This document shows, piece after piece, positions 1-64,000 of a stretch of DNA of 64,000 nucleotides (positions within the stretch are counted from its first letter, which is position 1; the number at the start of each line of letters is the position of its first letter). The DNA is from Algibacter marinivivus (GTDB lineage: Bacteria; Bacteroidota; Bacteroidia; Flavobacteriales; Flavobacteriaceae): NCBI RefSeq assembly GCF_003143755.1, contig NZ_QFRI01000001.1, positions 1,448,051 to 1,512,050 on the forward strand, written 5' to 3'. A program made the translations under genes and the position numbers. The notes beneath the pieces were generated by a model. The model was not told the DNA's origin and did no database searches. It saw only the letters and a list, made by a program, of their open reading frames with translations.

Positions 1-1
1 T

Positions 2-964
2 GTAGGTGATAAATTACCAAATAAACAGTTAAGCTTTGGGTATCAAATGCAAAGTTTATTTGTAGGTGCAGGGATAGTTTTAGCTAACGCATCCATTTTT
101 ATTTTTCAAGATTGGTTTGGAGGTGCTGAGACTGTTGAAGCTGGTAGTGGTATTCCTAAATGGTTGTATTATTCGTTTTTTATTGGCGCAATATTATCAG
201 TTTCTACGATTTTATGGTCGGTGTTAAAAACTCCTGAAATTCCACCCTCCGATGAAGAGTTTGACGAAATAAAAAGACACAATGCCTTACCACTTTCAGA
301 TAGAATTAAAACCCCTTTTCTAGAAATAGTAGCTGCCATAAAAGATATGCCAAATTTTATGTGGAAATTATCTGGAGTCTATTTATTTCAATGGTATGCG
401 CTATTTGTATACTGGCAGTTTATAGCGCCTATGTTTAAAGAAAGTATGGGATTTAATAGTTCTGAAGCCTTAAGTCAAGCAGCTAAAATGAATACGACAT
501 ATAATGTTTCAACCATAATTTTTGCTTTAGCACTTGTGCCATTGGCTTTAAAGTTTGGAGGAAAAAAAGTATATGTGTTTAGTTTGTTTTTAACTGGAAT
601 TGCAATGCTCAGTATTCCATATATACAGGATCCGCTATTAGTTATATTACCAATGATTTTGTTTGGTATAGGTTGGGCAGCAATGATGGGGATTCCATAT
701 TCTATGGTTTCTAAAATTGTACCTCAAGAACGACGCGGTGTTTACATGGGAATATTAAATATGATGATTGTTATTCCTATGGGAATTCAAACTGTAACAT
801 TTGGTCCTGTTGTAAAAAACCTATTGAACAATAGTGCAGTTAATGCCATATTATTTGGTGGTATATTTTTTATCATAGCTGGTGTTTTGGCTTTGAGACT
901 CAAACAACCAGAATCTAAAGATGAAACCGAAAATTTGGACACTCAAGTAGGTGGCGATCATTAA
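2..964 (+). CDS. MFS sugar transporter, C-terminal part (5' end outside window)
   Basis: The reading frame is open from the first bases of the window, so the N-terminus is missing and the ATG at 47 is internal. The visible part has about eight hydrophobic helices with a hydrophilic central loop (roughly residues 75-110 of the visible protein). This matches the second half of a 12-helix major facilitator of the sucrose/maltose (SLC45-like) type. The sequence GIGWAAMMGIPYSMV resembles that group. The acidic tail is cytoplasmic-like. The next genes encode a sugar kinase and a sucrose-phosphorylase-like enzyme, so uptake of sucrose or a related glucoside across the inner membrane is the likely role. 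Substrate is inferred from context. Confidence 0.8.
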   Translation, partial: VGDKLPNKQLSFGYQMQSLFVGAGIVLANASIFIFQDWFGGAETVEAGSGIPKWLYYSFFIGAILSVSTILWSVLKTPEIPPSDEEFDEIKRHNALPLSDRIKTPFLEIVAAIKDMPNFMWKLSGVYLFQWYALFVYWQFIAPMFKESMGFNSSEALSQAAKMNTTYNVSTIIFALALVPLALKFGGKKVYVFSLFLTGIAMLSIPYIQDPLLVILPMILFGIGWAAMMGIPYSMVSKIVPQERRGVYMGILNMMIVIPMGIQTVTFGPVVKNLLNNSAVNAILFGGIFFIIAGVLALRLKQPESKDETENLDTQVGGDH

Positions 965-1000
965 TCAATAATTAAAATCTATAATTAAGAAAAAATAGTT

Positions 1001-1939
1001 TTGAAAAATAATAATAAAGATATAGATGTTCTTTGTATTGGTGAAGTACTTGTAGATTTCATTGGGCATCAAACAGGAGTGCTTATTAATAATACAAGAG
1101 ACTATCACAGATATTTAGGGGGTTCTCCAGCAAATGTCGCTATGAATTCAGCAAGATTAGGTTTGAAATCTGTATTGGTAGCAACTGTAGGGGAAGATGG
1201 TTTTGGTGAGTATATTTTTGAAAGACTCAATGAAGTTGGTGTGAATACGAATCATATTAAAACAATTAACAACAAGCCTACAAGCGTTATTTTTGTGTCA
1301 AAAACAGATAGTACACCAGATTTTATTCCTTTTAGAAAAGCAGATTCTCATATTTTAGAAGGTCAAATTTCAACAGACTTACTTTCAAAAACAAATATAT
1401 ATCATACAACCTGTTTCGCATTAAGTAAAGATCCTGCACAAACTACTATTTTAAAAAAGGCAGAAGAGGCTTTTGGTTTAGGTTGTAAATTGAGCATTGA
1501 TGTTAATTATGCAAAAAAATTATGGCAAAATCAAGAAGAAGCGATTCAGGTTATAAAATCGTACTGTAAATTTAATCCTTTGGTAAAAGTTAGTGAAGAT
1601 GATATGCTTAGGCTTTTTGAGAAAAAGATGGAACATCAAGACATCTTTAATTTTTTCCATTCAGAAGGTGTAGATACTGTTTGTTTAACCTTGGGAAGTA
1701 AAGGCGTAAAGTTATCTCAAATAGGGAAAGATATTGTTCAATTACCTGCCATAAAAATTGATGTTGTGCAAGATGCAACAGGTGCAGGTGATGCATTTTG
1801 GTCTGGGTTTTTGTTTGCATATATAAAAGAAAAGCCTATTGAAAAATGCTTAGAAGTAGCACTTCAATTGGCAGCATTAAAACTTCAAAATGTAGGCAGG
1901 TTACCAGATAATATAAATATTCTATCTGAACTTTTATAA
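1001..1939 (+). CDS. PfkB-family carbohydrate kinase, probable fructokinase
   Basis: Ribokinase/PfkB fold, 312 aa. The N-terminal GGSPANVAMNSARLG segment (about residues 40-55) is the substrate-binding GG region. The C-terminal PfkB signature DATGAGDAFWSGF starts near D258 and holds the catalytic base D264 in the anion-hole GAGD. The start is TTG at 1001; no ATG lies ahead of the conserved N-terminal strand. It follows the transporter by 36 nt and precedes the GH13 gene by 6 nt, so the three look like one operon. Fructokinase is inferred: sucrose phosphorolysis releases fructose, which this enzyme would phosphorylate. Another sugar kinase specificity is possible. Confidence 0.82.
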   Translation: MKNNNKDIDVLCIGEVLVDFIGHQTGVLINNTRDYHRYLGGSPANVAMNSARLGLKSVLVATVGEDGFGEYIFERLNEVGVNTNHIKTINNKPTSVIFVSKTDSTPDFIPFRKADSHILEGQISTDLLSKTNIYHTTCFALSKDPAQTTILKKAEEAFGLGCKLSIDVNYAKKLWQNQEEAIQVIKSYCKFNPLVKVSEDDMLRLFEKKMEHQDIFNFFHSEGVDTVCLTLGSKGVKLSQIGKDIVQLPAIKIDVVQDATGAGDAFWSGFLFAYIKEKPIEKCLEVALQLAALKLQNVGRLPDNINILSELL

Positions 1940-1945
1940 AAATTA

Positions 1946-3511
1946 ATGATGTCTAAAAATTCAAATATTACTAACGGCGTTATGCTTAATGCATACCCAG
2001 ATAGTATTGGTAATACATTAAGCGATACTATAAGTGTGCTTAAAATGCCAGAGTTTAAAGGTGTTTTTTCGTTGTTTTATGTATTGCCAACCTTTTTTAA
2101 TAGTGATTTAGATAGGGGGTTTTCTATAATAGATTATAATCTTAATAAACATTTGGTTTCAAAAGAAAATCTGAAAGCGTTAGAGAAATTAAACATTCAA
2201 CTCAAATTTGATATTGTACTAAATCATTTATCGGTAGCATCACCCCAATTTAAAGATTTACTCAAAAACGGGGAACAATCAAAATACAAAGATTTTTTTA
2301 TCAATTGGAATAGCTTCTGGGAAGGTCATGGTACTATGGGAGTAGATGGTGTTATTATTCCTAAAAAAGAGTTTCTTAGTAAATTGTTTATGAGAAAATC
2401 GGGACTCCCAATTTTAAAAGTGCATTTTCCTGATGGTACTGAGCAACCATATTGGAATACTTTTTACCAAAAAGTTAATGAGGATAATACCTTATTAGGT
2501 CAAATGGATGTTAATGCAAAATCTGAATTGGTTTGGAGTTTTTATGAGGAGACCTTACAAAAAGTTAGCGACTATGGTTGTAAAATTTTAAGACTAGATG
2601 CCTTTGCTTATTTACATAAAGAAATTGGACAATCTAACTTTTTTAACACACCCGGTACTTGGCAATATTTAAGGAGAATTAAAGACATTGCAGATAAAAA
2701 TGATTTAACGCTTTTGCCAGAGATTCATGCAGAATACGGTTTGCATTTACATGATGAAGTCGCAAATAAAGGATATCAAATTTATGACTTTTTTTTACCA
2801 GGATTAACTATTCATACCATTGAAACTAGTAGTTGTAAAGCTCTCATAACATGGGCTAAAGAAATTATTAGTAAAGGTTATAAAACAGTAAATATGTTGG
2901 GTTGTCATGATGGGATTCCTGTGCTAGATTTAAAAGGTAAAACAGTTAATGGTAATTATAATAAAGGTTTACTGGAAGATGATGAGATTGAAACTATCAT
3001 GGGTACAATTATGAAACGTGGTGGGCGTGTAAAAAATTTATATGATCCGGAAGGTAACAAGATTTCATATTATCAAGTAAATGCTACATTCTTTAGTGCA
3101 TTAGGTGAAGATCAACAAAAGTTATTACTAGCCAGAGCTATTCAAATGTTTATGCCTGGGATTCCACAAATATGGTATTTAGATATTTTTGCGGGTGAAA
3201 ATAATTATGAAGCAGCTGATGCTGGAGGAAGTGCTGGACATAAAGAAATTAATAGAACTAATTTAACCATGCAAAATGTTAAAGCGGGACTTAAAAGAAA
3301 GGTTGTGTTAAATCAGCTTAAGTTATTAAGATTAAGGAATACTTCCAAAGCATTTTCAGGAACCGTAAGAATTAATGAAACTTCAGACAAGATAATAGAT
3401 GTTAAATGGGTTAATCAAAATGAATTTGCTCATTTTATAGCAAACCTTAACACATACAGCTTCAAAATAAATTACACAGAAGGAGAGCAACTTAAATGTT
3501 ATACTTTTTAA
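1946..3511 (+). CDS. GH13 sucrose phosphorylase-like enzyme
   Basis: Alpha-amylase superfamily (beta/alpha)8 enzyme of the sucrose-phosphorylase type (GH13 subfamily 18 by resemblance), 521 aa, no signal peptide, so cytoplasmic. Visible catalytic elements are the D89...NH region, the nucleophile D218 in KILRLDAFAY, the acid/base E259 in LLPEIHAEY, and H321-D322 in GCHDGIPVLD, where the HDG(I) stretch resembles sucrose phosphorylases. It would split sucrose with phosphate into glucose-1-phosphate and fructose. The adjacent kinase and transporter fit that route. Glucosylglycerate or sucrose-6-phosphate phosphorylase are alternatives within the same subfamily. ATG at 1946 and the next ATG at 1949 are both usable starts. 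Confidence 0.78.
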   Translation: MMSKNSNITNGVMLNAYPDSIGNTLSDTISVLKMPEFKGVFSLFYVLPTFFNSDLDRGFSIIDYNLNKHLVSKENLKALEKLNIQLKFDIVLNHLSVASPQFKDLLKNGEQSKYKDFFINWNSFWEGHGTMGVDGVIIPKKEFLSKLFMRKSGLPILKVHFPDGTEQPYWNTFYQKVNEDNTLLGQMDVNAKSELVWSFYEETLQKVSDYGCKILRLDAFAYLHKEIGQSNFFNTPGTWQYLRRIKDIADKNDLTLLPEIHAEYGLHLHDEVANKGYQIYDFFLPGLTIHTIETSSCKALITWAKEIISKGYKTVNMLGCHDGIPVLDLKGKTVNGNYNKGLLEDDEIETIMGTIMKRGGRVKNLYDPEGNKISYYQVNATFFSALGEDQQKLLLARAIQMFMPGIPQIWYLDIFAGENNYEAADAGGSAGHKEINRTNLTMQNVKAGLKRKVVLNQLKLLRLRNTSKAFSGTVRINETSDKIIDVKWVNQNEFAHFIANLNTYSFKINYTEGEQLKCYTF

Positions 3512-3580
3512 ATTATAAATTTATGTTTAAAAAGTAATATCAATTTCATAAAAGATTAGGCATTTACTTCTTAGGATTAG

Positions 3581-3588
3581 TATATTTG
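3581..3588 (+). promoter_or_regulatory. TAnnTTTG -7 box for maeB
   Basis: TATATTTG fits the Bacteroidota TAnnTTTG consensus exactly and lies 20 nt before the ATG at 3608, implying a short leader. No good -33 TTG is seen at the expected distance. Confidence 0.55.
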
Positions 3589-3607
3589 TAAATTAATCTT
3601 GTCCATT

Positions 3608-5902
3608 ATGAGCGAAGAAAGTAAACGAAGAGAGGCCCTTATATATCATGCAAAACCAACTCCAGGTAAAATTAAAGTTGTTCCAACCAAAAAGTATGCA
3701 AGCCAAAGAGATTTGTCTTTAGCATATTCTCCCGGAGTAGCTGCACCATGTTTAGAAATAGAAAAAGATAAAGATTTAGCTTATAGATATACTGCTAAAG
3801 GTAATTTAGTTGCAGTGATTTCTAATGGAACTGCGGTTTTAGGATTAGGAAATATCGGTCCTGAAGCTTCAAAACCAGTAATGGAAGGTAAAGGTTTACT
3901 CTTTAAAATATTTGCAGATATAGATGTTTTTGATATTGAGGTTGATACTGAAAATGTTGATGAATTTATAGAAACCGTAAAAAATATTGCACCAACATTT
4001 GGTGGGATTAATCTTGAAGATATTAAAGCGCCTGAAGCTTTTGAAATTGAAAGACGCTTAAAAGAAGAGCTGGACATCCCAGTAATGCATGATGATCAAC
4101 ATGGTACAGCAATAATTTCAGCAGCAGCATTGTTAAATGCGGTTGAACTAGCAGATAAGAAACTTGATAAGGTAAAAATAGTGATAAGTGGAGCTGGAGC
4201 AGCAGCTATTTCATGCTCACGTTTGTATCAGGCCTGTGGTGCTAAGCGAGAAAACATGGTCATGTTAGATAGTAAGGGCGTTATAAGAAAAGATAGAGAA
4301 AACTTAACTTCAGAGAAAGCTGAATTTGCTACTAGTAGAAAAATAGACACATTAGATGAAGCGATGAAAGACGCTGATGTTTTTATCGGGCTTTCAATGG
4401 CAGATATTGTAACACCAGAGATGTTGTTGGTTATGGCAAAAAACCCAATAGTTTTTGCTATGGCTAATCCTAATCCTGAAATAAAATATGATTTAGCAGT
4501 TGCTACAAGAAAGGATATCATTATGGCTACTGGTAGAAGTGATCATCCTAATCAAGTAAATAATGTACTTGGGTTTCCTTTTATTTTTAGAGGCGCTCTG
4601 GATGTTCGTGCTACCAAAATAAACGAAGCTATGAAAATGGCTGCAGTAAAAGCATTAGCTAAATTAGCAAAAGAACCTGTGCCAGAACAAGTAAACATAG
4701 CTTATGGAGAAACACGTTTGACCTTTGGAAAAAATTATATTATCCCCAAACCTTTTGATCCGCGTTTAATTGCTCAAGTTCCTCCTGCTGTTGCAAAAGC
4801 AGCCATAGAAAGTGGTGTGGCTAAACATCCTATAACCGATTGGGAAAAATATGAGGATTCACTTCTACAAAGATTAGGGTCTGATAATAAGTTGGTTAGA
4901 TTGTTGTTGAATCGAGCGAAATTAAATCCTAAGCGTGTTGTTTTTGCTGAAGCTGATCAGTTAGATGTTTTAAAAGCGGCTCAAATAGTACATGAAGAAG
5001 GTATTGCTATTCCTATTTTATTGGGAAGAAAGGAAACTATTGAAACTCTAATGAAAGAAATAGAGTTTGAAGGTGATATTATGATTATCGACCCTAAAAC
5101 TGAAGAAGAAAACCCTCGTAAAAACAAATACGCTAAAGTATATTGGGAGCAACGTAAACGCAGAGGAGTTACCTATTACTCAGCGCAACGTTTGATGAGA
5201 GAACGTAATTATTTTGCAGCTATGATGGTAAATGAAGGTGATGCAGATGCTGTTATTTCTGGATATTCTAGAAATTATCCTACCGTTTTAAAGCCTATGC
5301 TAGAGCTTATTGGTTTAATGCCAGGAATTAGTAGAGCAGCTACAACAAACTTAATGATGACTAAACGAGGTCCTCTATTTTTAAGTGATACCTCTATCAA
5401 TATAGATCCAGATGCAAAAGCGTTAGCTAAAATTGCTCAAATGACTTCTAGAGTAATTAAAATGTTTGGATTGAATCCTGTTTTAGCCATGGTATCCTAT
5501 TCTAATTTTGGTTCTTCAGAAAATGATAAAGCATCAAAAGTAAGAGAAGCAGTTTCTTTATTACATAGAAACTATCCTGATATGATAGTAGATGGAGAAT
5601 TGCAAACGGATTTTGCTTTAAATGATGAGATGCTTAAAGAACGATTTCCATTTTCAAAATTGGTTGGAAAAAAGGTAAACGCATTAATTTTTCCAAACTT
5701 AGATTCGGCAAACATTACATATAAATTATTAAAAGAATTGCATGAAGCAGATTCTATTGGACCAATTATGTTGGGTATGCGTAAACCTGTTCATATTCTC
5801 CAATTAGGGGCAAGTGTTGACGAAATGGTGAATATGACAGCTATTGCTGTAATTGATGCACAACATAAAGAAAAATGGGAATTAGAAAATCCTGAAAAGT
5901 AA
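3608..5902 (+). CDS. maeB: NADP-dependent malic enzyme with phosphotransacetylase-like domain
   Basis: About 764 aa, the length of bifunctional-looking MaeB proteins. Residues 1 to about 410 form malic enzyme (N-terminal malic domain with AYSPGVAAPC, then a Rossmann NAD(P) domain with the glycine run SGAGAAAIS). Residues about 430-760 resemble phosphate acetyl/butyryltransferase, which in MaeB is thought to be regulatory, not catalytic. It converts malate to pyruvate plus CO2 with NADPH. A TTG three codons upstream (3599) keeps the frame open, but ATG 3608 follows the promoter box at the usual distance and is preferred. ruvA follows 54 nt downstream with its own promoter box. Confidence 0.93.
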   Translation: MSEESKRREALIYHAKPTPGKIKVVPTKKYASQRDLSLAYSPGVAAPCLEIEKDKDLAYRYTAKGNLVAVISNGTAVLGLGNIGPEASKPVMEGKGLLFKIFADIDVFDIEVDTENVDEFIETVKNIAPTFGGINLEDIKAPEAFEIERRLKEELDIPVMHDDQHGTAIISAAALLNAVELADKKLDKVKIVISGAGAAAISCSRLYQACGAKRENMVMLDSKGVIRKDRENLTSEKAEFATSRKIDTLDEAMKDADVFIGLSMADIVTPEMLLVMAKNPIVFAMANPNPEIKYDLAVATRKDIIMATGRSDHPNQVNNVLGFPFIFRGALDVRATKINEAMKMAAVKALAKLAKEPVPEQVNIAYGETRLTFGKNYIIPKPFDPRLIAQVPPAVAKAAIESGVAKHPITDWEKYEDSLLQRLGSDNKLVRLLLNRAKLNPKRVVFAEADQLDVLKAAQIVHEEGIAIPILLGRKETIETLMKEIEFEGDIMIIDPKTEEENPRKNKYAKVYWEQRKRRGVTYYSAQRLMRERNYFAAMMVNEGDADAVISGYSRNYPTVLKPMLELIGLMPGISRAATTNLMMTKRGPLFLSDTSINIDPDAKALAKIAQMTSRVIKMFGLNPVLAMVSYSNFGSSENDKASKVREAVSLLHRNYPDMIVDGELQTDFALNDEMLKERFPFSKLVGKKVNALIFPNLDSANITYKLLKELHEADSIGPIMLGMRKPVHILQLGASVDEMVNMTAIAVIDAQHKEKWELENPEK

Positions 5903-5903
5903 T

Positions 5904-5933
5904 AAATGTAATGTGAATAATTTTATTACATTT
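5904..5933. promoter_or_regulatory. Inverted repeat AAATGTAAT/ATTACATTT overlapping the ruvA promoter
   Basis: Arms at 5904-5912 and 5925-5933 are perfectly complementary (9 bp). The right arm contains most of the TACATTTG -7 box at 5927-5934. It may be a weak maeB terminator, an operator, or chance in AT-rich DNA. Confidence 0.35.
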
Positions 5934-5934
5934 G
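5927..5934 (+). promoter_or_regulatory. TAnnTTTG -7 box for ruvA
   Basis: TACATTTG matches the consensus and ends 22 nt before the ruvA ATG. The -33 TTG is not evident. Confidence 0.5.
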
Positions 5935-5956
5935 GTTGTTAAACGAATTGCTCTAA

Positions 5957-6538
5957 ATGATAACGCATATTCAAGGAAAACTTACCGAAAAAAATCCAAC
6001 TCACGTTGTAATTGATTGTAATGGTGTAGGGTATATGCTAAACATATCTTTGCATACCTATTCGAAAATCCCTGAGGGCGAAAATTTAAAGTTGTTTACA
6101 CACCTCCAAGTAAAAGAAGACTCTCATACGTTATATGGTTTTTCATCTTTAGCAGAACGGGAAATATTCAGATTACTAATCTCTGTAAGTGGCATTGGAG
6201 CTAGTATTGCTAGAACCATGTTATCTTCTTTAACTCCCAAACAAATTAGAGAAGGTATAGCAAGTGGTGATGTACCGTTAATTCAATCTGTCAAAGGTAT
6301 TGGAGCAAAAACGGCACAACGTGTTATTTTAGATTTAAAAGACAAAATTTTAAAAATTTACGATATTGATGAAGTTTCTGTTTCAAAAGGCAATACCAAC
6401 AAAGATGAAGCGTTATCTGCTTTAGAAGTGCTTGGTTTTGCTAAAAAACAGGCAGAACGAGTTGTGGACAAAATTATGATAACTGAACCTGATGCTGATG
6501 TTGAAACTATCATAAAACAAGCCCTAAAAAATTTATAA
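5957..6538 (+). CDS. ruvA: Holliday junction branch migration protein RuvA
   Basis: 193 aa, full RuvA length. Domain order is an N-terminal OB fold (MITHIQGKL...), a central double helix-hairpin-helix DNA-binding region (VSGIGASIA and VKGIGAKTAQRVILDLKDKI), a variable linker, and the C-terminal UBA-like domain III (ALSALEVLGF...) that contacts RuvB. It forms tetramers on four-way junctions and loads the RuvB motor during recombination and repair. Only 6 nt separate it from the sprA start, so sprA may be co-transcribed. The maeB-ruvA-sprA order fits my recollection of flavobacterial genomes. Confidence 0.95.
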   Translation: MITHIQGKLTEKNPTHVVIDCNGVGYMLNISLHTYSKIPEGENLKLFTHLQVKEDSHTLYGFSSLAEREIFRLLISVSGIGASIARTMLSSLTPKQIREGIASGDVPLIQSVKGIGAKTAQRVILDLKDKILKIYDIDEVSVSKGNTNKDEALSALEVLGFAKKQAERVVDKIMITEPDADVETIIKQALKNL

Positions 6539-6544
6539 TATATT

Positions 6545-9500
6545 TTGAACCAAACTAACAATAAACTAAAAAAGCTAACTAAACAATCTCTCCTAATAGT
6601 ATTTCTATTATGCTGTTCGTTAGTTGCTTGGTCTCAACAACCTACTCAAGATTCTACTAAAACAGGATTTAGTTTAGGAAAAATTAAAATACCAAATCCA
6701 AACAGTGTAGAATCTAAATACACTTACGATCCCTTAACAGATAGGTATATTTATACTGAAAAAATAGGATCGTTTAACATCAATTACCCTATAATTTTAA
6801 CGCCAAAAGAGTATTATGCTCTTGTAGCAAAAGAAAATTTAAGAAATTATTACAAAGAAAAGATTGATGCTTTTGATGGAAAAAAAGATGGAAGTGAAGA
6901 TGAACGAAAAAATTTGCTCCCAGAATTTTATGTGAACTCAGGATTTTTTGAAAGTATTTTTGGAAGCAATACCATTGAAGTAACACCAACAGGATCTGTT
7001 GAAATGGATTTAGGTGTTTTGTTTTCAAAACAGGATAACCCGTCTTTTTCTCCAAGAAATAGAAGCAATTTTACTTTTGATTTTGACCAAAGAATCAGTT
7101 TAAGTTTATTAGGAAAAGTTGGGACAAGGCTTCAAGTTACAGCCAATTACGATACACAATCTACTTTCGATTTTCAACAACTCATTAAACTAGAATATAC
7201 GCCAACAGAAGATGATATTATTCAAAAAATAGAAGTTGGTAACGTAAATATGCCATTAAATAGCTCATTAATTACCGGAGCACAAAGTTTATTTGGTGTA
7301 AAAGCGCAACTGCAATTTGGTAGAACAACTGTTACAGGAGTATTTTCAGAACAAAAATCGCAAGCCAATACAGTTGTTGCACAAGGTGGTGGTACGCTTG
7401 AAGAGTTTGAATTTTTTATTAGAGAATATGATGAAAACAGGCACTTCTTTTTAGCACAATATTTTAGAGATGAATATGATAATGCGTTAGCAAATTATCC
7501 TTTCATCAACAATAAAGGATTGCAAATTACACGACTGGAAGTTTGGGTAACCAATAGAAGTAATAGAACTGATAATGTTAGGAACATTGTTGCACTACAA
7601 GATATAGGTGAGAGTGATAAAGTGTTTTCTTCTGTTCCTGTGTTTTCTGGACCAGGTGCTTTTCCTGATAATGAAAATAATGGTTTTAATCCAATAGCTA
7701 TTGGAACTTCACAATCGGTTTTAACAGAGCCAATACGAGATGTTTCTACTGCAGATCAAGGTTTTGGTGTTTTAAATGCTGATGTAAATGAAGGAAGTGA
7801 TTATGCTAAACTTGAAAACGCAAGAAAATTAATCAACGGTCAAGAATATGCTTTAAATACAGAGTTAGGTTATATCTCATTAAACCAAAGATTAAATAAT
7901 GATGAAGTTCTGGCGGTTGCATTTCAATATACCGTTGGCGGTCAAGTTTATCAGGTTGGTGAATTCGCCAATGATGGTGTTGATGCTACTGATGTTGATA
8001 CAAATGCACAAGGTCAAGTAACTTCAGTAGTTAATACAGCTTTAGTTCTTAAAATGTTAAAAAGTAGTATTACTAATGTGAATCAGCCTATTTGGGATTT
8101 GATGATGAAAAACATTTACGACACGGGTGCTTTTAACCTGAGTCAGGATGATTTTACATTAAACATTTTTTATAACGAAGCATCTCCATTAAACTTCATT
8201 TCACCGGTTGGTGCTAATTTCCCTCTAGATATTAATGGAAATCCAGTTACAGGAAGTACACCCAGTGATGACTTAATTGAAAATTCACCTTTATTAAGGG
8301 TTTTTAATTTAGATAAATTGAATTTTAATAATGATCCACAATCCAGAGGAGATGGTTTTTTTGATTATGTTCCTGGAATTACTGTAATACCACAAAATGG
8401 CAAAATAGTATTTACCAGTGCAGAACCATTTGGTGAGTATTTATTTAATGTATTAGGTGGAGGAAATTATGATGATGATAATTCATTATATAATGAGGAT
8501 CAGCAAAAATATGTTTACGATATACTTTATAAAAGCACAAAAACAGCTGCTCTTGATGAGGTTGAAAAGAATAAATTCAAATTAAAAGGGCGTTATAAAT
8601 CTTCTGGAGGCGGTGACGGTATTCCAATAGGAGCATTTAATGTGCCACGTGGTTCTGTAAGAGTTACCGCTGGAGGTCGTGTATTAGTTGAAGGTATTGA
8701 CTATACCGTAAATTATCAATTAGGACGTGTTCAAATTCTAGATGAATCTTTAAAAGCATCAAATACACCAATTCAAGTTTCTACTGAAAACAATGCAGTA
8801 TTTGGACAACAAACTAGACGTTTTACAGGTTTGAATATAGAACATAAATTCAATGAGAATTTTGTTTTAGGGGCAACATTATTAAATCTTAATGAACGTC
8901 CAATTACTCAAAAAGCAAACTTTGGTTCAGAGTCTATAAACAATACTATTTTTGGTCTAAACGGAAACTATTCAACCAAAGTGCCTTTTTTAACAAGACT
9001 GGTAAATAAATTACCAAACATTGATACAGATGTAGAATCTAATTTATCGTTACGTGGTGAATTTGCATATTTAGCTCCTGGTGCTCCAAAAGGTACAGAC
9101 TTAAATGGTGAAGCTACATCATATATTGATGATTTTGAAGGCTCACAAAACGGCATCGATTTAACATCACAACAATCTTGGTTTTTATCAAGTAGACCTT
9201 TAGATATTAATGGAAATGGTAATCCTGATGAACCAGAAGATGATGCTGGAATTCAAAATGGTTATGGAAGAGCCATGTTAAATTGGTATACTATTGATCC
9301 TATTTTTTATAGTGTACAACGTCCTGGTGAAATATCTGATGACGATGTTTCTAATCTTTATACCAGTCGTGTATTTATTAATGAGTTGTTTCCTGAACGA
9401 GATTTAGTTCAAGGCCAAAACTCTGTTTTATTCACACTAGATTTAGCATATTATCCAGAAGAAAGAGGGCCTTATAATTTTGAACCTGGTTCAGAAGATG

Positions 9501-12500
9501 ATGAGCTAGACAACCCTATTGATAGTTGGGCAGGTATAACGAGACAGATTACATCAACAGATTTTGAACAGCAAAATGTAGAGTATATTGATTTTTGGTT
9601 ACAAGATCCGTTTCAAGATAACCCAACTAACCCAGGAGGTAAGTTAGTTTTTAATTTAGGTAATATTTCAGAAGATATTATTAAGGATGGTAAAAAACTT
9701 TATGAGAACGGATTACCTGCTGATGGAGATGTTACTATATTGAGACAGCAACCTACTAGTTGGGGAACCATTGTACCACAAAACCAATCTTTAATTTATG
9801 CTTTTGATACTACAGGTGCTGAGAGAGATAATCAAGATGTAGGCTATGATGGTTATAATGATGCAAATGAAATAGACGTTTTTGGTAATCAATTTGGAGA
9901 TGATCCAGCAAAAGATAATTACACTTATTTTTTAAATGCTGAAGGAGATATTTTTGAACGTTACAAAAAATACAATGGTGTGGAAGGTAATACTCCTGAT
10001 ACATTTACTAATACAGATAGAGGCGCTAACACACAACCTGATGTAGAGGATATTAATCGTGATAATACTATGAATACGATTGATAGTTATTTTGAATATG
10101 AATTAGATCTTACAAGAGCTAATTTACCACAATCACAGGCTGATTTTGAAAACCTTCCTGATTCAAATCCGTTAAAACAATTTTTAAGAGATTTTAAAGA
10201 CCAACCACGTTCTTTTCCAAATGGAGATTCAAGAAATGTAAGATGGTATCAGTTTAGAATTCCAGTTCAAGGAAGTCATGTTAAAGCGGTTGGAGGAATT
10301 AACGATTTACGTTCAGTAAGGTTTACAAGAATCTATCTAAAAGATTTTCAAGAAGCTACCGTGTTCCGTTTTGGTACGCTAGATTTAGTAAGAAGCGATT
10401 GGAGAAGATATACTTTGGCTTTAGATAAAAATGACCCAACACCAGATGATCCTCAAACTGATTTTTCTGTTGGTGTAATAGGGACGCTTGAAAACGAAGG
10501 AAGTTACCAAAGGCCTCCTGGAATTGAGCCAGAACAGTTGTTTAATAACAATACGGTTGTTCGTCAAAATGAACAATCTTTAGTTGTAAAAGCCTGTAAT
10601 TTAGAAACTGAAGATTCAAGAGCTGTGTTTAAAAACATAAATATTGATATGCGTCAATATAAGCGTATGAGAATGTTTATGCATGCTGAAGATGGTGAAA
10701 ACGGTACAGGGAATTTAGCTAGTGATGATTTAGTAGGGTTTATTAGAATGGGTAATGATCTTACTGAGAACTATTATCAAATAGAGCTTCCACTGCAAGT
10801 TTCTACATCTACTTCAAGAGAAGGTTTATGGCCAACAGCAAACGAAATTAATATACCAATTGAAATCTTAGGGAAAGTTAAAGCACAAGGGATTTCAGAT
10901 ATGACATTGAGTAATGAAGACCCAACATTTTTCGATGTAATAAATAATGAAATTGTAGCAGTTGCTGATCCATTTGGAGGTTATGTTGTAGGACAGCATC
11001 GTGTTGGAATAAAAGGAAATCCAAATTTTGGTGATGTTAGAACACTTATGGTTGGTGTTAAAAATGTATCCAATGATAATGATTTATGTGCTGAAGTATG
11101 GTTTAATGAATTACGATTATCAGATTTAGATAACGAAGGTGGTTGGGCGGCTGTAGTAAGTATGGATACTAATTTTGCAGATTTTGCAAATATAAGCGCT
11201 ACAGGAAGACAAAGTACTTCAGGCTTTGGATCGCTAGAGCAAGGTCCGAGTCAACGTGCTTTAGAAGATGTAAAACAATATGATGTTGTTACCAATATAA
11301 ACGTAGGACAGTTACTGCCAAAAAAATGGGGTATTCAAGTGCCATTTAATTATGCGCAAAGCGAAGAACTTATTACACCTAAATACGATCAGTTTTATAA
11401 AGATTTAACTTTAGACTCCAGATTGGATGCAGCAGAAAGTAATGCTGAAAGAGAACAGATAAAGCAACAATCTGAAGATTATACAAAACGACAAAGCATC
11501 AATTTTATAGGTGTTAGAAAAAACAGAACAACGGATAAGAAACCCCGTTTTTATGATGTTGAGAATGTCACATTAAATTATTCTTATAATAAAGTTGAAC
11601 ATCGAGATTTTGAGATAGAAAACTCCGTTAATAAAACATTACGAGTTGGAGCAAATTATGCACACAATTTTAACCCAGTTACTATTGAGCCTTTCAAGAA
11701 AAACGACTCGCTTTTTACAGGGAAATATTGGAAGATATTAAAAGATTTTAATTTCAATTTATTACCTACAAGTTTTACAGTTAATACAGATATTAACAGA
11801 CAATTTAACAGACAAAAGTTTAGAGAGGTAGATTTAACAGGTTCTAATATTGGTATTGAAGAATTATTTAGAAGAAATTATACATTCGATTTTCAGTATG
11901 CTATAAATTATAATTTAACTAACTCTTTACAGTTTAACTTTCAGGCGGCAAATAATAATATTGTACGTAATTATTTTGTAGATAACGATTTAATTGCAGG
12001 AGAGCAAGATTCAGAATTAGACGTATGGGATGGGTTAATGGATGTTGGAGATCCTAACAGGCAAACGCAAACCTTAGGCGTTACATACCAATTGCCTTTA
12101 AACAAAATACCAACGTTTAGCTTTATTGATGCCACTTACCAATATACAGGAAGTTTCCAGTGGCAAAAAGGATCTGATTTATTCGGAAATTTAGAAGTTA
12201 ACGGGCAGACTTATGATTTAGGAAATACAGTACAAAATTCAAACGTGCATAATCTTAACACTTCGTTGGATATGAAGCGTTTTTATAAGTATATAGGGCT
12301 AGTTAAAAAACCTATTAAAAGAGTTAGAAAAAGAGCAGGTGCAACTGCTGGTGCACCTCCTGGAGGAAAACCTGATGAGGATAAAAAGCAAACATCTAGG
12401 GTAAAAAATCAATCGCTTACAAAGCTATTAAATGCTGGTGTAGATATTTTAACAAGTATTAAAAGAATACAAGTAAACTATTCTGAAAACAATGGTATAT

Positions 12501-13816
12501 TTTTACCAGGATACTTAAATACACCCGGGTTTATAGGAACGTTTAAGCCTACTGTTGGCTTTACTTTTGGAAGCCAAAGAGATATTAGAGATCTTGCAGC
12601 AAGACGAGGTTGGCTAACAACCTTTGATGAGTTTAATCAACAATATACTTCTACAAATACAAAGCAACTTGATATTTCTGCAAGCTTGCAACCTGTTAGA
12701 GATTTAAAAATTGATATTGTTGGTAATAGGGCTTATTATCAGAATTTTACTGAAAATTATAGAGTAGATAACGGAATATATAATCCTTTAACGCCTAATA
12801 CTTTTGGTAACTTTAATATTTCTACCATTTTAATTAAAACAGCATTTGGTAAAAGTGATGAGATTAACTCGCCAGCTTTTGATGATTTTAGATCTAATAG
12901 ATTAAAAATAGCAGAGCGTTTAGCCGAAAATTTCTATGGTACTAATACTTACACAAGAGATGCTGAAGGGTATCCTCAAGGTTTTGGTAAAAACAATCAA
13001 AAAGTATTATTGCCAGCATTTTTAGCTGCTTATTCTGGACAAGACGCAAATAAAATTACAACAAGTGCTTTTAGAGATGTTCCTATACCAAACTGGGATT
13101 TAAAGTATACAGGCTTTATGAAATTCAATTGGTTTAAAAAACGTTTTAAGCGTTTTTCTGTAACTCATGGATACCGATCTGCTTATACCATCAATCAATT
13201 TAATACTAATTTAAATTTGAATCTGAATCCTGACGATAATGAAGCGCCTATTCCAGGAACTCCTTATGTAAGTCAACCACAAGAAGCTTTAGATCAATCT
13301 GGAAATTTAAAGAATGAGCGTTTATTTAGTAATATCAATTTAACAGAGTTATTTAGTCCGTTAGTTAGGATAGATATGGAAATGAAAAACTCTGTTAGAA
13401 TTTTAGCTGAAATTAAAAAAGACAGAATGTTATCATTAAGTTTTGATAATAATTTGTTGACTGAAGTACAAGGAAATGAATATATTATTGGATTAGGATA
13501 TAGAATTAAAGATTTACGTATTCGTTCTAAATTAGCGGGTCCTAAAAAGCGAATTGTTAGTGATTTAAATATGAAAGCAGATATTTCTGTAAGAGATAAT
13601 AAAACTATTATTAGGTATTTAGATTTAGAAAACAATCAAATTACATCTGGACAAACAATTTGGGGGTTAAAATATTCTGCTGATTATGCGTTTAGTAAAA
13701 ACTTAACAGGTATTTTCTATTTTGATTATACGTTCTCAGACTATGCTATTTCAACAGCATTCCCACAAACTACTATCAGGTCTGGATTTACTATTAGATA
13801 TAATTTTGGTAATTAA
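6545..13816 (+). CDS. sprA: SprA, T9SS outer-membrane translocon and gliding motility protein
   Basis: 2423 aa with an N-terminal signal peptide (about residues 1-30: basic start, hydrophobic LLIVFLLCCSLVAW, cut near SQQ). SprA proteins are known as the very large outer-membrane beta-barrel that forms the type IX secretion channel and supports gliding. Size, many aromatic-rich alternating strands, the SprA-type segments, and a C-terminal strand ending ...IRYNFGN agree with this. The start is TTG at 6545, six bases after the ruvA stop; no ATG precedes the signal peptide. A low-complexity basic/Gly-Pro loop occurs near residues 1925-1955 (from 12,317). Long antisense frames inside it have no support as genes. 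Confidence 0.95.
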   Translation: MNQTNNKLKKLTKQSLLIVFLLCCSLVAWSQQPTQDSTKTGFSLGKIKIPNPNSVESKYTYDPLTDRYIYTEKIGSFNINYPIILTPKEYYALVAKENLRNYYKEKIDAFDGKKDGSEDERKNLLPEFYVNSGFFESIFGSNTIEVTPTGSVEMDLGVLFSKQDNPSFSPRNRSNFTFDFDQRISLSLLGKVGTRLQVTANYDTQSTFDFQQLIKLEYTPTEDDIIQKIEVGNVNMPLNSSLITGAQSLFGVKAQLQFGRTTVTGVFSEQKSQANTVVAQGGGTLEEFEFFIREYDENRHFFLAQYFRDEYDNALANYPFINNKGLQITRLEVWVTNRSNRTDNVRNIVALQDIGESDKVFSSVPVFSGPGAFPDNENNGFNPIAIGTSQSVLTEPIRDVSTADQGFGVLNADVNEGSDYAKLENARKLINGQEYALNTELGYISLNQRLNNDEVLAVAFQYTVGGQVYQVGEFANDGVDATDVDTNAQGQVTSVVNTALVLKMLKSSITNVNQPIWDLMMKNIYDTGAFNLSQDDFTLNIFYNEASPLNFISPVGANFPLDINGNPVTGSTPSDDLIENSPLLRVFNLDKLNFNNDPQSRGDGFFDYVPGITVIPQNGKIVFTSAEPFGEYLFNVLGGGNYDDDNSLYNEDQQKYVYDILYKSTKTAALDEVEKNKFKLKGRYKSSGGGDGIPIGAFNVPRGSVRVTAGGRVLVEGIDYTVNYQLGRVQILDESLKASNTPIQVSTENNAVFGQQTRRFTGLNIEHKFNENFVLGATLLNLNERPITQKANFGSESINNTIFGLNGNYSTKVPFLTRLVNKLPNIDTDVESNLSLRGEFAYLAPGAPKGTDLNGEATSYIDDFEGSQNGIDLTSQQSWFLSSRPLDINGNGNPDEPEDDAGIQNGYGRAMLNWYTIDPIFYSVQRPGEISDDDVSNLYTSRVFINELFPERDLVQGQNSVLFTLDLAYYPEERGPYNFEPGSEDDELDNPIDSWAGITRQITSTDFEQQNVEYIDFWLQDPFQDNPTNPGGKLVFNLGNISEDIIKDGKKLYENGLPADGDVTILRQQPTSWGTIVPQNQSLIYAFDTTGAERDNQDVGYDGYNDANEIDVFGNQFGDDPAKDNYTYFLNAEGDIFERYKKYNGVEGNTPDTFTNTDRGANTQPDVEDINRDNTMNTIDSYFEYELDLTRANLPQSQADFENLPDSNPLKQFLRDFKDQPRSFPNGDSRNVRWYQFRIPVQGSHVKAVGGINDLRSVRFTRIYLKDFQEATVFRFGTLDLVRSDWRRYTLALDKNDPTPDDPQTDFSVGVIGTLENEGSYQRPPGIEPEQLFNNNTVVRQNEQSLVVKACNLETEDSRAVFKNINIDMRQYKRMRMFMHAEDGENGTGNLASDDLVGFIRMGNDLTENYYQIELPLQVSTSTSREGLWPTANEINIPIEILGKVKAQGISDMTLSNEDPTFFDVINNEIVAVADPFGGYVVGQHRVGIKGNPNFGDVRTLMVGVKNVSNDNDLCAEVWFNELRLSDLDNEGGWAAVVSMDTNFADFANISATGRQSTSGFGSLEQGPSQRALEDVKQYDVVTNINVGQLLPKKWGIQVPFNYAQSEELITPKYDQFYKDLTLDSRLDAAESNAEREQIKQQSEDYTKRQSINFIGVRKNRTTDKKPRFYDVENVTLNYSYNKVEHRDFEIENSVNKTLRVGANYAHNFNPVTIEPFKKNDSLFTGKYWKILKDFNFNLLPTSFTVNTDINRQFNRQKFREVDLTGSNIGIEELFRRNYTFDFQYAINYNLTNSLQFNFQAANNNIVRNYFVDNDLIAGEQDSELDVWDGLMDVGDPNRQTQTLGVTYQLPLNKIPTFSFIDATYQYTGSFQWQKGSDLFGNLEVNGQTYDLGNTVQNSNVHNLNTSLDMKRFYKYIGLVKKPIKRVRKRAGATAGAPPGGKPDEDKKQTSRVKNQSLTKLLNAGVDILTSIKRIQVNYSENNGIFLPGYLNTPGFIGTFKPTVGFTFGSQRDIRDLAARRGWLTTFDEFNQQYTSTNTKQLDISASLQPVRDLKIDIVGNRAYYQNFTENYRVDNGIYNPLTPNTFGNFNISTILIKTAFGKSDEINSPAFDDFRSNRLKIAERLAENFYGTNTYTRDAEGYPQGFGKNNQKVLLPAFLAAYSGQDANKITTSAFRDVPIPNWDLKYTGFMKFNWFKKRFKRFSVTHGYRSAYTINQFNTNLNLNLNPDDNEAPIPGTPYVSQPQEALDQSGNLKNERLFSNINLTELFSPLVRIDMEMKNSVRILAEIKKDRMLSLSFDNNLLTEVQGNEYIIGLGYRIKDLRIRSKLAGPKKRIVSDLNMKADISVRDNKTIIRYLDLENNQITSGQTIWGLKYSADYAFSKNLTGIFYFDYTFSDYAISTAFPQTTIRSGFTIRYNFGN

Positions 13817-13885
13817 TGATATGTTGTTACTAAAATTTATAAACCCTATTGTAAGTAATAATTACTGTATTTAGCAAATTTACCC

Positions 13886-13973
13886 GCGTTAGGGATAGTA
13901 GTGGATAGCCCATAGCCCGACGAAGGAGGTGCGAGGACTTGTAGCGAATAGCCCGACCCTTGTGGTAACGCCC
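13886..13973 (+). repeat. Dispersed intergenic element, copy 1
   Basis: Starts GCGTTAGGGAT and ends GTGGTAACGCCC, so the outer GCGTTA and TAACGC are inverted repeats. The inside contains TAGCCCATAGCCCGACG, GTGCGAGGACTTGTAGCGAA and AGCCCGACCCTTGTGG, shared with copy 4. It fills the gap between sprA and the gcvH promoter. No coding frame is seen. Confidence 0.75.
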
Positions 13974-14016
13974 AAATAAAATTTACTTCTAACCTTGTTA
14001 ATTACTGCTTTGAAGT

Positions 14017-14046
14017 TTGAAATGTAATTTTGAATAAATACATTTG
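14017..14046 (+). promoter_or_regulatory. gcvH promoter (-33 TTG, -7 TACATTTG)
   Basis: TTG at 14017-14019 is followed after 19 nt by TACATTTG at 14039-14046, which is near-ideal Bacteroidota promoter geometry. It ends 27 nt before the gcvH ATG. Confidence 0.7.
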
Positions 14047-14073
14047 TTGCATTAACACATTTAAATTTATAAA

Positions 14074-14454
14074 ATGAATATTCCGGCTGAATTAAAATAT
14101 ACCAAAGACCATGAGTGGGTTAAAATAGATGGCGACATTGCTACTATTGGAATTACTGATTTTGCACAAAGTGAATTGGGTGATATTGTTTATGTGGAGG
14201 TTGAAACTTTAGACGAAACTTTAGACGCTGATGAAGTTTTTGGAACTGTTGAAGCTGTAAAAACAGTATCAGATTTATTCTTACCATTATCTGGTGAAAT
14301 TATAGAGTTTAATGAAGCTTTGGAAGACGAGCCAGAGGTTGTAAACTCTGATCCTTACGATGCAGGTTGGATGATAAAGCTTAAATGTTCGGATTTATCT
14401 CAAGTGGATGGATTAATGTCTGCTGATGATTACAAAACACTAATAGGTGCTTAA
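14074..14454 (+). CDS. gcvH: Glycine cleavage system H protein
   Basis: 126 aa, full length for the family. The lipoyl domain carries the lipoylation lysine K63 in the segment GTVEAVKTVSDLF, and the HEWV motif near the N-terminus is typical. It shuttles the aminomethyl group between the P, T and L proteins in glycine breakdown and may serve as lipoate carrier. It overlaps the next gene by 8 nt, so the two are probably translationally coupled. The other gcv genes are not in this window. Confidence 0.95.
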   Translation: MNIPAELKYTKDHEWVKIDGDIATIGITDFAQSELGDIVYVEVETLDETLDADEVFGTVEAVKTVSDLFLPLSGEIIEFNEALEDEPEVVNSDPYDAGWMIKLKCSDLSQVDGLMSADDYKTLIGA

Positions 14455-14824
14455 AAAAGTTACGCTTTTAGCGGCTTTAGGTTATTCTATTGCGTTAGGT
14501 ACGGTTAGTTTAATAACGTTAAACGACCTTCCAGAGGTGCAAATATCATCTGCTGATAAAGTATTTCATTTTTTAGCATATGGCCTTTTTACGTTTTTAT
14601 GGTATTTTGCTTTTTTTTATACATTTAATTTTAAAAAAAAGAAGTCAGTTATATATGCCGTTGTTTTAGCAATAGTATTTGGCATAATTATTGAAATTTT
14701 ACAAGATACGTTGACAGAGTCAAGAGCCTTAGATGTTTACGATGCTTTGGCTAATACTCTGGGAGCTTTAATCGCAGCAATTACAGTGAGTTTTTGGAAT
14801 AAATTGTACGTTAAAAACTCTTAA
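14447..14824 (+). CDS. VanZ-like family membrane protein
   Basis: 125 aa with four predicted helices. The conserved D-K-xxHFLAY segment (SADKVFHFLAYGLF) and the GIIIEILQ...R..D..D..AN..G pattern in the second half are typical of VanZ-like proteins. The start is GTG at 14447, overlapping gcvH by 8 nt. The biochemical function of this group outside teicoplanin resistance is not established. Its place behind gcvH fits what I recall from flavobacteria. Confidence 0.8.
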   Translation: MLKKVTLLAALGYSIALGTVSLITLNDLPEVQISSADKVFHFLAYGLFTFLWYFAFFYTFNFKKKKSVIYAVVLAIVFGIIIEILQDTLTESRALDVYDALANTLGALIAAITVSFWNKLYVKNS

Positions 14825-14884
14825 ACACTTGTTTTTTTGACAAATAAATAGTTATTTTAGCATTCTTGATAAACGATTTAAATT

Positions 14885-15604
14885 ATGGAGCCTAAAAAAA
14901 ATACCAAAGCAAATGTTGGACGTAATAGTTCACTTTACTTCGCCATTGGATTAGCATTGATGTTGTTTTTAACAAACTATGCCATTAATTATAAAACATA
15001 CGACAAGTCTGATATTGACATAGGGCAATTGAATTTAGATGAATTGGATGATGAAGAAATCCCAATTACAGAACAAATTCAAACACCTCCACCTCCACCA
15101 CCTCCACCAGCAGCACCTGAAGTTATTGAGGTTGTTGAAGATGAAGAAGAAGTTGAGGAAACTGTTATTGAATCAACAGAAGTTGATCAAGAAACAGAAA
15201 TTGTTGAGGTTGAAGAAGTAGAAGTAGAAGAAGTAGAAGAAGATATTGATGTACCATTTTCTGTAATTGAAAATGTACCAATTTTTCCAGGTTGTGAAAA
15301 AGGTAACAACAATGCAAAAAGAGATTGTATGTCTAAAAAGATTTCTCAATTTGTAAATAGAAAGTTTAATACTGAGTTAGCTGGAGATTTAGGTTTATCT
15401 GGAAGACAACGTATAAATGTTATCTTTAAAATTGATAAAACTGGAAATGTAGTTGGAATTCGTGCTAGAGCACCACACCCAGGATTAGAAAAAGAAGCAA
15501 AAAGAGTTATTGGATTATTACCAAAAATGAAACCAGGTAAGCAACGTGGTAAACCCGTGAATGTTCCTTATTCTTTACCAATCATTTTTCAAGTTCAAGA
15601 TTAA
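14885..15604 (+). CDS. Energy transducer TonB, paralogue 1
   Basis: 239 aa. One transmembrane helix (about residues 16-34), a run of eight prolines (68-75), a very acidic Glu/Val repeat linker (80-122), and a TonB C-terminal domain (about 150-238) with INVIFKIDKTGNVVGI...P..LEKEAKRVI..LPKM.PGKQRG. TonB spans the periplasm and passes proton-motive energy from ExbB/ExbD to TonB-dependent receptors. Cysteines C137 and C148 in FPGCE...DC before the domain recur in the next two genes and could form a disulfide. A strong terminator follows. Confidence 0.88.
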   Translation: MEPKKNTKANVGRNSSLYFAIGLALMLFLTNYAINYKTYDKSDIDIGQLNLDELDDEEIPITEQIQTPPPPPPPPAAPEVIEVVEDEEEVEETVIESTEVDQETEIVEVEEVEVEEVEEDIDVPFSVIENVPIFPGCEKGNNNAKRDCMSKKISQFVNRKFNTELAGDLGLSGRQRINVIFKIDKTGNVVGIRARAPHPGLEKEAKRVIGLLPKMKPGKQRGKPVNVPYSLPIIFQVQD

Positions 15605-15630
15605 GAATATATTCTTTAAATTATATACAA

Positions 15631-15659
15631 AACCTCGAAGATGTCTTCGAGGTTTTTTT
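15631..15659 (+). terminator. Rho-independent terminator after tonB paralogue 1
   Basis: Perfect 11-bp stem AACCTCGAAGA/TCTTCGAGGTT with loop TG, followed by a T run. Confidence 0.88.
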
Positions 15660-15702
15660 ATGGATATTATTAAAGTAGAAGTTTTTTTAAAATAAATAAA
15701 AC

Positions 15703-15724
15703 CCCGTTACAGATTTGTAACGGG
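15703..15724. terminator. Second hairpin between the TonB paralogues
   Basis: CCCGTTACA/TGTAACGGG, 9-bp perfect stem with loop GATT. It has a short T-rich run on the plus side and a longer one on the minus side. No minus-strand gene lies close by, so its role is unclear. Confidence 0.5.
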
Positions 15725-15788
15725 ATTTCTTGTTTTGGTATGCTTATTGTGACTTTATCATAACATTAACATTTAAATTCTAATTATT

Positions 15789-16577
15789 ATGAGAAATCAA
15801 AAGAATTCTCACGAACTCATTCGGCAAAATGAGCAAATCGTGAAAAAATCACAAAAGCATGAAACAAATTTACAAAAAAACTCAACCCTTTATTTTCAAA
15901 TAGGGTTAATTGTATGTTTACTAGCAGCATTTGGATTGCTAGAGATGAAGTTTGAAAGTACTATTCCTAATTACAAAGGGTTACCTCCAATTGATCAAGA
16001 AGTGTTTGTTCATATTCCAGTAATTAAAGAAAAGACACCTGCATTGGAAAAACCTGTTAAGCAAAGACGTGTAAAAGACCCAACTATATTTAAAGAAGTT
16101 CCTGATGATACTCCAGAAGACCTTTTTAAAAAAGAATTTATTGAACCTAAAGTTAATGTTCCAACTTTAGATCCCGATGATTTCACTCCTCCTATAGAAG
16201 AACCAACAGAACCTGAAAACGTTCCATTTATTTCTATTCAAAATGCACCAATTTATCCAGGTTGTGAAAAAGCTAAGGATAATAATGCTAGAAAAAAATG
16301 TATGTCTGAGAAAATCACCAAACTGATTCAACGAAAATTTGATGGTAGTGATATTGCATCTAATTACGGCTTAACTGGAAAGCAAAAAATAGATGTACAA
16401 TTTACTATCGACAAAACAGGAAAGGTAACTGATATTAAAACCAGAGCACCACATCCAAAATTGGAAAAAGAAGCTGTTCGTGTTATTAATTTTATTCCAG
16501 AAATGACACCAGGAAAGCAAAGAGATACAAACGTTGGAGTTATTTACAACTTACCTATAGTATTTCAAGTTCAATAA
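15789..16577 (+). CDS. Energy transducer TonB, paralogue 2
   Basis: 262 aa. A longer charged cytoplasmic N-terminus (1-33), one transmembrane helix (about 34-51), a Pro-containing charged linker (60-148), then the TonB C-terminal domain (about 172-262) with IDVQFTIDKTGKVTDIKTRAPHP.LEKEA. It shares with paralogue 1 the YPGCE...C pair (C159, C171) and the RAPHP-LEKEA-RVI block, so the two are a tandem duplication with diverged linkers. It has its own terminator. Target receptors cannot be told from the sequence. Confidence 0.88.
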   Translation: MRNQKNSHELIRQNEQIVKKSQKHETNLQKNSTLYFQIGLIVCLLAAFGLLEMKFESTIPNYKGLPPIDQEVFVHIPVIKEKTPALEKPVKQRRVKDPTIFKEVPDDTPEDLFKKEFIEPKVNVPTLDPDDFTPPIEEPTEPENVPFISIQNAPIYPGCEKAKDNNARKKCMSEKITKLIQRKFDGSDIASNYGLTGKQKIDVQFTIDKTGKVTDIKTRAPHPKLEKEAVRVINFIPEMTPGKQRDTNVGVIYNLPIVFQVQ

Positions 16578-16598
16578 GGACTAAAATTATAATTTCAT

Positions 16599-16631
16599 GC
16601 TTTAAAAACCGTTATCATGTTATGATAGCGG
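16599..16631 (+). terminator. Terminator after tonB paralogue 2
   Basis: ACCGTTATCAT/ATGATAGCGGT stem (one G-U pair, loop GTT) flanked by A and T runs, 30 nt after the stop. Confidence 0.85.
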
Positions 16632-16634
16632 TTT

Positions 16635-16656
16635 TTTCTTGACCTGAATTTATTTC
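16635..16656. repeat. CCTGAA...TTCAGG hairpin module
   Basis: ACCTGAA-TTTAT-TTCAGGT hairpin just behind the terminator. Nearly the same module, CCTGAA-TTTAG-TTCAGG, lies inside element copy 5 at 57321-57337, which suggests a mobile palindrome. Confidence 0.5.
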
Positions 16657-16729
16657 AGGTTCTTAAAATATGACCGTTTTGAATAGATAGTTATCGCTTT
16701 TTATTTATAACAAGAATCGAAAAATATAG

Positions 16730-16737
16730 TATCTTTC
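16730..16737 (+). promoter_or_regulatory. Possible -7 box for the barrel-fusion gene
   Basis: TATCTTTC differs from TAnnTTTG at the last base and ends 28 nt before the ATG at 16766. Confidence 0.4.
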
Positions 16738-16765
16738 AAGCCTAAACTAACTTTCAACATTAACC

Positions 16766-18865
16766 ATGAAGCAATTCATTGTACTACTCCTACTTTTAGT
16801 TCAATATAATCTTGATGCTCAAAATTCCTTATTTTCAGAAAAGCCACCTGTTTTTCCTAGTTGTGAAGGTGTAGTCATTGATTCTTTACAAGCTTGTTTC
16901 AATAAAGAAGTATATAGTACTATTTATAAAAACTTTAAAGTTCCAGAGCAAGTTTCAAAAGAAAATTATGAGGGCGAAGTTGTCGTTATTTTTGAAGTAG
17001 ACACTACAGGTCAGTCTCAAGTAGTTTATACTAACGCTTTATATGATGAATTAAAAAAAGAGGCCAAACGTGTTGTTACAGAGTTTCCAAAAATAAAACC
17101 AGCGACTTACAACGGAAGGAAAACATTTAAGCAATATTCTATAGCCATTAAAATTCCTTTAGTAGATCAATCGAAGGTAGCGCAAGATGTAGCTAAAACT
17201 CAAGAAGTTTCAAAATTAGAAGCAGCAGCAAAAAGTGAGTTTGATAAAGTTGATGAAGAATTAAAAGTTTTTGAAAATAAAGCGTTTCAAAGTCAGTTAA
17301 ATATTCAATTTACCCATAGTGATTATGCGCGATTTGATAGACAGATGAACCTTATTGGCACAAATAGCCATACGGCATCAAAACCATTTGTCTATGAAGA
17401 GGTTTCAAAATATTTTGATTTTCAAGCGGAACAAGACCGATTAAAAAAAGAAGCAGACTCTTGGGGTGAAAAGAAATTATGGAACGAACATTTGGTACAA
17501 CTCCAAGGAAAAGATTATTGGTTTACTGTAGACCCTATTTTAGATTTGCAAGTTGGATCTGATTCTGAGTTGGATTCCGGATCAACGTATAACAATACCA
17601 GAGGTGTTTTAATACAAGGTGGATTAGGAAGTAAATTGAATTTCTACGCTACTGTTTTTGAAAGCCAAGGGCGTTTTGCAGATTATGTAAACCGTTATGC
17701 AGAAAGTTTAAAAGCTTTTGGTCCAGACCCTGCGATTATTCCTGGGCGTGGTATAGCAAAACGATTTAAAACAGATTCTTATGATTATCCTGTAGCCGAG
17801 GCCTATTTATCGTTTGCACCTGCTAAGTTTATAAATATTCAGTTCGGTCATGGTAAAAACTTTATTGGAGACGGATACCGCTCCTTATTGTTAGCAGATG
17901 CTGCGAGTCCGCATCCGTTTTTAAAATTGAATACTAAGTTTTGGAAAATAAAATATACCAATACTTGGATGTGGTTAAAAGATGTTAGAGATGAAGTTGA
18001 AGTAGATAAAGCCTTTTTAACTAAATATATCGCAAATCATTATTTAAGTTGGAATGCTTCAAAACGATTGAATATTGGGTTGTTTGAATCGGTACTATGG
18101 ACAAACTCTAACGATAGAGGTTTTGATGTTAATTACTTGAATCCAATTATTTTTTATAGAGCCATTGAGTTTGAAACGGGCCAAGGAGCAGGTAATGCAT
18201 TATTAGGAGCTTCGGCTAAATACAAATGGAATGATAATGTAAATATTTATAGTCAGTTTATCTTAGATGAATTTTCTCTTGGAGATGTTAAAGCAGGTGA
18301 GAAAAGCTGGAAAAACAAATTTGGGTATCAATTAGGTATTAAATATTATAACGCATTTAAGGTTGATAATCTATTACTACAATTTGAATATAATCGTGTG
18401 CGCCCATACACGTATTCTCATAATACTATTGTGCTGAATTATGCACACAATAACCAACCTATGGCTCATTTGTGGGGTGCTAATTTTAGTGAAGCTATTA
18501 TAATTGGTCGTTATCGTTACAAACGCTGGTTTGGTGATGCTAAATTAATTTTTGGAACACGTGGATTAGATTTTAATACAAGTTCTGATGACTTTAGCTA
18601 TGGTGGAGATATTTATAGGAACTATAACGAGAGACCTTTTGATACAGGTGTTGAAGTTGGGCAAGGTATAAAGACAACAACATTTAACGGAAACTTACAA
18701 GCAGGCTACTTAATTAATCCAGCATCCAATTTAAAAGTCTTTACAGATATAACGGTTAGAAATTTTAACCCAGATGCTACTACAACTTCTACATTTAAAA
18801 GCAATACGGTTTGGTTTAATTTTGGACTTAGAACCGATTTGTTTAATTGGTATTTTGATAATTAG
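16766..18865 (+). CDS. TonB C-terminal-like domain fused to outer-membrane beta-barrel (RemB/Wzi-like)
   Basis: 699 aa. Signal peptide 1-18, then a TonB C-terminal-like domain (about 28-130) with the same P-S-C-E...C pair (C33, C44) as the two TonB genes upstream. A Lys/Glu-rich helical linker follows (about 135-170), then a long C-terminal part rich in alternating aromatic strands with GHGKNFIGDGYRSLLL, which resembles Wzi-type capsule proteins and the flavobacterial gliding protein RemB. It ends in an aromatic strand typical of outer-membrane barrels. It has no inner-membrane anchor, so it is not a conventional TonB. RemB assignment is from memory of the family and uncertain. Confidence 0.62.
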   Translation: MKQFIVLLLLLVQYNLDAQNSLFSEKPPVFPSCEGVVIDSLQACFNKEVYSTIYKNFKVPEQVSKENYEGEVVVIFEVDTTGQSQVVYTNALYDELKKEAKRVVTEFPKIKPATYNGRKTFKQYSIAIKIPLVDQSKVAQDVAKTQEVSKLEAAAKSEFDKVDEELKVFENKAFQSQLNIQFTHSDYARFDRQMNLIGTNSHTASKPFVYEEVSKYFDFQAEQDRLKKEADSWGEKKLWNEHLVQLQGKDYWFTVDPILDLQVGSDSELDSGSTYNNTRGVLIQGGLGSKLNFYATVFESQGRFADYVNRYAESLKAFGPDPAIIPGRGIAKRFKTDSYDYPVAEAYLSFAPAKFINIQFGHGKNFIGDGYRSLLLADAASPHPFLKLNTKFWKIKYTNTWMWLKDVRDEVEVDKAFLTKYIANHYLSWNASKRLNIGLFESVLWTNSNDRGFDVNYLNPIIFYRAIEFETGQGAGNALLGASAKYKWNDNVNIYSQFILDEFSLGDVKAGEKSWKNKFGYQLGIKYYNAFKVDNLLLQFEYNRVRPYTYSHNTIVLNYAHNNQPMAHLWGANFSEAIIIGRYRYKRWFGDAKLIFGTRGLDFNTSSDDFSYGGDIYRNYNERPFDTGVEVGQGIKTTTFNGNLQAGYLINPASNLKVFTDITVRNFNPDATTTSTFKSNTVWFNFGLRTDLFNWYFDN

Positions 18866-18916
18866 TGAATTTTTAGTCAATTAACAATTTATTATACTCT
18901 CATAACTTTAAGTTAT

Positions 18917-19480
18917 ATGAAATATAGAAGTAATTATTATGACAAGTTACCTACTAGCTATAAAAATATTTTAAGCGTTTTTTTGATTTCAATATTATTG
19001 ATTTCTTGCAAAGAAAAACCTTTAATTAATTTACCGAATAAAGAAATTCCATATCTCTCGAGATATTTAGACTCAATAATGGATTCAAAATTGTTGGATG
19101 AAAAACCAATACTTATTGTAGATGGAAACTTCATAAGCTCTTATGAAAAAAATAATGGCTGGTTTTTATTGCGTAAAGATGATATTAGGGAATTGAAGTA
19201 TATGGTAGATACTAGTTCGGTTAAATTATACGGTGTTAGAGGAAAGAATGGTGCTATTTTGATAAATACCAAATTACTTGAATACAAATCCAAACCTAAT
19301 AATGAAAAATCAATTTTTGTTTTAGACGGAAAAGTAATTAGTTATTCAGAATATAAAAAAATTGACTTTTCAAATATCAGTGGAATAGCTACATTTACAG
19401 ATAAAGCAACAATAATTTTATATGGGTCAGAAAAAAACACGGAATTGATTTACATTACTAGTAAAATTCCAGCTGATTAA
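18917..19480 (+). CDS. Lipoprotein with two TonB-receptor-plug-like repeats, unknown function
   Basis: 187 aa, not recognised as a named family. The N-terminus (1-31) is a lipoprotein signal with a long polar start and lipobox ending at C31 (LLISC). Residues about 63-120 read PILIVDG...KDDIRELKYM...KLYGVRGKNGAILI, the pattern of the plug domain of SusC/TonB-dependent receptors. Residues about 131-182 repeat it in weaker form (SIFVLDG...IILYGSEKN). There is no barrel. It ends 4 nt before the convergent gene. A periplasm-facing lipoprotein interacting with TonB or a receptor is possible but not shown. Confidence 0.6.
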   Translation: MKYRSNYYDKLPTSYKNILSVFLISILLISCKEKPLINLPNKEIPYLSRYLDSIMDSKLLDEKPILIVDGNFISSYEKNNGWFLLRKDDIRELKYMVDTSSVKLYGVRGKNGAILINTKLLEYKSKPNNEKSIFVLDGKVISYSEYKKIDFSNISGIATFTDKATIILYGSEKNTELIYITSKIPAD

Positions 19481-19484
19481 AAAT

Positions 19485-20360
19485 TTATCTTTTCAAACTT
19501 CTATAAAGTGTGCGCCTCATTTTTTCAGAAGAAATATAACAGCAACCATAATTTAAATCATCATAGGTTTTGGTTAAATTGGTGTTAGAAACAACTTCAT
19601 CTTCAGTTTTCCCATTACTAATTTCGGTTTCAACTTTATTTTTAAGCGTTTCTAACATATTTAAAAAGGTAGTGTACTCTTGTTTGTTTGATTGTTTACC
19701 GTGACCAGGGATTATTTTGGTATTATCGTCAACAAAAATCATAGCGCTTTTTATAGCTTTTATATAACCATTTACGGTTCCGCCAGATTTTAAATCGATG
19801 TATGGATAACGTCCGTTAAAATACGTATCGCCAGTATGTAGTACATTACTTTTGGTGAAATATAGTAAGGCATCACCATCAGTATGTGCATTATCAATAT
19901 GGAAAATTATAACTTGCTCACCATTAATGTATAAACTCAATTTATCATTAAAAGTAATTACAGGAAGAGAAGCATCAGATTGTTTAGGGTTGTTCTTGAC
20001 ACGTTTATAAACATTATCATGTGCAATTATTGGTGCGTTTAATTTTGAGATATTTTCGTTACCACCTGTATGGTCTCCATGATGATGAGTGTTTGCTAAA
20101 TATTTAATAGGTTTATCACTTAGGGTTTTAATGGCATCTAAAATTTTAGGCGTTAATGGTGCAAATTGACTATCAATCATAAAAACACCATCTTCCCCAG
20201 TAGATATTCCAATGTTTCCGCCTTGACCTTCTAGCATGTAAATTTTATCAGTGAGTTTATGTGTTTTTATTATAACTTCCTTTTTTTGAGCACAAGCTGA
20301 TGTCATTGAACTAATAAAAAATAAGATTAAAGTAAAGTTGAATGTTTTCATGTGATGCAT
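19485..20360 (-). CDS. Secreted metallo-beta-lactamase-fold hydrolase
   Basis: 291 aa with a signal peptide ending near CAQKK; a start at the second Met (position 20351, MKTFNF) is equally good. The metal-binding motif NTHHHGDHTGGN is intact, followed by the downstream His in HIDNAHTDGDAL and in IIPGHGKQ, so both zinc sites appear complete. Periplasmic or lipid-anchored location is suggested by the cysteine in SACAQ. It resembles general MBL-fold hydrolases of the cyclase-like or B3-like type. Substrate cannot be assigned; beta-lactamase activity is not implied. It is convergent with the lipoprotein gene. Confidence 0.8.
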   Translation of the reverse strand: MHHMKTFNFTLILFFISSMTSACAQKKEVIIKTHKLTDKIYMLEGQGGNIGISTGEDGVFMIDSQFAPLTPKILDAIKTLSDKPIKYLANTHHHGDHTGGNENISKLNAPIIAHDNVYKRVKNNPKQSDASLPVITFNDKLSLYINGEQVIIFHIDNAHTDGDALLYFTKSNVLHTGDTYFNGRYPYIDLKSGGTVNGYIKAIKSAMIFVDDNTKIIPGHGKQSNKQEYTTFLNMLETLKNKVETEISNGKTEDEVVSNTNLTKTYDDLNYGCCYISSEKMRRTLYRSLKR

Positions 20361-20429
20361 TAAAATTTAAGTCCCACTAAAAGTACAAATTTTTAATCTA
20401 TGGCTGTTTTTAAATTTAGTATTAAACCA

Positions 20430-20460
20430 TTGCTCAAATTGCTTTTATCGAGTATCTTTG
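20430..20460 (+). promoter_or_regulatory. ctaB promoter (-33 TTG, -7 TATCTTTG)
   Basis: TTG at 20430-20432 and TATCTTTG at 20453-20460, 20 nt apart; 32 nt to the TTG start codon of ctaB. Confidence 0.6.
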
Positions 20461-20492
20461 CACTCGCAATAAAAAAGTAGAAGCTTACAACA

Positions 20493-21386
20493 TTGAGTAA
20501 TTCAAAATCTTCATTAGCAACCCATTCTGTCATTTCAGATTTTAAAGAAATCACGAAAATGCGCTTGTCTATTAGTGTTGTTTTTTCTTCGTTGGTTGGT
20601 TACTTGTTGGGGGTAGAGACTATTGATTTTCAGACTTTAATTTTATTAGCTTTAGGGGGTTATTTTATGGTTGGCGCTTCAAACGGATTCAATCAAATTA
20701 TTGAAAAAGATTTGGATGCCTTAATGGATCGTACAAAAAACAGACCTATTCCTGCTGGACGTATGTCTGTTAATACAGCGTTTATTATTTCGACCATTTT
20801 CACAGTTTTAGGTATTATTATTTTATACACTATAAACAAGCAAACTGCTATGTTTGGTGCTATATCTATCTTTTTATATACTTGCGCATACACACCTTTA
20901 AAAACAAAAACACCATTGGCTGTTTTTGTTGGCGCTATACCTGGTGCTATTCCGTTTATGTTAGGTTGGGTAGCAGCTACAGACGATTTTGGTATTGAAC
21001 CTGGAACCTTATTCGCACTACAATTCTTTTGGCAATTTCCTCATTTTTGGGCTATTGGTTGGTTTTTATTTGACGATTACAAAAAAGGTGGTTTTTTTAT
21101 GTTGCCAACCGGAAAACAAGATAAAGGCACTGCGGTACAAACCATTATGTACACCATTTGGACAATTTTAATTTCTATAATTCCAGTGTTTGGTTTTACA
21201 GGAAAGTTACAGCTTTCTGTTGTGGCTGCTATATTGGTTTTTGGCGCTGGTTTATGGTTTTTATATTATGCAATACGATTGTTTAGATTAATGACCGAAA
21301 AGGCTGCAAAGCAATTGATGCTTGTAAGTGTATCGTATATTACTTTAATACAGATTATTTACGTTGTAGATAAATTTATCAGATAG
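20493..21386 (+). CDS. ctaB: Protoheme IX farnesyltransferase (heme o synthase)
   Basis: 297 aa UbiA-family prenyltransferase with about nine helices. The first Asp-rich motif is NQIIEKDLDALMDRTKNRP and GFFMLP....D precedes the second. It adds a farnesyl group to heme b, the first step to heme a for the terminal oxidase. The start is TTG at 20493 (MSNSKSS). It heads the oxidase cluster, 3 nt before the subunit III gene, so the two are probably one transcript. Also known as cyoE in other genomes. Confidence 0.93.
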   Translation: MSNSKSSLATHSVISDFKEITKMRLSISVVFSSLVGYLLGVETIDFQTLILLALGGYFMVGASNGFNQIIEKDLDALMDRTKNRPIPAGRMSVNTAFIISTIFTVLGIIILYTINKQTAMFGAISIFLYTCAYTPLKTKTPLAVFVGAIPGAIPFMLGWVAATDDFGIEPGTLFALQFFWQFPHFWAIGWFLFDDYKKGGFFMLPTGKQDKGTAVQTIMYTIWTILISIIPVFGFTGKLQLSVVAAILVFGAGLWFLYYAIRLFRLMTEKAAKQLMLVSVSYITLIQIIYVVDKFIR

Positions 21387-21389
21387 ATT

Positions 21390-21971
21390 ATGGATTTAAC
21401 TCAAGGAACACCACAAGAGAAAAATAGTAGAGCAAAAAAAATGATGCTTTGGTTTGGAATTATTTCTTTAATCATGTCTTTTGCTGGATGGACAAGTGCT
21501 TTTGTAGTTAGTAGCTCTAGACCAGATTGGTTAAAAGATTTTGTTTTACCCAATGCTTTTGTAGTTAGTACAGTAGTTATAATTATAAGTAGCTTTACTT
21601 TTATTTTAGCAAAACGTACTTTAAAAAGTGGAAACCATAAGGCTACCATGTTGTGGTTATTTATAACCCTAATTTTGGGTGTGGTTTTTATTTTTAATCA
21701 GTTTTCAGGGTTTCAACAAATTATAGATTTAGGTTATAATTTTACAGGACCAACGAGTAATGTAACGATGTCTTACATTTATTTAATTGCTATTGTGCAT
21801 ATTTTGCATGTTGTGGTTGGACTATTTTGTTTATTGGTTGTAATTTATAATCATTTTAAACAAAAGTATAATTCTGAAAATATGCTAGGTTTTGAGTTGG
21901 CTGCAACCTTCTGGCATTTTATAGACATCCTTTGGGTATACCTCTTTTTATTTCTTTATTTTGTTAGATAG
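21390..21971 (+). CDS. Heme-copper oxidase subunit III, short form
   Basis: 193 aa with five helices, the compact form of cytochrome c oxidase subunit III. It ends with the family pattern FELAATFWHFIDILWVYLFLFLYF, where the WHFxDxxW motif is diagnostic. Subunit III sits in the inner membrane beside the catalytic subunit. Tandem subunit III genes are, to my knowledge, usual in Bacteroidota oxidase clusters. Transcript from ctaB; the dispersed repeat element follows. Confidence 0.9.
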   Translation: MDLTQGTPQEKNSRAKKMMLWFGIISLIMSFAGWTSAFVVSSSRPDWLKDFVLPNAFVVSTVVIIISSFTFILAKRTLKSGNHKATMLWLFITLILGVVFIFNQFSGFQQIIDLGYNFTGPTSNVTMSYIYLIAIVHILHVVVGLFCLLVVIYNHFKQKYNSENMLGFELAATFWHFIDILWVYLFLFLYFVR

Positions 21972-22027
21972 GTTTTAAGTAAAAGAACCTTTAACTAACT
22001 GTTTTATTAGGGTTTTAGGGGATGGAT

Positions 22028-22150
22028 GCGTTAGGGATTGAGGCATTGTTGAAGCTCACCGACGCAGGAGGAAGCGACTGCCGAAAGCCCGACCGAAGCA
22101 ATTAGATTACATTTTTTTTATCTAAAAAACGTATAGCGAAAGGAGCGCCC
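22028..22150 (+). repeat. Dispersed intergenic element, copy 2
   Basis: Begins GCGTTAGGGATTGAGGC and ends GGAGCGCCC, a degenerate form of the TAACGCCC end. It contains AAGCCCGACC and an internal AGAT/ATCT-armed hairpin with a T run (about 22103-22126). It lies between the two subunit III genes, inside the oxidase cluster, before a promoter box. Confidence 0.65.
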
Positions 22151-22225
22151 AAATAATTTTTACTAAGATTAATTTAAGGTTTTTAAATTTTAAAGCGGGA
22201 TGTTTTATTAGATGAATAAAATGAT

Positions 22226-22233
22226 TATTTTTG
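22226..22233 (+). promoter_or_regulatory. TAnnTTTG -7 box for the second subunit III gene
   Basis: TATTTTTG matches the consensus, 28 nt before the ATG at 22262. No clear -33 TTG. Confidence 0.5.
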
Positions 22234-22261
22234 TCCAACTTTTAAATAACAACCATTATAT

Positions 22262-23230
22262 ATGAGTACAGCAGTAGCAGAAGGCAAAACTTGGGGAGGC
22301 GGTAACCAACCGTTAAAAGCAAGTTACGGTAAAATGATGATGTGGTTTTTCATCGTATCGGATGCTTTAACATTCTCGGGGTTTTTAGCAGCCTACGGAT
22401 TTTCAAGATTTAAATTTATTGATGCATGGCCAATTGCGGATGAGGTGTTTACTCACTTTCCGTTTTTACACGGCGTAGATGCACCTATGTACTATGTGGC
22501 GTTTATGACGTTTGTACTAATTATGTCGTCTGTAACTATGGTATTAGCCGTGGATGCTGGACACCATATGAACAAAGCTAAGGTGACTATTTACATGTTT
22601 TTAACCATTATTGGTGGTTTAATATTTGTTGGGTCTCAGGCTTGGGAGTGGAATACATTTATTAAAGGTGATTATGGTGCAGTACAAACAAAAGGAGGGA
22701 ACATCTTACAGTTTGTTGATACTGAAGGGCATCGAGTGGCTTTAAAAGATTTTGTTGTAGCAGAAGAAAAGTATAGAACAGAACACAATAGAAAAGATGG
22801 TTTGTGGTTTGTACAAGAAGGCACTTTGCCTACATATACTGTTGGAGAAGTAGTTAAAGGGTTAGAGGCTCATGACAATGTTTTAGTAAGGACTCAAATT
22901 ATAAATGAAAACGGAGAGAAAACAGTGTTATCTAGAGCTGAATCATTAAGACAAATAAAAGAAAACGGAACATTAGTTGTTGAAGGTGCTAATCTTCATG
23001 TAAACGAGTATGGATCGCCATTATTTGCTGATTTCTTTTTCTTTATAACTGGATTTCACGGATTTCACGTATTCTCTGGAGTTATTATAAACATTATTAT
23101 TTTCTTTAATGTTGTTTTAGGAACTTATGAAAGACGTGGAAGTTATGAAATGGTTGAAAAAGTTGGTCTTTACTGGCACTTTGTAGATTTAGTTTGGGTA
23201 TTTGTATTTACATTCTTCTACTTAGTTTAA
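22262..23230 (+). CDS. Cytochrome c oxidase subunit III, long form with inserted domain
   Basis: 322 aa. Helices and motifs are those of subunit III: MMMWFFIVSDALTFSGF at the N-terminus, SQAWEW near 125-130, GFHGFHV near 264-270 and YWHFVDLVWVFVFTFFY at the end. Between the WEW helix and the GFHGFHV helix lies a hydrophilic stretch of about 115 residues (136-250) that ordinary subunit III lacks. It has mixed alpha/beta character with EKYRTEHNRKDGLWFVQEG and VLVRTQIINENGEKT. It could contact an electron donor or assembly factor; that is inference. Subunit IV follows 19 nt later. Confidence 0.9.
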   Translation: MSTAVAEGKTWGGGNQPLKASYGKMMMWFFIVSDALTFSGFLAAYGFSRFKFIDAWPIADEVFTHFPFLHGVDAPMYYVAFMTFVLIMSSVTMVLAVDAGHHMNKAKVTIYMFLTIIGGLIFVGSQAWEWNTFIKGDYGAVQTKGGNILQFVDTEGHRVALKDFVVAEEKYRTEHNRKDGLWFVQEGTLPTYTVGEVVKGLEAHDNVLVRTQIINENGEKTVLSRAESLRQIKENGTLVVEGANLHVNEYGSPLFADFFFFITGFHGFHVFSGVIINIIIFFNVVLGTYERRGSYEMVEKVGLYWHFVDLVWVFVFTFFYLV

Positions 23231-23249
23231 TTCAAAATAGATTTTTAAA

Positions 23250-23630
23250 ATGGCACACGAACATAAATTAGCAATATTTCAAGGTTTAGTTAAGTTTAAA
23301 TCTAATACGCAAAAAATTTGGGGGGTTTTAATTTTCCTAACTATTGTAACTATTATTGAAGTAGCATTAGGTATAGTTAAACCAGAGGCTTTAATGGCTA
23401 AGTTTTTAGGAATGAAAATGCTAAACTGGATTTTTATTATACTAACTATAGTTAAGGCTTATTATATTACATGGGATTTTATGCACATGCGTGATGAAAC
23501 CAAAGCGTTGAGGCGTATGGTGGTATGGACAGCAATTTTCTTGATTTTATATTTAATATATATATTACTACAAGAAGGTGGATACGTTTTTGATGTATAT
23601 GATAATGGTTATATTAAAAAAGATTTTTAA
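23250..23630 (+). CDS. Cytochrome c oxidase subunit IV-family protein
   Basis: 126 aa with three helices and the MHMRDE segment after the second helix, typical of the prokaryotic subunit IV (CyoD/CtaF-like) family. It supports assembly or stability of the oxidase in the inner membrane and carries no redox centre. It is followed by a strong terminator, so it ends the structural-subunit transcript. Confidence 0.88.
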   Translation: MAHEHKLAIFQGLVKFKSNTQKIWGVLIFLTIVTIIEVALGIVKPEALMAKFLGMKMLNWIFIILTIVKAYYITWDFMHMRDETKALRRMVVWTAIFLILYLIYILLQEGGYVFDVYDNGYIKKDF

Positions 23631-23660
23631 CTATTTAAATTAGTTAAATACAGATATAAA

Positions 23661-23692
23661 GGCGGTTTTTAAACCGCCTTTTTTTATTTTTG
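23661..23692 (+). terminator. Terminator after subunit IV, with promoter box in its T tract
   Basis: Perfect stem GGCGGTTT/AAACCGCC (23661-23678) followed by a T run. The T run continues into TATTTTTG at 23685-23692, a consensus -7 box for the next gene, so the sites are nested. Confidence 0.85.
23685..23692 (+). promoter_or_regulatory. TAnnTTTG -7 box for the SCO/DUF420 operon
   Basis: TATTTTTG, 24 nt before the ATG at 23717; it lies directly in the terminator T tract. Confidence 0.5.
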
Positions 23693-23716
23693 CACAAGAT
23701 TTAATACTGTGATTTA

Positions 23717-24436
23717 ATGGATTATAAAAAGGTAAGTAGATATGTAGTTTTAGGAATTTTATTCTTTCTACCAGTAACTTTTTTATTATTCTTATATCCT
23801 GCCACACACTATTATACGCCGTTAGATATTGTTAATGAATCCGTTTTAGATTTAGATAACTTTACATCAAATTCTGAAGAAAAAATACTTTTAAAGGATC
23901 ATATATCAGTACTTGGTTTTTTTGGAAACCAACCTTTAGAAAGTAATACGGTAGCTCTTAATTTAAAAGAGTTGGTGTATGATAAGTTTAAAGGGTTTAA
24001 GCGTTTTCAAGTTGTTGTTTTAGTTCCAAAAGGTACTGAAGAGGCAGTTAAAAAGTTAAAAGCAGAAATTAGTTCTTATCAAGATTTAAAATTTTGGCAT
24101 TTTGTTTTTGGAGAACCAAGCGATATAAAGCGTGTGTTTTTTAGCTTAAAAGCAAAAGGGGATTTATTATCTATATCAGGTAGTAATCAGGTTTACATTA
24201 TTGATAAAGATTTAAACCAACGTGGACGATTGGATGACAGAACAGATAATGAATTAGAAAAAGATAAACCCGTTTATGGCTTATATGGTTATGATTGTAT
24301 TGAAGTTGCAGAAGTAAAAAATAAAATGAGTGATGATTTACGGATTTTGCTTACTGAATACAGACAAAAACGTAAAGGTGAATTTAATTCTGACACGAGA
24401 CGCGCAAGTGATTTAAAATCTGAAAATAATGAGTAA
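23717..24436 (+). CDS. Membrane-anchored thioredoxin-fold-like protein of oxidase cluster, unknown function
   Basis: 239 aa. One N-terminal helix (about 10-30) anchors a periplasmic domain. The ordering (KILLKDHISVLGFFGNQPLESN..., then a QVVVLVPKG strand and a SGSNQVYIIDKDLNQRGRLD segment) looks like a thioredoxin/SCO fold, but the CxxxC copper ligands are absent; the only Cys is in YGYDCIEV. It overlaps the SCO gene by 8 nt, so an accessory role in copper delivery or oxidase assembly is likely. It appears conserved in flavobacterial oxidase clusters as I recall them. No specific function is assigned. Confidence 0.7.
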   Translation: MDYKKVSRYVVLGILFFLPVTFLLFLYPATHYYTPLDIVNESVLDLDNFTSNSEEKILLKDHISVLGFFGNQPLESNTVALNLKELVYDKFKGFKRFQVVVLVPKGTEEAVKKLKAEISSYQDLKFWHFVFGEPSDIKRVFFSLKAKGDLLSISGSNQVYIIDKDLNQRGRLDDRTDNELEKDKPVYGLYGYDCIEVAEVKNKMSDDLRILLTEYRQKRKGEFNSDTRRASDLKSENNE

Positions 24437-25169
24437 AAAAACAAATTATTCATACATAGGAATTGCATTTATTATTCTTGTTTTTGGAATTATTTTTATT
24501 CCTAGAATTGTTGATAGAATATCAAATGATGACATCACAAGACAAGAAAGTAGAAGTAATTTAAAAGAAGAAGTTTCTAAAAAATCAGATTTAGTTTTTA
24601 TTCCAAATGGTGATACGTTTCGTAAAGTGCCAGAGTTTTCATTTGTAAACCAAAATGGAAAAATAATAACTAATAAAGACTATGAAGGGAAAGTGTATGT
24701 TATTGAATTCTTTTTTACAACATGCCCGACTATTTGCCCTAGAATGAATAGAAACCTCATTCAAATACAAAATGAATTTGAAGGCTTTGAAGATTTTGGT
24801 GTAGCATCTTTTACTATAAATCCAGATTATGATACTTCAGAAATTTTAAAAGATTATGCTGAAAAATACGGCGTGACAAATCCGAATTGGCATTTAATGA
24901 CTGGAGATAAAGATGCGATATACAAACTTTCAAACGAAGGGTTTTATATTTATGCCGCTGCAAATCCAGATATTGAAGGAGGCTTTGAACATTCTGGTAA
25001 TTTTGCTTTAATAGATAAAAACGGTTTTATTAGATCGAGAGTAGAAAATGGAAACCCAATAATATACTACAACGGTATTACTTCTGAATCTGAGAAAACT
25101 GATGAAGATGGTAAAGCCGAAGAAATTAGTGCCTTAAAAGAAGATATAAAAAAGTTACTTAATGAGTAA
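24429..25169 (+). CDS. SCO-family copper chaperone for cytochrome oxidase
   Basis: 246 aa with an N-terminal membrane anchor (about 8-26). The copper site is intact: C99 and C103 in TTCPTICPRMNR and the distal H188 in GGFEHSGNF. SCO proteins deliver copper to, or reduce, the CuA site of subunit II. The gene overlaps both neighbours by 8 nt, indicating translational coupling in a four-gene assembly operon. The C-terminal tail is unusually acidic and Lys-rich. Confidence 0.9.
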   Translation: MSKKTNYSYIGIAFIILVFGIIFIPRIVDRISNDDITRQESRSNLKEEVSKKSDLVFIPNGDTFRKVPEFSFVNQNGKIITNKDYEGKVYVIEFFFTTCPTICPRMNRNLIQIQNEFEGFEDFGVASFTINPDYDTSEILKDYAEKYGVTNPNWHLMTGDKDAIYKLSNEGFYIYAAANPDIEGGFEHSGNFALIDKNGFIRSRVENGNPIIYYNGITSESEKTDEDGKAEEISALKEDIKKLLNE

Positions 25170-25695
25170 TTCACAAAACACCTTAGACGATAAAAAATAC
25201 AATAAGCTAATAGTTATTCTATCTATTGTAATACCAGTAGCTGTTGCTGCACTTTTTGGAATTAAAATTGATGCTGAATTACCAGTATTTTTGCCACCAA
25301 TTTATGCAACTGTTAATGCTATTACAGCATTTGTTTTAATATTAGCTTTTATAGCTATTCAAAACAAAAAAATAAAATTGCATGAGCGATTAATGAAATT
25401 TGCAATTATCCTGTCTGTGTTATTTTTATTAATGTATATCGCTTATCATATGACAAGTGATTCAACTAAGTTTGGAGGTGAAGGAATCGCTAAATATTTG
25501 TACTATTTTATTTTAATAACACATATACTACTTTCAATTGCAGTTATTCCATTTGTATTAATTACTTATGTAAGAGCCATTACTAATAACATTGAAAAAC
25601 ATAAAAAAATAGCAAAAATTACATTTCCTTTATGGCTGTATGTTGCTATAACAGGTGTAGTGGTTTATATTATGATTTCACCTTATTATGTATAG
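25162..25695 (+). CDS. DUF420 membrane protein of the oxidase cluster
   Basis: 177 aa with five helices. Conserved histidines fall in helical parts: LHERLMKFA, IAYHMT, LITHILLSI and NIEKHKKIAK. This is the DUF420/CtaM-like pattern. DUF420 proteins are linked with oxidase maturation, and heme or copper binding by the histidines is possible. It overlaps SCO by 8 nt and precedes a small Cys protein by 3 nt. Confidence 0.85.
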   Translation: MSNSQNTLDDKKYNKLIVILSIVIPVAVAALFGIKIDAELPVFLPPIYATVNAITAFVLILAFIAIQNKKIKLHERLMKFAIILSVLFLLMYIAYHMTSDSTKFGGEGIAKYLYYFILITHILLSIAVIPFVLITYVRAITNNIEKHKKIAKITFPLWLYVAITGVVVYIMISPYYV

Positions 25696-25698
25696 CAA

Positions 25699-25917
25699 AT
25701 GAAATCTAAAATAATCTGTTTTCTTTTTTCTTTTTTCTTTTTTCTAAACAGCAATGCACAGTGTGCTATGTGTCGTGCAGTTCTTGAGAGCGAAGAAGGA
25801 CAAACTGCAGCAGAAGGTATAAACGATGGTATTGTATATTTAATGGCTATACCTTATATACTAGTGGCGGGGATTGGATACTTTATTTATCGTAAATACA
25901 AGACGTTAAAAAAGTAA
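25699..25917 (+). CDS. Small secreted/membrane Cys protein (CAMC motif)
   Basis: 72 aa. A phenylalanine-rich signal peptide (1-20, ending NSNAQ) is followed by QCAMCRAVLESEEG and one C-terminal helix (about 44-64) with a basic tail. The CxxC right after the cleavage site faces the periplasm and could bind copper or act as a redox pair. It ends the SCO-DUF420 operon, 3 nt after DUF420. I recall similar small proteins in flavobacterial oxidase clusters but know no assigned function. Confidence 0.72.
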   Translation: MKSKIICFLFSFFFFLNSNAQCAMCRAVLESEEGQTAAEGINDGIVYLMAIPYILVAGIGYFIYRKYKTLKK

Positions 25918-26005
25918 TAAAAAGTTTTTTGTCTTTCTTTTGTAACATTTCTTTGCAAGAGTAGTCTAACTTAAAAGAGGAATCAATTTATCAATCAATC
26001 AAGGC

Positions 26006-26707
26006 ATGCTTAAAATCCATCAATTGCACAAATCCTATGCTATAGGAGACTCCAGTTTACATGTTTTAAAAGGAATAGATCTTAATGTTGAAGAAGGCGA
26101 AATGGTAGCTATCATGGGATCTTCAGGTTCAGGTAAGTCAACATTGTTAAATATTATTGGCATGTTAGATGAAGCAGACTCTGGCGAATATATTCTAGAT
26201 GGTCTTCCAATTAAAAATCTTACTGAAAAGAAAGCTGCGGTTTACAGAAATAAATTTTTAGGATTTATTTTTCAATCTTTTAACTTGATAAATTACAAAA
26301 CGGCTCTTGAAAATGTAGCACTTCCTCTGTATTATCAAGGTTTAAAACGTAAAGAGCGTCAAGAGAAAGCATTATTTCATTTAGGAAAAGTAAGTTTAGC
26401 AGATTGGGCTAAGCATTTACCAAAAGAACTTTCTGGAGGTCAAAAACAACGTGTGGCCATCGCAAGAGCATTAGCTGCTAATCCAAAATTATTACTTGCT
26501 GATGAGCCTACTGGGGCTTTAGATACAAAAACATCTTATGATATTATGGCTTTTATTCAACAACTTAATGATGAAGGCAAAACCATATTGATGGTAACGC
26601 ATGAAGAGGATATTGCTAATATGTGTAAGCGTATTGTGCGTCTCCGAGATGGTGTTATTATGGAAGATAAAAAAGTTAATCAAGTAAGAGCAGAACAGTA
26701 TGTTTGA
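26006..26707 (+). CDS. ABC transporter ATP-binding protein, MacB/LolD type
   Basis: 233 aa. Walker A GSSGSGKST (about 38-46), Q-loop FIFQSFNLI, signature LSGGQKQRVAIARAL, Walker B LLLADEPTGALD and H-loop VTHEED are all intact. It powers the two permeases that follow. It overlaps the first permease by 8 nt. With the adaptor and TolC genes downstream this is a MacAB-TolC-like tripartite exporter of type VII ABC architecture, which acts as a mechanotransducer. Substrate unknown. Confidence 0.92.
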   Translation: MLKIHQLHKSYAIGDSSLHVLKGIDLNVEEGEMVAIMGSSGSGKSTLLNIIGMLDEADSGEYILDGLPIKNLTEKKAAVYRNKFLGFIFQSFNLINYKTALENVALPLYYQGLKRKERQEKALFHLGKVSLADWAKHLPKELSGGQKQRVAIARALAANPKLLLADEPTGALDTKTSYDIMAFIQQLNDEGKTILMVTHEEDIANMCKRIVRLRDGVIMEDKKVNQVRAEQYV

Positions 26708-27929
26708 TATTGATCTTTGGCGAGAAATATTTCAAAGTATAAATATGAACAGAACCAGAAGTTTATTGTCTGGTTTTACTGTAGCATTTGCTATTCTATT
26801 ATTTACCATACTTTTTGGGATTGCCAATGGGTTGCAAAACACATTTGCCGAAGCATTTGTTGATGATGCTAACAATTCCATTTTTATAAGGTCAGGTAGA
26901 ACAACAAAAGCTCATAAGGGCCTTCAAGCAGGAAGACAAATTCAACTTAAAAATGAAGATCTTGATTATGTGAAAAATGATTTTGACGATAAAGTTGAAT
27001 TCATTACTGCAAGAATTTATAAAAACTTTCAGGTTTCATATAAAGGTGAGCAGAATAACTATAATCTTAGAGCAGTTCACCCCGATCATCAATTTCTAGA
27101 AAAAACAAAAATAAAAGAAGGACGCTATATTAACCAAAACGATTTAAACAACAGAACGAAAACAGTTGTCATTGGTCGTTTAGTTGAAGAAGATTTATTT
27201 TTAAAAACAAGAGCTTTGGGGAAGTATATAAATTTAGGAGGGATTCAATTTAAAGTTATTGGTGTTTTTACAGATGATGGAGGGGATAATGAAGAACGTT
27301 TAATATACATGCCAGTCTCTACGGCGCAATACCTTTATGGGAATAACGATTATGTAGACCAGATTAACTTAACCTATAATCCTGAAATGGATTATGACCA
27401 AGCATTAGGTTTCAGTACACTATTAACAAAAAAACTAAAAAACCGTTTTTCGGTAGCAAGAAGTGACCAAAGGGCTATTCGTGTTCGTAATATGGCAGAA
27501 GGAACAAAAGCCATAAGTCAAATGACTGTTGGTTTAACGTTTATAATTTTAGTGATTGGTTTTGGGACTTTAATTGCGGGAATTGTAGGTGTTAGTAACA
27601 TCATGATTTTTATTGTTAAAGAACGTACTAAAGAAATTGGTATTCGAAAGGCTTTAGGTGCATCTCCTAAATCTATAGTATCAATTATCTTGATAGAATC
27701 TATTCTAATAACAGCAATTGCTGGTTATGTTGGCCTATTAATAGGTGTTGGTGTTTTAGAAGCAGTAGGACCGAGTTTGAAAGAATATTTTATTAAAGAT
27801 CCAGGAGTAAGTAATGGTTTGGTTATAGGAGCTACACTTACTTTAATTATAGCGGGAGCCATTGCTGGTTATTTACCAGCAAAAAAAGCATCAAGAATTA
27901 AACCTATTATAGCACTAAGAAACGATTAA
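26700..27929 (+). CDS. MacB/FtsX-type ABC permease 1
   Basis: 409 aa with the MacB topology: an N-terminal helix (about 20-42), a large periplasmic domain (about 45-270), then three helices near 275-300, 325-350 and 375-395. The coupling segment FIVKERTKEIGIRKALGAS lies before the third helix. It is the paralogue of the next gene, from which it is separated by 2 nt, so the exporter may use a heterodimer instead of the usual homodimer. Confidence 0.9.
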   Translation: MFDIDLWREIFQSINMNRTRSLLSGFTVAFAILLFTILFGIANGLQNTFAEAFVDDANNSIFIRSGRTTKAHKGLQAGRQIQLKNEDLDYVKNDFDDKVEFITARIYKNFQVSYKGEQNNYNLRAVHPDHQFLEKTKIKEGRYINQNDLNNRTKTVVIGRLVEEDLFLKTRALGKYINLGGIQFKVIGVFTDDGGDNEERLIYMPVSTAQYLYGNNDYVDQINLTYNPEMDYDQALGFSTLLTKKLKNRFSVARSDQRAIRVRNMAEGTKAISQMTVGLTFIILVIGFGTLIAGIVGVSNIMIFIVKERTKEIGIRKALGASPKSIVSIILIESILITAIAGYVGLLIGVGVLEAVGPSLKEYFIKDPGVSNGLVIGATLTLIIAGAIAGYLPAKKASRIKPIIALRND

Positions 27930-27931
27930 GC

Positions 27932-29176
27932 ATGTTTAAATTTTTATTTGACAGAGATACATGGCAAGAAGTTTTTGATAGCTTTAGTAAAAACAAACTA
28001 AGGTCTATATTAACTATGGTAGGCGTTTGGTGGGGTATTTTACTGCTGATTGGACTTTTAGGTTCTGCTCGTGGTTTAGAAAATTCATTTAATCGTTTAT
28101 TTGGGAGTTTTGCAACAAATAGTGTATTTGTTTGGGGGCAAAGTACTAGTAAACCATTTAAAGGCTTTCAAGAAGGAAGACAAGTTAGACTGTCATTAAC
28201 AGATGCAAAAAAGGTTGAAGAAAATGTTGAAGGTATTGAATTTTTGGTACCAAGAAATCAAAATCAAGCTAGTGTAGTTAGAAATTTTCTTTCTGGTAAT
28301 TTTGGAATTAATGGTGATTATCCATTGTTGGATCAAGTACAAAAGAAAAAACTCATTCATGGACGCTTTATCAATCAAAATGACATAGATGATAACAAAA
28401 AAGTAGTCGTTATTTCTGAAGATGCCTATAAACAGCTTTTCGAAAAAGATGAAATGCCTATTGGAGAATATATTGAAATAAATAAAATTAACTTCAAAGT
28501 TGTAGGTATGTTCGAAAATGGTAATGTAAATATGGGGCCTACTTCAGATATGCATATTCCGTTTACAACATTTCAACAAATATATAATCAAGGGGATCAA
28601 ATAGGTTGGATGATGATTACAGGAAAACCTGAATATGACATCAAACAAATTGAAGAAGACGCTAAATTATTGCTTAAAAATCTAAATAAAATTCACCCTA
28701 AAGATAAACGCGCTTTTGGAAGTTTTAATTTAGGAAATGAGTTTTCTAAAATAACTGGCTTCTTAATAGGTATGCAATTTTTAACATGGTTTGTAGGTAT
28801 AGCAACATTAATTGCAGGTGTGTTTGCCATTGGGAATATTTTGCTAATTACAGTAAAAGAGCGTACCAAAGAAATAGGTGTTCGAAGAGCTTTAGGTGCT
28901 ACACCATTTGAAATTAAAAGACAAATAGTAGTTGAAGCGGTTTTTCTAACCATAGTAGCAGGAATATTTGGGATTATATCTGGTGGCTGGATTTTAATAG
29001 GATTAGATGCTGCGTTTGGACAAGGAGATGATGCCACTATAGTTAACGCCTCTGTATCCATAGGAGTAGTATTTATAGCGCTAGTCATCCTAGTTGTTTT
29101 AGGGACATTAATAGGTTTAATACCAGCCTTTAAAGCTACTAGCGTAAAACCAATTGAAGCATTAAGAGAAGAATAA
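27932..29176 (+). CDS. MacB/FtsX-type ABC permease 2
   Basis: 414 aa with the same layout: first helix within 20-42, periplasmic domain, three C-terminal helices and ITVKERTKEIGVRRALGAT as coupling element. Clearly related to permease 1 but diverged in the periplasmic domain. The adaptor starts 12 nt downstream. The long antisense frame near its end is a shadow of this conserved region. Confidence 0.9.
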   Translation: MFKFLFDRDTWQEVFDSFSKNKLRSILTMVGVWWGILLLIGLLGSARGLENSFNRLFGSFATNSVFVWGQSTSKPFKGFQEGRQVRLSLTDAKKVEENVEGIEFLVPRNQNQASVVRNFLSGNFGINGDYPLLDQVQKKKLIHGRFINQNDIDDNKKVVVISEDAYKQLFEKDEMPIGEYIEINKINFKVVGMFENGNVNMGPTSDMHIPFTTFQQIYNQGDQIGWMMITGKPEYDIKQIEEDAKLLLKNLNKIHPKDKRAFGSFNLGNEFSKITGFLIGMQFLTWFVGIATLIAGVFAIGNILLITVKERTKEIGVRRALGATPFEIKRQIVVEAVFLTIVAGIFGIISGGWILIGLDAAFGQGDDATIVNASVSIGVVFIALVILVVLGTLIGLIPAFKATSVKPIEALREE

Positions 29177-29188
29177 ACAATCAAAAAA

Positions 29189-30304
29189 ATGAATAAAACA
29201 GTAAAAATTATTTTAGTATTAGTTGCTATCATAGCATTAGCATTCGTGTTAAAGTATTTTAAAGATGCCAACTCAAAAGATGTTGTAGATTATAAGGTAG
29301 AAGAACCATTTTATAGTTCTATAAATACCAAGGCAGTTGCAACAGGGAAATTAAACCCAGAAGAAGAGATCGAATTAAAACCTCAAATTTCAGGTATCGT
29401 AGATAAGATTCTTGTTGAAGAAGGCGATAAAGTTAAAAAAGGAGATTTAATTGCTACGATTCGAGTAGTACCAAATGAGCAAAACTTAGTAGCTTCAAAG
29501 GGTAGAATATCTACAGCAAGATTATCTTATGATAATGCCAAAATTTTGTATGACAGAAATAAAACCTTATTTGAGAAAGGAGTTATTTCTCAGCAAGATT
29601 TTGAGAACAGTGAGTTATCTTTTAATCAAGCTAAAGAATCGTTAGGACAAGCACAAAACGATTATCAGATAATAAAAAGGGGTTCTATTTCTGGAGGAAG
29701 TTCTGCAAACACAAATATTATTGCACAAATACCTGGAACTATTTTAGAAATTCCTGTTCGTGAAGGTGATCAGGTAATTCAAAGTAACAACTTTAACGCA
29801 GGAACTACTATTGCTACTATTGCAGATATGAGTTTAATGATTTTTGAAGGAAAACTTGATGAAGCTGAAGTTGGAAAAGTTCAAGAAGGAAAAGAAATCA
29901 AAGTTATTTTAGGAGCTATAAATGATAAAGAATTCCCTGCTAAATTAACGTTTGTTGCACCTAAAGGCATTGAAGAAAATGGTGCAGTACAATTTACTAT
30001 TAAAGCAGATGTTACCATTGATTCTGAAACTAATATTAGAGCTGGTTATAGTGCCAATGCTGAGATTGATATTGCAGCAAAAGATAGTGTTCTAGTAATA
30101 AGAGAAGCATTACTTCAATATAATAGAATTACAGAAAAACCTTTTGTTGAAATTATGACAGAAGATAATAAGTTTGAAAAAGAGAATGTAGAGTTAGGAC
30201 TTTCTGATGGAATTAATGTAGAAATCACAGAGGGTGTTGAAGAAGGCGATAAAATAAAAGTGTGGAATAAAGCATCAAAAGATAACGAAGATGAAGAAGA
30301 TTAA
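29189..30304 (+). CDS. Periplasmic adaptor (MacA/HlyD-type membrane fusion protein)
   Basis: 371 aa. N-terminal signal-anchor helix (about 5-23), a barrel-sandwich lipoyl domain (VATGKLNPEEEIELKPQISGIVDKILVEEGDKVKKGD), a short helical hairpin (about 85-165), the second lipoyl half and a beta-barrel domain (about 190-340). It joins the MacB-like permeases to the TolC-like channel. The last codons overlap the possible ATG of the TolC gene at 30291 by 14 nt. The tail is strongly acidic. Confidence 0.9.
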   Translation: MNKTVKIILVLVAIIALAFVLKYFKDANSKDVVDYKVEEPFYSSINTKAVATGKLNPEEEIELKPQISGIVDKILVEEGDKVKKGDLIATIRVVPNEQNLVASKGRISTARLSYDNAKILYDRNKTLFEKGVISQQDFENSELSFNQAKESLGQAQNDYQIIKRGSISGGSSANTNIIAQIPGTILEIPVREGDQVIQSNNFNAGTTIATIADMSLMIFEGKLDEAEVGKVQEGKEIKVILGAINDKEFPAKLTFVAPKGIEENGAVQFTIKADVTIDSETNIRAGYSANAEIDIAAKDSVLVIREALLQYNRITEKPFVEIMTEDNKFEKENVELGLSDGINVEITEGVEEGDKIKVWNKASKDNEDEED

Positions 30305-31625
30305 TATGAAACTAGCTAGCTTATATTTAGTTCTATTTTGTTCTACATTGGCTTTTGCACAACAAAAAACATGGACATTACAGGAATGTGTAAACCATGC
30401 TTTGGAAAATAATATTACTGTAAGACAAAGCCAAAACACGTTATTAAGTAATGAGCAAGATATAATTGCAGCTAAAGGACAATTTTTACCTTCCATTAAT
30501 GGTAGTTTAAGTCATAATCTATCACTTGGTAATGCAGAGTTATTTCAAGGTCAATTTGTAGACAGAACTGCCAATAGTTCAAATATTGGAGTTGGAGCAA
30601 ATCAAACTATTTTTGATGGATTTAGACTAACTAATTTGTATAAACAGTCTCAATTAAGATTAGAAACTAATCAATTGGAGTTGCAAAGAATTAAAGATGA
30701 TATTTCTTTAAATGTAGTTAATTCATACTTAAATGTACTTTTTAATAAAGAACAATTGCAAACGGCCTCAGCTCAGTATGCGTTTAGTAAAAAGCAGTTA
30801 GAGCAAGTGCAAGAATTAGTTGATGCCGGTGTTCAACCTAAAGCTAATATTTATGATGCTGAAGCTACTCTAAGTAGAGATGCACAACAAGTTACTTTAG
30901 CAGAAAATAACTATAATTTAGCGCTTTTAACATTATCTCAACTATTACAAATACCTTATGTTGGATTTGATGTTGAAATAATTGATATAGAGACCCCTTC
31001 TGAAGCTTTACTTTATAAAGATATTGGCCCAATTTTGAGTTATGCATTGGTAAACAGAAACGAAATTAAAGTTGCAGAAAAAAATGTTGAGAATGCTTCT
31101 GTAGGAACTGAAATATCTAAAAGTGGTTTTTATCCAACTGTAACTGCTGGTTACTCATATGGTACTAGTGCTTTTTTTACTAACTTAACAGATACCGAAA
31201 GTTCGTTTTTTACACAATTGAATGATCAAAGAGCTCATAATATTAGAATTAATGTAAACATTCCTATATTTTCTAGGTTTGGAAATAAGACAGCAGTTGC
31301 AAAGTCTAAGATTCAAGAAGAAAACAGCTTGCTGAATTTAGAACAAGCCAAATTAGATTTAGAATCTAATATTCAAAGAGCTTATACAGATGCACAGGCT
31401 GCTTTAAAAGCATATATTGCAGCTAAAAAGTCATTAGAATCTCAAACTTTAGCCTTTAACAATTCTAAAGAACGTTATGATATTGGAGCTATGACAGCTT
31501 TTGATTTAGAGCAAGCTAGAGTTCAATTAATAAATGCTGAATCATCATTGATTAATGCTAAATACGACTTTGTGTTTAAAACTAAAGTTTTAGATTTCTA
31601 TATGGGGAAATCTCTAACTAATTAA
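30291..31625 (+). CDS. TolC-family outer-membrane efflux protein
   Basis: 444 aa. Signal peptide to about residue 24 (...LAFAQ), then the two-fold repeat of long alpha-helices and beta strands typical of OEP proteins (WTLQECVNHALENNITVRQSQNTLLSNEQDI; repeat from about residue 245). It forms the outer-membrane exit duct for the upstream exporter. ATG 30291 overlaps the adaptor gene; ATG 30306 would give a shorter but still good signal peptide, so the start is open between the two. Confidence 0.9.
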   Translation: MKKINMKLASLYLVLFCSTLAFAQQKTWTLQECVNHALENNITVRQSQNTLLSNEQDIIAAKGQFLPSINGSLSHNLSLGNAELFQGQFVDRTANSSNIGVGANQTIFDGFRLTNLYKQSQLRLETNQLELQRIKDDISLNVVNSYLNVLFNKEQLQTASAQYAFSKKQLEQVQELVDAGVQPKANIYDAEATLSRDAQQVTLAENNYNLALLTLSQLLQIPYVGFDVEIIDIETPSEALLYKDIGPILSYALVNRNEIKVAEKNVENASVGTEISKSGFYPTVTAGYSYGTSAFFTNLTDTESSFFTQLNDQRAHNIRINVNIPIFSRFGNKTAVAKSKIQEENSLLNLEQAKLDLESNIQRAYTDAQAALKAYIAAKKSLESQTLAFNNSKERYDIGAMTAFDLEQARVQLINAESSLINAKYDFVFKTKVLDFYMGKSLTN

Positions 31626-31643
31626 TAAGTAAATATAATTCTT

Positions 31644-31683
31644 AAAAAACCTGTTTGAATTTTAATATTCTTACAGGTTTTTT
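31644..31683 (+). terminator. Terminator of the MacB-TolC operon
   Basis: AAAAAACCTGT/ACAGGTTTTTT stem with inner GAAT/ATTC pairing, followed by T-rich sequence, 18 nt after the stop. Confidence 0.8.
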
Positions 31684-31728
31684 TATTTATCAAATTCAAA
31701 AAGAATGCATAATATCAAGATAAAACAA

Positions 31729-31736
31729 TAGTTTTG
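31729..31736 (+). promoter_or_regulatory. TAnnTTTG -7 box for tsaB
   Basis: TAGTTTTG matches the consensus, 22 nt before the ATG at 31759. Confidence 0.45.
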
Positions 31737-31758
31737 TTTTTTATATGATTTATTACAA

Positions 31759-32433
31759 ATGAGTATTTACATTTTAAACATAGAAACCGCAACAACTAAT
31801 TGCTCAGTATCACTTTCTAAAGATGGAGAACTCATCGTTTTAAAAGAAGATAATGATAAAAGTTATTCGCATGCTGAAAGGCTTCATGTTTACATCGATG
31901 ACGTTTTAAAAGAAGCCAAAATAAATGCTTCTGATATAGATGCTATTGCAGTGAGTAAAGGACCTGGTTCATATACAGGTTTAAGAATAGGGGTGTCTGC
32001 TGCTAAAGGTTTATGTTTCGCATTAAATAAACCATTAATTTCAATTCCAACTTTGGATGTTCTGGCTAATCAAGTTAAATCTGATGGTCTTATAGTTTCT
32101 ATGCTTGATGCTAGACGCATGGAAGTGTACTCTGCTATTTACAATTCAAACTACAATCAAATACGAGACACTCAAGCTCAAATTTTGGATGAGACATCTT
32201 TTAGTGATTATTTAGATAGTGGGAAAGTCTATTTTATTGGTAATGGTGTAGAGAAAACGAAAGCCTTAATCAATCATGAAAATGCCGTTTTTGTAGAAGA
32301 TAAATTGCCTTCCGCCAGAGAAATGTGTGCATTAGCATTTAATAAATATAAAATAAGCGACACCGAAGATGTCGCTTATTTTGAACCTTATTATTTAAAA
32401 GATTTTGTGGCTTTAAAACCTAAAAAATCTTAA
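31759..32433 (+). CDS. tsaB: tRNA t6A biosynthesis protein TsaB
   Basis: 224 aa ASKHA-fold protein. Motifs: ILNIETATTNCSVSLS at the N-terminus and SKGPGSYTGLRIG near 70-85. TsaB partners TsaD and TsaE to make threonylcarbamoyl-adenosine at position 37 of ANN-decoding tRNAs. The last 4 nt overlap the end of the convergent mscS gene. A 13-bp perfect hairpin inside the coding sequence (32350-32382) probably terminates mscS transcripts. Confidence 0.92.
   Translation: MSIYILNIETATTNCSVSLSKDGELIVLKEDNDKSYSHAERLHVYIDDVLKEAKINASDIDAIAVSKGPGSYTGLRIGVSAAKGLCFALNKPLISIPTLDVLANQVKSDGLIVSMLDARRMEVYSAIYNSNYNQIRDTQAQILDETSFSDYLDSGKVYFIGNGVEKTKALINHENAVFVEDKLPSAREMCALAFNKYKISDTEDVAYFEPYYLKDFVALKPKKS
32350..32382 (-). 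terminator. mscS terminator embedded in tsaB coding sequence
   Basis: Arms AAAATAAGCGACA (32350-32362) and TGTCGCTTATTTT (32370-32382), 13-bp perfect stem with a 7-nt loop. On the minus strand it is followed by a T-rich run and lies 48 nt past the mscS stop. Confidence 0.65.
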
Positions 32434-33245
32434 GCATCTTTATGTATTTCTACACTGTGTGGGTAAGGAATCTCAATACCTGCAGCGTCAAGAGCTAATT
32501 TACATTTTTCGATAGTACCAAAGTAAACATCCCAATAATCAGCAACTGTTGCAAAAGGTCTTACTGCAAAATTAACAGAACTATCTGCAAGTTCAGATAC
32601 GTTTACTGATGGTGCAGGATCTTTTAAAACTTGAGGGTTATCTGTTAATACTTTCATTAAAACATCTTTTGTCTTTTTAATATCAGCATCATAACTAACT
32701 CCGATAGTTAAATCTACACGAAGTTTTCCTTCCGTTGAATAATTAGTAATGTTACCGTTTGAAAGTGCACCGTTAGGTATAATAATCTCTTTATTAGTTG
32801 GCGAAACTATTTTAGTAGTGAAAATTTCTATTTCTTTAACAACACCAAGTTCTCCTTGAGCTTCAATTAAGTCACCAATTTTAATTGGTTTAAAAATCAT
32901 GATTAAAACACCTCCGGCAAAATTACCAAGAGATCCTTGTAAAGCCATACCAATAGCTAAACCAGCTGCTGCTAAAATTGCAGCAAATGAAGTTGTTTCA
33001 ACACCTAATTGTGATAAAATAGCTAAGAATAAAAGAATTTTTAAAATCCAACCAATTAAGTTAAGTAAAAACTTTTGTAAGCTTTCATCATAATTTTTCT
33101 TAGTCATTACTTTCGCAATGCCTTTATTAACTTTTTTGATTATCCATGAACCGATAATCCAAATAACTATTGCTCCAACTATTTTTAAGCCATAGTCAAC
33201 TACAAACCCTTGAGCGATATCAACCCATTTGTCTAAATTCTCCAT
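32430..33245 (-). CDS. Small-conductance mechanosensitive channel (MscS family)
   Basis: 271 aa. Three helices with pore-lining TM3 in AAAGLAIGMALQGSLGNFAGGVLIMIFKPIKIGD, which carries the Gly/Ala pattern of MscS, then the beta domain and C-terminal alpha/beta cage. It releases solutes under hypo-osmotic shock. Length is close to E. coli MscS. The 3' end overlaps tsaB by 4 nt on the opposite strand. Confidence 0.92.
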   Translation of the reverse strand: MENLDKWVDIAQGFVVDYGLKIVGAIVIWIIGSWIIKKVNKGIAKVMTKKNYDESLQKFLLNLIGWILKILLFLAILSQLGVETTSFAAILAAAGLAIGMALQGSLGNFAGGVLIMIFKPIKIGDLIEAQGELGVVKEIEIFTTKIVSPTNKEIIIPNGALSNGNITNYSTEGKLRVDLTIGVSYDADIKKTKDVLMKVLTDNPQVLKDPAPSVNVSELADSSVNFAVRPFATVADYWDVYFGTIEKCKLALDAAGIEIPYPHSVEIHKDA

Positions 33246-33270
33246 AATTTTTTTTGTGTTTTAATTTGTG

Positions 33271-33278
33271 CAAACTTA
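33271..33278 (-). promoter_or_regulatory. -7 box for mscS
   Basis: Reads TAAGTTTG on the minus strand, 25 nt before the start codon. Confidence 0.5.
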
Positions 33279-33316
33279 AAAACTAAAGGTTAGTTTTTAA
33301 GTTTTTAAATGATTAA

Positions 33317-33676
33317 TTAATTTGTGAAAAAGCAAAAAATTAGTGCAATAATTGCAGGAACTGCTTGAAAATAAAACAATTTTATTTGCTTTGTAGAGTA
33401 AGACCCATAAATACCTGCTATAGTCACACAAACTAAAAAGAAAATAGCAAAATCCATATCTTTTTGAATAATTGAGAATATAAGACCTGCAGCTAAAAAT
33501 CCATTATATAATCCTTGATTAGCAGCAAGTACCTTAGTGTCTTCAGCAAATTGTTCTGATTTTAAACCGAAAGCTTTGATACCTTTAGGCTTTGTCCATA
33601 AAAACATTTCTAGATATAAAAAGTATAAATGTTCAAGAGCTACAAAGGCTATTAATATAATCGTTAATAAACTCAT
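33317..33676 (-). CDS. DUF1304 membrane protein
   Basis: 119 aa with four helices and the DUF1304 pattern: [13 protein letters not shown] near the N-terminus, [13 protein letters not shown] centrally and IAGIYGSYS late. Function is unknown. Its ATG overlaps the stop of the upstream thioredoxin-domain gene by 4 nt, so it is translated from that mRNA. Confidence 0.85.
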
Positions 33677-35778
33677 TCTTTTAAAAATTTAATAGCATCC
33701 TTTACTTCCGAAACAGGAAGCTTACATGCTTTATTTACACACACATAAATAAGTGTGCTGTTAGGGTTATATCTACTTTCTAATAAAGGCATATTATTTT
33801 CGGAAGTACTTCCGGCAATAAGTTTATTAGGGATGTAAGTTTTATTTAAGTTGTTAATCTTTTGTTTTGCATCCTTACCAACAATTGCTACTTCATAATA
33901 AGGTTGAGCATAATTCAACATTAAATCAAACCAATTAGAATATCCAGAGGGGTATTCTTTCATTTCTGGTTTTATGTTGTTTAACATAGTCATTGCTGTT
34001 TTACTGAAATGTTCATTATCAAAATAATGCGATAGCTTAAACAGATTTTTTGCCATAATAGAATTACTTGCTGGTATTACGTTATCACGGTATTCAATAC
34101 TTCTTGATACTAATGATGCATCTTCATTTGATGTAAAATAAAACATGATACTTGATTCGTCAAAGAAATGATCAAAAGCATAGTTTGCTAAATCTCTAGC
34201 TGTTGTTAACCATTTTTCATTTAAAGTGTTTTCATAAAGTGTTATAAATGCATCAATTGTAGTAGCATAATCCTCTAAATAGCCATTGATGCTACTTTTT
34301 CCATCTTTGTAATTATGATTTAAGCCACCATCTTCTCTTAATTGATTATTCAAAATGAAGTTTGCACTCTTTTCCGCTGAAGCAATGTAATCATCATTTC
34401 CAAAAACCCGATAAGCATCAGCATAACCTTTAAGCATTAATGCATTCCAAGAGGTTAAGGTTTTATCATCTAATCTAGGTTTTGCTCTTTTGTTACGTTC
34501 TTTTATTAAGATAGATTCCCATTTATTTTTCTTTTCAGTTAAAACACTTTCAGTGATGTTATGCTTTTTGATAATAGTATTGTCATCATCTTTTCTAATG
34601 AGTACATAATTGTCATGTTCCCAAAACCCGTAATTGTTTACATTGTAATAATCTGAAAATAAATCAAAATCATCTTTTAAAATCAATTTTAACTCATCTT
34701 TTGTCCATACGTAAAACGCACCTTCTTCAAGTTCGCCTTCTGGAGTATTACTATCTGCATCAAGCGAAGAATAAAAAGCACCATTGCTAGTTGTCATTTC
34801 TTTTTTAATATAATTTAAAGTTTGATGAACAACATCTTCATATAACTTATTTTTTGAAACGAGGTAAGCATCAGCATATAAACTAACTAATTGTCCATTA
34901 TCATAAAGCATTTTTTCAAAGTGAGGGACATGCCATTTGGCATCAACTGAATATCTTGAAAATCCACCTCCAATCTGATCAAAAACACCACCGTAAGCCA
35001 TCTTTTTAAGTGTCAAATTAACAAAGTCTAATAACTTAGCATCATTATTTTGATAGGCATATCTTAGTAGGAAATGATAGTTGTTTGGCATCATGAATTT
35101 TGGTGCTTGATTCATACCACCTTTATTATTATCAAATTGTTTAGACCAATTATTAATAGCTTCTTGAATGAATGGTTTTTCAAAAATGGGTTCGTCAGTA
35201 TTCAATTGGACAACATCTAATGATTTAATGCCTTCTTCTAATTTAGTTGCATAATCTTGAAGTTTTTCAGGGTCTTCTGTATAGAGTTTAGAAATCTGAT
35301 CTAAAGCATCCATCCACTGCTCTTTTTTAAAATATGTACCACCCCAAACTGGTCTTCCGTCTGGTAAAGTAATAACATTTAAAGGCCAACCACCACTGCC
35401 AGTCATAAGTTGTACGGCATTCATGTATACTTGGTCTACATCTGGTCGTTCTTCTCTATCTACCTTAATATTGATAAAATTTTTATTCATCACTTGTGCT
35501 ACAAGGCTGTCTTCAAAACTTTCATGCTCCATAACATGACACCAATGGCAAGCGGCATAACCAACACTAATTAAGATGAGTTTGTTCTCCGTTTTTGCTT
35601 TCTCTAAAGTGGTTTTATTCCAAGGGTTCCAATCTACTGGATTGTGCGCGTGTTGTAATAGGTAAGGACTAGTTTCGTTAATAAGAGCATTTGTATATTG
35701 ATGTTTCATGGTTTCAGAATTCTGACCTTTACATCCTATAATAAGAATAATAAGTATAAGTGGTAATAGTTGCTTCAT
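33673..35778 (-). CDS. DUF255 thioredoxin-domain lipoprotein (YyaL/SPATA20-like)
   Basis: 701 aa. Lipoprotein signal with lipobox ending near C16 (IIGC). Residues about 25-185 form the DUF255 thioredoxin-like domain with C77-H-W-C80 and NPVDWNPW; the rest is an (alpha/alpha)6 region resembling N-acylglucosamine epimerase folds. The family is conserved from bacteria to mammals, with unclear chemistry. The cell-surface or periplasmic lipoprotein form seems usual in flavobacteria. Its -7 box lies only 5 nt before the ATG, suggesting a leaderless mRNA. Confidence 0.88.
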
Positions 35779-35782
35779 GTCT

Positions 35783-35790
35783 CAAAGTTA
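35783..35790 (-). promoter_or_regulatory. -7 box directly at the DUF255 start codon
   Basis: Reads TAACTTTG on the minus strand, ending 4 bases before the ATG at 35778; transcription would start at or next to the ATG. Confidence 0.45.
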
Positions 35791-35807
35791 GCGATTTTTA
35801 GGCATAA

Positions 35808-35837
35808 AAAAAGCATTCAAAAGTTGAATGCTTTTTA
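35808..35837 (-). terminator. Terminator after dodecin gene
   Basis: AAAAGCATTCAA/TTGAATGCTTTT stem with loop AAG, 20 nt past the dodecin stop; A and T runs on both sides make it usable on either strand. Confidence 0.82.
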
Positions 35838-35856
35838 AAGTATTTTAAAGGTAGAT

Positions 35857-36057
35857 TTATTCTACTTCAAAAGTTATTTTTAAGTTTACTCTAAAATCTG
35901 AAACTTCACCATCTTTTACACTTGCGCTTTGATCTTGAACGTATACAGAACGAATATTTTTAAGACTTTTTGAAGCGTGTTTTACTGCTTTTTTAGTTGC
36001 ATCTTCCCAACTTTTATCTGAATTTGCTAAAACTTCAATTACTTTTAATACTGCCAT
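35857..36057 (-). CDS. Dodecin-family flavin-binding protein
   Basis: 66 aa, full dodecin length. MAVLKVIEVLANSDKSWEDATKKAV is the typical strand-helix, followed by two strands (SVYVQDQSASV and DFRVNLKITFEVE). Dodecins form 12-subunit shells that bind riboflavin, FMN or FAD and buffer free flavin. It is monocistronic with its own terminator. The usual flavin-contacting Trp is present in SW. Confidence 0.9.
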   Translation of the reverse strand: MAVLKVIEVLANSDKSWEDATKKAVKHASKSLKNIRSVYVQDQSASVKDGEVSDFRVNLKITFEVE

Positions 36058-36147
36058 GGTTTTATATTTTTTAATTAATAATTATAAAAACCTCAACTGA
36101 GGTATGATGTTTCTTAGACACTATTAAATTTGAAAAGTCACAGACAA

Positions 36148-37050
36148 TTAGCCATTTATAGCCTCAACAGTTTCAACTTTTCCAGGAAGCATTTCTTTAA
36201 GCATATTTTCAATACCACTTTTTAAAGTATATGTTGATGATGGACAACCACTACAAGCTCCTTGTAATAGAACACTAACATTTTTATCGGCAGAATCATA
36301 AGAAATAAATTGAATGTTTCCTCCATCACTTGCAACAGCCGGCTTAACATACTCTTCTAAAATATTTACAATTTCTTTTGAAGTATCATCTAAAGCTTCA
36401 AAATTACTGTCTTTTTGAGCAGATGTTTTTTGCAATGTTTCAGCAGCTTCAGGTGTTACAACTTCTTTACCATTTTCAATATATTGTTTTATAAACTCTC
36501 TAATTTGAATGGTAATATCTTGCCACTCAGTAATATCATATTTTGTGATAGACACATAGTTTTCATCAATAAATACACTTTTTACAAAAGGGAAATGAAA
36601 AAGCTCAGTAGCAAGAGGAGAAAATTTAGCTTCCTCTATTGAAGTAAACTCATATAAAGCAGTAACTAATTTTTTATTAGAAACAAATTTCATTACTGAA
36701 GGGTTAGGAGTACTTTCGGCATAAACCGTTACCGCAACTTTTTTAGGCGCAGCAGTTTCTTCAACAACTATTCCGCCTTCATTTAAATAGCTTTCAATCT
36801 GTTCAGCTACTTCGTCTTGTACATCATTCCACTCTACAATATCATAACGTTCTACCGCTATAAAATTTCCAGAGATATAAACTTTTTTTACAAATGGTAA
36901 ATAGAACAATTGTTGTGTTATGGGAGATGATTTTGCTTCATCAATATTATTAAATTCGAAACTTTGGTGTTTAGTGATAAACTGATTTACTTCGAATTTT
37001 ACTATAGAATTATTGGATGTTTCTTGCACAGAAACCTTGAAAGTGTTCAT
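36148..37050 (-). CDS. NifU-family Fe-S scaffold with two Nfu N-terminal domains
   Basis: 300 aa. Residues about 1-90 and 105-190 are two copies of the Nfu_N domain (first with QFITKHQSFEFNNIDEAKSSPI, second with STPNPSVMKF....EEAKFSPLA). A linker is followed by the NifU C-terminal scaffold domain (about 220-295) with C266-S-G-C269 as the cluster ligands. It assembles or carries an Fe-S cluster to target enzymes. Most Nfu proteins have a single N-domain, so the duplication is notable. It has its own promoter box. Confidence 0.9.
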   Translation of the reverse strand: MNTFKVSVQETSNNSIVKFEVNQFITKHQSFEFNNIDEAKSSPITQQLFYLPFVKKVYISGNFIAVERYDIVEWNDVQDEVAEQIESYLNEGGIVVEETAAPKKVAVTVYAESTPNPSVMKFVSNKKLVTALYEFTSIEEAKFSPLATELFHFPFVKSVFIDENYVSITKYDITEWQDITIQIREFIKQYIENGKEVVTPEAAETLQKTSAQKDSNFEALDDTSKEIVNILEEYVKPAVASDGGNIQFISYDSADKNVSVLLQGACSGCPSSTYTLKSGIENMLKEMLPGKVETVEAING

Positions 37051-37066
37051 TTCAGCTAATTTTTTA

Positions 37067-37074
37067 CAAAAATA
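37067..37074 (-). promoter_or_regulatory. -7 box for the NifU-family gene
   Basis: Reads TATTTTTG on the minus strand, 16 nt before the start codon. Confidence 0.5.
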
Positions 37075-37098
37075 CTAAAAGAAAACTTTAGATATCCA

Positions 37099-37106
37099 TA
37101 TATTTG
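37099..37106 (+). promoter_or_regulatory. TAnnTTTG -7 box upstream of PorP leader
   Basis: TATATTTG matches the consensus. A start near 37112 would give a leader of about 115 nt containing two hairpins. No clear -33 element. Confidence 0.45.
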
Positions 37107-37113
37107 AGTATTG

Positions 37114-37163
37114 TTGGCTTTATGGATAAGCCAGAAAGATAAAGTTTAACTTTATCTTTTTTA
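37114..37163 (+). ncRNA. Two-hairpin leader or short RNA before the PorP gene
   Basis: First hairpin TGGCTT-TATGGAT-AAGCCA (37114-37132). Second is a perfect 12-bp inverted repeat AAAGATAAAGTT/AACTTTATCTTT around a single T (37135-37159), followed by a T run. Behind the box at 37099 this would form a 50-nt terminated RNA or an attenuator in the leader. Prediction only. Confidence 0.35.
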
Positions 37164-37226
37164 TGTGTAATTTTTTAAGAATCAAGACGTTTGTATTAAA
37201 ACCAAACCTACTTGGGAGAAAAGTTT

Positions 37227-38237
37227 ATGAAATTAAAAAATATCATTTTAGTGGCAATTACGGTAGTATTCTCAAATATAGCTACTTCTCAAGAAGGATT
37301 GCCAATATATACAGATTACCTTACGGATAATTATTATTTAATTCATCCGTCAATGGCTGGAGTTGCAAATTGTGCAAAAATTAGAATGACTGGAAGGCAA
37401 CAATGGTTTGGGCAAGATGATGCACCAAAGCTATTGACTATGAGTGTTAATGGGCGAGTAGGTGATTCCCAATCTGGTATTGGAGGTATACTTTATGCTG
37501 ATAAAAATGGGTATCACTCTCAAAAAGGAGCTTATTTTACATATGCACATCACCTTATGTTTTCAAGAAGTGAAGTGGATTTGAATATGCTTTCTTTTGG
37601 TTTAAGTGCTGGTTTTGTTCAATATCAATTAGATGAGACTACTTTTTTAAATGGTGCTCCTATTCCAGATCCTATTATTAATGGAACAGTTCAAAATCAA
37701 ACAAATTTTAATGTAGACTTAGGTTTTTCTTATCATTATCTAGATTTTTATGCGCATGTTACTGTTAAAAACCTTTTAGAGAACGCAGGAATTAATAGAG
37801 ATACTCAAATAACAAGTAACTTAAGACGCTTTTTAATTTCTACAGGTTACGTTTTTAGTAAGTTTGGAAGTGAATGGAGTTATGAGCCTTCATTAATGTT
37901 TCAATACAGAGATTTAACAAAAGAATCTGCTATTGATGTTAATGCTAAAGTCTATAAGCAGATGGATTTTGGTAAAGTTTGGGGTGGATTGTCTTACAGG
38001 CAAAGTTTAGATGGTGCTGAGTTTTTAACAAGTTCAAATGCTGTAAGTAGCCAAAAACTACAACAAATAACACCTATTTTAGGAGTTAATTACAATAATT
38101 TTATGTTTGCTTATAATTACACATATCAAATGAATGATGTCGTGTTTACAAGTGGAGGTTTTCATCAAATTACATTAGGCTATAACTTTAATTGTAGGCG
38201 AGAGAAGTATGCTTGTAATTGTCCTGCAGTAAATTAA
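37227..38237 (+). CDS. PorP/SprF family type IX secretion membrane protein
   Basis: 336 aa from ATG 37227, which begins a clean signal peptide (to about residue 21, ...ATSQ); a TTG five codons earlier is open but less likely. The PorP/SprF core is visible: GLPIYTDYLTDNYYLIHPSMAGVANCAKIRMTGRQQW, then amphipathic strands of an outer-membrane barrel. Such proteins help deliver or attach T9SS cargo, for example SprB adhesins. It is unusual in standing alone without an OmpA partner and in ending with a Cys-rich tail (FNC...YACNC). Confidence 0.88.
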   Translation: MKLKNIILVAITVVFSNIATSQEGLPIYTDYLTDNYYLIHPSMAGVANCAKIRMTGRQQWFGQDDAPKLLTMSVNGRVGDSQSGIGGILYADKNGYHSQKGAYFTYAHHLMFSRSEVDLNMLSFGLSAGFVQYQLDETTFLNGAPIPDPIINGTVQNQTNFNVDLGFSYHYLDFYAHVTVKNLLENAGINRDTQITSNLRRFLISTGYVFSKFGSEWSYEPSLMFQYRDLTKESAIDVNAKVYKQMDFGKVWGGLSYRQSLDGAEFLTSSNAVSSQKLQQITPILGVNYNNFMFAYNYTYQMNDVVFTSGGFHQITLGYNFNCRREKYACNCPAVN

Positions 38238-38241
38238 ATAT

Positions 38242-38274
38242 AAAAAAAGAGGCTCTATTTAGAGCCTCTTTTTT
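38242..38274. terminator. Bidirectional terminator between PorP and VWA genes
   Basis: AGAGGCTCT/AGAGCCTCT stem with ATTT loop, A run on the left and T run on the right, between two convergent stops. Confidence 0.9.
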
Positions 38275-38277
38275 GTT

Positions 38278-39435
38278 TTACTCCCAAGTGTATTTTTTCT
38301 TTTTGGCTTGTTCTTTTATGGCTTTAGTCATAGCGTTTTCTAAATTATTGCTATGTACGCTTTTCTGTTTTGAAAGATAAGATTTGCGTTTAGTATTCAA
38401 AGCTGCAATCTCATTCTGAATTGCTTCACGTTCCTTACTTTTTTTAGTAACATAAGTTTTAATTTCAGTTTTGGTTTTGCCCTTTAACTCCATAGGTAGC
38501 GCCTCATCATCTATATCTTCAATAACAACTTCTTCTTGCTCCACAGCATCCACTAAGTCCCAACTCTTATTTTTATAAAGGTGAGAACTTTTACTAATTG
38601 TTCTTTTTACAGCATTTGCTTTACTATAGTCACTAGCATTCATATCTTGTTCTGCTTGCATTGCCATTTTTCGACTGCCACTTGACCCATAAGCAATGTA
38701 AGTTTTGTTTAATTTTTGATTTAAAATTAAGATTTCATCATCATATGGAGATGCAATGTGTACTGTTGCACGATTTTGGTTTATGGCCATATAATCTCCA
38801 TTGGTTAATTTAGCACCATCTTTCCAATATGATGATATACCTTGATTGTAATCACCACAAAAAATGGTATTAACAGTCACATCTTTTTCATTTGCGTTTG
38901 ATGAAGCATCTTTGTAATTAATTTCACCTTGAGTAAAAGGCTCGTTTCCAGCAATGAAAATAAGTTTTAAATCATCTGGATTTTTGCCCCAATTCAATTG
39001 ATTTAATGAGGTTTGAATAACTTGACCACAGTATTCATTACCACCATTTGTTGTTAATGAAAAAAGTTCTTTAGAGATGTCATCTAAATCCTCGCTAAAA
39101 GCTAAAACTTGCCTAATAAAACCTTCACTTCCGTTTAATCTATCATTACCATATTCATATAAAGCAATTTGAAGATTAGGTTTTTTAGTACCACATTTTG
39201 CATAAGATAGTTCGTTTACAATGTCCCAGAGTTGTGCTTTGGCTTGGTCTATTAATCCATCCATACTATTACTAGTGTCTAGAAGTAAGGCAACTTTAAT
39301 AAATTGTTTACTAGGTTCATGGTTAATAGTTTTAACTTCATTTAAAGCTAGATTCTGCTTTTTGTTTTTAGCATTGCAGGATATAAATCCAATTAAAGCA
39401 AAACTTAATAAGAGTGTTTTAAAATACGTTTTCAT
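38278..39435 (-). CDS. VWA-domain lipoprotein, unknown function
   Basis: 385 aa. Lipoprotein signal with lipobox ending at C20 (IGFISC). A von Willebrand A domain spans about 45-250; the MIDAS motif D53-T-S-N-S57 is intact. The rest is a charged helical region (about 270-385), very Lys/Glu-rich, ending KKKYTWE. Extracytoplasmic VWA proteins usually bind protein partners through the metal. No paralogue or MoxR partner lies next to it, so the partner cannot be guessed. Confidence 0.8.
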   Translation of the reverse strand: MKTYFKTLLLSFALIGFISCNAKNKKQNLALNEVKTINHEPSKQFIKVALLLDTSNSMDGLIDQAKAQLWDIVNELSYAKCGTKKPNLQIALYEYGNDRLNGSEGFIRQVLAFSEDLDDISKELFSLTTNGGNEYCGQVIQTSLNQLNWGKNPDDLKLIFIAGNEPFTQGEINYKDASSNANEKDVTVNTIFCGDYNQGISSYWKDGAKLTNGDYMAINQNRATVHIASPYDDEILILNQKLNKTYIAYGSSGSRKMAMQAEQDMNASDYSKANAVKRTISKSSHLYKNKSWDLVDAVEQEEVVIEDIDDEALPMELKGKTKTEIKTYVTKKSKEREAIQNEIAALNTKRKSYLSKQKSVHSNNLENAMTKAIKEQAKKKKYTWE

Positions 39436-39682
39436 TAGATTTTTGTTTTTAGATTAATGATAATTTCATCAAATGCTATTAACTGCTTTTGATTAATACA
39501 GTAAAACTATAATCAACTTAATTCTTAAAAAAAGCAGAATGAGTGAAAAGATGCTTTTATTGAGTAAACAAACCTTTTAAATATGTGAAGTCGGTTTTTT
39601 TACATCAAAAATCAATGTTTTTATGAAATCATCATTTTAATAAACCAAGTAAAGTGCGTAAGTTTATCTACATAAAATAAAA

Positions 39683-41869
39683 ATGAAGATAGTTATCAAA
39701 TATTTACTTATGTTTTGCCTCTTTATAAGTGGTATGCTATTGGTTGCTCAAAACGATGATAACTTTATAAACCAAGATCCAAAATTTACCATTAGAGGCT
39801 CAGTCAAAGAAAGTGATACTAGAAACCCAATTCAAAATGTAAATATTGAGGTTAGCGGTGGGGGTTACACAACTACGGATATTTTTGGTAATTTTAAAAT
39901 TGAAGTAAGGAAAGGTGATGAACTTATAATACGCCATAAGGATTTTGAAACAGTTTATCATATTATTCAGAATGATGATGACATTCAAGTAGAAGTAGAG
40001 CCTAATGAGGAAGAAAATTTCAAGCTTTCAAAATCTAAAAAAATATCTAATACCAGAAAACCGGAAACATTTAATGCTCTGATGGATTCCGCTAAAGCTT
40101 ACTTAAGAAAAGATGCGAAAAAGAGTATTCAATTTATAGCTGATGCGCTTTCAGAAAGTAAATCTTCAAAAGAAAATAGTGGAGCTTATCAAGTTTTAGG
40201 AGATATTTATTCATACTGGAAACAACATGATTTAGCAGTTTCAAATTATAGAATTAGTCTTCAGAATTCTAACTCAAGTTCAGTTAAGTTAAAACTTGCT
40301 GATGCTTATATGAAAAACAAGAATTACCAAGAAAGTATCGAAACTTATAAAGATATTAATAGGAGAGATTTATCTAATTGGCAATTAACAGATTTATATG
40401 AAGGTTTAGGAGATGTTTATCTTTTGACCAAATCTTATAACCTTTCGATAGGCGCTTACGAAGATGGATTGAAAGTAGCCCAAAAGCATTTAATTACACC
40501 TAAAATTACCGATTTAAATTCAAAATTAGCTCAAGTTTATAATGCAAAAGGAGAACCTCAAAAGGCAGGAGCTTTTTTTAATAAATCTATGAGGTTAGCC
40601 AATACTGAAAATAAAAAACGAGCGGTTGAAGAGAAAATTAAAGTGGCCGATTTTGAAAGTGAAAAGAACAACTATGATGATGAAATTGAATTACGAAAAG
40701 AGGCATTAAATACTATTAATGAAATTGAAACTACTGATGCGAATATAGAAAATGAAAGCCCTTTAACGCCACAAAAACAAAATTACAAAATTGGTAATGC
40801 CTATGCATCTCAAAGAGATTATGGAAATGCGATTCCGTATTTGCAAAAGAGTATTGAAGAGGCAGATAGTAAGGAAGACTTAATCGTCCAAAAAGACGCT
40901 ACCAGAAAGTTATCAGAAGTTTACAGGGATGCTGGACAGTTTGATAAAGCTTTATTGGCGTATCAGGATTATGTGGATTTGGTAGATAAATTGTATTCTA
41001 GAAAAGAACAAGAAATATCTCAAGCTGCACGATTTAGTAAAGATATTACCAGTAAGCAAAATCGTATTTTAAGTTTAGAAAGTGATAGAGCATTATCAGA
41101 AAGCAAATATCAACTATCAGAAGAACAAGCTAAGCGTCAAAAACTTATTATTTATTCGCTTATAGGAGGCTTATTTTTATTGTTGGTTGGTGCTTTTTTA
41201 ATGTTTAAATACATCAAACAACAACGATTAGCAAATAACTTGTTGGCTCTAAAATCTTTAAGAAGTCAAATGAATCCGCATTTTATATTTAATGCACTTA
41301 ATTCTGTAAATAGTTTTATAGCGTCAAATGATGAAAGAACAGCAAACAAATATTTAACAGATTTTTCATTGTTAATGCGTGCTGTTTTAGAGAATAGTGA
41401 AGAGGATTTTATTCCTTTAGAAAAAGAAATTAAACTTCTAGAACTGTATACTAAATTAGAACATTTTAGATTTCAAGATAAATTTGATTACACAATTAAT
41501 GTAGATGAAAACATAAAGGTTGAAGATTTTGTAATACCACCAATGTTATTGCAACCTTATATTGAAAACGCTGTTTGGCATGGGTTACGTTATAAGAAAA
41601 CCAAAGGGCATTTAGAGATAGGAATTGCCCAAACGAAACAGGATGAAATAAAAATAACGATTACTGATGATGGTATTGGACGAAAAAAATCAAAGTCTTT
41701 AAAAACTGAAAATCAGCAAAAGCAAAACTCAAAAGGTATGGGTAATATTAAAAAACGAGTATCTATTTTGAATGCTATGTACAAAGATAAGGTTGATGTT
41801 TTTATTGATGATTTTCAAGATGAAGAAGATACTGGTACAAAAGTGGTCGTAACGCTTAAAAAAGATTAA
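39683..41869 (+). CDS. Sensor histidine kinase, carboxypeptidase-like/TPR sensor, LytS-type
   Basis: 728 aa. Signal peptide (1-22), a carboxypeptidase-regulatory-like beta-sandwich (about 33-92, FTIRGSVKESDTRNPIQNVNI), tetratricopeptide repeats (about 125-430), a coiled coil, one transmembrane helix (about 490-510) and a LytS-type kinase domain. The phospho-acceptor is H533 in NPHFIFNALNSVN, the N-box is IENAVWHGLRYK and the G-box DDGIGRKKS. It senses outside the inner membrane through the TPR domain. It pairs with the LytTR regulator 3 nt downstream. Signal unknown. Confidence 0.9.
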   Translation: MKIVIKYLLMFCLFISGMLLVAQNDDNFINQDPKFTIRGSVKESDTRNPIQNVNIEVSGGGYTTTDIFGNFKIEVRKGDELIIRHKDFETVYHIIQNDDDIQVEVEPNEEENFKLSKSKKISNTRKPETFNALMDSAKAYLRKDAKKSIQFIADALSESKSSKENSGAYQVLGDIYSYWKQHDLAVSNYRISLQNSNSSSVKLKLADAYMKNKNYQESIETYKDINRRDLSNWQLTDLYEGLGDVYLLTKSYNLSIGAYEDGLKVAQKHLITPKITDLNSKLAQVYNAKGEPQKAGAFFNKSMRLANTENKKRAVEEKIKVADFESEKNNYDDEIELRKEALNTINEIETTDANIENESPLTPQKQNYKIGNAYASQRDYGNAIPYLQKSIEEADSKEDLIVQKDATRKLSEVYRDAGQFDKALLAYQDYVDLVDKLYSRKEQEISQAARFSKDITSKQNRILSLESDRALSESKYQLSEEQAKRQKLIIYSLIGGLFLLLVGAFLMFKYIKQQRLANNLLALKSLRSQMNPHFIFNALNSVNSFIASNDERTANKYLTDFSLLMRAVLENSEEDFIPLEKEIKLLELYTKLEHFRFQDKFDYTINVDENIKVEDFVIPPMLLQPYIENAVWHGLRYKKTKGHLEIGIAQTKQDEIKITITDDGIGRKKSKSLKTENQQKQNSKGMGNIKKRVSILNAMYKDKVDVFIDDFQDEEDTGTKVVVTLKKD

Positions 41870-41872
41870 AAA

Positions 41873-42607
41873 ATGAAGCTCCAAGCAATAATAGTCGAAG
41901 ACGAAGAAACAAGTAGAGAAATCCTCAAAAATTATCTCAAAAAATATTGCCCTAATGTAACTGTTTTAGGCGAAGCATCAAATGTTGAAGAAGCTTTAGT
42001 TTTAATTAGAAATAACGATTTAGATCTTGTTTTTCTAGATGTAGAAATGCCTTATGGAAACGCTTTCGATTTATTAGATAAAGTTGGAGATATCAATTTT
42101 GAAACCATTTTTGTAACCGCTTACAATCATTATGCAATAGATGCGCTAAATGCTCATGCATCCTATTATCTAATGAAACCTATTTCTATAGACGAACTTA
42201 TTAAAGCGGTAGATTATGTAACAGAAATAAAAACCAAAGAAGATATCCTTCAAGATCAAGTGCTAGTGCCTAAAACTAATCATGTTGAAGGTAAAATTAC
42301 TATTCCGCAATTAGATGGTTTTGAGGTATTAAACACATCAGACATTTTATATTGTAAAGCCGACGATAATTATACAGAAATTTATTTAAACAATAATAAA
42401 AAGAAAATAGTTAGTAAAACTCTTAAATATTTTGAGGAAGCCTTAACACATTCTGGATTTGCTAGAATCCATAAATCTTATTTAGTGAATGTAAATGAAG
42501 TGGTTAAATATGTAAAAGGAAAAGGTGGAAGCGTCGTATTAAGTAACGGAAAACAAGTTATGGTTTCCGCTTCCAAAAAATCAGACTTATTATCCTATTT
42601 TAAATAA
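41873..42607 (+). CDS. LytTR-family response regulator
   Basis: 244 aa. Receiver domain (1-120) with acidic pocket E9/D10 and phospho-acceptor D56 in FLDVEMP, and conserved K in LMKPISI. A LytTR DNA-binding domain (about 145-244, with IHKSYLVNVNEV) follows. It forms a two-component pair with the upstream kinase. LytTR regulators bind direct repeats upstream of target promoters; none can be named here. The carbonic anhydrase gene starts 6 nt downstream and may be co-transcribed. Confidence 0.92.
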   Translation: MKLQAIIVEDEETSREILKNYLKKYCPNVTVLGEASNVEEALVLIRNNDLDLVFLDVEMPYGNAFDLLDKVGDINFETIFVTAYNHYAIDALNAHASYYLMKPISIDELIKAVDYVTEIKTKEDILQDQVLVPKTNHVEGKITIPQLDGFEVLNTSDILYCKADDNYTEIYLNNNKKKIVSKTLKYFEEALTHSGFARIHKSYLVNVNEVVKYVKGKGGSVVLSNGKQVMVSASKKSDLLSYFK

Positions 42608-42613
42608 AAAAAC

Positions 42614-43129
42614 ATGCCAGTAATAAAACCAGTAAGAGGGAAATCCCCAGTAATTCCAGAAGATTGTTTCATAGCCGAAAATGCGACTATAGTAGGAGAG
42701 GTTACTATGGGAAACCAATGTAGTGTTTGGTTTAGTGCCGTAGTTCGTGGCGATGTAAACTTTATCAAAATGGGTAATAAAGTTAATGTACAAGATGGAG
42801 CCGTCATACATGGTACTTATCAAAAATCAGCTACTACCATTGGTAATAATGTGTCTATTGGGCACAATGCCTTGGTTCATGGATGCACAATTCACGATAA
42901 TGTTTTGGTGGGTATGGGTAGCATCATTATGGATGGTAGCGTTGTAGAGAGCAATAGTATTATCGCTGCAGGTGCTGTAATTACTCAAAATACAGTAGTA
43001 AAATCTGGTAGTATTTATGCTGGTGTTCCTGCAAAAAAAGTAAAGGATATAAGTAAAGATCTCATTTCAGGAGAAATCAATCGTATTGCCGATGCTTATA
43101 TTAAGTATTCAAGTTGGTTTAAAGAGTAG
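42614..43129 (+). CDS. Gamma-class carbonic anhydrase family protein
   Basis: 171 aa left-handed beta-helix of hexapeptide repeats (VTMGNQ-CSVWFS, ATTIGNNVSIGHNALVHG, SIIAAGAVITQ). The three zinc histidines H66, H84 and H89 are present with the right spacing. The acidic loop of the archaeal prototype Cam is absent, as in most bacterial members, so activity is uncertain. It closes the two-component operon. A dispersed intergenic element begins 5 nt past the stop. Confidence 0.87.
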   Translation: MPVIKPVRGKSPVIPEDCFIAENATIVGEVTMGNQCSVWFSAVVRGDVNFIKMGNKVNVQDGAVIHGTYQKSATTIGNNVSIGHNALVHGCTIHDNVLVGMGSIIMDGSVVESNSIIAAGAVITQNTVVKSGSIYAGVPAKKVKDISKDLISGEINRIADAYIKYSSWFKE

Positions 43130-43134
43130 TATTT

Positions 43135-43182
43135 GGGCGCCTGCCTGCTGGCAGGCAGGTTTTCCTCTGCAATCCCTAACGC
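43135..43182 (-). repeat. Dispersed intergenic element, copy 3 (minus orientation, minimal)
   Basis: On the minus strand it reads GCGTTAGGGATTGCAG... and ends ...GCGCCC. The inside is reduced to a GC-rich palindrome, CCTGCCTGCTGGCAGGCAGG at 43140-43159 with 9-bp arms. It lies between convergent genes and could terminate both. Confidence 0.7.
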
Positions 43183-43197
43183 AAAGGCTAACAACTA

Positions 43198-43977
43198 TTA
43201 AAAGTCCAAATAATTAACAGTAAACTTGTCTCCTAGAAGAGATGTCATAATCTCAGGATTTCCATTAGTAAAAAATCGAGAATTAGGCTTTGTCATTAAA
43301 GAGTTTGATAAATCATGTTTCTCTAAAACAGCTTTAGTTTGTCTCGCTACGGCTTCACCAGAATCTATAATTTTCACATGCTTTGGTAATAATTCCAAAA
43401 GTATAGGAATCAAATACGGATAGTGTGTACAACCTAAAACTAAATAATCAATATTAGCATCAATCATAGGCTTTAAATACACTTTTAAAAGCGATTTCAT
43501 TTCATCTGAATATAATTTACCACTCTCAATCAATTCTACTATACCATTCCCAATTTGCTCAACAACATTAACGTCACTAGCAAAAAGATTTGATGTTTTA
43601 GAAAACAATTCACTACTCAGAGTCCCTTTTGTTGCTAAAATACCAATGGCGTTTGTTTTGGTTTGTAAAGCAGCAGGTTTAATAGCAGGTTCAATACCTA
43701 TAAACGGAATATTGTAGTTTGCTCTTAAATAATCAATTGCATTGGTGGTAGCTGTGTTACAAGCCACAACAATAAGTTTGCAGTCTTTTTCTAGTAAGTA
43801 TTCAGTGTTTTTAATGCTTAAATCTATAATAGCTTGTTTACCTTTTGGTCCATAAGGCGCATTTATACTATCAGCCAAATAAATAGTGTTTTCAGAAGGC
43901 ATTAAACTATGGATTTCTTTCCATATAGATGTGCCTCCAACACCAGAATCAAAAATACCAATTGGTTGTTTACTCAT
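43198..43977 (-). CDS. murI: Glutamate racemase
   Basis: 259 aa. All catalytic elements are present: GIFDSGVGG with D10, VACNTATTNA with C73, and VLGCTHYPYL with C183, the two cysteines acting as bases on either face. It makes D-glutamate for peptidoglycan in the cytoplasm. It lies downstream of the ompH genes on the same strand, with a hairpin in the 92-nt gap. Confidence 0.95.
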   Translation of the reverse strand: MSKQPIGIFDSGVGGTSIWKEIHSLMPSENTIYLADSINAPYGPKGKQAIIDLSIKNTEYLLEKDCKLIVVACNTATTNAIDYLRANYNIPFIGIEPAIKPAALQTKTNAIGILATKGTLSSELFSKTSNLFASDVNVVEQIGNGIVELIESGKLYSDEMKSLLKVYLKPMIDANIDYLVLGCTHYPYLIPILLELLPKHVKIIDSGEAVARQTKAVLEKHDLSNSLMTKPNSRFFTNGNPEIMTSLLGDKFTVNYLDF

Positions 43978-44019
43978 AGAAGCACAATGTAGCTTTTAAA
44001 TTGATTTTATAAAAATAAA

Positions 44020-44045
44020 AAAGCTGCCTTAAAAAAGACAGCTTT
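44020..44045 (-). terminator. Terminator after the short OmpH gene
   Basis: AAAGCTG.CTT/AAG.CAGCTTT stem with one mismatch, followed on the minus strand by a T run; 24 nt past the stop. Confidence 0.7.
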
Positions 44046-44069
44046 AAATATTTTAATGTAATTTTTTTA

Positions 44070-44570
44070 TTAGATGCCTAATTGAGCTTTTACATCAGCT
44101 AAAATATCAGTTCCGTTAGCAACAATTAAAGTTGCTCTGTCTAAAACATACTCGTAACCTTTAGCTTTTGCTACTTCATTTATAGCATTCATTGCTGCTT
44201 CTTGAATTGGCTTAAATAATTCAGCTTCTTTTGCAGCTAAATCTTTTTGAGCATCAGCTCTAAATTGTTGAATACGTTGTTGTTTTTCTTGTAACTCAAC
44301 CATTCTTTTTTGATTTTCTTCTGCTGTTTTTGTACTAGCTTCAGCATCATATTGTTTTACTGTATTTTGATATTCAGTAATTGAAGCTTCAATATCTGTT
44401 TGGTACGTTTTACCAAGTGCTTCAATATCAGCTTGAGCTTTTTTAGCTGCTGGCATTGCTGCAATTAATTCTTGTGTATTTATATGTGCAACTTTACTTT
44501 GTGCTTGTGTAAAGCTTACTGTTGCAATACATAGTACAGTTGCTAATAAGAGAGTTTTAAATTGTTTCAT
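44070..44570 (-). CDS. OmpH/Skp-family periplasmic chaperone, short form
   Basis: 166 aa. Signal peptide to about residue 23 (...SFTQAQS), then VAHINTQELIAAMP, the typical Skp start, a long coiled-coil tentacle pair (about 45-125), and the closing strand KGYEYVLDRA.LIV. Skp trimers hold unfolded outer-membrane proteins in the periplasm before BamA. Directly downstream of a longer paralogue (30 nt) and of bamA, the usual arrangement. Confidence 0.92.
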   Translation of the reverse strand: MKQFKTLLLATVLCIATVSFTQAQSKVAHINTQELIAAMPAAKKAQADIEALGKTYQTDIEASITEYQNTVKQYDAEASTKTAEENQKRMVELQEKQQRIQQFRADAQKDLAAKEAELFKPIQEAAMNAINEVAKAKGYEYVLDRATLIVANGTDILADVKAQLGI

Positions 44571-44600
44571 TTTAAATTGTATTAAGTGTGTTATAAATTA

Positions 44601-45596
44601 TTAATTGTTTTTGTTTATACTGTCTTTCGCCTTTTGACGATCTTCTAAAATTTTCTTTTTCCTATCTTCTAAGGCCTTTTTTCTTGCGGCTCTTTCAGCT
44701 AATTTTTTTTGTCTGTTTTCTTCAATCAGTTGCGCTTTTGTTTTTGTTTCACCTTCAACTTTAGTTTCTGTTGGCTCTGAAGTGTTATCTTCACTTTTAG
44801 CTGCATCTGTTGTTTTATTTCTTTCGTCTAATTTGGCTTGTTTAGCCTTTTCTCTGTCTTCTATTATTTTTGCACGTCTTGCTTCTGCTTCTTTTTTCTT
44901 TGCTTCTCGTGCTGCTAAAATTTCTGCTCTACGTTTTTCAACGGCACTTTCTCTTGCTGCTTTCTTTTCTTCTAAAGCTTTTTCTCTAGCTTCTTGTTCT
45001 TCATTTATTTCTGGAAGTAACTCTTCCTCTTTTGCTGCTTTACGCTCAGCTTTTGTGCTAGCTTGTTTTCTTTTTGATGACCTTGTGATACTCCTCAATA
45101 TTTGCTCACTAATATCTAGTGATTTATTAGAGTAAAGCATGGTAGTTTCTGTCTTGTCTAAAATAAGATCATACTTTCTACCTTCTGCCATATCTTGAAC
45201 TGCTGCAAATATTTGATCTTGTATAGGCTGCATTAGTTGCTTCTTTTGGATAAATAAATCTCCATTTGGCCCAAAACGTTTTTGCTGATAATCTAGAATT
45301 TCGTTTTCTTCAAAAGTGATATCCTCTTCACGCTCATCAATTAACTCCTTTGTTAAAAGCGGTTTTTCATTATTTAAATCTTGTCGCTTTTGTTCAATAG
45401 CTGTTAGTTTAGATTGAATCTCATTTTTCCATTTTTGAGCTTTATCTTCTAACTGTGTAGTGGCTTCTTGATATTCAGGAACATTCTCTAAAATATATTC
45501 GGTATCAATGTAAGCAATTCTAACACCACGTTGAGCGTGCGAATAGAAACTTAGCATGAAAACTAGTGTCAATAAAAAAAGAACGTTATTCTTCAT
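44601..45596 (-). CDS. OmpH/Skp-family protein with long charged C-terminal extension
   Basis: 331 aa, about twice the normal Skp length. Signal peptide (1-21), then IAYIDTEYILENVPEYQEA, coiled coil and the closing strand KYDLILDKTETTMLYSN (about 22-170). From about 172 a Lys/Arg/Glu/Ala-rich coiled coil with repeating RRAEILAAREAKKKEAEARR-type blocks runs to the end. The extension may give additional client or envelope contact; this is inference. It lies between bamA and the short ompH. Confidence 0.88.
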   Translation of the reverse strand: MKNNVLFLLTLVFMLSFYSHAQRGVRIAYIDTEYILENVPEYQEATTQLEDKAQKWKNEIQSKLTAIEQKRQDLNNEKPLLTKELIDEREEDITFEENEILDYQQKRFGPNGDLFIQKKQLMQPIQDQIFAAVQDMAEGRKYDLILDKTETTMLYSNKSLDISEQILRSITRSSKRKQASTKAERKAAKEEELLPEINEEQEAREKALEEKKAARESAVEKRRAEILAAREAKKKEAEARRAKIIEDREKAKQAKLDERNKTTDAAKSEDNTSEPTETKVEGETKTKAQLIEENRQKKLAERAARKKALEDRKKKILEDRQKAKDSINKNN

Positions 45597-45769
45597 CTGT
45601 TTAATATTTTATAATTTATGACTCATAAATTCTAAAAACGACAGATGATTTTTTCTGCCTTTTTGAATTGTATCTTCAAAATTAACGAATTTTAATCTTA
45701 AAAATTTCAATTCTTGTGCAAATCATCAATGTGTTATTAGAAAATATCGTGCCAAAGTATTTTTTTTAT

Positions 45770-48382
45770 CTAAAACTGTTGTCCAATTATGAAGTGTGTT
45801 TCCCAACCATGTTTAACAGTTTCTCCTGGTAAAGGATCAAAACCATGACCAAAATCAATACCTAATAAACCAAAGGCAGGCATAAAAATACGAATACCTA
45901 AACCTGCAGAACGATTAATATTGAATGGATTAAAATCTCTAAAACTTTCATAAGATGAACCACCTTCAATAAAACCTAAAGCATAAATTTTTGCTGAAGC
46001 TTTTAAAGTGATTGGATAACGAAGTTCTAAAGAAAATTTATTGTAAATACTTGAACCATCTTGTGAGGCTCTACCAGTAGTTTCGTCTAAGTGTGTAAGT
46101 GATTGATTAGGATAACCACGTAATTGAATAACTTCTCTACCATCTAAAGAGAAATTACCTAAACCATCACCACCCAAATAAAAACGTTCAAAAGGGATAA
46201 CACCTCTAGCATTATTATATGCGCCTAAGAAACCAAATTCAATTTTAGGTCTTAAAACCAAGTTTTTTGTAATTTCGGTATACCACTCTCCAGAAAATTT
46301 TACCTTATAAAATTCTAACCAACTAAATCTTTGTTGGTCAGCATTTGCTAATTCTTCACTTTCTTCTTGTGTCCTCAACTGTCTTGGAATAGCATTGATT
46401 CTGTCGCTAATTTCTTTTAAAGGTTTGTAGTCAACACCATTTACTAATGAATATGGAAAAGAAAACTTAGCTGTAATTCCGAAATTAGAACCTCCAGTAG
46501 GGAAGATTGGATCTACACTTGTATTATTTCTACTTAAACCAAATGTGTATGATAAATTATTTGAGAATCCATCACCAAAATTAAATAAGCCCGTATTGTA
46601 ATTGTTTAAATCATAACGTTGGTAACTTATAGCCTGAGATAAGGTAAAATAATCATCAGGAACAGATAATCGTTTTGCTAAACCAAACGTAATTCCAGTA
46701 ATATTGAAACTTCTACTTTTATCAGCATTACGAGTAAGAGGGTTAAATAAAAACTGTTTTGTGTGTGATAAAGATGTTGAAAATTGTACTGGACGTTTTC
46801 CTCCTAGCCAAGGCTCAGAGAACGAAAAGCTATATGTTTGGAAAAAACGACTAGCTTGTAAGCGTAATGAAAGTTTTTGACCATCACCCATTGGAATAGG
46901 CTTATATGCTTCTTTATTAAATATATTTTTAATAGAGAAGTTATTAAAAGACAAACCTAGTGTACCAATGAATCCACCACCACCATAACCACCTTGAAGT
47001 TCAATTTGACTTGATCCAGTTTCTTTAACTGAATACTCCATGTCAATAGTTCCTTCAACAGGATTTGGATTATTAAAGTTAGGCGATATTTCTTGAGCAT
47101 CAAAGAAACCTAATTGACCAAGTTCTCTAACAGTACGTACTACGTTTGCTTTACTATAGAGTTGTCCTGGTCTAGTACGAAGCTCTCTGTAAATAACGTG
47201 ATCGTTTGTTTTATCATTTCCAACTACAGATACGGTGTTGAAATAAGCAGGTTTTCCTTCAGATATTCTAACTTCAATATCAATTATGTTATTATCAGCA
47301 CTAACTTCTACTGGGTTAATACTTGAAAATAAATAGCCATTGTTTTGATATTGGTTTGTAATATCAACAGCATCAGGTTTAGTGTCATCAGCAATACGTT
47401 TTTGCAATAAAATACCATTATATGTATCTCCTTTTCTAATACGTAAAAGTCTACTTAATTGATCATTAGTATAAACTGTATTACCAATAAATTTTATATC
47501 TCCAAAAGTATATGGTTCTCCTTCATTTACACCTATAATTAATGAGATGGTTTTATCATCATTATAAATTACGCTGTCTGATAGTATTCGGGCATCTCTA
47601 TAACCATTTTCTTTATATGCATCTACAACATGTCCTAAATCTGCTTGGTAAGCAGAATCTATGAATTTAGAACGTTTAAGTATTCTAATACGGTTTATTT
47701 TCTTGGTGCCTTTCATACTTTTTCTAAGCTTTTTATCACTCAGAACAGTATTTCCCTCGAAGGTTATGTCTTTAATTTTTACTTTTTCGCCTTTATCTAT
47801 ATTAAGAACCATATTAACCCTTGCAGCATCTATAGAATCTTGTACTTCAATAGTATTAATATGTACTTTGGTATTTAAAAAGCCTTGTTTCTTATATTTT
47901 TTAGTAAGAAAGTTTTTGGTAGTAGTTATTAAGTTTTCAGTAACCTTAGTACCTTTCTTTAATTTATTATCATTAATTATTCCTTCTTTCTTCCCTTTCT
48001 TTACACCGTTAATTTTAAGCTCGTTAAGTTGAGGTAAGTCAGCTAGTTTTATTTGTAAATGCGCCACATTACCTTCTATTTTGGTAACATAAACTTCAAT
48101 ATCACTAAACAATTTTGAGTTCCAGAGTTTTTTAATAGCATTACCAATATCTTCACCAGGTATTGTTATTTCTTTTCCTTTTCTTAATCCAGAATAGGTA
48201 ATGATAGTTTGCTCGCTAAATGCAGTATTACCAGCAACTGATATTTCTGCTAAAGTGTATTTTTTGCCTTTACTAAAATCTGAATTTTGAGCATTAATAT
48301 TTAGGCAACCAACAAAAAACAATATGGTTAGGCAATATTTTAAAAATGTAGATGTAGATGTATTTTTAACTAAGTTGTTCAC
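45770..48382 (-). CDS. bamA: Outer-membrane protein assembly factor BamA
   Basis: 870 aa from GTG at 48382. A signal peptide follows the short polar start (...FVGCLNINAQ), then five POTRA domains (about 40-460, with repeats like LKINGVKKGKKEG, ITFEGNTVLSDKKLRKSM and IKFIGNTVYTNDQLSRLLRIRKGD), and a 16-strand barrel ending in F (FIIGQQF). It inserts beta-barrel proteins into the outer membrane. The frame is open to 48496, but that would lie deep in uppS; GTG 48382 overlaps uppS by 17 nt and precedes a proper signal peptide. Confidence 0.93.
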   Translation of the reverse strand: MNNLVKNTSTSTFLKYCLTILFFVGCLNINAQNSDFSKGKKYTLAEISVAGNTAFSEQTIITYSGLRKGKEITIPGEDIGNAIKKLWNSKLFSDIEVYVTKIEGNVAHLQIKLADLPQLNELKINGVKKGKKEGIINDNKLKKGTKVTENLITTTKNFLTKKYKKQGFLNTKVHINTIEVQDSIDAARVNMVLNIDKGEKVKIKDITFEGNTVLSDKKLRKSMKGTKKINRIRILKRSKFIDSAYQADLGHVVDAYKENGYRDARILSDSVIYNDDKTISLIIGVNEGEPYTFGDIKFIGNTVYTNDQLSRLLRIRKGDTYNGILLQKRIADDTKPDAVDITNQYQNNGYLFSSINPVEVSADNNIIDIEVRISEGKPAYFNTVSVVGNDKTNDHVIYRELRTRPGQLYSKANVVRTVRELGQLGFFDAQEISPNFNNPNPVEGTIDMEYSVKETGSSQIELQGGYGGGGFIGTLGLSFNNFSIKNIFNKEAYKPIPMGDGQKLSLRLQASRFFQTYSFSFSEPWLGGKRPVQFSTSLSHTKQFLFNPLTRNADKSRSFNITGITFGLAKRLSVPDDYFTLSQAISYQRYDLNNYNTGLFNFGDGFSNNLSYTFGLSRNNTSVDPIFPTGGSNFGITAKFSFPYSLVNGVDYKPLKEISDRINAIPRQLRTQEESEELANADQQRFSWLEFYKVKFSGEWYTEITKNLVLRPKIEFGFLGAYNNARGVIPFERFYLGGDGLGNFSLDGREVIQLRGYPNQSLTHLDETTGRASQDGSSIYNKFSLELRYPITLKASAKIYALGFIEGGSSYESFRDFNPFNINRSAGLGIRIFMPAFGLLGIDFGHGFDPLPGETVKHGWETHFIIGQQF

Positions 48383-49106
48383 TTGTTTTCCCAAATCGTC
48401 GTTCTCTTTTTTGATATTCAATAATAGCTTCATACAAATGTTGCTTGGTAAAATCAGGCCATAAAACACTTGTAAAGTATAATTCGGCATAAGCAATTTG
48501 CCATAGTAAAAAATTGCTTATCCGTTGTTCCCCACTGGTTCTAATAAGCAAATCTACATCTGGTAAATTTTGCGTGTAAAGATGCTCATTTATAATTGAT
48601 TCTTCAATATTTTCGGGCGAAATTATATTATTTTTAACTTTAATACTAATTTCTTTAACAGTGTTTATGATTTCCTCTCTTGAACCATAGCTTAGTGCAA
48701 GGGTTAAAGTCATTCTTGAATTGTTCTTTGTGCTTTCTATGACCTCAAAAAGCTCTTTGTAAACTTTTTTTGGTAATGTATTTAAAGACCCAATTGCAGC
48801 TAATTTTATGTTGTTATCTTGAAGTGTTTTTATTTCTTTTTTTAATGAAGAAACTAAAAGTTTCATTAATGTTTGTACTTCTAGTTTAGGTCTGTTCCAA
48901 TTTTCAGTTGAAAATGCATAGAGTGTTAAATTTTCTATACCTAATTCAGCACAAGCCTCAACAGTTTGTCGTACAGATTTAGTGCCATTCTCATGTCCAA
49001 AAGCACGTAGCATCCCTTTTTGTTTTGCCCAACGCCCATTACCATCCATGATAATGGCAATGTGTTTTGGTAATCTATCCGTAAGAATACTATTTTTTAA
49101 ATCCAT
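48366..49106 (-). CDS. uppS: Isoprenyl transferase (undecaprenyl diphosphate synthase)
   Basis: 246 aa from ATG 49106, one base after the upstream stop; an ATG at 49139 would overlap that gene by 32 nt and adds an atypical leader. Motifs: AIIMDGNGRWAKQKG with catalytic D21, the LYAFSTENWNRP segment, and the C-terminal DLLIRTSGEQRISNFLLWQIAYAELYF. It makes the C55 lipid carrier for cell-wall and polysaccharide synthesis. Its 3' end overlaps the bamA start. Confidence 0.95.
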   Translation of the reverse strand: MDLKNSILTDRLPKHIAIIMDGNGRWAKQKGMLRAFGHENGTKSVRQTVEACAELGIENLTLYAFSTENWNRPKLEVQTLMKLLVSSLKKEIKTLQDNNIKLAAIGSLNTLPKKVYKELFEVIESTKNNSRMTLTLALSYGSREEIINTVKEISIKVKNNIISPENIEESIINEHLYTQNLPDVDLLIRTSGEQRISNFLLWQIAYAELYFTSVLWPDFTKQHLYEAIIEYQKRERRFGKTSEQLS

Positions 49107-49107
49107 T

Positions 49108-49794
49108 TTATTCAACGCAATAGCACGGGTTTTCTCCAAAGGTATATGTTAATGTAATGCCCGAAAACACATACCAATCATTATTGTTTATATTTCCAAA
49201 ACGTAGTGGTTGCAGTGATTCTCTTTCTGGGACACTTCCATCTAACTCATCTGAAAACGTATATCGTGCACCTATTTCGAAGCCTAAGATAAAGTTTTCC
49301 ATGAAATTAGTTTTAAAACCTAACGTCATAGGTATACCGTAAGCCCAACTTGATGTGTTTTCTGGCGTTTGTACGTCGTTGGCAAAATAATGATTATCGT
49401 GATAAGCCACTGTTATACCTGTATGTAAGTAAGGTGTTCCTAATTTTTCGCCTGTATGTAAATTAAAATCAAGAAACGTAAATTCCATACCCAACGAAAA
49501 CTCTGTTATTTTACTAGAAAACTCGTAGCCTCTTTGTATGCGTCTTGGATCGTCTGAATTAGCATCAATACCTTCTAGTTCACTAAATATTAGTGATGCT
49601 CTGTAAGAATGTCTTTTACTTCTGTTCCATCTATAAAGGCCACCAATGGCTAATTGATTTGGTGAAATATAATCTGTAGCACCAACATCTCCAATAAAAT
49701 TACTACCACCTAAATAAACGCCTATTTCGTTAATTTGAGCAGTGCTTAATTGAAAGCTTAAAATGCTTAATATCAATATGGTTAAATGCCTCAT
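49108..49794 (-). CDS. DUF6089-family outer-membrane protein
   Basis: 228 aa. Signal peptide (1-19, ...QLSTAQ), then alternating strands of a small outer-membrane barrel (INEIGVYLGGSNFIGDVGATDYI; ...FILGFEIGARYTFSDELDG; WYVFSGITLTYTFGENPCYC). It ends one base before the uppS ATG, so it is in the nadK-to-ompH cluster. I recall this protein as regularly placed between nadK and uppS in flavobacteria. Function unknown; a role with Bam is suggested only by position. Confidence 0.82.
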   Translation of the reverse strand: MRHLTILILSILSFQLSTAQINEIGVYLGGSNFIGDVGATDYISPNQLAIGGLYRWNRSKRHSYRASLIFSELEGIDANSDDPRRIQRGYEFSSKITEFSLGMEFTFLDFNLHTGEKLGTPYLHTGITVAYHDNHYFANDVQTPENTSSWAYGIPMTLGFKTNFMENFILGFEIGARYTFSDELDGSVPERESLQPLRFGNINNNDWYVFSGITLTYTFGENPCYCVE

Positions 49795-49811
49795 AAATAT
49801 TCAAAAGTTTG

Positions 49812-49819
49812 CAAATATA
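49812..49819 (-). promoter_or_regulatory. -7 box for the DUF6089-uppS-bamA transcript
   Basis: Reads TATATTTG on the minus strand, 17 nt before the start codon. Confidence 0.55.
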
Positions 49820-49956
49820 ATAAATAAGATTTCTCAAAAGTAGTTTGAGCTGAATTGTATTAGTGTAAAACAGAAATTCTTTCGAAATATTGTTGGTTTG
49901 AGCTTACAAAACATACATTAATGCTTTGTTTATGATAAGGTTTTGCATATTTGCTC

Positions 49957-50106
49957 GCGTTAGGGATTGCAGTGGAAAGCCCACAGCCCAATCCCGATAG
50001 CTATCGGGAGTGGTGCGAGGACTTGTAGCGAAACATTTATGTTCATGAATTCAAAAATTTAAAATAAAAATGCATGAATAAAAGCCCGACCCTTGTGGTA
50101 ACGCCC
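49957..50106 (+). repeat. Dispersed intergenic element, copy 4
   Basis: Starts GCGTTAGGGATTGCAGTGG and ends GTGGTAACGCCC. It includes the perfect palindrome CCCGATAGCTATCGGG at 49993-50008, the GTGCGAGGACTTGTAGCGAA block shared with copy 1, and an AT-rich insert (about 50032-50080) that copy 1 lacks. It ends 6 nt past the nadK stop (50112). Confidence 0.75.
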
Positions 50107-50111
50107 AAAAA

Positions 50112-50999
50112 TTATTTATTACGCTTGTCTTCTCCCCAGAGCAACTTTTTTCTGAGGGTGTCTAAAAAACTTTCGTTTAGAAGATCAATCATTTTAATTT
50201 TGAAATTGGCTTTTTTGATTTTAATGATTGTACCATTATCTAAGGTAGCAATTCTGGAATCAAGTGATATAAGGTGTTGTTTTTCTCGTCCGTTTACACT
50301 AAGTTGAATCTCTGTGTTATCAGGAATCACAAGTGGACGTGCACTTAGATTATGTGGTGCGATTGGTGTTAGTACAAAACTATTTGCTCCAGGTGTAATT
50401 ACAGGTCCACCACAACTTAATGAATAACCTGTAGAGCCTGTAGGTGTAGAAACGATTAGTCCATCGCTCCAGTACGAATTTAGAAATTCATCGTTTAGGT
50501 AGGTATCTATAGTAATCATTGCTGTGGTGTTTTTTCGGCTCACAGTAATTTCGTTTAACGCGAAATTCATTGATTCTATATCTTTATTTTTTGAAGATGT
50601 TTCTACAGTTAAAATGCTACGTTCTGATATTCTATATTTTCCGTCTATAATATCTTGAACAGCTTTTTCGATAGCATTTACTTGAATTGTGGCTAGAAAA
50701 CCTAGTCTGCCTGTATTGATGCCAATGATTGGGATGCCTAAATCTTTTACAAACATAGTGGCTCTTAGAATGGTACCATCACCACCTATACTAACTAGAA
50801 AATCAAAACTACTATCTAACTCTGTGAAGGTTTTATAGTTGTGATAGTCTTTTATGTTGTGAGATTCTTGATCTATCAGTTTATGAAATTCAGTTTCAAT
50901 ATAGGCTTCAATATCCTGATTTTCAAGATATTTGAAAAGTGTTTCAACTGATTTTGGTGTTGTTGTATTATAATATCTTCCAAAAATGGCAACTTTCAT
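50112..50999 (-). CDS. nadK: NAD kinase
   Basis: 295 aa. The GGDGT motif (VSIGGDGTILRAT) and GRLGFLA, NE.....R and DGLIVSTPTGSTGYSLSCGGPVI blocks are all present. It phosphorylates NAD to NADP in the cytoplasm. The CBS gene ends 3 nt upstream, so they are co-transcribed. The dispersed element follows its stop directly. Confidence 0.95.
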   Translation of the reverse strand: MKVAIFGRYYNTTTPKSVETLFKYLENQDIEAYIETEFHKLIDQESHNIKDYHNYKTFTELDSSFDFLVSIGGDGTILRATMFVKDLGIPIIGINTGRLGFLATIQVNAIEKAVQDIIDGKYRISERSILTVETSSKNKDIESMNFALNEITVSRKNTTAMITIDTYLNDEFLNSYWSDGLIVSTPTGSTGYSLSCGGPVITPGANSFVLTPIAPHNLSARPLVIPDNTEIQLSVNGREKQHLISLDSRIATLDNGTIIKIKKANFKIKMIDLLNESFLDTLRKKLLWGEDKRNK

Positions 51000-51002
51000 G
51001 CG

Positions 51003-51662
51003 TTACATGTTTAAGTATTTTTTTAAATAATCTGATCGATCTTTTAAGCTTTCAATATAACTATCTTCTTCATGCCCAGATACGATGTTGTAACTGTATC
51101 TGCGGAACGTTTGGATGATTTCGTTTAGTCCCGTATTGCCAATTTTTAAAGTTACTTGAACTAAATCGGTATTCATTCTAGATACAAATGCTCCTAAAAG
51201 TTTTCCGTCATTGGATTCTACAATCTGACTTATCTCGCTAAATGTATAATCATTTATACCTTTTTCAACAACTAGAATACCACCTGGTTCTGAAAAAAAT
51301 GGAGATTCGCTAAATAAACTAATAACATCGTTTAATTCATAATAGCCTAAATACCTGTTTTCTTCATTTAAAACGGGCATAATGTTGGTAGAATTAACAG
51401 CAAAAGCTTCTAATATGTCTAACCAAACGGTTTTGTTTCTAACAAAAAAATCTTCTAATGAATATAGATATTCACTTAAAGGGTTATCACTATCAAAACA
51501 ATGCGCATCGGTTTCAGAAAAACACCCTAAATAGTCACCTTGTTCATTTTTAACAGGAATATGAGAAAATGTAAGTTGATTAAAAAGGTGTTGTAAATCA
51601 CTTATTTTATTCTTGGTATCTAAGGGTTTTATGTCGTTTATTATAAGTTCTGAAAGTTTCAT
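51003..51662 (-). CDS. CBS-domain protein
   Basis: 219 aa with a pair of CBS domains (about 1-65 with FSHIPVKNEQGDYLGCFSETD, and about 70-125 with NIMPVLNEENRYLGYYELND) and a C-terminal ACT-like domain (about 135-215), an arrangement seen in AcuB-type regulators. CBS pairs often bind adenosyl nucleotides. The tie to nadK (3 nt) suggests regulation by energy or NAD status, as inference. Confidence 0.82.
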   Translation of the reverse strand: MKLSELIINDIKPLDTKNKISDLQHLFNQLTFSHIPVKNEQGDYLGCFSETDAHCFDSDNPLSEYLYSLEDFFVRNKTVWLDILEAFAVNSTNIMPVLNEENRYLGYYELNDVISLFSESPFFSEPGGILVVEKGINDYTFSEISQIVESNDGKLLGAFVSRMNTDLVQVTLKIGNTGLNEIIQTFRRYSYNIVSGHEEDSYIESLKDRSDYLKKYLNM

Positions 51663-51758
51663 TTGTAGGTTCTATTTTATTAGTTCTGTCAAATGTTGTT
51701 CGTTTATTAATTTTTATAAATTCAAATTTAATTTATAGTTAAGTTCGATTCATTTGTT

Positions 51759-51766
51759 CAAATCTA
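51759..51766 (-). promoter_or_regulatory. Possible -7 box for the CBS-nadK transcript
   Basis: Reads TAGATTTG on the minus strand with a -33 TTG at 51784-51786, 17 nt away. A second match, TAAATTTG, lies at 51723-51730 nearer the gene. Confidence 0.4.
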
Positions 51767-51816
51767 TAGAACTGCAAATTAATCAAAAAAATAGTACCAA
51801 TGCCTGTTCTACTTTG

Positions 51817-51824
51817 TATTTTTG
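51817..51824 (+). promoter_or_regulatory. TAnnTTTG -7 box for pdxJ
   Basis: TATTTTTG, 19 nt before the ATG at 51844. Confidence 0.5.
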
Positions 51825-51843
51825 TCTTTTTAAAATCGATTGT

Positions 51844-52557
51844 ATGACAAAGTTAAGTGTTAATATTAATAAGATTGCAACGTTAAGAAATTCAAGAGGC
51901 GGAGATGTACCTAATGTGGTTGAATTTGCTAAAGACGTACAACGTTTTGGTGCTGAAGGTGTAACAATTCATCCCAGACCAGATGAAAGGCATATTCGTT
52001 ATCAAGATGCAAGAGATTTAAAATCTGAAGTCTACACTGAATTTAATATAGAAGGAAACCCAATAGAATCATTTGTAAACTTAGTTTTAGAAGTAAAACC
52101 TACGCAAGTTACTTTAGTTCCTGATGCTGTTGATGCTATAACAAGTAATGCCGGTTGGGATACTATTAAAAACAAAGATTTTTTGGTTGATGTTATAAAG
52201 GAATTTCAAAACAATGATATTAGAACGTCTATATTCGTTGATCCCGTTTTAGAGCAAATTGAAGGCGCAAAAGAAACGGGGACAGATAGGATTGAATTAT
52301 ACACTGAAGCATTTGCACATCAGTACAGTTTGGGAAATAAAGATGCTGTTAAACCGTATACAAAAAGTGCTGAATTAGCAAATAGTTTAGGTTTAGGCAT
52401 AAATGCAGGACACGATTTATCTTTAGATAATATTAAGTATTTTAAAGATAATATTCCAGAGTTACTGGAGGTATCTATTGGACACGCATTGGTAGCTGAA
52501 AGCTTATATATGGGCGTTGAAAATGTTGTACAAATGTATTTACACAGACTGAAATAA
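51844..52557 (+). CDS. pdxJ: Pyridoxine 5'-phosphate synthase
   Basis: 237 aa TIM barrel. Starts MTKLSVNINKIATLRNSRGG, the standard PdxJ start; an upstream ATG at 51754 is in frame but lies before the promoter box. Motifs: GAEGVTIHPRPDERHIR, and GINAGHDLS with the His-Asp pair, and EVSIGHALV near the end. It condenses 1-deoxyxylulose phosphate with an aminoacetone phosphate to pyridoxine phosphate. The next ORF's ATG overlaps its stop by 1 nt. Confidence 0.95.
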   Translation: MTKLSVNINKIATLRNSRGGDVPNVVEFAKDVQRFGAEGVTIHPRPDERHIRYQDARDLKSEVYTEFNIEGNPIESFVNLVLEVKPTQVTLVPDAVDAITSNAGWDTIKNKDFLVDVIKEFQNNDIRTSIFVDPVLEQIEGAKETGTDRIELYTEAFAHQYSLGNKDAVKPYTKSAELANSLGLGINAGHDLSLDNIKYFKDNIPELLEVSIGHALVAESLYMGVENVVQMYLHRLK

Positions 52558-53324
52558 TGATATTACATTCAAATATTTTAGGTGAAGGAAAACCATTTGT
52601 GATTCTTCATGGCTTTTTAGGAATGAGTGATAATTGGAAAACACTTGGTAGTCAATTTAGTGAATATGGGTTTCAGGTTCATTTAGTAGATCAACGTAAT
52701 CATGGACGAAGTTTTCATGATGCTGCTTTTAATTATGAAGTGTTGGCAGAAGATTTAAAGCTTTATTGTGACGAACATAGTTTGTCTGATATCGTTTTAC
52801 TGGGGCATTCTATGGGTGGAAAAACTGCGATGTTATTTGCTACGGAATATCCAGAATTGGTTTCAAAATTGCTAGTAGCAGATATTTCACCACGGTTTTA
52901 TCCAATTCATCATGATGACATTTTAAATGGATTGAGCGAATTAGATTTTGACACCATAAAGTCTAGAGGTGAAGCAGATAAAATATTAAGTAATTATGTG
53001 TCTGATGTTGGAACACGTATGTTTTTGCTTAAAAATTTATACTGGGTTGAAAAAGGGCAGCTAGGTTTGCGAATAAATTTAGAGGTTTTAAAAGATGAAG
53101 TTGCTGAAGTTGGTGAGGCTTTACCAAGTTATGTAGCATTTGAAAAAGAGACATTGTTTTTAAGAGGAGATCGTTCAGAATATATTGGTGTTGGAGATGA
53201 AGTCATAATTAAAAATCATTTTCCAAAGGCTGAAATTGTTACTATTTCTAATGCTGGACATTGGTTGCATGCTGAAAATCCGAAAGATTTTTTTGAAGCT
53301 GCTATTTCTTTTGTAAATTCATAA
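52557..53324 (+). CDS. Alpha/beta-fold hydrolase (YbfF-like)
   Basis: 255 aa. The oxyanion HGFLG is followed by DQRNHGRS, the nucleophile elbow GHSMGGKT with catalytic Ser, and the distal His in GHWLHAENP. This is a soluble esterase-like hydrolase of the YbfF/PldB type. The start overlaps the pdxJ stop. The substrate is not predictable; the pdxJ link is probably positional. Confidence 0.88.
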   Translation: MILHSNILGEGKPFVILHGFLGMSDNWKTLGSQFSEYGFQVHLVDQRNHGRSFHDAAFNYEVLAEDLKLYCDEHSLSDIVLLGHSMGGKTAMLFATEYPELVSKLLVADISPRFYPIHHDDILNGLSELDFDTIKSRGEADKILSNYVSDVGTRMFLLKNLYWVEKGQLGLRINLEVLKDEVAEVGEALPSYVAFEKETLFLRGDRSEYIGVGDEVIIKNHFPKAEIVTISNAGHWLHAENPKDFFEAAISFVNS

Positions 53325-53339
53325 TCAAAATATAAAACT

Positions 53340-53687
53340 ATGAACTTAATTTTAAGACTATTATTAAATGCCGTAGCAGTTTTTGCATTAGCAAATATTC
53401 TAACAGGTGTAGATGTGGATGATTATGTATCTGCAATAATTGTAGCATTGGTATTATCTGTTTTAAATCTTTTTGTGAAACCACTTTTAGTTATTTTTAC
53501 CTTACCAGTAACCATTCTTACTTTAGGTTTGTTTTTATTAGTAATTAATGGATTAATAATTATGCTAGCTGATAAATTTATTGATGGTTTTTCAGTGGAT
53601 AATATTTGGTGGGCAATCTTATTTAGCATCCTGCTATCTATACTGCAATCACTTTTACAGTCGTTCTTAAAAACCGATAAAAAATAG
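53340..53687 (+). CDS. Phage-holin-family (DUF/PF04020-type) membrane protein
   Basis: 115 aa with four helices and the family pattern: FALANILTGVDVDDYVSAIIVALVLSVLNLFVKPLL at the start and PVTILTLGLFLLVINGLIIMLADK in the middle. The family name comes from a phage protein, but chromosomal copies are widespread and not prophage. Function unknown. It follows the hydrolase by 15 nt. Confidence 0.82.
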   Translation: MNLILRLLLNAVAVFALANILTGVDVDDYVSAIIVALVLSVLNLFVKPLLVIFTLPVTILTLGLFLLVINGLIIMLADKFIDGFSVDNIWWAILFSILLSILQSLLQSFLKTDKK

Positions 53688-53722
53688 ATAATCGGCTATT
53701 GTAAATCAAGTAATTAAAAACT

Positions 53723-53752
53723 TTGTCAGGATGTAAAAATATATTATTTTTG
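53723..53752 (+). promoter_or_regulatory. tig promoter (-33 TTG, -7 TATTTTTG)
   Basis: TTG at 53723-53725 is followed after 19 nt by TATTTTTG at 53745-53752, ideal Bacteroidota promoter geometry. It gives a leader of about 80 nt to the ATG at 53839. Confidence 0.7.
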
Positions 53753-53838
53753 CATCCCGATTTTGGTTACAAAAATTTAAGGTTTTTTAAAGAAACCTTT
53801 ATTGTTAAATGCCTGATTTAAGGCTTTATATCATTAAA

Positions 53839-55167
53839 ATGAATATTACAAGAGAAAACGTTGATGCATTAAATGCTGTAGTAAAAGTAGATATCGCTAA
53901 AGAAGACTATAGCGATAAAGTTGAAAAAATCTTAACTGATTACAGAAAAACAGCAAACATTCCTGGTTTTAGAAAAGGGCATGTGCCAATGGGAATGGTT
54001 AAAAAACAATACGGAAAAGCGGTATTAGTTGATGAAGTGAATAAACTTTTACAAGACGCTTTAAACAAATATCTAACTGAAGAAAAGCTTGATGTTCTTG
54101 GACAACCATTACCAAAAACTCAAGATGAGATTGATTGGAATGCAGATAAATTTTCTTTTGAATTTGAACTAGGTCTTGCACCAGAATTTGATGTTCAGTT
54201 AAAAAGTAAAAAAGCTATCACGCAGTACAATATTGTAGCTGATGATAAAATGATTGATGAGCAAATTGAGCGTATTCAAAAACAATATGGGAAATTAGTA
54301 TCTCAAGATACTGTTGAAAAAGACAGCGAAATTACAGGAGCATATACCAACGAAGAAAAAGAAATTGACAACACAGTAACGTTAACTCTAGATAAGTTTA
54401 AAGGAAAAGCAACTGCAAAACAATTTATTGGTGCTAAAGCTGGAGATGTAATTACACTAAAAACTAAAGGTCTTTTTGATGATGAGCATGATTTAATGCA
54501 TGCCTTAAAATTAGGTCATGATGATGTTCATGGTTTAGATATTGAAGTAAATTTCACCATTTCAGAAATCAACAAACGTGAATTGGCAGATTTAGACCAA
54601 GATCTATTTGATAAACTTTTTGGCCCAAAAGCAGTAACATCTGTAACTGAATTAAAAGCAAAAATAAAAGAAGATGCTGAAAAGCAATTTGTTCAACAAG
54701 CAGATCAAAAACTACTTAATGACGTTACTGAATATTTAGTAGAGAACACAAAGTTTGATTTACCTGCTGAATTTTTAACTAAGTGGATGCAAACTGCTGG
54801 TGAAAAAGAAATGGATGAGGCGCAAGCTAAAGAAGAATATGAAAAATCTGAAAAAAGCTTACGTTACCAATTAATTGAAGGTAAATTAATTGAAGAGAAT
54901 AACGTTCAAGTAACTATGGACGATATTAAAAACCATGCAAGAGAGATGATAAAAGGTCAAATGGCTCAATTTGGTCAAATGAATCCTTCAGATAAAGAAC
55001 TTGACGATATTGCCGCTAGAGTATTATCAAATCAAGATGAAGCTCGTAGAATTTCTGAGCAATTAATTAGCCAAAAACTGTTAGAAGTTTATAAAGAAAA
55101 AGCAAATCTTAAGGTTAAAGAATTGAGTTACGAAAAGTTTGTTAAAGAAGTTTACGGTGATAAATAA
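53839..55167 (+). CDS. tig: Trigger factor
   Basis: 442 aa from ATG 53839 (MNITREN), the usual start; a frame-open ATG at 53809 would add ten unconserved residues. Ribosome-binding N-domain with GFRKGHVPMG (about 47-56), a degenerate PPIase-like domain (about 150-250) and the helical C-domain. It is a ribosome-bound chaperone. The PPIase region seems shorter and less conserved than in E. coli, as usual in Bacteroidota. It is followed by a terminator and the clpP-clpX genes, the standard neighbours. Confidence 0.93.
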   Translation: MNITRENVDALNAVVKVDIAKEDYSDKVEKILTDYRKTANIPGFRKGHVPMGMVKKQYGKAVLVDEVNKLLQDALNKYLTEEKLDVLGQPLPKTQDEIDWNADKFSFEFELGLAPEFDVQLKSKKAITQYNIVADDKMIDEQIERIQKQYGKLVSQDTVEKDSEITGAYTNEEKEIDNTVTLTLDKFKGKATAKQFIGAKAGDVITLKTKGLFDDEHDLMHALKLGHDDVHGLDIEVNFTISEINKRELADLDQDLFDKLFGPKAVTSVTELKAKIKEDAEKQFVQQADQKLLNDVTEYLVENTKFDLPAEFLTKWMQTAGEKEMDEAQAKEEYEKSEKSLRYQLIEGKLIEENNVQVTMDDIKNHAREMIKGQMAQFGQMNPSDKELDDIAARVLSNQDEARRISEQLISQKLLEVYKEKANLKVKELSYEKFVKEVYGDK

Positions 55168-55190
55168 ATAAAGAATAATTGTTTATCTTT

Positions 55191-55227
55191 AAGCGCTTAA
55201 ATCAATCAGATTTAAGCGCTTTTTTTA
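55191..55227 (+). terminator. Terminator after tig
   Basis: AAGCGCTTAAAT/ATTTAAGCGCTT, 12-bp perfect stem with a 7-nt loop and T run. Confidence 0.88.
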
Positions 55228-55312
55228 TTCAAAAAATACCTTAACATATACATTTTTAAACTCATCTTTATGTAAGTCAGGAGTTTAATAAAAAGAAAGA
55301 CAATAAAAGATT

Positions 55313-55987
55313 ATGGATTACGCAAAAGAATTTGAAAAATTCGCGATTAAAGATCAAGGAATAAGCAGTACTTACTACAACAAAATAATTAGTAGCATGT
55401 ACCCTACCAATCTAACGCCAAATATAATAGAGGAGCGTCAAATGAATATTGCAGTTTTTGATGTGTTTTCTCGTTTAATGATGGATAGAATCATTTTTCT
55501 AGGAACAGGAATCAATGATCAAGTAGCTAATATTGTTCAAGCACAACTTTTATTTTTGGAGAGTACAGATGCTAATAAAGATATTCAAATCTATATCAAT
55601 TCACCAGGAGGTAGTGTTTATGCAGGTTTAGGTATTTATGATACTATGCAATTTATCAAACCAGATGTAGCTACAATTTGTACAGGTATGGCAGCATCAA
55701 TGGGTGCTGTACTATTGTGTGCAGGAGAGAAAGGTAAACGTAGTGGATTAACTCATTCTCGTGTTATGATTCACCAACCATTAGGAGGTGCTCAAGGACA
55801 AGCTAGTGATATTGAGATTACTGCAAGAGAAATTTTAATCCTAAAAGAAGAGCTTTACAAGATTATTAGTAAGCATTCAGGACAGGATTACGACAAAGTA
55901 TACGAAGATAGTGATAGAGACTACTGGATGAAGGCTGATAAAGCTAAAGAATACGGTATGATTGACGAGATTTTGGCTCGCAAATAA
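55313..55987 (+). CDS. clpP: ATP-dependent Clp protease proteolytic subunit
   Basis: 224 aa. The catalytic triad is S129 (in [10 protein letters not shown]), H154 (in MIHQPLGG) and D203 (in SDRDYWM). The INSPGGSV segment is at 96-102. The N-terminal stretch (1-40) is longer than in E. coli and may be a propeptide. It forms 14-mers loaded by ClpX, encoded 71 nt downstream. Confidence 0.95.
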
Positions 55988-56058
55988 ATTATTTGTAATT
56001 TTAAAGAATTGTTATAGAGGGATTTATAATAACTCAACTCCCAAAATAAATAAGATTA

Positions 56059-57291
56059 ATGGCAAAAGAAGAACTTGAATGTTCGTTTTGTGGTCGTAAA
56101 AAACCTGAAACAAACTTATTGATAGCAGGCTTAGATGCTCACATCTGCGACAGGTGTATAGAGCAAGCACATGGTATTGTGTTAGAAGAATCTAAGCAAA
56201 GTGATAGCAGTGATTTATCTGCGGAGTTGAAACTTCGTAAACCCCAACAAATAAAAGCTTTTCTTGATGAATACATTATAGGGCAAGGTGCAACTAAAAA
56301 AGTTATGTCTGTTGCTGTGTACAATCATTATAAGAGATTATTACAACCACCTTCTAAAGATGATATTGATATTCAAAAGAGTAATATCATCATGGTTGGT
56401 CAAACAGGAACTGGTAAAACATTAATGGCTAAAACCATTGCTAGAATGTTAAATGTACCTTTAGCAATTGTTGATGCAACCGTTCTAACTGAAGCTGGTT
56501 ATGTAGGTGAAGATGTAGAAAGTATTCTAACGCGCTTGTTACAAGCTGCAGATTATAATCTTGAAAAAGCAGAAAAAGGAATCGTTTTTATTGATGAAAT
56601 TGATAAAATTGCTCGTAAGAGTGATAACCCATCTATAACGCGTGATGTTTCTGGTGAAGGTGTGCAACAAGCCTTATTAAAACTTCTTGAAGGTACTGTT
56701 GTTAATGTGCCACCAAAAGGAGGGCGTAAACATCCAGACCAAAAATTTATAGAAGTTAATACAGAGAATATTTTATTCATAGCAGGTGGTGCTTTTGATG
56801 GTATAGAGCGTGTTATTTCTAAGCGTTTAAATATGCAAGCCGTTGGATATAGTGCATCTATGTCAGATGAGGTTGTAGATCAAGATCATTTGCTGCAGTA
56901 TATTATACCAAAGGATTTAAAAGATTTTGGTCTAATCCCAGAAATTATTGGGCGTTTACCTGTCTTGACATATATGGATCCGTTAGATGCAGATACATTA
57001 AGAGCTATTTTAACAGAACCTAAAAATGCCATTATCAAACAATATCGAAAATTGTTTGAAATGGATGAAATAGATTTTACCATTACAGATGGAGCGTTAG
57101 GTTTTATTGTAAATAAAGCCATCGAGTACAAACTAGGAGCTAGAGGATTACGTTCTCTTTGCGAAGAAATTTTAACCGATGCCATGTTCGAGCTTCCAAG
57201 TAGCAATGATAAAAAACTGAATGTAACAAAGGCTTACGCAGAAGAAAAGTTAACCAAAACTACTTTAAAGAAACTTAAAGCGGTTTCATAA
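56059..57291 (+). CDS. clpX: ATP-dependent Clp protease ATP-binding subunit ClpX
   Basis: 410 aa. N-terminal zinc domain with C8, C11, C30 and C33. AAA+ core: Walker A GQTGTGKT (from about 114), Walker [12 protein letters not shown], pore loop [11 protein letters not shown], sensor and C-terminal ARGLRS arginine. The IGR loop that contacts ClpP is seen as IIGR. It unfolds substrates for ClpP. A dispersed intergenic element begins 16 nt past the stop. Confidence 0.95.
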
Positions 57292-57306
57292 AATTTTAAT
57301 AATTGT

Positions 57307-57433
57307 GGCGTTACCTATATCCTGAATTTAGTTCAGGACCTAGGTCGGGCTTTACACTATATCTTTTAAATAGAAAAAACTGCTTTTGGGCAGTTTTTTC
57401 TATTTAAAAGGATGTCGTTTCAATCCCTAACGC
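57307..57433 (-). repeat. Dispersed intergenic element, copy 5 (minus orientation)
   Basis: On the minus strand it begins GCGTTAGGGATTGAAACGAC and ends GGTAACGCC. It carries a 20-bp perfect stem with a CCAAAA-type loop (about 57366-57411 on the plus strand), AAAGCCCGACC, and the CCTGAA/TTCAGG hairpin at 57321-57337. It is between the ends of clpX and the next minus-strand gene and may serve as terminator. Confidence 0.78.
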
Positions 57434-57490
57434 ATGTGTTTGCTAACTTGTTTTTAAAATTGGAAGGTGTTTTATTTTTTGGAAAGGTTC

Positions 57491-57508
57491 GTTTAACGTT
57501 GTTGTGCG
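57491..57508 (+). other. GTTTAACGTTGTTGTGCG motif at the gene end
   Basis: On the minus strand this reads CGCACAACAACGTTAAAC, just behind the stop of the minus gene at 57518. Similar ACAACAACGT strings follow single-gene cassettes in Bacteroidota as I recall them. Uncertain. Confidence 0.3.
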
Positions 57509-57517
57509 TTCGTTTTT

Positions 57518-58492
57518 TTACATTACTTCAATCAGTTTGTCAGTCCATTCATTAATCTGATTTTCGTCTTCTGCAATTTTATTGATTAAAATTGAATAAT
57601 ACTCTTCAAGTTCTACTGTTGTAAATATTAATTCTTCATTTTTATATTCCCATTTTCCATTGTTCATTTTAAGAAATTCAACTATCTCTGTCAAATGATT
57701 ACTGTAATCAATATGCGACTTAATAAACGGTTTAAAGATTGGTTTTTGGATTGAATCTTTACTATTTATTCCTGACATAACTCCTTTGAGTGTTAGATTG
57801 CCTTTTGGAATATTTTTATTTAAGTCTGCAAGTAATAATTTCCTTTTCTCAAAATGGCTTTTGTATAATTCGGATTGTTTCTTATAATGTTTTAAGACTC
57901 CAATTTGATATTCAAACTCTGCTTGATTGTTTAAGACTGAATAATCCAAAATCCTTGGTTGAGCAACTGAATCAAAGGATTTTTGCCAATCTATCATAAC
58001 AGAACTGTTAATAGAAGTAAATTTTTGAAGATTTTTATATACCTCTTGTTCATTTCCAGTACTATTTCTAATCATTTTGGATATTCCGTCATCTACATTA
58101 GAAATATGTTCTTGATAAGCAGAAATTCCGTCTTCTTCGTTATTTATTTTTTCTTTGTATTCAGAAACAGATTTTGTCATAGCATCAATACTATCAGTTT
58201 GTTCCTGGCTTTGGATTCCAATCTCTTTTATCATTCCAAAACACATAAGAACCAGAACTATGTTAAATGTGTAAGTTCCAGCATATGGTTTCTTTCCTTT
58301 GATTAGCCAAACTATAAAAGCAAGAAACAAAATTATTATCGCTGATGTCACTATTGAGCCAAAAAGATAGCCAAGACTAAATCCGTTTATTCCATCTCTT
58401 TTTAAAAAAATTAATGCTGAAATTCCGATTAAGATTAAAGATAAAATCCAATTAACTTTCGATAATCTAAATCCAATTTTCTTTTCTTCCAT
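57518..58492 (-). CDS. Membrane protein with coiled-coil domain, unknown function
   Basis: 324 aa, not recognised. Three hydrophobic helices (about 13-28, 40-65 and 73-90), then a soluble domain with helical heptads (SKSVSEYKEKINNEEDG..., about 105-150), and Lys/Glu-rich helices to the end. Dense in Lys, Asn, Ser and Ile, with little resemblance to nearby core genes. Flanked by a dispersed element on one side and PAP2 on the other. Start ATG 58492. It may be an accessory gene acquired at this site. No function is proposed. Confidence 0.6.
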   Translation of the reverse strand: MEEKKIGFRLSKVNWILSLILIGISALIFLKRDGINGFSLGYLFGSIVTSAIIILFLAFIVWLIKGKKPYAGTYTFNIVLVLMCFGMIKEIGIQSQEQTDSIDAMTKSVSEYKEKINNEEDGISAYQEHISNVDDGISKMIRNSTGNEQEVYKNLQKFTSINSSVMIDWQKSFDSVAQPRILDYSVLNNQAEFEYQIGVLKHYKKQSELYKSHFEKRKLLLADLNKNIPKGNLTLKGVMSGINSKDSIQKPIFKPFIKSHIDYSNHLTEIVEFLKMNNGKWEYKNEELIFTTVELEEYYSILINKIAEDENQINEWTDKLIEVM

Positions 58493-58656
58493 AGGGTTTG
58501 TTTAAATGACGCACAAATGATTCTCTGATAAAAAATCGTTTCAATGTTTTTTATCAAGAGTTAAACTAAGTTATCATTTTTTTCTGACAAAGTCAAGTAA
58601 TACACTAAGTCAACTTTACCAATTCAAATCAGATTAAAACAATAAGAATATTTTAA

Positions 58657-59499
58657 TTAAAAGCTAAGAGTAAGCCCAATTTGCCCTGGAGCAAAATTTA
58701 AATCCCAGCTTACTTTTTTGCTGTCGTTATTATATTTTTGACTGTATCTATAATCCAAATATTTATCAATAGACTCTACAATTAAAATACTCATTAATGT
58801 TCCAAATGCAACATCAGAAAGCCAATGCTTTCTAATTACAATTCTTGTAAAACCTGGAATCATACCAACAGTATAAATTCCAGCTTTTATCCAAGGATTC
58901 TTAAACTGTTTTGCAATAGCATAAGCATTAGTAAACGATAAAATGGTATGGCCTGAGAAAAAAGAATCATAACGTTTAACCTCTTTAAATAAAAAAGGGT
59001 CAAAACTATCTGCAGATTCTCCAGTTAGTGGTCTTGCTCTACCAATAAAACGAACGGTTAGTTGTTGCAATAATCCGCCAGTAATAGTAGAAGCCATCAT
59101 TAAAACTCCAGTTCTACGAAGCCTTTCATCTTTAATAAATAAGCCAGTAAAATATACAGCTCCAGTAAGTCCGTAGTTGCCTTCTGGTCTTGTGTGTCTG
59201 TGTCCAAAGTCTAGAATACTGGTTGGTACTTTCCCTCTAATACCATCAGTCCAATCATCAAATTCATCATCTACAAAAGTTAGTAATGTTGTACCCGCAG
59301 CAACTCCTGCAAAGTTAAGCCATTGCTTTCCTTTCCAATGCAGAGGTCTACTATAGGAATGTCCAATACCTTTAAAAACACTACCCATGTCATATTTAAA
59401 CGTTTGCCACGTTGTTAGATCTTCAAAAGATTTTGGAATAGTTTGACTATTTGTAAAAGTCGAGTAGAAAAATATAAATACTATGAGTATTCGTTTCAT
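58657..59499 (-). CDS. PAP2-family membrane phosphatase
   Basis: 280 aa with a signal peptide (1-18) and several helices. The acid-phosphatase signature is present: K/R in IGRARPLTG (motif 1, RP), SGH in FFSGHTILSFTNAYA (motif 2) and R...H...D in RIVIRKHWLSDVAFG (motif 3). It could dephosphorylate lipid phosphates such as undecaprenyl pyrophosphate at the periplasmic face or lipid A. It has its own promoter box. Confidence 0.88.
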   Translation of the reverse strand: MKRILIVFIFFYSTFTNSQTIPKSFEDLTTWQTFKYDMGSVFKGIGHSYSRPLHWKGKQWLNFAGVAAGTTLLTFVDDEFDDWTDGIRGKVPTSILDFGHRHTRPEGNYGLTGAVYFTGLFIKDERLRRTGVLMMASTITGGLLQQLTVRFIGRARPLTGESADSFDPFLFKEVKRYDSFFSGHTILSFTNAYAIAKQFKNPWIKAGIYTVGMIPGFTRIVIRKHWLSDVAFGTLMSILIVESIDKYLDYRYSQKYNNDSKKVSWDLNFAPGQIGLTLSF

Positions 59500-59515
59500 A
59501 AAAAAATAATTACTT

Positions 59516-59523
59516 CAAATATA
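59516..59523 (-). promoter_or_regulatory. -7 box for the PAP2 gene
   Basis: Reads TATATTTG on the minus strand, 16 nt before the start codon. Confidence 0.55.
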
Positions 59524-59582
59524 AACCAAAAAGAATACTTTTTTTAATTTGATAGACATTGTAGCAGCTAATTTTAAGGCAT

Positions 59583-59613
59583 AAAAAAACCACGCTATTT
59601 AGCGTGGTTTTTT
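59583..59613. terminator. Terminator downstream of the OmpA gene
   Basis: AACCACGCT/AGCGTGGTT stem with ATTT loop, A run left and T run right, usable on either strand. It lies 200 nt past the OmpA stop. Confidence 0.82.
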
Positions 59614-59813
59614 ATTTATATGGATATTAATTAATAATGGATATACTATTTAAAACTATTGTTCTTCTTTCAGAACTTTGATAAAAGTATACCTTATTAC
59701 TAGTTAAGCAAAATCTCTTTATTGTGTTTTAGACTATAAGACGAAATACTCGTTTAAAAACTTTTTGTTTTGTAGCTCATCGATTTCGTTACACTTAATC
59801 GATGTAATTTACT
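59614..59813. other. Non-coding gap between OmpA stop and terminator
   Basis: AT-rich, no convincing frame. The only structure seen is the 8-bp inverted repeat CATCGATT/AATCGATG at 59778-59804, just past the OmpA stop. It may be a 3' untranslated region. Confidence 0.5.
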
Positions 59814-61433
59814 TTAATCTACAATTACAAATTCTACACGTCTATTTGCTTGTAAGTCATCATCAGAACAATTGTTCTTACAATCAACCAATGGTTTAGA
59901 TTCACCAAAACCTTTTGATACTAATCTATCTTTAGAGATACCATTTTTTATAATATACTTAACCGCTGATGCAGCACGTTTATCTGATAAGTTTAAGTTA
60001 TAAGAATCTCTACCTTTATTATCTGTGTGCGCATTAATGGCAAGTTTCATCTCTGGGTGTTCTTTTAAAACTTTAATCACTTTGTTTAAAGAGATTGTCG
60101 ATTCTTCTTTAACACTCCACTTATTAAAGTCGAAATAAATATTTTCTAAAACAATGCGCATTTCATCTTCAACTTTAGTAATCACAGGTGCAGTTGTAAG
60201 AAGCTCAATATCTTTTTTATAAGTGGTTTCACTTCCACTATTAGCAAAGAATTCTACTGAAGCATCTTTAAATCCATCTTTAGAAGTTGCAATTGTATAA
60301 GTTTCAAACGGAACAACATCTAAACTGTACGTTGCATGTTCATCAGTTAGTGTTCTAGCTATTTCAACACCATCTTCATCCTTCAAAATAACTACTGCGT
60401 TTGGTAATTTTATTTTAGTTTCTTTATCTAAGATTTGACCTTCTATAACTTGACTAATTTCGTCATTTGTTGCTGTATATATATCGTATCCACCTTTTCC
60501 ATTTGGTCTGTTAGAAGAGACATAACCTTTATTCTTAGCTGCTAAAAAATAACCAATTTCATCATAAACGGTATTAATGGTATTACCCATATTTCTTACA
60601 GCTTTGAATCCAGAGTTAGATACTTTACTAGTAAAAAGATCATAACCACCCATATTTTGATGTCCTTTAGAAGCAAAGTAAAAATATTTGTCATCTAAAG
60701 AAAGTGCTGGGTATTTTTCGTCAAAAGCTGAATTAATAGCTTTTCCTAAATTTTTTGGTATTCCTACAGTACCATCAGCTTTAATGTCAGAAACATATAA
60801 ATCAAAACCACCAACGGCATCAGAATAATTTGCAGAGAAATATAATTTAGTACCAGCATGATTTACAAATGGTGTTTCAATAGAAACATTATTTTTATTA
60901 ATACTTAGCAACTCATTATTTATCCAATTACCATGTGAATCTTCTTCTAGTACAGCTTTATAAAGTTTGAATTCTAAAGAGTTTTCTTTACTGCTTCTTG
61001 TATAGTAAACTGTTTTTTCATCTGGAGAAAATGCTAATTGATCTTCACTAGAATTAGTGTTTAATATTCTACTAAATAATAAAGGAGAGCTTAACGCACC
61101 ATTTCTATCTATATCTAAACAGAATAACTCTTTGTATGCTTCATTTGTATTAGGGTCAATTTTAGCAAAACCTCCTAATTTCTTAGAAGATACCATGATA
61201 AGCTTATCCTTAAAAAAGCCTGAGCCAATTTCAGAATAAAATGTATTTACACCAGCATCTAAAAGTTCAAAATCAAAACCATTAGCACTAATATCAACAG
61301 TTTTATTTGTTTTTAAAACAGAATTTGGACTTGTGCTATAAGAAAGGTTATTTGATGCTATTAAATTTGAAGGCCCTTGAGCTATTATAATATTGCTAAT
61401 AAGGAACACTAGAAAACATAGTTTTGCTTTCAT
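59814..61433 (-). CDS. OmpA-family protein with PD40-type repeats
   Basis: 539 aa. Signal peptide (1-18, ...IIIAQ), then WD40/PD40-like beta-propeller repeats (about 80-320, e.g. LAFSPDEKTVYYTRSS, KLYFSANY..AVGGFDLYVSD, KYFYFASKGHQNMGGYDLF), a carboxypeptidase-regulatory-like domain (about 330-400), and the OmpA peptidoglycan domain (about 425-539, with NAHTDNKGRDSYNLNLSDKRA). Relatives usually sit behind porP/sprF genes and start with TPR units; this one has neither a PorP neighbour nor an obvious TPR. Confidence 0.9.
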   Translation of the reverse strand: MKAKLCFLVFLISNIIIAQGPSNLIASNNLSYSTSPNSVLKTNKTVDISANGFDFELLDAGVNTFYSEIGSGFFKDKLIMVSSKKLGGFAKIDPNTNEAYKELFCLDIDRNGALSSPLLFSRILNTNSSEDQLAFSPDEKTVYYTRSSKENSLEFKLYKAVLEEDSHGNWINNELLSINKNNVSIETPFVNHAGTKLYFSANYSDAVGGFDLYVSDIKADGTVGIPKNLGKAINSAFDEKYPALSLDDKYFYFASKGHQNMGGYDLFTSKVSNSGFKAVRNMGNTINTVYDEIGYFLAAKNKGYVSSNRPNGKGGYDIYTATNDEISQVIEGQILDKETKIKLPNAVVILKDEDGVEIARTLTDEHATYSLDVVPFETYTIATSKDGFKDASVEFFANSGSETTYKKDIELLTTAPVITKVEDEMRIVLENIYFDFNKWSVKEESTISLNKVIKVLKEHPEMKLAINAHTDNKGRDSYNLNLSDKRAASAVKYIIKNGISKDRLVSKGFGESKPLVDCKNNCSDDDLQANRRVEFVIVD

Positions 61434-61550
61434 CTTTTTTGGTTTAGGATTAATTACCAGTAAAAGTAGTGTGTAAGTTGTTTTCTTTTGAATTTCTTAG
61501 ACCAAATAACTTTAAAAATCGTTAACTCTCTGTTTTAGAGAGTATTCTGA

Positions 61551-61558
61551 CAAAAATA
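61551..61558 (-). promoter_or_regulatory. -7 box for the OmpA gene
   Basis: Reads TATTTTTG on the minus strand, directly behind the stop of the upstream gene. It would give a leader of about 110 nt. Confidence 0.4.
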
Positions 61559-61559
61559 A

Positions 61560-63074
61560 TTAAGTATTTAATTTAAGTAAGTCATCTAAGTAATCACGTG
61601 TGTTAGATAGACGCGGTACTTTATGTTGCCCCCCCAATTTGTTATTTTGTTTTAACCAGTCATGAAAAAGATGTTCACGCGCTATATTGACCTTGGGTTT
61701 GTTTAGAGTAATATTATTATAGCGTTTGGCTTCATAATCAGAGTTTAATGATTTTAAAGCATTGTCAAACAGTTCATTAAAATAGTTGATGTCTTTAGGA
61801 GGTGTTTTAAATTCTATTAGCCATTCATGCGCTCCTTTTTCTTTACCCTTCATAAAAACAGGGGCTGCAGTAAAGTCTACTATTTCGGCTTTGGTACGTT
61901 TACAAACTTTTTTTAATGCATGTTCTGCATTTTCAATAATTAATTCTTCCCCAAATACATTAATATGATGCCTTGTCCTACCTGAAATTTTAATACGATA
62001 CGGATTCAATGAAGTAAATCTAACAGTATCTCCAATTTTATAACGCCATAAACCGGCATTGGTAGTAATGATAACAGCATAGTTTTTATTGAGTTCAACT
62101 TCACTTAAAGGAATTGCAGCTTCATTTGAAGTTGCATAAACATCCATGGGTATAAACTCATAGAAAATCCCATAATCTAGCATTAACAATAATTCAGAAG
62201 AGTTGTTTTGATCTTGAATAGCAAAAAAACCTTCAGATGCATTATATGTTTCGTAATATCTAAAATTGGATTTAGGCAAGATTTTTTTGTACTGATCTAC
62301 ATAAGGTGTAAAACTAACCCCGCCATGAAAATAGGCTTCTAAATTTGGCCAAACATCATGTAAATTTTCTTTTCCTGTAGTTTCTAGAACATTATTAAGT
62401 AATACAAGCATCCATGATGGTACACCAGCTAAACTTGTAACATTTTCATTAATTGTTTCATCAACAATGGCTTGCATTTTATGCTCCCAATCACTCATTA
62501 AGGACACTTTACTACTTGGTGTACTACTGAATTCTGCCCAAAAAGGCATGTTGTCAATTAGGATAGCTGATAAATCTCCAAAAATAGTCCCGTTTTCTTT
62601 GTATAATTCTTTACTTCCGCCAAGGCGTAAACTTTTGCCTGTAAATAGCTGAGAATCTTCATTATTATTCAAATACATGCATAACAAATCTTTACTTGCC
62701 GCATAGTGGCAGTCTTCTAATGATTCTTCGCTTACTGGAATGAATTTACTTTTTGCGCTTGTTGTGCCACTTGATTTGGCAAACCATCTAATTGGTGTTG
62801 GCCAAAAAATATTGTTTTCACCTCTTCTGGAACGTTCAATGGTATCTTGCCAACCTTCGTAATTTTTAATAGGAACACGTTCAGCAAATGTTTTATAATC
62901 TTTAATTGAAGCAAAATCAAATTGCTTACCAACTTCAGTATGTTTAGCAAAATCTATCAAACTTAAAAGTAGTTCATTTTGCACCTCATTTGGGTATTTT
63001 AAAAACAATTCAATTTGATGAAATCGCTTTTTTAAAAACCAAGATGCAATAGAATTTACTAAGGGAATTGCCAT
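61560..63074 (-). CDS. GH3-family acyl-adenylating enzyme-like protein
   Basis: 504 aa, matching the GH3 auxin-responsive family (ANL superfamily). FAKSSGTTSAKSKFIPVSEE is the phosphate-binding loop; YNASEGFFAIQD and YAVIITTNAGLWRYKIGDTVRF are the second and third core motifs. In plants GH3 conjugates amino acids to hormones; the bacterial substrate is not known. Overall it keeps all motifs, so it is likely active. Divergent from DUF2797 with a 42-nt gap. Confidence 0.85.
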   Translation of the reverse strand: MAIPLVNSIASWFLKKRFHQIELFLKYPNEVQNELLLSLIDFAKHTEVGKQFDFASIKDYKTFAERVPIKNYEGWQDTIERSRRGENNIFWPTPIRWFAKSSGTTSAKSKFIPVSEESLEDCHYAASKDLLCMYLNNNEDSQLFTGKSLRLGGSKELYKENGTIFGDLSAILIDNMPFWAEFSSTPSSKVSLMSDWEHKMQAIVDETINENVTSLAGVPSWMLVLLNNVLETTGKENLHDVWPNLEAYFHGGVSFTPYVDQYKKILPKSNFRYYETYNASEGFFAIQDQNNSSELLLMLDYGIFYEFIPMDVYATSNEAAIPLSEVELNKNYAVIITTNAGLWRYKIGDTVRFTSLNPYRIKISGRTRHHINVFGEELIIENAEHALKKVCKRTKAEIVDFTAAPVFMKGKEKGAHEWLIEFKTPPKDINYFNELFDNALKSLNSDYEAKRYNNITLNKPKVNIAREHLFHDWLKQNNKLGGQHKVPRLSNTRDYLDDLLKLNT

Positions 63075-63116
63075 ATTTATTCTATCTTTAAGATTCTAAA
63101 AATAATACTTTTTTTT

Positions 63117-63911
63117 ATGACCTACCAAGGTGTTTTAAGGAAAATGGAAACGGAGCTAGCAAGCCCAATTCAATATTACTTAGTTTTTGAAAATGATTTT
63201 TTAAACATAAATCAATTGATTGGTAAACAGATTACGATGCAATTTATTAAATACCAGTGTTTAAATTGTGGATTAGATAAACCCATATACAGGCAAGGTT
63301 TTGATAAACAGTGTTTTTATGAAACTGCCCGAGCAGGAGACTGGATTATGCGTCCAGAACTGAGTACAGCACACTTAGGTAAAGAAGATCGTGATTTAGA
63401 ATATGAGAAGCGCGCGCAACTCCAACCGCATATCGTGTATTTGGCTAATTCTAGTAATGTAAAAGTAGGAGTAACAAGAAAAAGCCAAGTGCCAACGCGT
63501 TGGATAGACCAAGGTGCACACGAAGCTATTGAAATTGTTGAAGTTCCAAATAGATATTTAGCAGGAATTACAGAAGTTGCTTTAAAAGATTATGTGGCAG
63601 ATAAAACCAACTGGAGAAAAATGCTAAAAAATGATATTGAGGATGAAAACCTTGTAGAGTGGCGAGAGAAATTAAAATCATATATTCCAGATGAGGCATT
63701 AGAATATTTTATTGAAAATAACACGGAAACCAATTTGGAATTCCCTGTAAATAAGTACCCAGAAAAACCGAAAAGTTTAAACATTAAAAAAGAGCAGTCT
63801 TACATCGGTAAATTGGTTGGTGTAAAAGGGCAGTATTTAATTTTTGAAGATGAAACTGTTTTTAATGTTCGTGCTAATGAAGGTTTGGTTGTGAATATTT
63901 CAGTAAGCTAA
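63117..63911 (+). CDS. DUF2797 protein with Cys motif and GIY-YIG-like segment
   Basis: 264 aa. A CLNCG...C zinc-type cluster (about 44-65) is followed by IVYLANSSNVKVGVTRKSQVPTRWIDQGA, which resembles the GIY-YIG-like region of DUF2797 proteins. Nucleic-acid binding is possible. Its stop overlaps the end of the convergent partial gene by 3 nt. Function not established. Confidence 0.85.
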   Translation: MTYQGVLRKMETELASPIQYYLVFENDFLNINQLIGKQITMQFIKYQCLNCGLDKPIYRQGFDKQCFYETARAGDWIMRPELSTAHLGKEDRDLEYEKRAQLQPHIVYLANSSNVKVGVTRKSQVPTRWIDQGAHEAIEIVEVPNRYLAGITEVALKDYVADKTNWRKMLKNDIEDENLVEWREKLKSYIPDEALEYFIENNTETNLEFPVNKYPEKPKSLNIKKEQSYIGKLVGVKGQYLIFEDETVFNVRANEGLVVNISVS

Positions 63912-64000
63912 ACGATGTAAAGTTTTGCGGCTTGAGCAAAACCAATAACAATTAACAAAACGCCAGTTACTTTATTAACTATTAAAGATATATCCTTTAC
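63908..64000 (-). CDS. LysE-family-like transporter, C-terminal fragment
   Basis: Only the last 30 codons are in the window, ending in a TAG at 63910-63908. The translated end VNKVTGVLLIVIGFAQAAKLYIV is one hydrophobic helix and matches the typical last helix of LysE-type amino-acid exporters. Identification from one helix is tentative. Confidence 0.5.
   Translation of the reverse strand, partial: VKDISLIVNKVTGVLLIVIGFAQAAKLYIV

Follow-up and report, generated by a model that had tools for sequence, protein, structure and literature searches.

Downstream of sprA in Algibacter marinivivus, three neighbouring open reading frames (239, 262 and 699 aa, all on the plus strand) share a pair of cysteines ahead of a TonB C-terminal (TonB_C) domain, and in the third of them the domain is joined to a barrel. 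A preliminary description of the sequence took them for a specialised, duplicated energy-transfer set, one member of which had moved to the outer membrane. Do the three genes form such a set, or does the barrel protein have a task of its own? Our analysis, made on a window that comprises the whole stretch of 64,000 nucleotides, favors the second answer. We consider it probable, with considerable room for doubt, that the third protein, RemB, is a fusion of a diverged TonB_C-like domain with a Wzi-type barrel, and that it is disulfide-stapled, holds polysaccharide and docks in the periplasm. The architecture itself (TonB_C-like domain plus Wzi-type barrel) is supported; its partner and its function we infer.

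Gene order and the identity of the third gene

The features of the locus are collected in Table 1. The association with T9SS or gliding genes that the preliminary description had proposed to look for was found, insofar that sprA lies beside the locus (TIGR04189, 2757 bits). The three genes are separated by hairpins, of which a consensus terminator scan picks up only one of the three used here (15703-15724), and a single co-transcribed set is thus not evident. One operon for TonB-A, TonB-B and remB is unsupported, given these terminator-like hairpins between the genes.

Table 1. Features of the sprA-remB region, numbered from the first nucleotide of the window.
Feature	Position	Strand	Remarks
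sprA, T9SS outer-membrane translocon	6545..13816	+	TIGR04189, 2757 bits
gcvH, context gene	14074..14454	+	family match
VanZ-family protein, context gene	14447..14824	+	family match
TonB-A	14885..15604	+	239 aa; hydrophobic stretch at the N-terminus, linker rich in Pro and Glu, TonB_C at 176-236
Cys pair of TonB-A, C137...C148 (P-G-C137-E...C148)	15293..15328	+	11-residue separation
Terminator-like hairpin then U run, 3' of TonB-A	15630..15655	+	-15.1 kcal/mol, z -4.8; absent from consensus scan list
Second hairpin 3' of TonB-A	15703..15724	+	-14.1 kcal/mol, z -4.0; also in consensus scan list
TonB-B, tandem paralogue of TonB-A	15789..16577	+	262 aa
Cys pair of TonB-B, C159...C171 (P-G-C159-E...C171)	16263..16301	+	12-residue separation
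Terminator-like hairpin with U run, 3' of TonB-B	16604..16636	+	-16.7 kcal/mol, z -6.8; absent from consensus scan list
RemB-like protein	16766..18865	+	699 aa; signal peptide, TonB_C-like domain, helical linker, Wzi-type barrel; named by synteny
TonB_C-like domain of RemB, residues 25-131	16838..17158	+	Pfam TonB_C match, model
Cys pair of RemB, C33...C44 (P-S-C33-E...C44)	16862..16897	+	11-residue separation
Wzi-type helical bundle and beta-barrel of RemB, residues 176-691	17291..18838	+	structure and profile comparison

The third gene is apparently remB, an assignment made by synteny (gene order). In F. johnsoniae (Fjoh_1653/1657, RemB being Fjoh_1657) and for Gilli_2693/2697 the locus tag of remB comes four after that of sprA, and for FP2121/2117 the two tags lie four apart. 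The named Flavobacterium loci read gcvH-VanZ-deoC-barrel, with the barrel four genes after sprA. Whereas those loci carry deoC, A. marinivivus has two TonB genes in that place, and remB stands five rather than four genes after sprA because of the second TonB. The neighborhood is not fixed, and at least three genomes (G076, G193 and G195) have the RemB gene located apart from sprA.

As judged from sequence matches, the fusion of TonB_C and barrel is seen only in Flavobacteriaceae: among the matches listed, full-length fusions occur in 24 of 30 Flavobacteriaceae genomes and in none of 266 others. The RemB barrel was found in 121 of 199 Flavobacteriaceae genomes (best E <= 3.8e-43) and SprA in 195 of the 199, including all 121 with the barrel. 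Since nearly every genome has SprA, this co-occurrence says little.

The TonB_C domains and their cysteine pair

The pairs C137/C148, C159/C171 and C33/C44 (spacing 11-12), which the preliminary description had placed at the same position in the three proteins, indeed lie in homologous TonB_C domains. The relation it assumed between the proteins is borne out by BLASTP, which aligned TonB-A with TonB-B (57% over 119 aa, E 7e-47) and the RemB barrel protein with TonB-A (31% over 103 aa, E 1e-11) as well as TonB-B (27% over 89 aa, E 4e-7), and all three reach Pfam TonB_C (33.3 bits for TonB-A, 30.8 for TonB-B and 24.6 for RemB, at a cut-off of 24.6). The C-terminal domain of TonB-A was modelled with a pLDDT of 90.6. 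Its best 22 structural matches are all C-terminal domains of TonB, TolA or FusB, the best of them being 6i97 (Z 8.2, rmsd 2.5, 88 aligned), and the order of helices and strands in this model is identical to that in the TonB_C-like domain of RemB. A sequence search for a solved relative of TonB-A gave two chance-level rows only. By sequence, TonB-A and TonB-B form a tandem pair of TonB paralogues and are putative energy transducers.

The domain of RemB stands apart. In a TonB_C tree of few columns, in which 27 of 69 inner branches are open, the RemB domains form a clade of their own (100/100) on a long branch, and TonB-A and TonB-B cluster with an unlinked BlaR1-type TonB of the same genome. 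The domain is, on this phylogeny, an old, diverged and separate branch, which speaks against the earlier view that one member of a set had moved to the outer membrane as a copy of its neighbour. Its origin by local duplication is likewise unsupported by this tree of few columns and many open branches.

The Cys pair is not restricted to the trio. Two TonB-type genes elsewhere in the A. marinivivus genome, unlinked to the locus, have it as well, and it cannot serve as the mark of a specialised trio for which it had been taken; a trio-specific motif is ruled out by these own-genome and by order-wide counts. In a sample of 40 TonB_C domains from other Flavobacteriales families, 27 have both cysteines, 1 has a single one and 12 have neither (one of the latter, L204, was entered as such though its sequence reads PGCE...C). 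The possibility that the motif is generic to TonB C-terminal domains thus holds for much of the Flavobacteriales (27/40), but not throughout: in two genomes of one Flavobacteriaceae genus (G127 and G215), all 13 of the other TonB_C domains sampled are without the pair, and only RemB has it. This retention shows that no partner TonB with a pair is needed. The pair is a widespread feature of Flavobacteriales TonB C-terminal domains, where it brackets the loop before the first helix.

Within RemB the conservation is close to complete. Both cysteines are invariant in two alignments (31/31 and 53/53) that overlap, the window protein and some genomes being in both, and they are present in 120 of 121 RemB rows, some genomes being represented twice and the single exception (L152) being a truncated ORF. 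There are 10 residues between them in 120/120, and 114 of the 121 rows have exactly two cysteines beyond residue 22. When TonBs were collected with a profile of the region behind the second cysteine, the motif itself not included, the pair was present in 130/130 at named RemB loci, in 77/77 at fetched RemB loci, and in 28/28 (20 genomes) at sprA loci without RemB. Across the order sample the number of inter-cysteine residues varies from 4 to 17, yet both cysteines are kept. The two are nearly always retained or lost jointly, and such joint gain and loss is consistent with a structural disulfide. Against it, searches of the A. marinivivus genome found no match to DsbA and none to VKOR.

The barrel of RemB and the Wzi family

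Several comparisons support, at a sequence similarity near the Pfam threshold and with a predicted structure, that the RemB barrel is to be grouped with the capsule family of Wzi (PF14052). The RemB model is of moderate quality (pLDDT 74.8), and its top structural match is E. coli Wzi (2ynk; Z 20.5, rmsd 3.7, 370/441 aligned), the next row having a Z of 17.2 and other porin-type barrels 15-17. Foldseek gives 2ynk the highest target TM among the rows listed, but ranks it fifth by E-value, a measure that puts AlgE above Wzi. Profile alignment of RemB with Wzi by hhalign gave a probability of 96-97% (E 3e-9 to 3e-10) and a score of 78.9, against at most 23.0 in 148 of 150 column-shuffle controls, the two outlying shuffles (137 and 141) matching over just 15 and 32 columns at the end of the profile; a reversed profile scored 15.8 and Porin_O_P 35.4 over 31 columns.

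The Pfam evidence is uneven. A genome search places PF14052 on the window remB with 36.4 bits (cut-off 30.1), but plain hmmscan lists it neither for the window protein nor for other RemB proteins, and among the 13 PF14052 matches listed only the window's own falls in RemB. A stand-alone relative (L307) matches the RemB profile (E 4e-113) and, in plain hmmscan, PF14052 (36.4 bits, above the cut-off of 30.1), and so provides a transitive link between RemB and Wzi. A sugar transferase gene (PF02397) adjoins the stand-alone barrel in three of six fetched loci, two of these from one genus, and is absent in the other three. By sequence no solved relative of RemB was found, a profile search giving two chance-level rows only. 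The barrel and preceding helices of E. coli Wzi superpose with those of RemB; unlike Wzi, RemB carries at its N-terminus an extra TonB_C-like domain that contains a Cys pair, and its gene adjoins sprA. In a search that covered few subscription journals, we found no literature tying RemB to Wzi or to a TonB-like domain, which does not prove the architecture to be unpublished.

Possible roles of RemB

By analogy with the capsule assembly protein Wzi, which holds capsule, the RemB barrel may hold or guide surface polysaccharide. The Cys pair would form a disulfide within the molecule, stapling the arm that precedes helix 1 to that helix, and the periplasmic TonB-like domain could act as a docking module, candidate targets being a TonB-box-like strand, a further TonB-type domain or some other part of the envelope. 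RemB shares the TonB_C domain and a Cys pair of the PGCE...C kind with the Flavobacteriales TonB energy transducers. Instead of a C-terminal domain behind an inner-membrane anchor, it has the domain at residues 25-131, directly after the signal peptide, with the barrel behind it; without such an anchor the domain cannot itself carry proton-motive force. RemB would then serve gliding near SprA from its slime or capsule side, and be neither a secreted adhesin nor an energy transducer.

That the trio is nevertheless an energy-transfer set, with RemB a moved TonB copy powered by TonB-A and TonB-B through domain pairing, strikes us as unlikely. The genes are adjacent, the domains are homologous, and RemB loci have at least one TonB in 39 of 40 fetched cases and in 68 of 73 evaluable named ones. 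Against this, all five named Flavobacterium loci with the barrel gene have no TonB at the locus, and where the barrel gene is missing from a fetched sprA locus, TonB is still there in 20 of 20 cases, so that the duplicated set of the preliminary description is not obligatory; the old clade that the RemB domain forms by itself and the hairpins between the genes also speak against it. The Cys pair might alternatively bind a metal or haem, as the invariance of both RemB cysteines would allow, but their varying distance in the order sample and the lack of any other invariant Cys or His in RemB residues 25-131 leave this highly improbable.

Could the pair engage in disulfide exchange? According to PMC12635249, SprF and PorG of F. 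johnsoniae use Cys pairs as clients of the GldK track, and these are, like RemB, gliding or T9SS outer-membrane proteins with periplasmic Cys pairs. RemB as a disulfide-linked client of a moving GldJ/GldK/GldN track, its donor disulfide attacked by GldK, would fit the presence of an invariant pair in a barrel protein of the outer membrane, encoded next to sprA, and the retention of that pair in G127 and G215, where other TonB-type domains lost it. We regard this as very unlikely: the same pair occurs in inner-membrane TonBs, in a BlaR1-type protein and in TonBs of other families; in SprF and PorG a Cys-X-Cys in the C-tail forms the mixed disulfide with GldK, whereas RemB has C-X10-C, with ten residues rather than one between the cysteines, N-terminal and within a folded TonB-like domain; and "RemB" is absent from the main text of that paper. 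A coupling of polysaccharide to gliding, in which the barrel holds slime or capsule and is itself gripped from the periplasm by way of its TonB-like domain, whose invariant Cys pair could be exchanged onto a force-bearing partner such as the GldK track or a TonB, is a long shot as well; if true, polysaccharide as well as adhesins would be moved along the cell. In passages of genome papers (PMC4891872, PMC4572689), remB is merely named, as a gliding gene: their tables place it among the adhesin-like genes and, together with RemA, among the secreted proteins, from which RemB could be read as T9SS cargo. Its NCBIfam and Pfam matches at E 0.001 include no T9SS sorting-domain family, predicted strands extend to residue 690 of 699, and the model has a Wzi fold, all of which make a secreted adhesin most improbable.

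Our results add a caution to annotation in the Flavobacteriaceae, insofar that TonB_C together with PGCE...C is not enough to call a protein an energy transducer. A Wzi-type barrel combined with a TonB-like docking domain would assign remB, next to the gene of the T9SS translocon, a concrete and testable role in gliding on its polysaccharide side.

The remB locus

The three open reading frames and their cysteine pairs were confirmed where the preliminary description had placed them, and both the kinship it proposed and the T9SS or gliding-gene neighbourhood it suggested checking were borne out. TonB-A, TonB-B and the barrel protein alike reach TonB_C; pairwise BLASTP gave 57% over 119 aa between the two TonBs, and 31% (E 1e-11) and 27% (E 4e-7) for the barrel protein against TonB-A and TonB-B, respectively. 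sprA precedes the trio.

Features of the locus
Feature	Coordinates	Position	Property
gcvH and VanZ-family gene		upstream of trio, same locus as sprA	
sprA	6545-13816	upstream of trio	TIGR04189, 2757 bits
TonB-A	14885-15604		C137/C148
Hairpin with U run	15630-15655	after TonB-A	-15.1 kcal/mol
Second hairpin	15703-15724	after TonB-A	-14.1 kcal/mol
TonB-B	15789-16577		C159/C171
Hairpin with U run	16604-16636	after TonB-B	-16.7 kcal/mol
Barrel gene (remB)	16766-18865		699 aa; C33/C44
Small lipoprotein-like gene	18917-19480	directly after remB	SusC/RagA signature weakly matched, 25.7 bits (below its cut-off, 46.2)

Published gene tables and lists give remB/sprA as Fjoh_1657/Fjoh_1653, FP2117/FP2121 and Gilli_2697/Gilli_2693. 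Since the order gcvH-VanZ-deoC-barrel at the named Flavobacterium loci fits this tag spacing, we call the third gene RemB by synteny. A barrel match was present in 121 of 199 Flavobacteriaceae genomes. The neighbourhood is breakable, as remB lies apart from sprA in three genomes (G076, G193, G195). At 6 of 40 retrieved RemB loci (L058, L060, L062, L080, L081, L082) the gene just upstream of remB starts like a sugar acyltransferase, and the two that were tested are both hexapeptide transferases. The small gene that follows remB also has two similar stretches; it is plug-like but lacks a barrel. In TonB-A and TonB-B (14885-16577) and their clade at other loci, the box before strand 1 has FNTELAGDLGL-like letters; the usual box of most RemB-less relatives is FRYPEIAQEMG, and one sequence from a RemB-less genome (L181) is also altered.

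A TonB-like domain and a Wzi-type barrel in one protein

The AlphaFold2 model of RemB (53 sequences; pLDDT 74.8, pTM 0.66) predicts a signal-peptide helix, a TonB_C-like domain (25-131), a helical segment and then a barrel of many strands that extends to residue 690. The order of helices and strands in the TonB-A model (pLDDT 90.6) is identical to that of RemB 25-131, and the best structural matches of the TonB-A domain are TonB and TolA C-terminal domains. Among solved structures, residues 176-691 of the RemB model are matched best by E. coli Wzi (2ynk), with 370 of 441 residues aligned at Z 20.5 and rmsd 3.7, the next row reaching Z 17.2. 2ynk also has the highest target TM-score among the Foldseek rows listed (0.61), but ranks fifth by E-value, after AlgE and a porin. 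Since other barrels also score well, sequence homology was tested. When aligned by hhalign with 31 PF14052 proteins of the phylum, RemB gave 96.1% (E 3e-9), its barrel alone 96.8%, and another RemB set, sharing the window protein, 96.5%. The real comparison scored 78.9, against at most 23.0 in 148 of 150 column shuffles (the other two being end artefacts), 15.8 for the reversed profile and 35.4 over 31 columns for a different barrel family, Porin_O_P.

The Pfam result is borderline: a genome search scores PF14052 at 36.4 bits on the window's remB, but hmmscan lists none for RemB, and among 13 PF14052 matches listed for 60 Flavobacteriaceae genomes the window's own is the only one within RemB. 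The RemB profile matches stand-alone barrels of other families (E down to 6e-121), only from about position 173 on. One such barrel, L307, is matched by the RemB profile (E 4e-113) and by PF14052 in plain hmmscan (36.4 bits); hmmscan found no PF14052 in five others (L303-L306, L308). The cleanest link between RemB and Wzi is this transitive one, through L307. A stretch of about 43 kb in a genome from outside Flavobacteriaceae (G347:C96:992187-1034643) contains at least five PF14052 matches.

The range of the fusion was surveyed in 296 genomes of the phylum, with three candidates scored per genome, weak matches left off the list and a full-length fusion defined as a match from position 14 or earlier to about 700. 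Among the matches listed, 24 were full-length, all inside the 30 Flavobacteriaceae genomes surveyed, and none from the other 266 genomes started before position 173. The RemB fusion, TonB-like domain plus Wzi-type barrel, was seen here in Flavobacteriaceae only. In the best six genomes outside this family, a bacterial sugar transferase gene (PF02397) directly adjoins the stand-alone barrel in three of six neighbourhoods (L304, L305, L306; the first two from one genus), and a flippase-type gene (PF01943) lies about 4 kb away in L303; in L307 and L308 neither was recognised from the first 40 residues of the neighbours.

The cysteine pair and the trio as a set

Both cysteines are present in 120 of 121 RemB alignment rows (41 from retrieved or own loci and 80 named records, some genomes occurring twice), the sole miss being L152, whose reading frame starts too late. 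Locus TonBs, detected in the gcvH-RemB interval by a profile covering only the region C-terminal to the second cysteine, carry the pair in 77/77 cases at the 40 retrieved loci and in 130/130 at the 73 named loci counted (7 of 80 were not evaluable), as do 28/28 TonBs at 20 hand-picked sprA loci from genomes without RemB.

The window's own genome (G000; 11 contigs, 99.89% complete) has six TonB_C places; the pair also occurs in an unlinked TonB (VPVFPGCEGLSKQATKDC) and a BlaR1/M56-type protein (VPLFPGCEDMPADKQKKC), and is absent from the sixth place (L006). A small ORF after the BlaR1/TonB gene (L002:887-1372) has a similar ICDSVLSKVDKKAC stretch with C...C and a weak TonB_C-like match (E 0.02). 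Further counts were made on a single alignment of 417 rows. In a non-random order sample (40 of 91 TonB_C matches listed in other families of Flavobacteriales, hand-picked down the list), 27 domains had both cysteines, 1 the first only and 12 neither, including L204, which was misaligned and reads PGCE...C. In a family sample (20 of 23 matches from four other Flavobacteriaceae genomes), 7 had both and 13 neither; five of the seven are RemB or sprA-locus TonBs (L230, L237, L238, L240, L242), and all 13 pair-less domains, mostly with FPGG at that place, come from two genomes, G127 and G215. Of the 15 TonB_C domains sampled there, the pair is confined to the two from RemB. The motif is common in Flavobacteriales, but not universal: the unlinked TonB, the BlaR1/M56-type protein and the order sample refute it as a special mark of the trio, and the pair-less domains speak against its being generic to all TonB C-terminal domains.

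The trio is separable. TonB genes numbered zero, one, two and three at 1, 4, 32 and 3 of the retrieved RemB loci, and at 5, 7, 60 and 1 of the named loci; all five TonB-less named loci are from Flavobacterium, with deoC in TonB's place. The RemB-less sprA loci had one TonB in 12 cases and two in 8. In a domain tree (72 domains over 127 columns, with 27 of the 69 inner branches left open), all 16 RemB domains form a single clade (100/100), whose branch is 1.42 long; 15 of 16 first and 12 of 12 second locus TonBs group together (95/100), along with the BlaR1-type domain from the window's own genome, and three loci (L056, L075, L080) have tandem TonB pairs of their own. The tree argues that TonB-A and TonB-B are duplicates and that RemB is no moved copy of either, so that of the proposed duplicated set with one member moved to the outer membrane only the duplication stands. 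Hairpins also stand between the genes (table), and a specialised energy-transfer set is unlikely.

Possible roles of the pair and of RemB

Joint loss and variable loop length are the expected signature of a disulfide-closed loop, and from the sequences we infer that the pair forms a disulfide: in the order sample the two cysteines are nearly all-or-none (Fisher p 2e-9, kinship ignored) and are separated by 4 to 17 residues. Most simply, the pair is a structural staple, because the same pair is found in inner-membrane TonBs. A candidate alternative follows from the report that cysteine pairs disulfide-link SprF and PorG each to GldK in the moving track (2025, PMC12635249), the main text of which does not contain "RemB": through its pair, RemB might be a third such client of GldK. 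That RemB retains both cysteines in G127 and G215, the genomes whose other sampled TonB_C domains are pair-less, would suit this; however, the spacing and place of the cysteines in RemB argue against it, as does the pair's broad distribution, and the structural staple is the simpler reading.

Wzi anchors capsule, in line with the title of the 2ynk entry. By analogy, the RemB barrel most likely holds or guides surface polysaccharide, and its periplasmic TonB-like domain would dock the barrel to something. Since this domain has no inner-membrane anchor, it cannot itself convey proton-motive force.

In conclusion, the earlier finding is real, but its motif is largely ordinary and its three genes were mis-assembled as a set. 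The useful outcome is RemB as a fusion of a TonB-like domain and a Wzi-type barrel.
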